Shown here: positions 1 through 32,443 of the stretch, piece by piece
Layout: every line of letters begins with the position of its first letter
Position numbering within the stretch: the stretch's first letter is position 1
Assembly (NCBI GenBank): GCA_937884175.1
Contig: CALGDB010000008.1
Location: 1-32,443 of the forward strand
DNA: 32,443 bases
Reading direction: 5' to 3'
Source: an uncultured Flavobacteriales bacterium
GTDB lineage: Bacteria; Bacteroidota; Bacteroidia; Flavobacteriales_D; Sanyastnellaceae
Translations under genes and position numbers: made by a program
Notes under the pieces: generated by a model
What the model was told of the DNA's origin: nothing
Seen by the model: only the letters and a program-made list of their open reading frames with translations
Databases searched by the model: none

Positions 1-1179
1 GGCATGGACATTGCGCTGTACCGTCCAAACGGTCAACTGCTGACGCAATCCACCTTGACGGATGATGCAGGGGCGAACATTCAGTTGCCAGTGGATGTGC
101 TTGCGGCGTTGGAAGCGTCAGACGAGCGCATCCAAGGGGAATTGGATAGCGATGTGGTGAATGTGTACTGGAACGTTCGTGACCGGAACGAAGCTGCGCT
201 TGGGATCGTGGGTGTTCGGTATGAAAAACGGGCGCTGGAGGCGGGGGATTTCAAGGCATTCTGGTCGCAGTTGGCACCCTTGTACATCGTTCTGTTTTTG
301 GGCGGAGCCATATTAGCGGCAATCCTCTCCAACGGACTGGTGAGGAACCTCAGGTTGATTCGCGACCGCATGCGCGAGCTTGAGCCAGGTGTGGAGCAGA
401 ACCCGATTCAGTACGACCGGGCCGATGCGATTGGCGAGTTGGTGGATGAATACAACGCCCTACTCGAGCAGTTGCATGCGGCCGTGCAAGAATTAGCAAA
501 GCAGGAGCGCGAGGGCGCCTGGCGCATGATGGCGATGCAGGTGGCCCATGAAATCAAGAATCCACTCACGCCCATCAAGCTTGGCGCCCAGCAGTTGGAA
601 CGTGCGTGGTTGGATCAGAAAGAAGATTTCGATGAGCGATTGCGACGTTACACGCGCGTTGTGGTGGAGCAAATTGATATCCTTGCGGAGATTTCGCTCG
701 ATTTCTCCATGCTCGCAGCGGTTGGACTGGAAACGCTCGAAGCGGTGAATTGGGCGCAAACAACAAAAGAGGTTGCGGCGTTCTATGAACAATCAACCCC
801 CCAAATCGAATGGCGCATGTCCATTCCGGATGTACCCGTGATGATCGACGGTTCCAAGGGGCACCTAACGCGCGCTATGAACAATTTGATTGCTAATGCG
901 ATTGACGCAGTGACCAATGAACCCTATCCGTCGATTGCGATAGGATTGGAGGTGAACCCAGAGGGGAAGGCGCTCCTGACCGTGGAGGATAACGGAATAG
1001 GCATTCCAGAAGACAAGCAGAAAGAGATCTTCCAGCCGCACTTTACATCCAAGGCGAAGGGCACAGGGCTGGGCCTGTTTATTACCGACTCCATTGTCCG
1101 TCAATTGAATGGCCAAATAACGTTGCGTTCGGTTCCGGATCAAGGGTCGGTCTTTGGTTTGGAATTTTTCGTGAAATAA
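1..1179 (+). CDS. Sensor histidine kinase, NtrY-like (HAMP + HisKA + HATPase_c), 5'-truncated by the window edge
   Basis: Frame is open to base 1. H-box 'MQVAHEIKNPLTPIKLGAQQLERAW', N-box 'NLIANAID', G-boxes 'VEDNGIGIP' and 'GTGLGLFITDSIVRQLNG'; TM segment 'LYIVLFLGGAILAAILSNGLV'. Confidence 0.92.
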   Translation, partial: GMDIALYRPNGQLLTQSTLTDDAGANIQLPVDVLAALEASDERIQGELDSDVVNVYWNVRDRNEAALGIVGVRYEKRALEAGDFKAFWSQLAPLYIVLFLGGAILAAILSNGLVRNLRLIRDRMRELEPGVEQNPIQYDRADAIGELVDEYNALLEQLHAAVQELAKQEREGAWRMMAMQVAHEIKNPLTPIKLGAQQLERAWLDQKEDFDERLRRYTRVVVEQIDILAEISLDFSMLAAVGLETLEAVNWAQTTKEVAAFYEQSTPQIEWRMSIPDVPVMIDGSKGHLTRAMNNLIANAIDAVTNEPYPSIAIGLEVNPEGKALLTVEDNGIGIPEDKQKEIFQPHFTSKAKGTGLGLFITDSIVRQLNGQITLRSVPDQGSVFGLEFFVK

Positions 1180-1180
1180 A

Positions 1181-1205
1181 AAAGGGCCTCACTCAGAGGC
1201 CCTTT
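1181..1205. terminator. Bidirectional intrinsic terminator between convergent genes
   Basis: Perfect 10-bp inverted repeat AAAGGGCCTC-ACTCA-GAGGCCCTTT, A-run on the left and T-run on the right, directly after the kinase stop (1177-1179). Confidence 0.9.
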
Positions 1206-1224
1206 CCAATTTCACATTTAACTT

Positions 1225-1680
1225 TTAGAATCTCGCTCCGAAGCCAATAGTTAAACCAAGATTATCGCTAGCACCGTCAGGTAAGCCGAAACGATACTCA
1301 ATTCCTGGAGCTACAAAAAGTGGCCCCATAAATGGGATGATTTTCGCTCCACCGATACCAAGATCCAAGTCGCCAGCCATATCATACGCTCTAGCGCCTA
1401 CGTAGTAATCATCGATGAAGTAAGCTACTCCCAAATTCATTTGAAGGTCATCTGTTGGCCCGCCCAAGGCTAACTGGATGCCTATGTCGTCTACTGGGCA
1501 ATAGCTGACTGTAGGTAAAATCAATCCTACGCCGTTGTCAGAAAAAATGTTGAGCAACTGTGTTGCATCTCCTGAGCCCAGGAAGAAAGTACCTTCAGCT
1601 CCCATGGACGAACCGTCGTCCTGAGCGCTGAGTGTTAAGGTGCACAACGCAAATGCACACAGAGTAAGTAAATTTTTCAT
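1225..1680 (-). CDS. Small secreted/outer-membrane beta-barrel-like protein
   Basis: Start reassigned to MKNLLTLCAFALCTLTLSAQ (signal peptide) rather than the longest ORF; Gly/aromatic-rich alternating strands ending in 'LGLTIGFGARF' (terminal F). Confidence 0.7.
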   Translation of the reverse strand: MKNLLTLCAFALCTLTLSAQDDGSSMGAEGTFFLGSGDATQLLNIFSDNGVGLILPTVSYCPVDDIGIQLALGGPTDDLQMNLGVAYFIDDYYVGARAYDMAGDLDLGIGGAKIIPFMGPLFVAPGIEYRFGLPDGASDNLGLTIGFGARF

Positions 1681-1982
1681 AAAAAAAATTTTTGGTGATG
1701 GTGCAAGTTGTGACTTTTCGGCCTGTACATGATACACACTTTGTGGAGTTTTCAAAAGTGCATTGTTAGCGCTCTAGAGATGAATTTGTGAATTTGGCGG
1801 TTGAATTGACCGGATTAACTGACACGTTTTTGGCCGGATATTATATATGTAGAAAGCCCCACCGTTGCCGCTCTTTTCTAGCATGGGTTCGTAAGTCTTA
1901 GTTTAAATCGCTACGCGAAGCTCGTGAAGAAATAGCCTAGAGTTAAGATCTTGGCTGCGCCGGGATCAAAACTCGTCATTCT

Positions 1983-2744
1983 TCAAATTTGGTGGCAGGG
2001 AATCACTACGGGCCGGCTCGGTGTCGCGTCCATGTCAAATGCGGCAGTTTGCAGGTTGAGTAAATGACGGCCATCCCGAAGCGAGTCCGGGACGAAAATA
2101 AGCTCCGTAATTGTCGATTGGTGCCGTGGGCTGTCTGGATAGACCCAAAAGGCATGGTGGGCCGCCAGAGCTCCCCCATCGACTTCCCGATCAACAGAAG
2201 GCAAGTCGACCATTAGATGGTCGACGTCGCGTTCGACAAGCCAGGTCATTGCCTCTGCATCGAAGTAGGGCGGATTCGTGTTGGACCAGTTGCGCCCAAC
2301 CTTGGATTTGTCGTTGGGCAGCGTGCGAACGATGATCGCGGGGGGAAGGTTGGATTGCACGTTCCAATGCTGGGAAATGGACAGCGCCAATTCCCGTTCG
2401 GTGATGATCTGATCGCCGTCGTGCGCCTCTGGGAAAACACTGACTACGAGGCACGGGATAAGCACAGGGAAGGTCAATTCGTTGATGGAATGCGCCTCGG
2501 GCGAAATGTGTCCCAAGCATTCCGTGTGCGTTCCGTTGCCGTGTGGGTTGAACTGCACGTCACGGAAATTCACCGCCCCGCCCTCTGCGACAGAACCCAA
2601 GAATCCGTTGGCGCGCACCACCTGAAGTTTCATAAAATCCACGTACCACGCTCGCGAACCGTGTCCGTCACCCATGGTGATACTCAGGTCCTCGCTGGCT
2701 GCGCCGTTGGCTTTGAAAGCCACCCCTTGAAATTCCATTTCCAT
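1983..2744 (-). CDS. Cyclase family protein (PF04199, kynurenine-formamidase-like)
   Basis: 'DLSITMGDG' N-terminus, 'NPHGNGTHTECLGHI' metal-site-like motif, 'LMVDLPSVDRE'. Start set at ATG 2744 (MEMEFQGVAF); the track start 2759 is TTG. Confidence 0.8.
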   Translation of the reverse strand: MEMEFQGVAFKANGAASEDLSITMGDGHGSRAWYVDFMKLQVVRANGFLGSVAEGGAVNFRDVQFNPHGNGTHTECLGHISPEAHSINELTFPVLIPCLVVSVFPEAHDGDQIITERELALSISQHWNVQSNLPPAIIVRTLPNDKSKVGRNWSNTNPPYFDAEAMTWLVERDVDHLMVDLPSVDREVDGGALAAHHAFWVYPDSPRHQSTITELIFVPDSLRDGRHLLNLQTAAFDMDATPSRPVVIPCHQI

Positions 2745-2748
2745 GGAA

Positions 2749-2756
2749 ACAAGGTA
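2749..2756 (-). promoter_or_regulatory. Putative -7 element TACCTTGT, 4 nt upstream of the cyclase ATG
   Basis: Minus strand TACCTTGT-TTCC-ATG; resembles Bacteroidota TAnnTTTG with two mismatches. Confidence 0.35.
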
Positions 2757-2780
2757 CAACGGCCGGAATCAGTATGGCAC

Positions 2781-2812
2781 AAAAAAGGCAGCACCATCGG
2801 CGCCGCCCTTTT
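2781..2812 (-). terminator. Intrinsic terminator downstream of the outer-membrane protein gene
   Basis: Minus strand AAAAGGGCGGC-GCCGATGGT-GCTGCCTTTTTT: GC-rich stem with one bulge and one G.U pair, followed by T6. Confidence 0.7.
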
Positions 2813-2834
2813 CAAGAATGCTGTTGGCTACGTA

Positions 2835-3692
2835 TCAGTCAAACAAGAAACCAACACGTAAAGCGCCTTGGAATACGTTTCCAATGGTGGTGTTGCTGAT
2901 GTGGTTAGGCCAAGTGTAGTAGATGTCATCAGAGCCCGCACCATCAGGCCAGTATTCGTTGTAGATCTCACCATCCAGTGCACTGAAAGGCAATTGTCCA
3001 ACGAATTCACCTGCAATTTCAGCTCCTGCTGCCTCTGTCGAGAAGGCATTGTTGAAGTACATGTTGAATGCCGTCAAGTTGTCTGTCGTGATAGTGTGGT
3101 TGCCAAAGGTGGTACGGCCGAAACCGATTCCTGCCTCGAAACCGAGGTAAATGGCATCAGAGAAGTAGTAGTCAGCGCCAAACAAGATGTTGAATCCGAA
3201 AGTGGTAAAACCTTGCTCATTGCCCAAGTTCCACACGATGTACTGGTCAGGTTGACCGGCATCGTTGATGTCCTGAGGCCCCCAGAACTCCTGCGTATCC
3301 GAACGGGTGCCAATCGTGATAGGCAATTCGAACGCGATGTAAGGCGAGAGGTTGTCCATGCCATCGAAGTGCATTTCGTAACCGGGAGCTATTCCGTAGG
3401 TTGAACTCTTCGTGTTGATGTTCAACTGTGGGCTGACTGGATCAGCTTCGTTGATTTCACCGTCTTGGTACCAAGCGTGCAGGTCGTTGGAATTGGATAC
3501 GGTGAGGGACAGGCGGAAGGCACGGTTGTCTTCCAAGAAGTTTCGGTACTTTAGCGTTGAACCGTCGATGGGGCTACCTCCGAATGGAGTGAAAGCCACC
3601 TCGATGTTGTGCTCATCGCCCATTTGCTTTTGGGCCTGAACGCCCATCGTGACCAGCGCTGAGAGCGCCAGAGTAAACATGAGTTTCTTCAT
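2835..3692 (-). CDS. Outer membrane beta-barrel protein
   Basis: Start reassigned to MKKLMFTLALSALVTMGVQAQ (signal peptide); alternating hydrophobic strands, C-terminal 'GALRVGFLFD'. Confidence 0.75.
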   Translation of the reverse strand: MKKLMFTLALSALVTMGVQAQKQMGDEHNIEVAFTPFGGSPIDGSTLKYRNFLEDNRAFRLSLTVSNSNDLHAWYQDGEINEADPVSPQLNINTKSSTYGIAPGYEMHFDGMDNLSPYIAFELPITIGTRSDTQEFWGPQDINDAGQPDQYIVWNLGNEQGFTTFGFNILFGADYYFSDAIYLGFEAGIGFGRTTFGNHTITTDNLTAFNMYFNNAFSTEAAGAEIAGEFVGQLPFSALDGEIYNEYWPDGAGSDDIYYTWPNHISNTTIGNVFQGALRVGFLFD

Positions 3693-3767
3693 GGTGTTGT
3701 GTTGTGTTTCAGGAAATTTCCAAGCGCAAGAAAAGCAAAAAACATTCAAGTACGCACCAATCGTCCG

Positions 3768-3775
3768 AACTTTCG
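3768..3775 (+). promoter_or_regulatory. Putative -7 element AACTTTCG, 3 nt upstream of the PLP decarboxylase ATG
   Basis: AACTTTCG-CAC-ATG. Confidence 0.35.
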
Positions 3776-3778
3776 CAC

Positions 3779-5215
3779 ATGAAAGCCTGTTCAAAACCGA
3801 ACGTTCCTCACCATTGGTCGAACTTTTACACCGTTGATGCCTTCCGCACAAGCGGTGGTGAAATGGTCGAACAGTTGGCGGATTTCCTGGCCGAATCGCA
3901 GGATAAACTCCATGATTGTGTGTTGCCTTTCACCCCGCCAGATTCACGCTTAGCACACTGGAAATCAAGGCTTAAAAATAATGCGGCTGTTGAATCGGGC
4001 CGGCTTTGGAAGGAGAATTTGCTCGAGGAGGTGTTGGCACAATCCAATCGGCTGCACGATCCACGCTATGCGGGCCATCAGGTAGCGGTTCCGCTTCCCC
4101 AATTGGCGTGGTTACAGGCTGCAACGGCACTGCTCAATAACGGCATGGCCATTGATGAAATGGGGCCGGCAAGCAGCCCCATGGAAGAGGCAGTGATGCA
4201 GGAGCTTGCTCAATTCATGGGTTTGGGGCCTGGGGCGAGCGGCATTTTGTGCCACGGCGGTACGCTTGCCAGTCTGACCGCCTTACTCGCCGCTCGTCAG
4301 CGAAAGGCTTCTGGCAATTCGTGGAAGGATGGTTCCATGCGACCATGTGCGGTCATGGTCAGCGAGCAAGCGCACTACTGCGTGGACCGGGCGGTTCGCG
4401 TCATGGGCTGGGGCGCGGCGGGCACCGTGAAGGTTCGCACGCTGGGCAACCATCAAATCGATCCAGAAGCTTTGCAAGAATCGCTTGAGGAGGCCACGGC
4501 CCAAGGAATGGAAGTTATCGCTGTGGTTGGCAATGCCTGCACGACTTCGACAGGGACGTTTGACGATTTGGAAATGCTCGCTTCGTTTGCGCAGCAAAAC
4601 GACCTATGGCTCCACGTGGACGGCGCACATGGCGCAGCACAGGTCTTCTCAGAACGCAATAAGGCCCCGCTGAAAGGAATGGAGATGGCGGATTCGGTGG
4701 CCATGGATTTTCACAAGATGCTCGGCGTGCCGGCTTTGTGCACAGGCTTGTTCTACCGCAACGGCTCGGATGCATACGCGGCATTTAGTCAAGAGGCAGC
4801 GTACTTGTACGAAAATGAGCAAGAGGAGTGGTGGAATCTGAGCAAACGAACCTTTGAGTGCACCAAACGCATGCTGAGTGTGGCCGTGTTTGGCATTTGG
4901 GAGGCCCACGGCCATAAACTGTGGGAGAGCTTGGTTGATCGACTTGTGGACCGGGCACAAACGGCGGCGTATGCGATTGCGCAGCGGTCGTCTTGGCAGC
5001 TTTTCGCGCAGCCATACTCCAACATTGTGTGTTTTCGGTTGAATGGAGCAGACAATGCGGCTCTCCGTCACGCCATGTTGGAACATGGTCCGCATTATAT
5101 CGTTAAGACAGTTTTAAACGGCGAAACGTGGCTTCGGTGCACCTTCCAAAACCCATTGACCGAGGACAGCGATATCGAAGCGCTGCTCGACCGGTTGGAG
5201 GAGTTTGCTGAATAA
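3779..5215 (+). CDS. Pyridoxal-dependent (group II) decarboxylase family protein
   Basis: 'LHVDGAHGAAQVF' PLP-binding Asp region and 'DSVAMDFHKMLGVP' lysine motif; N-terminal 'FYTVDAFRTSGGEMVEQLADFL'. Start chosen at ATG 3779 instead of 3704, which overlaps the divergent promoter region. Confidence 0.88.
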   Translation: MKACSKPNVPHHWSNFYTVDAFRTSGGEMVEQLADFLAESQDKLHDCVLPFTPPDSRLAHWKSRLKNNAAVESGRLWKENLLEEVLAQSNRLHDPRYAGHQVAVPLPQLAWLQAATALLNNGMAIDEMGPASSPMEEAVMQELAQFMGLGPGASGILCHGGTLASLTALLAARQRKASGNSWKDGSMRPCAVMVSEQAHYCVDRAVRVMGWGAAGTVKVRTLGNHQIDPEALQESLEEATAQGMEVIAVVGNACTTSTGTFDDLEMLASFAQQNDLWLHVDGAHGAAQVFSERNKAPLKGMEMADSVAMDFHKMLGVPALCTGLFYRNGSDAYAAFSQEAAYLYENEQEEWWNLSKRTFECTKRMLSVAVFGIWEAHGHKLWESLVDRLVDRAQTAAYAIAQRSSWQLFAQPYSNIVCFRLNGADNAALRHAMLEHGPHYIVKTVLNGETWLRCTFQNPLTEDSDIEALLDRLEEFAE

Positions 5216-5219
5216 GCGA

Positions 5220-7067
5220 TTACTCAACGGTAACGCTCTTAGCGAGGTTGCGGGGCTGGTCCACGTTGCAGTCCCGCATCATGGCGATGTGGTAGCTCAA
5301 CAACTGTAGTGGAACGACCGTGAGGAGGGGCGCGAGTGCTTGGTCTGTTTTCGGCACTTCTATGACGAATTCGGCCAACTGCTTCAAGTCTTGGTTCCCG
5401 GAGGAAACCAGAGCGACGAGGCGTCCACCACGTGCTTTGACCTCCTGGATGTTCGAAACGATTTTCTCGTAGACGTCGTCGGCAGTTGCGATGAAGAAGA
5501 CAGGCATTTCCTCGTCAATAAGGGCAATTGGGCCGTGCTTCATTTCTGCCGAGGGGTAGCCTTCAGCGTGGATGTAGCTGATTTCTTTGAGCTTCAAGGC
5601 GCCTTCCAACGCCACCGGGAAATTCACACCACGGCCGAGGTAGAGGGCGTTTTCGTTGTTGACGAAGTGGCGTGCGATTTCTTTGATTCGCGCGTCTTGT
5701 TCCAGGAGCTTCTGGACTTTGTTCGGAATGGCGTTAAGCTCCACGAGCAAACGGCTGAACCGTTGGGCAGACAGTTGCCCTTTCTTCTTTCCGACGAGCA
5801 TGGCGATCAAGGTGAGGACGGTCAACTGGGCGGTAAATGCTTTCGTCGAAGCAACACCAATCTCTGGTCCGGCGTGTGTGTACGCACCGCTGTCCGTTTC
5901 GCGGGCGATGCTCGATCCAACGACGTTGCATACGCCGAAGACATGTGCGCCTTGCTGCTTCGCCAATTGTATTGCAGCGAGGGTATCAGCCGTCTCACCA
6001 GACTGGGAAATGGCAATGACCACGTCGTCTGGACGGATGATGGGGTTGCGGTAACGGAATTCCGAAGCGTATTCCACCTCAACGGGGATGCGGGCAAAAT
6101 CCTCAAAGAGGTATTCTGCTACGAGCCCGGCGTGCCAGCTGGTCCCGCATGCGATGATGAGGATGCGTTGCGCAGCGGCCCACTTTTCCCAGTGTTCGTC
6201 GATGCCGGACATCTTGATTTCCGAACGCGATACGCTCATGCGTCCGCGGATCGAGTCGATGATGGAATTCGGTTGCTCGAATATTTCCTTGAGCATGAAG
6301 TGGTCGAAACCGCCCTTTTCGATGGCCTCAATCTGCATTTCGAGCTCGTGAATCTCCGGCGTGATGACTGTATTTTGAAGGTTCCGAATGGTCAGGCCGT
6401 CTTTCCGGTGCATGACCGCTACCTCTTCGTCGTCCAAGTAGATTACGTTTTGCGTGTGCTCGATGATCGGTGTGGCGTCGGAAGCGATATAAAATTCATT
6501 CTCTTCGCCCACGCCAATGACGAGAGGACTTGATTTGCGTGCGGCAATGAGCAAGTCCGGTTCGTTAGCGTCGATGATGGCAATGGCATAGGCTCCTTCC
6601 ACTTCCTTGAGGGCCATCTGCACTGCATCTGTGACGGATGCGTTTGTTCGGCTTTGGACTTCGTCGATGAGGTGGATGAGCACCTCGGTATCGGTGTCGC
6701 TGACGAAGGCGTGGCCATTCGCCTCGAGGCTGGTGCGAAGTGATTCGTAATTCTCGATGATTCCGTTGTGGATCATGGCGAGGCGGCCAAAGCGTGCCGT
6801 ATGCGGGTGAGCATTGACGTCGTTGGGCGGCCCGTGGGTGGCCCAGCGGGTGTGCCCGATGCCAGTGGATCCGGTTGGAACGTCGTCGCCAACGAAGGCC
6901 AACAGGTCCTCGACCTTTCCTTTTTTCTTCTTTATTTGTATGGCATCCGTGCCATCAAAAACAGCAACACCAGCGCTGTCGTATCCTCGGTATTCCAGTC
7001 GCTGCAGGCCCTTAATGAGAATGGGAAAGCAGTCTTTATCTCCTATATATCCAACTATACCACACAT
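5220..7067 (-). CDS. glmS: Glutamine--fructose-6-phosphate aminotransferase (isomerizing)
   Basis: 'MCGIVGYIGDKDCFPILIKGLQRLEYRGYDSAGVAV' Ntn-glutaminase start, 'ACGTSWHAGLVAEYLFE', 'AISQSGETADT', C-term 'NLAKSVTVE'. Confidence 0.98.
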   Translation of the reverse strand: MCGIVGYIGDKDCFPILIKGLQRLEYRGYDSAGVAVFDGTDAIQIKKKKGKVEDLLAFVGDDVPTGSTGIGHTRWATHGPPNDVNAHPHTARFGRLAMIHNGIIENYESLRTSLEANGHAFVSDTDTEVLIHLIDEVQSRTNASVTDAVQMALKEVEGAYAIAIIDANEPDLLIAARKSSPLVIGVGEENEFYIASDATPIIEHTQNVIYLDDEEVAVMHRKDGLTIRNLQNTVITPEIHELEMQIEAIEKGGFDHFMLKEIFEQPNSIIDSIRGRMSVSRSEIKMSGIDEHWEKWAAAQRILIIACGTSWHAGLVAEYLFEDFARIPVEVEYASEFRYRNPIIRPDDVVIAISQSGETADTLAAIQLAKQQGAHVFGVCNVVGSSIARETDSGAYTHAGPEIGVASTKAFTAQLTVLTLIAMLVGKKKGQLSAQRFSRLLVELNAIPNKVQKLLEQDARIKEIARHFVNNENALYLGRGVNFPVALEGALKLKEISYIHAEGYPSAEMKHGPIALIDEEMPVFFIATADDVYEKIVSNIQEVKARGGRLVALVSSGNQDLKQLAEFVIEVPKTDQALAPLLTVVPLQLLSYHIAMMRDCNVDQPRNLAKSVTVE

Positions 7068-7091
7068 TGCAACACGAATTCAAATGAACAC

Positions 7092-8435
7092 CTATTCGCT
7101 CCACGTAATCACGAGGCGGGCATTGGGCTTCCAGCCTGTGGTGTCGCCTTCAATCGAAGAAACCGCAGGTCCATTGAGCACTACGCCCTGAAGTGAAATT
7201 CCCGCCCGAGATGACACAACGTAGAGCCTGTCGGATTCGTATGTTCCATTCAGCATTCGCTGAAAAGTCTGCGAAATGTTGAATCGGTAGGCGTTTTCTG
7301 CGGCGTCGTAATTTCCGTTTATGGCGAGCCCGATGGATGTTTGGTCTGGCGTCGGCACAGCCTCTCCAGCTTCATTTTCCGAAAGGATGAATAAATCTGA
7401 CGGGATGGGGTAGCGAGAGTCGTTATACTGGGGGTCCACAGGCAACCACAATTCTGCCTTATGCACCGCACGGTCGTCGTCGCGTTCAGCCTCCCAAGCG
7501 GCGAGCCCGGGGAATTGAATGCGGGTTTTGAGCCCGGCGCCAGAGAAGATACCGCAGAGCAAGGAGCCATCCAACGCAGTGATATAGGATTCATCCAACG
7601 CTTGGAAAGGCGGGGACCATTGGTGCTCGAAGAGGTTGGTTCGTGGGCTAAGTGCGTTGATGATGAAATCGTAAGTGGCTGCGCTATCTGTGTCGCTGTG
7701 GTAGTGCATCCGCATGCGGCTCAAGCCTGTAGTGACATCGATGCCCACCGCACCTTGACCGGGTCCATTGGGGTCTGGGGCTATGAGCAAGCCGGGGAAA
7801 TATTCCCGCCAATCTTGGTTAGAATCGTAGGCCGAGGAATCAGCATCGAGCAAGGATTGCCCAAACGTATTGTCGAGGTAGACCCGAACCTCTGGGGCCA
7901 CGGTATCGCCATTGATGTACAAGATTTCCCCTGGATTCAGCACCACGGGCTGAAAGGCGGGGTCGGCGAGGTTGATCTCCGTAGTCGCAAAGGATGCGTT
8001 GGAATAGTAGTCCGAATCCAAGGAAAGAGTGTCGACCAGCGCTTCGACGTGGATATTCTGGGGGCTGAGTTGTCCGTACCGGTCACCGCTGTAGTGCAAA
8101 GACAGGTAAATACTGTCGACCACGGGATTTGGACCAAAATCAATATCCGGGGCGCTCAGCCGGAGCTGTGCGGCAAATGATCCCTTGTGCATCCCGAAAA
8201 ACGGATGGTCCATGTTTCCTAAAACGGCCGTGCTGAGGTGGCTTGTTTCCAAGCTGTCTTCTCGAACTGTTTCAAAGCTCAACGCAAGGGTGTCGGTTTG
8301 ATGTAAGCTCAGTAAATCGTCCTGAGCGAACTCTAGCCCGATGTCAGTGGTTGGCTTTTTGCAACCGGTCAGGATGGCGAACCCTAAGATACTCGCCACG
8401 ACTGCCCCGTACTGACTTGCGGTGATCTTTATCAT
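7092..8435 (-). CDS. DUF4270 family lipoprotein
   Basis: Lipobox 'GFAILTGCKKPTTDIGLEF', 'VVDSIYLSLHYSG', position upstream of glmS; matches the Bacteroidota DUF4270 pattern from memory. Confidence 0.8.
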   Translation of the reverse strand: MIKITASQYGAVVASILGFAILTGCKKPTTDIGLEFAQDDLLSLHQTDTLALSFETVREDSLETSHLSTAVLGNMDHPFFGMHKGSFAAQLRLSAPDIDFGPNPVVDSIYLSLHYSGDRYGQLSPQNIHVEALVDTLSLDSDYYSNASFATTEINLADPAFQPVVLNPGEILYINGDTVAPEVRVYLDNTFGQSLLDADSSAYDSNQDWREYFPGLLIAPDPNGPGQGAVGIDVTTGLSRMRMHYHSDTDSAATYDFIINALSPRTNLFEHQWSPPFQALDESYITALDGSLLCGIFSGAGLKTRIQFPGLAAWEAERDDDRAVHKAELWLPVDPQYNDSRYPIPSDLFILSENEAGEAVPTPDQTSIGLAINGNYDAAENAYRFNISQTFQRMLNGTYESDRLYVVSSRAGISLQGVVLNGPAVSSIEGDTTGWKPNARLVITWSE

Positions 8436-8452
8436 GCCGCGAAGTTCAACAA

Positions 8453-9280
8453 TTACGAGACAGCCTCAGCCTTTCCCTCCAAAATCGTATCGTAAAAATT
8501 GTTGATGTCGGTGACGTAGCCTTCCTCGCCGTGGTATCCGAGAACGGGAACATCCGCATTTTCAATGGATTGGGCGGTTTCGGGAGCGAGGTGTTCCGAA
8601 CCAATAATCAGCCCATCCGAGTGCTGAATTGAAAGGGCATTCAACGCATCAAATGTGGGCGTCTCGATGCAAGCGACGGAATCTGCAGTGATGCCGTCTT
8701 GCTGCATTTTCTCCGCCATGCGGCTGTCCAATGAACCTTCGAATCCTTCGTCGTAAATGCTCGTGATGAGCTTACTGTCTGCGAAGTAGGGATCGCTCGC
8801 GAAGAGTTGCTTCAGGTATACCGGAACAGCAGCGGTCATCCAACCGTTGCAGTGGATGATGTCTGGCGCCCAGCCCAACTTCTTTACGGTCTCAAGGACG
8901 CCTCGTGCGAAGAAAATGGTTCGCTCGTCGTTGTCTTCGAATAGGTTGTCGTTCTCGTCGTGCAACACAGCCTTGCGCTTGAAGTACTCGTCGTTGTCGA
9001 TAAAGTAGACCTGCATGCGCGCCGTTGGAATGGACGCTACCTTGATGACGAGCGGATGGTCCGTGTCGTCAATCAAGAGGTTCATGCCGGAAAGACGAAT
9101 CACCTCGTGAAGTTGGTGACGGCGCTCGTTAATTTTGCCAAAACGAGGAGTGAAAACGCGAATCTCTCGTCCCTTCTCATGCACTGCCTGCGGGAGATTT
9201 CGGCTTACAGAGCTCATCTGGGTCGCGGGCAAGAATGGTACAATGTGTTGAGATATGTAGAGGATTCTTGCTTTCTCCAT
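8453..9280 (-). CDS. Short glycogen/starch-synthase-like protein (GT5 N-terminal domain only)
   Basis: 'ARILYISQHIVPFLPATQMSSVSRNLPQAVHEKGREIRVFTPRFGKINER', 'VYFIDNDEYFKRKAV', 'APDIIHCNGWMTAAVPVYLK' resemble the GlgA N-domain; 275 aa with no C-terminal domain. Confidence 0.8.
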   Translation of the reverse strand: MEKARILYISQHIVPFLPATQMSSVSRNLPQAVHEKGREIRVFTPRFGKINERRHQLHEVIRLSGMNLLIDDTDHPLVIKVASIPTARMQVYFIDNDEYFKRKAVLHDENDNLFEDNDERTIFFARGVLETVKKLGWAPDIIHCNGWMTAAVPVYLKQLFASDPYFADSKLITSIYDEGFEGSLDSRMAEKMQQDGITADSVACIETPTFDALNALSIQHSDGLIIGSEHLAPETAQSIENADVPVLGYHGEEGYVTDINNFYDTILEGKAEAVS

Positions 9281-9300
9281 GGCGGCCAGTGGTTTGTTTG

Positions 9301-9312
9301 GTTCGATCGAAC
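9301..9312. promoter_or_regulatory. 12-bp palindrome GTTCGATCGAAC, candidate operator
   Basis: Perfect inverted repeat in the glgA-like/panC divergent intergenic region. Confidence 0.45.
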
Positions 9313-9313
9313 A

Positions 9314-9321
9314 TCAAATGT
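9314..9321 (-). promoter_or_regulatory. -7 element TACATTTG of the glgA-like promoter
   Basis: Exact match to Bacteroidota TAnnTTTG on the minus strand, 33 nt upstream of the ATG. Confidence 0.55.
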
Positions 9322-9328
9322 ACGTAAT

Positions 9329-9340
9329 TTTCGGCCGAAA
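9329..9340. promoter_or_regulatory. 12-bp palindrome TTTCGGCCGAAA, candidate operator
   Basis: Perfect inverted repeat sharing the TTCGnnCGAA core with 9301-9312, 28 bp centre to centre. Confidence 0.45.
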
Positions 9341-9376
9341 TCCAAGTAAATCCGGGCAAAACAAGGGGTTCAGGCG

Positions 9377-10231
9377 ATGAATAGGTGCACGAAAATCAAT
9401 GAGCTTAAACGCTTTATCCACGCATCAAGGGCGGAGGACAAACGGGTGGGTTTTGTGCCCACCATGGGAGCACTGCATCCGGGGCATGCCTCGCTCATTG
9501 AAAAGGCAGCACAGGCGTGTGAGGAGGTTGTTGTGAGCATTTTCGTAAATCCGACCCAATTCAACAACCGAGAAGACTTTGAGACTTACCCCCTGACGAT
9601 CGATAAGGATCTAGAAGTCGCGCAGCAAGCTGGCGCCACGGTGGTTTTTGCCCCCCATGTGGAGGAGCTGTATGGAGGTGATCTCGCAGTTGCACCGGTG
9701 GATTACGGGCAATTGACCTTGGCGTACGAAGGACAGAAACGCCTAGGCCACTTCGATGGCGTGGTCGCTGTGGTACGCAAACTGTTTTCAGCGGTGGAGG
9801 CAGATGCGGCATTCTTTGGGAAGAAAGATTTGCAGCAGCTGGCGGTAATCCGGAGGCTGGCTAAAGAGGAGTTCATGGGTCTTGAAATCGTAGATTGCCC
9901 GCTGATTCGCGAATCCGATGGATTGGCCATGAGCAGCCGTAATGTTCGGCTGGTTGGAGAATCCCGACAGACAGCCCTCATCCTTTACTGCTGGCTGAAC
10001 CGCATCAAAAAAGAGGTTTGTAACCAAGGTGACATCCCAACCACGCTTCGGGCGATCGAGTCGGAAGCGGCTGAGATGGAGGGTTTGGAGTTGGAATACA
10101 TCGATGTGGTGAATGGCTCGTCGTTTAGGCCGCTGCATGATGGGCCTGTCGACTCCGAGGCGTTTGCCATTGTCGCCGCTGAAGTGGGCGGGGTTCGCTT
10201 GATTGACAATTGCGCTTTGGCCTGTTCGTAA
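9377..10231 (+). CDS. panC: Pantoate--beta-alanine ligase
   Basis: '[21 protein letters not shown]', '[21 protein letters not shown]', '[16 protein letters not shown]', '[16 protein letters not shown]'. Confidence 0.97.
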
Positions 10232-10293
10232 CCCCGTGCCCCGAAGCGTGCGGGATTGGTAATTTCTTCAGACCTTCGGAAAAATTTTTGGCC

Positions 10294-10464
10294 ATGTTCA
10301 ATGCAATGAATCCCGGTTCTATTCTGCTCATCGCACTTGTGGTGCTTTTGTTGTTTGGCGGAAAGAAAATTCCTGAGTTGATGAAGGGACTTGGGCGGGG
10401 CGTGAAGGAATTCAAAGACGCGACCAACAAAGATGAGAAGGAACAAGACGGTTCTGAGCGCTAA
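10294..10464 (+). CDS. tatA: Sec-independent translocase subunit TatA/E
   Basis: Start reassigned to [45 protein letters not shown]: single TM, 'FGGKKIPEL', amphipathic helix. Confidence 0.93.
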
Positions 10465-11762
10465 TGGAGCGAATGACGGCGCACCTTTGTGCATGTGCAC
10501 TCAGCTTGGCTGCGGCCATGGGTTGGGGCCACGCCTCGACTCCGACGGCTGAACAATTTGCCATTTCCGACACGCTCGCATCCGATACCGTCGCATTTAG
10601 CGCTGATGAGTCGTTGCTCCTAGGGCCTTCTCCATCGGAATTGGCGTGGCTCGATTACCTTGAAGAGAACTGGTGCTTTTCTTCGGACACCAGTCTGCTG
10701 AATATCCACAATTATGAAGAGGGCGAAACCCCGGCACTGGATACAGCCGCCATACAGGCTCGCATGGAGTGGCTTGATAGCCGATCGCCGTTGGACCTCG
10801 CTTGGAATCCGGTGGCTCATTCGCGCATCGCCTTTTACGCCAGCAAACGCAAGAAGCACCTAGGCACCATGCTCGGACGTGCTCCAGGCTACTTTCCCCT
10901 TTTTGAAGAAACCCTCGATCGCCACGGCCTCCCCTTGGAACTGAAGTACCTTGCAGTGGTGGAATCCGGGCTGAACCCGATGGCCTGTTCCCACGCCGGT
11001 GCCCGCGGTCTGTGGCAGTTCATGTACGCGACGGCCAAGTATCAAGGCCTGCGCATTGACTCATACATCGATGAACGGCGGGATCCGGTCCGCAGCACGG
11101 AGGCGGCCTGCAAGTACCTGAGCCGACTGTACTCCCTGTACGACGATTGGTACCTCGCGTTGGCTGCGTACAATGCCGGTCCTGGCAATGTGAACCGAGC
11201 GATTCGCCGCAGCGGGGGCAAACGAAACTTCTGGGAGATTCGGTTTTTCCTGCCGCGTGAAACCCGTAATTACGTCCCTGCCTTCATGGCGGTGACTTAC
11301 ATCATGGAGTTCCCCGCCGAACACAATATTTTCCCCCGCGATGTCGCGCCACATTTTGCGTTTCTGGACACCGTGATGGTGGACGAGGTGATGCGCTTTG
11401 ACCAAATCGCCCCGCTATTGGACCTCGATGAATCGACGCTCGCACGGTTGAACCCCATGTATCGAATGGACATTGTTCCCGCCACAGAGGGACATTGGCC
11501 ACTCGTATTGCCCCAGATGGAGATCCCGGCTTTTTTGGCCTTCCAAGATAGCATGCGGCTCATCGAACCCGAAAGAAACCCGGAAATCGTATTTGTTCCG
11601 GAGCCGGTAACCTACCGAGTAAAGAGCGGCGACGTACTGGGAAAGATCGCTGACCGCTATGGAGTAAGTGTCCGGCAGCTCAGAGAATGGAACGACCTAT
11701 CCGGATCCATGATTCGAATCGGGCAAAAGTTGATCATCCATGCAGACCCCAGTAAGCTTTAA
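10464..11762 (+). CDS. Lytic transglycosylase with LysM domain (MltD-like)
   Basis: 'LPLELKYLAVVESGLNPMACSHAGARGLWQFMYATAKYQGLRID', 'LALAAYNAGPGNVNRAIRRSGG'; C-terminal LysM 'VTYRVKSGDVLGKIADRYGVSVRQLREWNDL'. Start overlaps the tatA stop (TAATG). Confidence 0.93.
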   Translation: MERMTAHLCACALSLAAAMGWGHASTPTAEQFAISDTLASDTVAFSADESLLLGPSPSELAWLDYLEENWCFSSDTSLLNIHNYEEGETPALDTAAIQARMEWLDSRSPLDLAWNPVAHSRIAFYASKRKKHLGTMLGRAPGYFPLFEETLDRHGLPLELKYLAVVESGLNPMACSHAGARGLWQFMYATAKYQGLRIDSYIDERRDPVRSTEAACKYLSRLYSLYDDWYLALAAYNAGPGNVNRAIRRSGGKRNFWEIRFFLPRETRNYVPAFMAVTYIMEFPAEHNIFPRDVAPHFAFLDTVMVDEVMRFDQIAPLLDLDESTLARLNPMYRMDIVPATEGHWPLVLPQMEIPAFLAFQDSMRLIEPERNPEIVFVPEPVTYRVKSGDVLGKIADRYGVSVRQLREWNDLSGSMIRIGQKLIIHADPSKL

Positions 11763-12792
11763 ATCCGTCGTTATTGCCCTTTGCGTTGTGCTCGCTTCAT
11801 GCGGAAGCCAGGAGGGCGCGCGTTCAGCCTTGACGGGGAAAGTCGGCGCGGCGGGTGAAATTGTGGTGGTCTGCGATGAAACGGTGTGGAGCGGAGCAGC
11901 GGGCGACACCCTGCGGGCGATTTTTGACCAGCCCTTTCCGGTTTTGCCGCAATACGAGCCGTGGTTCGACCTCGTGCACCTCGAGCCAGAGTCGTTTGAC
12001 CGGTTTTGGAAACCGCACCGCAACGTCATCATCCTCGAGTTGGCAGATCGCGTGGATACCCAGATCCCGGAAATCAAGATTTTTAAGGAAAAATATGCCC
12101 ATGAACAGCTGTACGTCGTCGGTAAAGCCCGCGACGCGGCAGGGTTGGCAACGGCTTTGGATGCTCGTGGCTTGGAGCTGCTGAGCGCATTTCATCGGAT
12201 TGAGGTGGATCGCTACGCGGGGCTCATTGGCTTGAGTGAAAACGAGGTGATCCGCGACGAATTAGGCCAACGAGCAGGGCTTCAACTCACCGTCCCACGC
12301 GATGCCCGATGGGCCAAAAAGGCGGCCGACTTTCTGTGGATTGATCGCCAATTGACCCGAATGAAAGGCGGGGACAACCACGACGTTCAGCAGGGTTTTT
12401 TTGTTTACCGCGAGCCGTACTCAAGCGATGATCAGTTTTCGATGCAAGCCCGGTTAAGCAAGAGGAATGAAGTGCTCAAGGACCACGTGCCCGGTCCAAC
12501 GCCTCGCTCGTTCATGACAACTGAAATACGCTACACCCCTTCGTACGAGGAGGTGGTATTTAATGGCGGTTTTACCTCTGAATTGCGCGGATTGTGGCGC
12601 ATCGAAGGCGACTACATGGGCGGGCCGTTTTACAGCCTTACCACCTACGATGAGCGCAGCGGAGAATTGGTGACGGTGGAGGGATACGCTTACGCCCCCT
12701 TCTTCGACAAACGCGAATACATGCGCGAAGTCGAGGCCATTGTGCGCTCTCTCGTCTGGTACGAAGCCCCAACGCCCGTACCGACGCCATGA
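11740..12792 (+). CDS. DUF4837 family lipoprotein
   Basis: Lipobox 'ALCVVLASCGSQ', 'GAAGEIVVVCDETVWSGAAGDTLRAIFDQPFPVLPQYEPWFDLVHL'; overlaps the previous gene by 23 nt. Confidence 0.82.
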   Translation: MQTPVSFKSVVIALCVVLASCGSQEGARSALTGKVGAAGEIVVVCDETVWSGAAGDTLRAIFDQPFPVLPQYEPWFDLVHLEPESFDRFWKPHRNVIILELADRVDTQIPEIKIFKEKYAHEQLYVVGKARDAAGLATALDARGLELLSAFHRIEVDRYAGLIGLSENEVIRDELGQRAGLQLTVPRDARWAKKAADFLWIDRQLTRMKGGDNHDVQQGFFVYREPYSSDDQFSMQARLSKRNEVLKDHVPGPTPRSFMTTEIRYTPSYEEVVFNGGFTSELRGLWRIEGDYMGGPFYSLTTYDERSGELVTVEGYAYAPFFDKREYMREVEAIVRSLVWYEAPTPVPTP

Positions 12793-13805
12793 GGGGAGCT
12801 GGGTTTTGGTTGGCGGTGTTGTCGTGGGCGGCAATTGGTTGCGCACCGGAAACCACGCCTGCGCAATGGGATTTTGACTCCAGCATTCGCGCCCTGACTG
12901 TGGCGCCCAATGGCGACGTATGGTGGGCTGGTTCGGCGGGGCTTGTCGGGCACCATGCAGATGGAGTGTGGGCTATTGATACGCTGCGAAGCCCAAAAGG
13001 GGACACACCAGCCTTCCGTTCCGTCGCGGTGACCGACGAGGCGGCTTTCATTTTGAGCATCGTGTCGCCGGCTCTTCTCTACCGTAAACTGCACACCGAA
13101 GACACCTGGAGCGTGGTGTACACTAACACGGATTCCCTGGCCTTTTTTGACAGCATGCACTTCTGGGACAACCGGGAGGGCATTGCCATGGGCGATCCGT
13201 TGGGAGCATGCTTGTGCGTTATAGTCACCCGGGACGGCGGGGAGACGTGGTCGGCAGTGTCTTGTGAGGACTTGCCGCCGGCAGAGGAAGCTGCATTTGC
13301 CGCCTCCAACGGGAATATCGCATTGCGGGGGGATGAGGTGTGGATTGCCACAGGGGGCGTGGCTTCACGGATTTTTCGCTCGCCGGATCGGGGGCGAACT
13401 TGGGAAGTGGTCGAGACACCTATTGTGCAGGGAGGAGCTATGACGGGAATGTTCAGCGTAGCCCGTTGCGATGAGGCAAACGGAATGGGGTGGGGCGGAA
13501 ATTGGGAAGTGATGGACGATAATGCGGCCAACAAAATTGCCACTGCAGATGGCGGAGCGACTTGGGAATTAGTGACGCCAGGTGCCGGTCCGGGCTACCG
13601 ATCGTGCGTGCAGTACGTGCCGCACTCCGACTGTCAATCGATTTGGGCCGTAGGCATTCCAGGGATCAGCCGTTCAGGGGACGGCGGCGCAACTTGGACT
13701 ACTGAGCCTGATAGCAATTTCTACACAGTTCGGTTCACCCCAGATGGACAAACCGCCTGGCTCGCTGGGCGCGGCAAGGTTGCCTGCCGTCCGGTCCAGC
13801 ACTGA
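12789..13805 (+). CDS. BNR/YCF48-like beta-propeller protein, putative lipoprotein
   Basis: 'WLAVLSWAAIGCAPE' lipobox-like; repeated 'RDGGETWSAV', 'SPDRGRTWEVVE', 'TADGGATWELV', 'SGDGGATWTTE' Asp-box motifs. ATGA overlap with the upstream gene. Confidence 0.85.
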   Translation: MRGAGFWLAVLSWAAIGCAPETTPAQWDFDSSIRALTVAPNGDVWWAGSAGLVGHHADGVWAIDTLRSPKGDTPAFRSVAVTDEAAFILSIVSPALLYRKLHTEDTWSVVYTNTDSLAFFDSMHFWDNREGIAMGDPLGACLCVIVTRDGGETWSAVSCEDLPPAEEAAFAASNGNIALRGDEVWIATGGVASRIFRSPDRGRTWEVVETPIVQGGAMTGMFSVARCDEANGMGWGGNWEVMDDNAANKIATADGGATWELVTPGAGPGYRSCVQYVPHSDCQSIWAVGIPGISRSGDGGATWTTEPDSNFYTVRFTPDGQTAWLAGRGKVACRPVQH

Positions 13806-16289
13806 TCACTTCACTACGACGGTCTGTCCCGGCTGGTTGTTGACGCCTATGACGTACGTGCCGGCCCTCCAATTGGAGGCGTCTAATTGCCATTGGGTCG
13901 TGCCCGCAGGAGGGCGTACCGATGCCGTCAATTGGCCGGCGGCATTCCACACGTTCAACCGATGGATTTCGGTGTTGTTGCGCACGGTGAGTTGGTCTAC
14001 AAAGGGATTCGGCCAAACGTTGGCGAGCGCGCCTGCAGGCTCAGGCTCGAGCCCAACATAGACGTCCCCTTTGGCAAAGGCGTATTGCCCTTTCTTCAAG
14101 TCCAACACCCGGAAGAGGCCGGCGCCGTTGGCAAGCGAACCGGGCTGCCATTCGTAGGATTGACACTCCTGCCAAGGCTCGCTGGCATCAGGACGCCACG
14201 CGAGAAAACCGCTGGCCTCAGTACCTCCGTAGAGTTCATAATCCAATGCGTTGACATCGTTTCCGTAGTATTGCAACCGCGCATCGAGGTGGGTGCCTTC
14301 GGGCCAAATGCCGTCGACCACCCAAAAGTGGGTGGTGCTGAGCTCGTCTAGGTACGGTGCGACGGGCCCTTGGTCGGGGGCCGCCCAGTGGTGCTCAACC
14401 CGCACCAGCGCAGAGTCCCCTTCCGGCATCGCATCGCATCCCACCCGCATTTGCACCCAGGGCAAGTTTTGGATGCCCTCGGTGTCGTCGATGGTGTACA
14501 TGAAGTCCATGCGGCCTTGGTTCAAGCGCCCGTTTGGGTTGAGCGCGATGAGCGCCGGTTGGTCGATTCCGGGGTGGTCAATCACGACCTCATCGTACTG
14601 GCCACTTGCGACGATTTCGGTGTCGTACCGGTTCCAATTGGCGTCCCAAACGGCCACATCCAACGGCTCCGACATGTGGTAGTTGTCGCAGGCGCGGAGT
14701 TTTTGCTGTAAGTGCAACATCGACTGCTGCGCCCCCGTCGTCACCGCGGAATCCAGAACCCAGGTGGAGAACCCCGGCTGCAGCACTTGGGCTTCAAACC
14801 ACGGTGTCATGTCCACACCGGTGACCTCCTCCAAGGTTGCCTCGAACTGGGCAGCGTCCATGTAGCTGTCATACAGCTCGGCCAGCACCGATTGCATCCC
14901 GGATCGGAACAGTTCGTCGCCGAGGTAGGCACGCAGGTTGTGCACAATCGATGCGCCTTTGTAGTAGGTGTGGCGTCCGTAGATTTCCTCATCGGGCATG
15001 GGCGAAAGCGGGTGGAAGCCGTTGTCTTGGATGTGGCACTCTTCAAGGACAAACAGCTGGTTGTCTTTGACCACATCAATGAAAGCTTCTTCGCCGTCTT
15101 TCCACTCGACGAACAGGTGTGAGCTGTACTCCGCAGGCCCTTCCTTCAGCCACATGTGGTTATGGATGCGCGGCGCAACGATGTCGCCCCACCAATGGTG
15201 TCCGAGTTCGTGGCTGAACAGGTCGCCGTTGGCCACGAGCCCTTCGCCCACCATGAATTGCGGATAAGCGATGTTGGTGGGGATTTCGAGGGCGCCGTCG
15301 GTGGTCAACACGTACCCGACGCGTTCCCAGGCGTAAGGCCCCCACCAGTATTCCAAGGCGTCGATTGCGAAGCCCAACTCCTGGAATTTCGTGACCATGG
15401 GCCCGATGTGCTCGGGCTTGCTGGTGAGGCGCACGGGCACGTCCCCATAAACTCCGGTATGCACGTAATTCGAGTCCACGTAAGGCGCCACCGCGATGGC
15501 GGATTGGTGGGTCGTAATGGGGTGGGTCAGCTCGAAGCTGCGCTGAATGGTGTCGCCAGCCAACACCTGTTCACCAATGAGGTGGCCTTGACAATGCGCC
15601 GTGCGTCCGCCGGCACTGGTGACGTGGTAAGTGTAGGTGGCGCGCTCGACGAAGTTGTCAAAACACGGGTACCACACCTTGCCAAAGTTGGGCGGGATGG
15701 TGGTCAACCCGATGCCCAAGTTGTAGATGTAGTCGCTCACGAAATAAAAACCGCCCCAGTAGGGATCTTGGTATGGCGAGCCTTGGTACCAGACGTCGAT
15801 GGCGTAGATCTGCTCGGTGGCCCAGCCGCCTTCCGGCGCATCGATGTGCATCTCTGATTCTCCTTGATCAAAAGCCACCGCAGCGCCATTGATGTGGATA
15901 CTGTCCACAGTCAATTCCACCAAGTCGAACCAAAGGTCCGTGGCCGCCGCATCCAATACCTCCAGCTCAATGGCTGCGTGGGCGTCGAGGAGCTGGTAAC
16001 TATAATCGGTCACGTCCAACGTCAACTCGTACGTGTGCACATCGAATGAATCGCTCCGCGCAATGGAGGGTTCCATGTCGTAGTTCATCATCCACCGAGG
16101 CGCAGGCGTGGGTTCGACGTCCCGGCGTTCATCAGCCTGGTGGCGGTAGTGGTGGCACTGCACTGGGTTGAACACGCGCGGCGCGCGAAAAAGACTTTGG
16201 TCAGCGGATTCTTGGGACAGGACGGGCAGGGCCAACAAAAGGGCCAAGGCGCCCAGCCCAACGATTCGCATAAGATGTGAGTGCTGCAT
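13806..16289 (-). CDS. M1 family metallopeptidase with T9SS type A C-terminal sorting domain
   Basis: 'HELGHHWWGD-x-LKEGPAEY' (HEXXH-x18-E); C-terminus 'VWPNPFVDQLTVRNNTEIHRLNVWNAAGQL...WRAGTYVIGVNNQPGQTVVVK' typical of T9SS CTD. Confidence 0.93.
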   Translation of the reverse strand: MQHSHLMRIVGLGALALLLALPVLSQESADQSLFRAPRVFNPVQCHHYRHQADERRDVEPTPAPRWMMNYDMEPSIARSDSFDVHTYELTLDVTDYSYQLLDAHAAIELEVLDAAATDLWFDLVELTVDSIHINGAAVAFDQGESEMHIDAPEGGWATEQIYAIDVWYQGSPYQDPYWGGFYFVSDYIYNLGIGLTTIPPNFGKVWYPCFDNFVERATYTYHVTSAGGRTAHCQGHLIGEQVLAGDTIQRSFELTHPITTHQSAIAVAPYVDSNYVHTGVYGDVPVRLTSKPEHIGPMVTKFQELGFAIDALEYWWGPYAWERVGYVLTTDGALEIPTNIAYPQFMVGEGLVANGDLFSHELGHHWWGDIVAPRIHNHMWLKEGPAEYSSHLFVEWKDGEEAFIDVVKDNQLFVLEECHIQDNGFHPLSPMPDEEIYGRHTYYKGASIVHNLRAYLGDELFRSGMQSVLAELYDSYMDAAQFEATLEEVTGVDMTPWFEAQVLQPGFSTWVLDSAVTTGAQQSMLHLQQKLRACDNYHMSEPLDVAVWDANWNRYDTEIVASGQYDEVVIDHPGIDQPALIALNPNGRLNQGRMDFMYTIDDTEGIQNLPWVQMRVGCDAMPEGDSALVRVEHHWAAPDQGPVAPYLDELSTTHFWVVDGIWPEGTHLDARLQYYGNDVNALDYELYGGTEASGFLAWRPDASEPWQECQSYEWQPGSLANGAGLFRVLDLKKGQYAFAKGDVYVGLEPEPAGALANVWPNPFVDQLTVRNNTEIHRLNVWNAAGQLTASVRPPAGTTQWQLDASNWRAGTYVIGVNNQPGQTVVVK

Positions 16290-16293
16290 GTGG

Positions 16294-16301
16294 CCAATTT
16301 A
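16294..16301 (-). promoter_or_regulatory. Putative -7 element TAAATTGG, 4 nt upstream of the M1 peptidase ATG
   Basis: Minus strand TAAATTGG-CCAC-ATG. Confidence 0.4.
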
Positions 16302-16312
16302 CACCAACCGCC

Positions 16313-16320
16313 TACTTTCG
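16313..16320 (+). promoter_or_regulatory. Putative -7 element TACTTTCG, 4 nt upstream of the slyD-like ATG
   Basis: TACTTTCG-TGGC-ATG. Confidence 0.45.
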
Positions 16321-16324
16321 TGGC

Positions 16325-16798
16325 ATGAACAACGCATCCATTGCCCCCGGAAAATTCGTCGAAATCAGCTACATCCTTCGAGAAGCTAATGGTGATTCAG
16401 AGGAGTTGGAAATCTGCCCAGCGGACGCCCCCTTTGGATTCATGACGGGAGAAGAGCAGGTCCTTCCGGCGTTTGAAGCGGCATTGAACGGCCTGAAGCC
16501 GGGCGACTCTTTTGACTTCAAGCTTTCGGTCGAAGACGCGTACGGCGAAGAGGACGAGGAGGCCTACGTTGAAGTGCCCAAATCCGCTTTCATCGTGGAC
16601 GGCGAATTGGACGAAAGTGTACTGGAAATCGGAGAGGTGGTTCCCATGCAAACGGAAGACGGCGAAGAAGTCATTGGTGTGGTGGCGGAGCTGCGGTTGA
16701 ATTCTGTTGTGGTGGATTTTAACCACCCCTTTGCAGGCTTGGAACTGCATTTTGTCGGTGAGGTGTTGCGGGTTCTGGATGCGCCTCCAGTTCGTTGA
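16325..16798 (+). CDS. slyD: FKBP-type peptidyl-prolyl cis-trans isomerase, SlyD-like
   Basis: Start reassigned to MNNASIAPGKFVEISYILREANG; 'PFGFMTGEEQVLPAFEAALNGLKPGDSFDFKLSVEDAYGE' plus IF-domain 'VVAELRLNSVVVDFNHPFAGLELHFVGEV'. Confidence 0.92.
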   Translation: MNNASIAPGKFVEISYILREANGDSEELEICPADAPFGFMTGEEQVLPAFEAALNGLKPGDSFDFKLSVEDAYGEEDEEAYVEVPKSAFIVDGELDESVLEIGEVVPMQTEDGEEVIGVVAELRLNSVVVDFNHPFAGLELHFVGEVLRVLDAPPVR

Positions 16799-16818
16799 TT
16801 GGCAAAAAGATTCAACGG

Positions 16819-16826
16819 TACCTTTG
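16819..16826 (+). promoter_or_regulatory. Putative -7 element TACCTTTG, 4 nt upstream of the thiL ATG
   Basis: Exact TAnnTTTG match: TACCTTTG-AGGC-ATG. Confidence 0.55.
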
Positions 16827-16830
16827 AGGC

Positions 16831-17877
16831 ATGCAACGCACGGAAATTGAGTCATTGGGTGAGTTCGGATTGATCCGCCGATTGACGGAACAAACGGTGC
16901 TCCGCCAGCCGTCTTCATTGTTGGGCATTGGTGATGATGCAGCGGTCATCAACCCCGAGGGCAAACGTGTGGTGGTGTCCACCGACATGCTCGTTGAGGG
17001 GGTTCATTTCGATCTTTCGTACGCCCCCCTCAAGCACCTTGGTTACAAAGCAGTGGCGGTGAACCTTTCCGATATCTGCGCGATGAACGCTTTACCCACA
17101 CAGGTCACGGTGTCCATTGCGGTGAGCAGCCGCTTCTCGGTTGAAGCGCTCGACGAGCTCTACACCGGTGTGCACAAAGCGTGTGCGGTTTATGGGGTGG
17201 ACCTCGTTGGCGGCGACACCTCATCTTCTACGTCCGGTTTGATGATCACTGTCACGGCCTTGGGGCTGGTCGACGGTGACCAAGCGGTTTCGCGATCGGG
17301 AGCTAAGGCTGGTGATTTGTTGGTGGTGACCGGTGACCTGGGCGGCGCTTACATGGGTCTGCAGGTATTGGAACGTGAGAAGGTTGTTTTCCAATCTGCC
17401 CCTACGGCCCAGCCGGACCTTAGCGGCCACGAGGGCATCCTTGAACGCCAGTTGAAGCCCGAGGCGCGCACCGACGTCATCCGCGAGTTGGCCGAGCTCG
17501 GCCTCAAGCCGACGTCGATGATTGATATTTCTGACGGGCTTGCATCGGAGGTTTTCCACCTGTGTGCCTCCTCGGGACGGGGTGTCAAACTCTATGAGGA
17601 CAAACTGCCCATCGACCCCCACACGTATAAGACCGCCCGTGCCTTCAACCTCGACCCCACGCTCTGCATGCTCAGCGGCGGCGAGGATTACGAACTGCTC
17701 TTCACGATTTCCCAGGACGAATATGAAAAGGTGCGCAACCACCCCAAATTGTCCGTGATTGGCCACATGCTCGAGGACGCCGAAGAAAAAACGCTGGTCA
17801 CCAAAAACGGCCTCGAAACGCCACTCAAGGCCCAGGGTTGGGACGGCATCCAGAAGTCAAACGAAGGAGAGGAGTAG
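16831..17877 (+). CDS. thiL: Thiamine-phosphate kinase
   Basis: 'LGIGDDAAVINPEGKRVVVSTDMLVEGVHFDLSYAPLKHLGYKAVAVNLSDICAMNALP', 'VDLVGGDTSSS', 'MIDISDGLASEVFHL', 'LSGGEDYELLFTI'. Confidence 0.97.
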   Translation: MQRTEIESLGEFGLIRRLTEQTVLRQPSSLLGIGDDAAVINPEGKRVVVSTDMLVEGVHFDLSYAPLKHLGYKAVAVNLSDICAMNALPTQVTVSIAVSSRFSVEALDELYTGVHKACAVYGVDLVGGDTSSSTSGLMITVTALGLVDGDQAVSRSGAKAGDLLVVTGDLGGAYMGLQVLEREKVVFQSAPTAQPDLSGHEGILERQLKPEARTDVIRELAELGLKPTSMIDISDGLASEVFHLCASSGRGVKLYEDKLPIDPHTYKTARAFNLDPTLCMLSGGEDYELLFTISQDEYEKVRNHPKLSVIGHMLEDAEEKTLVTKNGLETPLKAQGWDGIQKSNEGEE

Positions 17878-17883
17878 CAAGCG

Positions 17884-19770
17884 ATGTGTGGAATCGCAGG
17901 CGTATACGGCATCAATGATCGGTCTCGATTCCCAGAGGCCTGCGGCGCTGTAGGGCGCATGGTAGAGGCCATTGCGCACCGAGGACCTGATGCGTCAGGG
18001 GTATGGATGGAGGAAGACGAGGTGGTGTTGGGCCACCGACGCCTGAGCATCATCGATATGCGTACAGTCTCCAACCAACCGTTTATTGATAGCGCAACGG
18101 GCGATGTGATTGTCTTCAATGGTGAAGTCTACAATTATCGAGAATTGCGCACGCAGCTTAGTGGCGATTATGCGTTTCAAACTGACAGCGATACCGAGGT
18201 CGTTCTCGCGGCCATGCAGGTTTGGGGCCGGGCAGCACTGACCGAATTCAACGGGATGTTTGCCTTTGCATATTGGAATCAAGCTTGTCGAGAATTGACG
18301 TTGGCCCGAGACCGCATGGGCATTAAGCCGCTGTATTACGCCCACGCCGACAACATGGTGGTGTTTTCGAGTGAAGTGCGCAGCTTGCTGGCATCGGATT
18401 GGATTGAGCGTAAACACGACCCGGTGGGCTTGGCCGATTACCTTCGTTACCAGACGGTACACGCGCCTCGAACCATCGTGAAGGGGGTGAGCTTGTTATC
18501 GGCTGGCCATTGGATGCGGTTGCAGGGCGAGGAGACAGAAACCGGTCGTTGGTGGGATCCCGCTGCGTCGGCGACGCCTTCGGGGCGCTCACGGAAGGAG
18601 GAGTTGGCGCGGATCTATGAGGCCCTTTCTCGTTCTGTGGAATTGCGGTTGCGTTCGGATGTGCCGTTGGGTGCTTTTTTATCCGGTGGGATTGATTCGA
18701 GCGCCATCGTCGGCTTGATGAAACAAGCTACTGAGCAGCGCATCTCGACGTTCAGCGTGACGTTCAACGAAGGAGAATTTGACGAGAGTCCCTATTCGCG
18801 CCTAATTGCTGAACGATTTGACACCGATCACCACGAAATCCGCTTGACTCCGGATGCGTTCCTCGAAGAAGTGCCTGCAGCGTTGCAAGCCATGGATCAC
18901 CCGAGTGGTGACGGACCAAACACCTATGTGGTGAGCAAAGCGACCAAGGCCTACGGAATCACCGTTGCCTTGAGTGGGTTGGGGGGCGATGAATTATTTG
19001 CCGGCTACCCGGTGTTTCAGCGGACGAAATCGTTGTGGGACCAGCGGTGGCTGGGCTCCTGGCCCAAAGGCCTCCGCAAGCTTGCTGGTGGTGCGTATGC
19101 CGCATACAAAAAGGACATCACGGCGTACAAAAAAGCCGAGGCGCTCGCCGGGTATTACTTTGATCTGCTGCACACTTACCCGCTGTCGCGTCAAGTTTTC
19201 CTTGACCGGGATATACGCCGATTGGCACCGGGTCTGGCGGAACATCCGAATGCTGTGTACAACCACCTGCTGGAAGAGTTGGGCCCCAAGAGCCGTGGCG
19301 AGAAGCTCCCCATGCTGGGCCAGGTGAGCATCGCGGAAATGGGCACGTACATGCAGCACACCTTGCTGCGCGATACGGACCAAATGTCTATGGCCCACGC
19401 GCTGGAGGTGCGTGTACCATTCCTCGACCACAAAGTGGTCGCTGCCGCTTTGTCGGTATCAGATGAGGACAAGTGGCCGCACTCGCCCAAGCAATTACTC
19501 ACGGATGCGTTGCCAGATTTGCTCCCGCGCGAAGTGATCGACCGCCCGAAGATGGGCTTCGCCTTGCCTTGGGAAGTTTGGATGCGAACCGCGCTGAAGC
19601 CCATGTGTGAAGAAGGGTTGGTGGTGCTGTCAGAATTGGGGGCTTTTGCCGAACGAGAGGTGCAATCCATTTGGAATGCCTTCATACAAGGAAGCCCACG
19701 CTGGTCGTTTTCGCGAGTGTGGTCATTGGTGGTGCTTGGGCATTGGATGAAACAAAATCGAATTGCATGA
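17884..19770 (+). CDS. asnB: Asparagine synthase (glutamine-hydrolyzing)
   Basis: 'MCGIAGVYGINDRS', 'GPDASGVWMEEDEVVLGHRRLSIID', 'VPLGAFLSGGIDSSAIVGLM', 'VALSGLGGDELFAGYP'. Confidence 0.96.
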   Translation: MCGIAGVYGINDRSRFPEACGAVGRMVEAIAHRGPDASGVWMEEDEVVLGHRRLSIIDMRTVSNQPFIDSATGDVIVFNGEVYNYRELRTQLSGDYAFQTDSDTEVVLAAMQVWGRAALTEFNGMFAFAYWNQACRELTLARDRMGIKPLYYAHADNMVVFSSEVRSLLASDWIERKHDPVGLADYLRYQTVHAPRTIVKGVSLLSAGHWMRLQGEETETGRWWDPAASATPSGRSRKEELARIYEALSRSVELRLRSDVPLGAFLSGGIDSSAIVGLMKQATEQRISTFSVTFNEGEFDESPYSRLIAERFDTDHHEIRLTPDAFLEEVPAALQAMDHPSGDGPNTYVVSKATKAYGITVALSGLGGDELFAGYPVFQRTKSLWDQRWLGSWPKGLRKLAGGAYAAYKKDITAYKKAEALAGYYFDLLHTYPLSRQVFLDRDIRRLAPGLAEHPNAVYNHLLEELGPKSRGEKLPMLGQVSIAEMGTYMQHTLLRDTDQMSMAHALEVRVPFLDHKVVAAALSVSDEDKWPHSPKQLLTDALPDLLPREVIDRPKMGFALPWEVWMRTALKPMCEEGLVVLSELGAFAEREVQSIWNAFIQGSPRWSFSRVWSLVVLGHWMKQNRIA

Positions 19771-19771
19771 C

Positions 19772-20902
19772 GTGAAAAAGCGCGTGTTGATAGCGGTCGA
19801 TTGGTTCCCACCGGCATTCAAGGCTGGCGGTCCGATTCGAAGCGCCTACAACTTGGCGGCCTTTCTTTCTCAAACGCATGAGGTTTGGGTGGTAACGGGC
19901 AACCGCGATTTGGACGAAGAGCAACCCCTTGACGTTCGAACCGATCAATGGAGTACGGTTGAAACGGGCACCGCCAAGATCCAGGTTCGCTACACATCAG
20001 GCATCGATAAGGGCCAGTGGCGGGATATTTTGGATGAGGTAAAGCCGGAGGTCATTCACTTGAACAGCTTGTTTTCGAGAGGCTTCACCTTGTTGCCATT
20101 GCACGTTCTTCGGCAACGACCCAACGTGCGCGTTATTATGGCGCCGCGGGGTATGCTCGGTGAAGCAGCACTTTCCATCAAACCCCTGAAAAAGCGGCTG
20201 TTTCTGGCTTTGGCCCGGGGCATGGGATGGATGGATCGCGTTCAATGGCACGCCTCCTCTGAGCAAGAAGGCACGGAGGTCCGACGGGCTTTTCCCCGCG
20301 CACAAATCGCAGTCGCGCAAAATCTCCCCTCACCACAGCCCTCCGAAATCCCCTCACGCCCAGACGACAGCTGGAACATCGCCGTCATCGGCCGCATTCA
20401 CCGGGTGAAAAACCTGTATTTCGGCTTACAAGCGGTCCTCGGAGCGAAGGCGTCTCGCCCCGTCACGGTTAATTTTATCGGTCCGGTGGAGGATGCGGCT
20501 TACCAAACCGAGTTGGAACACTTGGCGGCCAAAAATTTTGCGGTCGAAGTGGTGTTTCACGGGGGCATGCCGCCGTCGGAATTGGGGCCTCATTTTCAAG
20601 CCGCGCACTACCTGCTCTCCCCGACGACCCAAGAAAACTTTGGCCACTCGATTGTAGAAGCGTGGGCCCATGGGTGTCCGGTGCTCATCAGCGACCGAAC
20701 CCCGTGGCGCGGCCTTGAGGCACACAACGTCGGGTGGGATTGGCCGCTCGATGAATCGGAATGGCACGCCGGATTGAACGAGGCGTTGACCTTGAACCAT
20801 GCAGTGTGGAAGACCAAGTCTCTTGCGGCTCGGGCATATTTTTCGGAGCGCGTTCAAAGCGCCGAAGCAGAACAGGCTAACTTGGCCTTATTCGAGCTAT
20901 GA
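19772..20902 (+). CDS. Glycosyltransferase family 4 (GT-B)
   Basis: 'VLIAVDWFPPAFKAGGPIRSAYNLAAFL', 'VIHLNSLFSRGF', 'IAVIGRIHRVKNLYFGL', 'LLSPTTQENFGHSIVEAWAHGCPVLISDRTPW'. Start GTG 19772 (MKKRVLIAV) or TTG 19763. Confidence 0.88.
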   Translation: MKKRVLIAVDWFPPAFKAGGPIRSAYNLAAFLSQTHEVWVVTGNRDLDEEQPLDVRTDQWSTVETGTAKIQVRYTSGIDKGQWRDILDEVKPEVIHLNSLFSRGFTLLPLHVLRQRPNVRVIMAPRGMLGEAALSIKPLKKRLFLALARGMGWMDRVQWHASSEQEGTEVRRAFPRAQIAVAQNLPSPQPSEIPSRPDDSWNIAVIGRIHRVKNLYFGLQAVLGAKASRPVTVNFIGPVEDAAYQTELEHLAAKNFAVEVVFHGGMPPSELGPHFQAAHYLLSPTTQENFGHSIVEAWAHGCPVLISDRTPWRGLEAHNVGWDWPLDESEWHAGLNEALTLNHAVWKTKSLAARAYFSERVQSAEAEQANLALFEL

Positions 20903-21852
20903 ATCGCATTAAGGAACTTTTTGGAATCCAATACCCGATCATCCAGGCGGGAATGATTTGGTGCAGCGGCTGGGAACTCGCGAGCGCGGTCTCCAACGCT
21001 GGCGGTCTCGGCATCATTGGCGCAGGCTCCATGTACCCCGAAGTACTGCGCGATCAAATCCTGAAATGCAAAGCGGCGACCGACCGGCCCTTTGCGGTGA
21101 ACGTCCCGTTGTTGTATCCGTCGATTGAAGAGCACATGGCCACGATCGTGGAATTGGGCGTACCGATTGTGTTCACCAGTGCGGGCAACCCCAAAACCTG
21201 GACCGAACACTTGAAATCACAAGGCATCCGAGTGGTGCACGTTGTCAGCAGCGTGAAGTTTGCTCTGAAAGCGCAAGCGGCAGGCGTCGACGCGATAGTG
21301 GCCGAAGGGTTTGAGGCTGGGGGCCACAATGGAAGGGAGGAGACGACAACACTTTGCTTGGTGCCTTCTGTGGTGGATACGCTCGATGTACCGGTGATTG
21401 CGGCCGGAGGCATCGGGCATGCGCGGGCCATCGTTGCGGCTTTTGCCTTGGGTGCAGAAGGCGTTCAAATTGGCAGCCGTTTTGTGACCACGGTGGAATC
21501 TTCCGCGCACCAGGCATTCAAGGATGAGGTGGTTGCGGCAGGCGAAGGGGCGACTCGGTTGAGTCTAAAGGCGTTGACGCCGGTACGGTTGCTGGATAAT
21601 GCATTTGCTCGGCAAGTGGTGGAAGCAGAAAACGGCGGTCAATCTCCAGAGGAATTGAAAACTTTGTTGGGCCGGGGCCGAGCCAAAAAGGGCATGTTTG
21701 AGGGCGACCTTGACAACGGCGAGCTCGAAATCGGCCAAGTGAGTAGCCTCATTCAAGCGGTCAAACCAGCAGCCGCAGTCATGACAGAACTGGTTGAAGG
21801 GTATTCGGCTCTGACTCGAGGTATGGAAGATCCCCGGTTCCGTTGGGCGTGA
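20899..21852 (+). CDS. Nitronate monooxygenase / FabK-like enoyl-ACP reductase family FMN enzyme
   Basis: 'GIQYPIIQAGMIWCSGWELASAVSNAGGLGIIGAG', 'GVDAIVAEGFEAGGHNG', 'VPVIAAGGIGHARAIVAAFALGAEGVQIGSRFVTT'. ATGA overlap with the upstream GT. Confidence 0.9.
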   Translation: MNRIKELFGIQYPIIQAGMIWCSGWELASAVSNAGGLGIIGAGSMYPEVLRDQILKCKAATDRPFAVNVPLLYPSIEEHMATIVELGVPIVFTSAGNPKTWTEHLKSQGIRVVHVVSSVKFALKAQAAGVDAIVAEGFEAGGHNGREETTTLCLVPSVVDTLDVPVIAAGGIGHARAIVAAFALGAEGVQIGSRFVTTVESSAHQAFKDEVVAAGEGATRLSLKALTPVRLLDNAFARQVVEAENGGQSPEELKTLLGRGRAKKGMFEGDLDNGELEIGQVSSLIQAVKPAAAVMTELVEGYSALTRGMEDPRFRWA

Positions 21853-22226
21853 TCGTGTTTTTTGACGGGGCCTGCGGGTTGTGCGATCGGGCCGTTCGAT
21901 GGCTGTGGAACCATACCGATGCAGATGTGCGGTTTGCGCCGCTCCAGGGAGAGACGGCCAAGGAACGCGTTCATGAAGAACTCCGCACCCCGCCGCTGAA
22001 CACCTTGGTGGTTTGGGAAGAAGGCGCCTTGAGCGTGGAATCGGACGGCCTCGCAGCGATTGCCCGACGCATGCCCGGGTTGCCCGGATGCATGGCTCGC
22101 GCATTGACGCTGCCCTTTGCACGGCCGCTGTTGAATGTGGGTTACCGGTTCATCGCCCGTAACCGCATCCGCTGGTTTGGCACGACGTGCCGCTTGGTTC
22201 TAGACCCTGAACGCTTACTTCCCTGA
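21849..22226 (+). CDS. DUF393 / DCC family thiol-disulfide oxidoreductase-like protein
   Basis: 'VIVFFDGACGLCDRAVRWLW' DxxCxxC signature, 'FAPLQGETAK', 'GYRFIARNRIRWFG'. GTG 21849 or TTG 21843 start. Confidence 0.87.
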   Translation: MIVFFDGACGLCDRAVRWLWNHTDADVRFAPLQGETAKERVHEELRTPPLNTLVVWEEGALSVESDGLAAIARRMPGLPGCMARALTLPFARPLLNVGYRFIARNRIRWFGTTCRLVLDPERLLP

Positions 22227-24023
22227 AACTTCTGCGAAATGGGCTTGGATGGCCTTGGCGACCTTCAGGTTGACGACCTCCAAAAGTGCTGTTTCATCGG
22301 CGTTACGGATGCTGTCGACGGTCTTGAAATGGGCCAGTAAGGCGTGCCGGGTTTTGGGCCCGACGCCTGCGATGTCGTCCAACTCCGAACGGAGCGCGGC
22401 CTTGCTGCGTCGCTTGCGGTGATGCTCCAATGAAAACCGGTGGGCTTCGTTGCGCAAGTACTGGATGAGCTTCAACGTCGAAGAACGCTTATCCAAGTAC
22501 AGCGGGTGTCGGTCGCCGGGGTAGTAGATTTCTTCGAGGCGCTTAGCGATGCCGATGATGGCGATTTTACCCCGCAGGCCCAATCCTTCGAGGGCTTCGA
22601 GCGCGTGTGAGAGTTGTCCTTTTCCGCCGTCGATGACGATGAGTTGAGGGAGGGGTTCGCCTTCTGTGAGTAATCGGTGGTAGCGCCGGTGCACCACTTC
22701 CGTCATGGAGGCGAAGTCATCGGGACCGTCCACGGTGCGGATGTTGAATTTGCGGTAGTCGGATTTGGCAGGCTTGCCGTTTTTGAAAACGACGCAGGCG
22801 GATGCGGGGTTGGTGCCATGGATGTTTGAGTTGTCGAAGCACTCGATGTGCACGGGCAATTCGGTGAGGCGCAGGTCTTCTTTGGCGGTTTCCAACAGGC
22901 GTTGGGTTGCGGCCTCGGGGTGGGTTTGCTCCATTTGCTTTTGCCGGTCGCGCATGAAGAAACGTGCATTGCGCTCTGACATTTCCACCAAGCGCAACTT
23001 GTCCCCGCGCTGAGGCACATGCAATTGGACGCCTTCCAATGGCAAATCAATTTCGAACGGTGTGTAGATGGTGTTGGCGTCGCTGCCAAACTTGTCACGC
23101 ATCTGTACGATGGCGGCTTCAAGAATTTCCTTGGTGTCCTCACCGAGTTTGCGCCGCACCTCTGAGGTGTGGCCCTTGGTGATGGTGCCGTTCTGGATCT
23201 TGAGGAAGTTGACGTAGGCGCACCGCGCGTCTTGCACGATGGAGTACGCCTCGACTTCCGTGATGCCGGTGTGGACGATGGTGTTTTTTGCCTGGTACTT
23301 TTTGACAGCGGCCAGCTTGCGCTTGTACTGTTCGGCTTCCTCAAATTGAAAGGCTTCTGCGGCTTCTGCCATCTGGCCTTGCAAGGTGCGTACGACTTCG
23401 CCCAAGTGTCCGCGCAAAACGTGACGAATGGCCGCGATGCTGGCGGCATAGGCTTCCTCGGTTTGCTTGCCCACGCACGGCCCCTTGCAGTTTCCAATGT
23501 GGTATTCTAAGCATACCCGGAATTTCCCATCGGCGATGTTCTCCTCGGTCAGGGCAAGGGCGCAGGTGCGAATGGGGTAGAGTTTTCGGCAAAGATCCAA
23601 AACGGTGTGCATGATCTTGACGCTGGGAAACGGCCCGAAGTATTCGCTTCCGTCGCGGATGAGCTGACGGGTGGCGAAAATGCGTGGGAAGCGCTCTTTC
23701 TTGATGACAATGAATGGGTAGGTTTTGTCGTCTTTTAGCTGGATGTTGTAAAACGGCTTGTGCTCTTTGATGAGGCTGTTTTCCAGCAGCAAGGCATCGG
23801 CTTCGGATGGCGCTATGAGCCACTGGATGTCATGGATTTTGGAAACGAGAAGCCGGGTCTTGCCGTTGTCGTGGTGCTTGGTGAAGTAGCTCGAGACGCG
23901 CTTCTTCAGGTTTTTGGCCTTGCCCACGTACAGGAGGCGGCGGTCCACATCGAAGTATTGGTAGACGCCGGGCTGCTGGGGAAGGCGCGCCAAAGTCTGT
24001 TCGATGTGTTCGGATTTTGCCAT
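22215..24023 (-). CDS. uvrC: Excinuclease ABC subunit C
   Basis: GIY-YIG 'LPQQPGVYQYFDVDRRLLYVGKAKNLKKRVSSYF', 'IECFDNSNIHGTNPASACVVFKNGKPAKSDYRKFNI', 'VIDGGKGQLSHA', C-term HhH 'DDIAGVGPKTRHALLAHF'. Confidence 0.98.
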   Translation of the reverse strand: MAKSEHIEQTLARLPQQPGVYQYFDVDRRLLYVGKAKNLKKRVSSYFTKHHDNGKTRLLVSKIHDIQWLIAPSEADALLLENSLIKEHKPFYNIQLKDDKTYPFIVIKKERFPRIFATRQLIRDGSEYFGPFPSVKIMHTVLDLCRKLYPIRTCALALTEENIADGKFRVCLEYHIGNCKGPCVGKQTEEAYAASIAAIRHVLRGHLGEVVRTLQGQMAEAAEAFQFEEAEQYKRKLAAVKKYQAKNTIVHTGITEVEAYSIVQDARCAYVNFLKIQNGTITKGHTSEVRRKLGEDTKEILEAAIVQMRDKFGSDANTIYTPFEIDLPLEGVQLHVPQRGDKLRLVEMSERNARFFMRDRQKQMEQTHPEAATQRLLETAKEDLRLTELPVHIECFDNSNIHGTNPASACVVFKNGKPAKSDYRKFNIRTVDGPDDFASMTEVVHRRYHRLLTEGEPLPQLIVIDGGKGQLSHALEALEGLGLRGKIAIIGIAKRLEEIYYPGDRHPLYLDKRSSTLKLIQYLRNEAHRFSLEHHRKRRSKAALRSELDDIAGVGPKTRHALLAHFKTVDSIRNADETALLEVVNLKVAKAIQAHFAEVSGK

Positions 24024-24055
24024 GGTCAGCGCGAAGTTCGGGCGGATTCTCCAAC

Positions 24056-24063
24056 TACCTTCG
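24056..24063 (+). promoter_or_regulatory. Putative -7 element TACCTTCG, 4 nt upstream of the epimerase ATG
   Basis: TACCTTCG-AAGC-ATG; possible TTCG upstream box at 24037 (19 nt start to start). Confidence 0.45.
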
Positions 24064-24067
24064 AAGC

Positions 24068-25090
24068 ATGGTATTTGTTACGGGTGCAACGGGTTTGGTC
24101 GGCCGGTATTTGGTGGATGAATTGCTCCGAAACGAGGAGCAAGTGCGCGCCCTTTGTCGTCCGCAATCCGACCGTGAAGCCGTTCACGCTTTCCTTGCTA
24201 AAGCAGGCACCGATGATGCCCGACTTGAATGGGTGGAAGGCAGCTTGCACGACGGGCTGTTCCTCGAAGAGGCCATGGCGGGTTGCCAGCGGGTGTTCCA
24301 TTGCGCGGCCATGGTATCGTTCCATTCGAAAGACGCTGAAACCATGATGGCCGTCAACCGCGGTGCAACGGGCTTGGTGGTCAATGCCATGCTCCATGCC
24401 GGCGTGGAAGAGTTGGTGCATGTGAGCAGTGTGGCGGCGTTGGGCCGCAAGCCCGGCGAACCCGTTCACGAAGATGTGCCGTTCGAGGACGGTCGGGATG
24501 TGAGTCAGTATGCCCGCTCCAAATTTGCCGCAGAGCTTGAGGCGTGGCGTGGCCAAGAAGAGGGCTTGCGCGTATTGGCGGTGAATCCGGTCATCGTGTT
24601 GGGCGAGGGGAACTTCTCCCGCAGTTCTTCCATGCTTTTTACCCTAGTGCACCGCGGGCTCCGTTGGTACCCCACAGGTACGAACGGGTTTGTAGCGGCA
24701 CGGGATGTGGCTCGGGCCTGCACGGTGTTATCTGATCAAGGGTGTTGGGGCGAGCGGTTTGTGCTCTGCGCCGAAAATGCTTCGTACCGACAGCTCATGG
24801 TGTGGATGGCTGAGGCCCTTGGCGTGCCGGGGCCGAGCCGCCCGTTGAAGGCCTGGATGATGGGCACGGCCTGGCGGTTGAGTGCGATCTGGGAGGCGTT
24901 GACGGGCCGGCGAGCCCCCATATCAAAGGAGTCGGTCGAGAACACCAACAAGGACCACCATTACGCCACCGACAAGCTTGAGCGTATCCTCAAGGCGAAA
25001 GGGGTGGACTGGACGTACGAGCCCATCCAAACGACCATTCAAACTACTGCTCCCGCCGTCTTGACTGCATCGGGTCCAGTGAAGCGTTAG
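24068..25090 (+). CDS. NAD-dependent epimerase/dehydratase (extended SDR)
   Basis: Start reassigned to MVFVTGATGLVGRYLVDELLRNEEQVRALCR (GxxGxxG); 'VFHCAAMVSF'; 'YARSKFAAE' YxxxK. Confidence 0.92.
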   Translation: MVFVTGATGLVGRYLVDELLRNEEQVRALCRPQSDREAVHAFLAKAGTDDARLEWVEGSLHDGLFLEEAMAGCQRVFHCAAMVSFHSKDAETMMAVNRGATGLVVNAMLHAGVEELVHVSSVAALGRKPGEPVHEDVPFEDGRDVSQYARSKFAAELEAWRGQEEGLRVLAVNPVIVLGEGNFSRSSSMLFTLVHRGLRWYPTGTNGFVAARDVARACTVLSDQGCWGERFVLCAENASYRQLMVWMAEALGVPGPSRPLKAWMMGTAWRLSAIWEALTGRRAPISKESVENTNKDHHYATDKLERILKAKGVDWTYEPIQTTIQTTAPAVLTASGPVKR

Positions 25091-25466
25091 GGATTACCGA
25101 GTCGTTTTCCGCTTCGGTGAGTTGGCGCTCCAATTCTGTCAGGTTTTCGGCGACCTCTTCCAGTAAAGCATCCATTTCAATGGGCCGCTGGTACCACCAC
25201 GTGTAAGTGGTTTTGAAGCGCTCTTCGTCGATGCCCCAGCGGTCGTACAGTTCAGCGTAATGAGAGAGGGCGCGTTCCTGCCCATCGTCGTTGCGGAACA
25301 AGCGTTGTTTCAACGCCCCTTCAATCAAGTGGACTTCGGTCAAGACCTGAACAAACGTGTCGCGGACGATGACGCCTTCCGGAGCGGGCGGCCCGTCGAA
25401 GGTGACGCCGGTTCCGCACTCCGCAAGAAGGAGGATCGCCATACCTGTTATGCCGAACCATTTCAT
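25044..25466 (-). CDS. DUF4296 family lipoprotein-like protein
   Basis: MKWFGITGMAILLLAECGTG lipobox-like; 'VLTEVHLIEGALKQRLF', 'HYAELYDRWGIDEERFKTTYTWWYQRPIEMDALLEEV'. ATGA overlap with pyrC. Confidence 0.85.
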   Translation of the reverse strand: MKWFGITGMAILLLAECGTGVTFDGPPAPEGVIVRDTFVQVLTEVHLIEGALKQRLFRNDDGQERALSHYAELYDRWGIDEERFKTTYTWWYQRPIEMDALLEEVAENLTELERQLTEAENDSVIPNASLDPMQSRRREQ

Positions 25467-26827
25467 CGGTTGAAGGCGAGGCGTTCGCCGGCGTGGTTGC
25501 CGTGTTCGGTGAGGATGCACTCGCCATTGTACACTTGGATGCCGTTGACCCAGGTGCCGCGGATGCGGGATTTGAAGGTGTTGCCTTCAAATGGCGACCA
25601 GCCACATTTGTACAGGATGTTGGACTTGGTCACTTTCCAAGGATCGTTAGGGTCAACGAGTACCAAGTCGGCTTTTTGCCCGGTGCGGATGTAGCCGCGG
25701 TCGCTGATGTCAAACAAGTCAGCTACCCTGTGCGCCATCAAATTGACGACTTCCTCCACAGGCAAAACTCCTTGGTGAACCATCTCAAGCATCGCCGGCA
25801 AGGCGTGCTGAACGAGTGGACCGCCGGAAGGCGATTGGAAGTACGAGCCGGATTTTTCTTCTGCGGTGTGAGGGGCGTGGTCTGTGGCGACGACGTCGAT
25901 GCGCCCATTCAGGATGCCGGCGCGGATGGCTTCGCGATCCTCCGCTGTTTTGACGGCAGGGTTCCACTTGATGTGGGTGCCTTTCAAGGCGTAATCGGCA
26001 TCGGTGAACCAAAGGTGGTGGATGCAGGCTTCAGCGGTGATGCGCTTCTCAGTGGATGGGATGTCGTTGCGAAACAGCCCGACTTCTTTGGCCGTTGAGA
26101 TGTGCAAAATGTGCAGGCGCGTGTTGGACTTTTCGGCCAAGTCCACCGCCATGGAGGACGAGCGGTAACATGCTTCGGCGCTTCGGATGAGCGGGTGCTG
26201 GTCGATGGGAACGAACTCACCGTAGCGCTCGCGCGCGACCGCGGAGTTGAGTCGAATGGTGGCCTCGTCTTCGCAGTGGGTGGCGACGAGGGTGGGACTT
26301 TCCTTAAATACAGCTTCCAGCACAGCGCGGTTGTCGACCAGCATGTTTCCGGTGGACGACCCCATGAAGACCTTGACGCCGCAGACCCGACGTGGATCGG
26401 TTTTGAGTACTTCCTCGAGATTGTCGTTGGAAGCCCCCATGAAGAAGGAGTAGTTCACTGCGCTGACCTCAGCGGCACGTTCGTACTTGTCTTCGAGGAG
26501 TTGCTGTGTCAATGCCTGAGGGACCGTGTTTGGCATCTCCATGAATGAGGTGATGCCGCCGGCCGCAGCCGCAGCGGATTCAGTAGCGATTTCCCCTTTG
26601 TGGGTCAACCCGGGCTCCCGGAAGTGGACTTGATCGTCGATGGCGCCTGGCATCAGCCAAAGCCCTTGGGCATCAATTTGGATGGCCTCGGATGCTTCGG
26701 GGTGCTGGTCGCAGGCCGCGCCCACGGCACCGATAGTACCGTCGCGTGCAATGAGCACGTCGCCGACTTCGACTTTTCCTTCATTGACAATGGATGCGCG
26801 AATGAAACGGGTCGGCGTGGCGGTCAT
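25463..26827 (-). CDS. pyrC: Dihydroorotase
   Basis: 'GLWLMPGAIDDQVHFREPGLTHKGEIATESAAAAAGGITSFMEMPNTVP', 'VATHCEDE', 'HILHISTAKEVGLF', 'DVVATDHAPHTAEEK'. Confidence 0.95.
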   Translation of the reverse strand: MTATPTRFIRASIVNEGKVEVGDVLIARDGTIGAVGAACDQHPEASEAIQIDAQGLWLMPGAIDDQVHFREPGLTHKGEIATESAAAAAGGITSFMEMPNTVPQALTQQLLEDKYERAAEVSAVNYSFFMGASNDNLEEVLKTDPRRVCGVKVFMGSSTGNMLVDNRAVLEAVFKESPTLVATHCEDEATIRLNSAVARERYGEFVPIDQHPLIRSAEACYRSSSMAVDLAEKSNTRLHILHISTAKEVGLFRNDIPSTEKRITAEACIHHLWFTDADYALKGTHIKWNPAVKTAEDREAIRAGILNGRIDVVATDHAPHTAEEKSGSYFQSPSGGPLVQHALPAMLEMVHQGVLPVEEVVNLMAHRVADLFDISDRGYIRTGQKADLVLVDPNDPWKVTKSNILYKCGWSPFEGNTFKSRIRGTWVNGIQVYNGECILTEHGNHAGERLAFNR

Positions 26828-26831
26828 GGAT

Positions 26832-27560
26832 TTAGTTTTTGTTGGCCGGGCGGATGGGGCGGAACCGCATTTGGAGCACGCCTAGGAAGGCTTCCCGGAA
26901 GATGTTCATGCTCATTTTGCTCGTACCCAATTCCCGATCGACAAAGGTAATGGGCACCTCGTCGATGCGAAAGCCCAACTTCCATGCGTTGTATTTCATT
27001 TCGATTTGAAAGGCATAACCGATGAAACGGATATGGTCCAAATCAATGGTGCGGAGCACCTCTGCTCGGTAGCACTTGAAGCCAGCCGTAGAGTCGCGGA
27101 CTCCCAGCCACAGAACCGCATTGACGTATACGGAAGCGAAGTAGCTCATGAGGATGCGGCCTACAGGCCAGTTGCTCACTTTTCCGCCGCGGGTGTAGCG
27201 CGAGCCGACGGCAACATCCGCCCCGTCGACGCAGGCTTGGCGCAAGCGCGGCAAGTCCTGGGGGTTGTGCGAGAAGTCGCAATCCATTTCGTAGATCAAT
27301 TCGTAGCCTTGTTCTAACGCCCATTTAAACCCGGCGATATAGGCGGTACCCAGCCCCAATTTACCCGAGCGTTCGAGCAAGTGAATGCGGTCCGCGTGCT
27401 CCGCTTGCTTGGCTTTGACGGCTGCGGCGGTGCCGTCGGGGGATCCGTCGTCTACAATGAGGGCGTGAAAGGGGGGTGTCAAACCGAGAACCGTATCGAG
27501 CATGCGCTCGATGTTTTCGATCTCATTGTACGTCGGGATTATGATAATGCTTTCAGCCAT
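26832..27560 (-). CDS. Polyprenol monophosphomannose synthase / Dpm1-like GT2
   Basis: 'IIIIPTYNEIENIERMLDTVL', 'ALIVDDGSPDGTAAAVK', 'YIAGFKWALEQGYELIYEMDCDFSHNPQDLPRL', 'YTRGGKVSNWPVGRILMSYFASVY'. Confidence 0.95.
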   Translation of the reverse strand: MAESIIIIPTYNEIENIERMLDTVLGLTPPFHALIVDDGSPDGTAAAVKAKQAEHADRIHLLERSGKLGLGTAYIAGFKWALEQGYELIYEMDCDFSHNPQDLPRLRQACVDGADVAVGSRYTRGGKVSNWPVGRILMSYFASVYVNAVLWLGVRDSTAGFKCYRAEVLRTIDLDHIRFIGYAFQIEMKYNAWKLGFRIDEVPITFVDRELGTSKMSMNIFREAFLGVLQMRFRPIRPANKN

Positions 27561-27562
27561 GG

Positions 27563-28429
27563 TTAACAGCTCATTCGGAGCAGGTTGATTTCGGCATCCG
27601 ACAAATGCCGGAAGCTGCCGCGTGGAACGTCTTTTTTGGTCAACGGCCCGAGCGTAACCCGGTCCACTTTGACCACATGGTAGCCGAGTTGTTCCAACAT
27701 GCGTCGGGCAATTCGGCTGCGGCTGGACACGAGTTTCAACCCGATTTGGTTGCGTTCCTCGTTGGCAAATTCTGCTTCCTTAGCGCGCACAAATCCCTTA
27801 TCAACCACGAACCCCTTTTTCAATTCTTCCAGGTGGCTCGATTGGACGCGTTCGCCCAATGCGATGTGGTACAGCCGTGACGCGCCGGATTGCGGGTTGT
27901 TCATGCGCACCATCAACTCTTCGTCGTTGGTGAAAAGCATGAGCCCGGTGCTCTCGCGGTCTAGCTTGTCGATGGAGCGGATGGTCTCTTTGCATGCCTT
28001 CTGCACCAGCTCCGCTACTCCTCGGCGTGCGCGTGCATCACCAATGGACGTTCCAAAGCCCTTGGGTTTGTTCAGAAGGACGTAGCGTTTGGTTTCGGGG
28101 CGGATGGACGTGCCGCCGACTTGGACGGTGTCACCGGCGTTGACTTTGTAGCCCATTTGGACCACGATCTCCCCGTTTACCGTGACGACGCCGGATTCGA
28201 TCAGGGCATCGGCTTCCCGCCGCGAACAGACTCCGGCATTCGCGATGTACCGGTTCAATCGCATCGGGCCACCTGAAGGCCCGAGGGGTTTACGGGCACG
28301 CGGTTTGCTGCTGCGGCCTCCCGGACCGGATTTGGCGCCGGGACGAAAATCACTACGTCCAGAGCGGGATGCGTTGGAGCGGCTGTTTGAACGGCCACTG
28401 GAACGCCCGGAGGATGCAGGCTTCTTCAT
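27563..28429 (-). CDS. rRNA pseudouridine synthase (RsuA/RluB/RluF family) with disordered R/S/G-rich N-terminus
   Basis: Start reassigned to MKKPASSGRSSGRSNSRSN; S4 'MRLNRYIANAGVCSRREADALIESGVVTVNG', 'YVLLNKPKGFGTS', 'RSIDKLDRESTGLMLFTND', 'RMLEQLGYHVVKVDRVTLGPL'. Confidence 0.94.
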   Translation of the reverse strand: MKKPASSGRSSGRSNSRSNASRSGRSDFRPGAKSGPGGRSSKPRARKPLGPSGGPMRLNRYIANAGVCSRREADALIESGVVTVNGEIVVQMGYKVNAGDTVQVGGTSIRPETKRYVLLNKPKGFGTSIGDARARRGVAELVQKACKETIRSIDKLDRESTGLMLFTNDEELMVRMNNPQSGASRLYHIALGERVQSSHLEELKKGFVVDKGFVRAKEAEFANEERNQIGLKLVSSRSRIARRMLEQLGYHVVKVDRVTLGPLTKKDVPRGSFRHLSDAEINLLRMSC

Positions 28430-28443
28430 GGCACAAAGATACC

Positions 28444-28805
28444 TCAAGTGGGCAGGCAAATGAACGCGTCGGGAATGTGGTTGATGCGGCGCATGTGGCG
28501 CTTGTACTCGATGGAGATGTCGAAACGGATTTGCGGTGCGTTGATGTCGTGAATGCGTAGGAAATGACGTGCGGCCTGAATGATGGGTTCCTGCTTCTGG
28601 CTGTTGACCGCCTCGACCCCCGATGCTCCAAAGCCCCACCTGCGCACCCTGACTTCCACAAAGGCCCAAACCTTTCCCGTTCGGGCGATGAGGTCGATCT
28701 CGTATCGATTCCACGGCCAATTGCGGAGGAGGACTTGGGTGCTGTTTTTTCGATGTGAATGACGGCACGCGTTTCTTCCCAACGGCCACGTTCGGTAGTA
28801 TTCAT
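28444..28805 (-). CDS. yraN: YraN/UPF0102 family protein with an apparent -1 frameshift
   Basis: 'QVLLRNWPWNRYEIDLIARTGKVWAFVEVRVR' in one frame; N-terminal 'MNTTERGRWEETRAVIHIEK' in the adjacent frame. Frames join at A6 (T6 at 28745-28750 on +). Confidence 0.75.
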
Positions 28806-28879
28806 ACCCCAATATTGGGCGAGGCTTGCTTCGTTTTGCTCTACGTTTTCTGAACCCCTTCCAGCAGTTGATTTTCGCG

Positions 28880-29749
28880 TTAATTCAACACCAGCTGAGC
28901 TGAACCAATCGCTTCGCCTCCTTCGAGGAGCGCGACGACATAGACTCCTGCGGGCAAGGCGCTGGGAGGAATGTAAAAAATACAGGCCTCCACGCGTTCG
29001 TTGTTGTAGTCCACTTCTCGGGTAGCGCTAACGGGTGTGCCCGAAGCATTGACATCATCTGTTTGTTCACCCGCGAGGATTTCACCAGCTTCGTTCACTA
29101 CTTGCAAATGCAGGGTCTTGGTGCCCGCTTCCGCGATTCGGTTCGCCAACAGGGTGAAGCAGACTTTGACCATGCTGGTTCGAGAAGCGCGTGACGTTTC
29201 CCGCTGCCGACCATTGGAAAGGACTCGAATGCCCGTTGCAGAGGCTTCAGCCGCCTGCAGCGTTTGGCCAGCGACAATCATCTCTTCCATGTTCTGCTGC
29301 CGCTCGACCAGGTTGGCGTTGCGTTCTTGAATGGCCTCCACCCGCGCACGCATTTGGTCGTTTTGATCAATGAGCGCGAGGTTTAGTTGGTTCAATGAAT
29401 CGATGGTCGCCACGTAGCCCTTCATGATGGAACGCAGCGTTTCGGCTTCTTTTTTGATTTTGCCGAGCTCCCAGTTTCCATTTTTGACGCGTGTCACGAG
29501 CCGGTCAATCTGACCGCGTTGATCGGCGATTTCCGCCAGCATGAGGGCGTTTTCGGTGGAGAGGGTGTCGTAACTGAAACGCAATTTTTCGAGGTCAAAA
29601 AGGACTTGGTCACGCTCCAAGGTGAGGGTTGCGTTGTCCCCTTCGATGGTTTCGATGGTTTCGCTTTTCTGGTACAGTTGAAGCCCGAGAAACAGGCATA
29701 TAAACGCCAGAACAGCGGATATAGCAATCAGGATGCGTTGTGAATCCAT
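28880..29749 (-). CDS. Membrane-anchored coiled-coil protein of unknown function
   Basis: N-terminal TM 'ILIAISAVLAFICLFLGLQLY', long Glu/Gln/Leu heptad-like segment, beta-rich C-terminal region 'VKVCFTLLANRIAEAGTKTLHLQVVNEAGEILAG'. Confidence 0.75.
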   Translation of the reverse strand: MDSQRILIAISAVLAFICLFLGLQLYQKSETIETIEGDNATLTLERDQVLFDLEKLRFSYDTLSTENALMLAEIADQRGQIDRLVTRVKNGNWELGKIKKEAETLRSIMKGYVATIDSLNQLNLALIDQNDQMRARVEAIQERNANLVERQQNMEEMIVAGQTLQAAEASATGIRVLSNGRQRETSRASRTSMVKVCFTLLANRIAEAGTKTLHLQVVNEAGEILAGEQTDDVNASGTPVSATREVDYNNERVEACIFYIPPSALPAGVYVVALLEGGEAIGSAQLVLN

Positions 29750-29767
29750 GAATCGGGACGTGGGGAA

Positions 29768-30214
29768 TTAGTCGTCGGAAAGGGCGAAGCGAATGGGTAA
29801 AACCAGCTCGACATTCACGGGTTTCCCCTTGTGCAAGCCAGGGGTGAATCCGGGCAACGAGCGGACCACCTGTTGCGCCGCCTTGGAGAGTTCGTCGGGA
29901 CCCTTGAGGACCAAGGTTTTGTTTACTTGACCTGTCTTGTTGATGATGAATTTGACAACGACCGTGCCCTCAATGCCCGCGTTTTGGGCTGCTGGGGGGT
30001 ATTCCAATTTGCCGATAATGTGCTCCATGATGCCTTGGTTGGAGCAGGTTTCACGCTCGGTGCGGTCTTCGATGAGGGCGCAAGAATTCAGCACAGGCAT
30101 GACTTCTGGCGCATTCATCGGCGCGTCTTGCGCTTGCCCGCTGACGGACAGGGAGGCACAGCAGATTAAGACAAGTGCAAAACGCTTGGGGGCGAGGGTT
30201 TCAGAGGTTCGCAT
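29768..30214 (-). CDS. TonB C-terminal domain protein (energy-transducer-like)
   Basis: Start MRTSETLAPKRFALVLICCASLSVSGQAQ; 'KLEYPPAAQNAGIEGTVVVKFIINKTGQVNKTLVLKG...AAQQVVRSLPGFTPGLHKGKPVNVELVLPIRF'. Confidence 0.92.
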   Translation of the reverse strand: MRTSETLAPKRFALVLICCASLSVSGQAQDAPMNAPEVMPVLNSCALIEDRTERETCSNQGIMEHIIGKLEYPPAAQNAGIEGTVVVKFIINKTGQVNKTLVLKGPDELSKAAQQVVRSLPGFTPGLHKGKPVNVELVLPIRFALSDD

Positions 30215-30386
30215 GCTATAAAGAAACAACATTCCCTATAGAAACGCGAGCATCACCGGGTTTAGTTCATGCAAAAGGCACAAGGCACAAATTGTTGATA
30301 ACCATCGTTCATAGATTTTTGAAATGCGGCCATTCGCTTGCCTGCTCCCCTACTAATTTGGGCTTATAAATCAACACCTATACCGC

Positions 30387-31949
30387 ATGAAGCGAATCTT
30401 TACGTTACTGCTTTTGTCGTTGGCCTTTGGCTTGAATGCACAAGAGCGTTATTTGGATGAAATTTTTGATGAGGTGCAAGTCACGGAAGACGTGCAGTAC
30501 GCCGCAAATATCACGGTGATTCCGGCATTGCAAGGGCTGCCTCCAATGCAAATGTCACAGTTCATGGACGTATACGAGCCCGTGGGCGACACCCTCACCA
30601 GCCGTCCGCTTATTCTCTTGTTTCACACGGGCAATTTCTTGCCACAGTATGCCAACGGCTCAGCGCTTGGCACCCGCAAGGATAGCTCCATAGTTGAATT
30701 AGCCCACCGCTTCGCACGGATGGGGTACGTCACGGCATCCGTGGATTACCGCCTCGGTTGGAACCCACTTGCGGGCACGCAGGTGGAGCGTACGTTTCAA
30801 TTGATTAATGCGGCGTACCGTGGGGTTCAGGATGCACGTACCGCCGTTCGTTACTTCCGCATGAACGCGGCTGAGATGGACAACGAATATGGCATTGATC
30901 CGGATAAAATCGCCATGTTCGGCGACGGCACGGGCGGTTATGTCACACTGGCATCGGCGACGCTGCAGGACTACAATGACATTATTTTGAACAATGCCGG
31001 AGAAGCCATCGAGAGCTTTTGGTATGATCCAGGCGACGGATCGACCATCCCAATGGTGATTGAAGCCGTCAACGGTGACCCAGAGGGCAAGCAGGATGGT
31101 TTTGCTCCTGACGGCACGCAGCTCTGTATCGGTCACTATCCCGACTACAGCTCAGAGTTCAACTTCCAGATGAATACGGGCGGCGCTATGGGCTCAGCCG
31201 AATGGTTGGACGCCGGGGACGTTCCGATGGTCAGTTTCCATTGCCCCCATGATGCATACGCGCCGTACACTACGGGCATCGTGGTTGTACCCACTACCAA
31301 CGAGCCGGTCATTGAGGCTACGGGAGCGTACGACTTTCACGCCATCATCAATGCCCAAGAGGCGCCCAACAACAACGACGTGTTCCAGAGCTTGGAATTG
31401 GACGACGACGTTTCACTCGCGGCCAACGCATTGAACGACGGTATGGACGGGTTGTATCCAGTATTGAACAATTACGTAGACGGCGAGCCTACTGAGCCGT
31501 TTGATAGCTCGCCTTGGCAGTGGTGGGACGTGGCTGTTGTACAGGCTGTTGACACCGCGCAAGGCACAAATATCGCCGCTACCCAGTTGTCTTTGAATCC
31601 CACCATGGGCGCAGAAGAAGCTTTGCCATGGATTGACATCATTCAGGGGTACACGGCTCCGCGCATGGCTGTGGCCATGGGCTTGGTTGAAATAAGCAGC
31701 GGCGTCGAGGATGTCGTCAAAGGGGAGACCTTCACCGTCTATCCAAACCCGACCAGCGGGTTTACGACCATTGCGTTCAATGAGCCGGCACCGTTCTGCT
31801 CGTTGTACACAATGGATGGCCGGATCGTACGTCAGTGGCCATTGATTGGAGTTGAGGGCAGCTTCTCTGTTGACTTGAGCAACTTGACTGCTGGCACCTA
31901 CGTGGTCCAGATTGGCCGCGAATCCCAATTGGTGTCCATCGTCCGTTGA
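30387..31949 (+). CDS. Secreted alpha/beta-hydrolase-fold protein with T9SS C-terminal sorting domain; nucleophile elbow altered
   Basis: Signal peptide 'MKRIFTLLLLSLAFGLNAQ', 'VDYRLGWNP', 'RGVQDARTAVRYFRMNAAEMDNEYGIDPDKIAMFGDGTGGYVTLASA', C-term 'VYPNPTSGFTTIAFNEPAP...LTAGTYVVQIGRESQLVSIVR'. Confidence 0.88.
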   Translation: MKRIFTLLLLSLAFGLNAQERYLDEIFDEVQVTEDVQYAANITVIPALQGLPPMQMSQFMDVYEPVGDTLTSRPLILLFHTGNFLPQYANGSALGTRKDSSIVELAHRFARMGYVTASVDYRLGWNPLAGTQVERTFQLINAAYRGVQDARTAVRYFRMNAAEMDNEYGIDPDKIAMFGDGTGGYVTLASATLQDYNDIILNNAGEAIESFWYDPGDGSTIPMVIEAVNGDPEGKQDGFAPDGTQLCIGHYPDYSSEFNFQMNTGGAMGSAEWLDAGDVPMVSFHCPHDAYAPYTTGIVVVPTTNEPVIEATGAYDFHAIINAQEAPNNNDVFQSLELDDDVSLAANALNDGMDGLYPVLNNYVDGEPTEPFDSSPWQWWDVAVVQAVDTAQGTNIAATQLSLNPTMGAEEALPWIDIIQGYTAPRMAVAMGLVEISSGVEDVVKGETFTVYPNPTSGFTTIAFNEPAPFCSLYTMDGRIVRQWPLIGVEGSFSVDLSNLTAGTYVVQIGRESQLVSIVR

Positions 31950-31970
31950 TGGAACGCCTTTCGATGATTC

Positions 31971-32004
31971 AAAACCCCGGGGGCATTTGCATTCGGGGTT
32001 TTTT
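31971..32004. terminator. Bidirectional intrinsic terminator between the T9SS hydrolase and NOS genes
   Basis: AAAACCCCG (31971-31979) pairs with CGGGGTTTT (31994-32002), followed by T's to 32004. Confidence 0.85.
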
Positions 32005-32042
32005 CATGCCCTGAATCAGCGGGCGGTTGCCCGTGTGGGCAG

Positions 32043-32443
32043 TCAGAGGTGAAAGGGACAGCCGGTTGCCGGCCTGGGCTCCTGCCAAGGCGGCGATTGA
32101 TAGAAAAAGTTTGTGTGTGTGCACATCGCATTGTCGAATTCCCGGTGAAATTGCGGCGTCTGTGGACTTGAAATAGGCGGGTTGAGCCAAGACCAATCCC
32201 CGTTTACATGTCGTTCTCGGCCGGTTTCGTGAGTGCAAAATGCCTCAAACTGCGTACCGAGATTGTGGTGGTCTCCAACCGTAATGCCGGCTTTGTCAAA
32301 GCTGTGGAGCACGGCGCGGTTCAGCTCGACCAACGCTCGGTCCCGCCACAGCGTCCGTTCGTTCGAGGTGTCGAGGCCTAAGCATTCGGCCACAACAGGA
32401 AGTTGGTTGTACCGTTCGGCATCGGCGAGGTTCCGCGCGCCGA
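32043..32443 (-). CDS. nos: Nitric oxide synthase oxygenase, C-terminal portion (5' end beyond window)
   Basis: Frame is open past GTG 32393 to the window edge: 'GARNLADAERYNQLPVVAECLGLDTSNERTLWRDRALVELNRAVLHSFDKAGITVGDHHNLGTQFEAFCTHETGRERHVNGDWSWLNPPISSPQTPQFHREFDNAMCTHTNFFYQSPPWQ...'. Matches the NOS oxygenase patterns RY-x-LGLDT, LW+D+A+VE+N+AVLHSF, DHH, DW-x-W-x-x-PP...TP-x-FH. Confidence 0.9.
   Translation of the reverse strand, partial: GARNLADAERYNQLPVVAECLGLDTSNERTLWRDRALVELNRAVLHSFDKAGITVGDHHNLGTQFEAFCTHETGRERHVNGDWSWLNPPISSPQTPQFHREFDNAMCTHTNFFYQSPPWQEPRPATGCPFHL

Follow-up and report, generated by a model that had tools for sequence, protein, structure and literature searches.

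A free-standing type I nitric oxide synthase oxygenase, apparently inherited vertically, in a family of mostly uncultured Flavobacteriales

The gene at the right-hand end of the DNA analysed here is, we are very confident, an ordinary type I bacterial nitric oxide synthase (NOS) oxygenase that has been inherited vertically and that would work with electrons borrowed from a ferredoxin-NADP reductase (FNR) system. The window, 32,443 nucleotides in length, makes up the entire contig C8 of a metagenome-assembled genome (MAG) of an uncultured Flavobacteriales bacterium (2.2 Mb in 322 contigs, 92% complete), and it holds the 3' part of the gene on the reverse strand (32043..32441; 132 codons and the stop). 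The frame, read from 32441 to 32043, is open to the contig end, stops at a TGA and encodes a protein part that contains DWSWLNPPISSPQTPQFH. It matches the Pfam family NO_synthase (PF02898) over positions 244-362 with 143 bits and an E-value of 1.2e-41, where the cut-off is 22.7 bits. The original prediction, made from the letters of the window, had placed a NOS oxygenase C-terminus at the edge of a Bacteroidota-like chromosome; the Pfam match and the open frame confirm the former, and relatives among Flavobacteriales MAGs agree with the latter.

The remainder of the reading frame was found elsewhere in the genome, on another contig. The single other PF02898 match (G000:C101:18975-19938, positions 3-315, 350 bits) comprises the first ~330 residues of a NOS and lies right at the end of contig C101, which places the two halves on separate contigs. 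The last 222 bp of C101 agree with the last 222 bp of C8, taken on the reverse strand, at 98% identity; three of the 4 mismatches change a residue. Both pieces stay in frame up to their contig ends. In two close relatives (L033 and L034) the NOS gene is intact, is 90-91% identical to the C101 part and is flanked by a DEAD-box helicase on one side and by a convergent alpha/beta hydrolase on the other, exactly the genes with which C101 and C8 end. Because of the 222-bp overlap and the order helicase-NOS-hydrolase on single contigs of relatives, we conclude that the pieces on C101 and C8 are one gene (L001) that was cut by assembly and is neither a fragment nor a pseudogene. An overlap that falls short of 100%, with most of its mismatches altering the protein, would also be expected if each contig carried its own truncated pseudogene or paralog, but this we regard as far-fetched: the helicase, NOS and hydrolase surround one intact gene in L036 as well as in L033 and L034, nearly all genomes of the family carry just one NOS, neither piece is interrupted before its contig ends, and strain variation within the MAG explains the mismatches. 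The assembly probably broke within the one NOS gene at such strain variants.

Read across both contigs, the protein has the residues of a working NOS. The heme-ligand Cys and the proximal Trp lie in WKNSNRCIGR, where they are invariant across the NOS set, and the substrate-binding Glu lies in MGTEIGARN, both on the C101 part. By alignment with B. subtilis NOS, the conserved active-site residues that fall in the window begin with the Arg-Asn of the TEIGARN motif (32430..32435, reverse strand), and the arginine-site Gln, Tyr, Glu and Asn and the Arg of TEIGARN are all present. The segment D-W-S-W-L-N-P-P...F-H (32145..32198, reverse strand) carries the pterin-site Trp/Trp/Phe (DWSW...FH), and the residue table across the NOS set gives Asn there where other NOS mostly have Val or Ile; the retention of both Trp of DWxW and of the Phe of TPxFH, predicted from the start, is thus read directly in the window. 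The stop falls 17 residues past the last conserved domain block, and therefore, just as had been proposed, the protein has no fused reductase and is of the oxygenase-only type. Its relatives likewise lack a fused reductase, and the same type makes up the majority of bacterial NOS (PMC9500659). The absence of a Pfam match, the absence of the heme Cys region and a stop just past position 32443, any of which would speak for a spurious or broken gene, are all excluded.

Further support comes from the structure model of a close relative (L033; mean pLDDT 90.8), for which a structure search returned B. subtilis NOS entries as the best matches (44-46% identity, rmsd ~1.7 A, E 1.7e-40). The B. subtilis enzyme (PDB 4d3k, 1m7v, 2an0) is also a free-standing oxygenase, ~45% identical and of the same fold (TM 0.88/0.94), and the two share the heme Cys, the Glu, His128, the Asn and the pterin-site Trp/Trp/Phe. 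In contrast to B. subtilis NOS, the protein described here has Leu for Ile218 at the NO gate and Tyr for Trp in FNGWYMG; the variable residue of WLxPP is Asn, and a CPFHL tail is added at the C-terminus. Cyanobacterial NOS (the oxygenase-only Nostoc protein L120, and SyNOS) have the oxygenase domain in common with it but carry Ile rather than Leu at the gate, and SyNOS, unlike our protein, is fused to a globin and a reductase (PMC6104048). Judged by its sequence, the window gene is probably a working free-standing type I NOS oxygenase. The Cys of NRCIGR would serve as the heme ligand, the Glu of MGTEIG would hold L-arginine, and a reduced pterin or tetrahydrofolate would occupy the dimer face; L-Arg would then be oxidised via N-hydroxy-Arg to citrulline and NO.

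The NO-gate residue lies next to the heme; mammalian NOS has Val here and bacterial NOS has Ile, which one paper assigns to all bacterial NOSs (PMC6104048) and another to the majority of them (PMC6120233). We found Leu at this position in L001, in 16 of the 16 proteins read from its own genus (g1) and in all nine of those read from a second genus of the family (g18; 9/9), and Ile in 11/11 proteins of a third (g20). The gate is Ile in 19 and Val in 3 of the 22 other NOS read, so that L001 departs from a trait reported for bacterial NOS (Ile, rarely Val; PMC6104048) that does not define membership of the family. Only three changes at the gate are needed on the NOS tree. A second difference concerns the variable residue of WLxPP, which is N, T, S or A throughout the family except for one V; the 22 other NOS have Val or Ile there. 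The sequence WLNPPISSPQ had been set against a normally conserved VPPMSGS; the segment is indeed altered, but VPPMSGS is the mammalian form, and Asn is normal for this lineage given the residues that the family uses. Asn as a change unique to our protein was rejected, since Rhodococcus opacus NOS has Asn in WLxPP too. The Leu gate and the polar or small WLxPP residue may each bear on function, and the former allows the proposed Val/Ile switch in NO release to be tested on natural variation.

The protein ends in Cys-Pro-Phe-His-Leu (32046..32060, reverse strand), and a Cys-Pro-Phe/Tyr (CP[FY]) tail is present in 36 of the 36 family members with a complete C-terminus, despite total tail lengths of 17 to 65 residues. 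None of 168 neighbouring genes ends in CP[FY], and a search with the pattern CPFH gave 15 sites, among which only the NOS site lies in an evidently real gene. Similar tails are seen in Bacteroidota NOS from outside the family (L057, L058, L059, L062 and L066; several with CPF(H)), and related ones in the NOS of Deinococcus taeanensis, Rhodococcus and Nostoc (...PW...GCPFGH in L120). Since peptides with Cys-Pro are known to bind heme transiently (PMC10377097), a heme or redox role of the tail is a reasonable hypothesis, and in CPFHL the Cys-Pro stands in a flexible segment, as in a Cys-Pro heme regulatory motif. We found no description of a CP tail in NOS among the open-licence papers searched. 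An active regulatory element, acting through transient heme binding or as a thiol redox switch, would add to the main explanation; we hold this to be possible, with the odds somewhat in favour of a neutral remnant. The tail is disordered in the L033 model (pLDDT ~46), it is absent from the NOS of B. subtilis, Nonomuraea, Embleya, Natribaculum and the sampled Pseudomonadota, and most of the Actinomycetota, Pseudomonadota and haloarchaeal NOS sampled are without it. More doubtful is a reading in which these proteins form a distinct NOS subfamily, with NO release retuned by the Leu gate and with heme loading or activity controlled by a conserved CP motif that recurs in the free-standing NOS of several phyla and was missed since the model Bacillus enzymes lack it. 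The CP tail provides a simple mutational test of heme-linked control.

The NOS family is known mainly from Bacillota, Deinococcus and Actinomycetota. Within the family of the window it is present in 39 of 114 genomes, all from three genera, namely its own genus (18 of 22 genomes), g18 and g20. At the level of the order, 19 of 245 genomes that are at least 90% complete have a NOS, with only two of the 19 outside the family, and a phylum-wide sample of Bacteroidota gave 12 of 393. Placement in a NOS tree puts the family proteins in one fully supported clade (100/100) in which the three genera separate; the tree is unrooted, and Actinomycetota NOS were sampled via plasmids and the search for relatives. 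Because the gene is found in most of its own genus and in two sister genera, in one clade that tracks the genera, it looks to have been inherited vertically in the three genera from one acquisition or retention. The label of an accessory-looking gene fails for this reason, and the view of NOS as less familiar in this lineage holds in that it is rare but not in that it is wholly unfamiliar, a NOS of the Bacteroidota species Spirosoma linguale having been mentioned before (PMC6104048).

These results extend a known enzyme family by a vertically inherited lineage from marine Flavobacteriales, most of them uncultured, the marine setting being suggested by the names and sources of related MAGs. If the enzyme is active, such bacteria would produce NO biologically by a route other than denitrification. 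By analogy with Staphylococcus NOS, for which roles in respiration or oxidative stress have been reported (PMC10580903), NO may here be a modulator of either process. Bacteroidota NOS from outside the family (L052, L053 and L057-L066) belong to the same Pfam family but not to the 100/100 clade, and they have Ile at the gate where it was read. One of them, from the same class (L060; G555:C1:374222-375307), lies in an open frame of >1300 aa in which flavodoxin-like sequence follows the oxygenase domain, and is probably a fused multidomain NOS; two others from the phylum search, L061 and L064, have one in-frame stop each (TAA and TAG), which may reflect either recent decay or the place where the match ends. 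Elsewhere, plasmids of haloarchaeal Natribaculum (L122; CP095395.1 and CP095391.1) encode a complete NOS oxygenase, and a NOS gene is present in OR845001.1 and OR850403.1, deposited as Staphylococcus phages, where it may be host DNA in the assembly.

Searches of the window's own genome for redox partners were run family by family. Flavodoxin_1 was not detected in this 92% complete genome, and proteins of this family occur in 4 of the 22 genomes of the genus, so that the electron route may vary within it. The genome has only two PF00175 proteins, one PaaE-like (adjoining a PaaA-like gene) and one NqrF-like by neighbourhood and sequence, and a dedicated NOS reductase among them was rejected on these likenesses. 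Contig C65 encodes a thioredoxin-reductase-type FNR (L112) related to that of B. subtilis (3lzw), which has been proposed to supply NO synthase with electrons by reducing ferredoxin and flavodoxins (PMC11121358). Bacterial NOS is considered to draw on any available reductase (PMC10580903; PMC3005942). Since an FNR of the B. subtilis type is present, no Flavodoxin_1 was found and bacterial NOS probably uses available reductases, our best guess is that electrons would be borrowed from the general NADPH-ferredoxin reductase system, likely from the C65 enzyme through ferredoxin. The pterin may be either biopterin-like or tetrahydrofolate; a PTPS-family enzyme is encoded in the genome and reaches the NCBIfam cut-off of neither named family.

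We also compared the neighbourhoods of NOS in its own genus, g18 and g20, and found no conserved partner, no reductase and no biosynthetic gene beside it in any of the three. The neighbours differ among the genera and comprise a DEAD helicase, a hydrolase, a carbonic anhydrase, a multicopper oxidase, YgjP and a pseudouridine synthase, all housekeeping or unrelated. On these grounds a conserved operon partner was rejected, and the upstream partners that the original prediction had left in prospect did not appear. In the window the convergent neighbour is an alpha/beta hydrolase with a Por secretion-system C-terminal sorting domain, identified by Pfam (30387..31949, forward strand). Its position downstream of NOS is conserved by synteny in L033-L037, L039 and L040; it is not a functional partner of NOS. 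The gap between the two genes contains an inverted repeat, CCCCG...CGGGG, followed by TTTTTT (31971-32006), which looks like an intrinsic terminator of the hydrolase.

That no biosynthetic genes adjoin NOS in three genera bears on whether the NOS fold might serve another job here, supplying NO for the nitration or nitrosation of natural products or acting mainly as a peroxygenase or NO dioxygenase. In favour of this, the Leu gate and the altered WLxPP set the clade apart, and some bacterial NOS lie in biosynthetic clusters with a nitrating P450 (PMC10831120). We nevertheless consider another job unlikely, with no P450 detected in the genome and the catalytic residues all standard. A well-known enzyme is represented here by a new lineage, whose residue changes and tail are consistent.

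Genes of the sulfate permease family lie near NOS in several lineages (L041:6902-8452, L043:5771-7096, L044:5224-7017 and L083); they adjoin it in g18, in some members of its own genus and in Pseudonocardia. They belong to unrelated subfamilies and are only ~25-30% identical across these contexts, and for that reason we take the adjacency to be coincidence and rejected a permease as a NOS partner. In all four Pseudomonadota NOS loci a radical SAM protein is encoded directly upstream of NOS on the same strand (L046:6430-7920, L047:3793-5301, L050:5275-6777 and L051:2613-4139), which looks like a conserved gene pair. These radical SAM proteins are 56-58% identical to the one in L051, score below every NCBIfam cut-off and show a weak, sub-cut-off match to a B12-binding domain.
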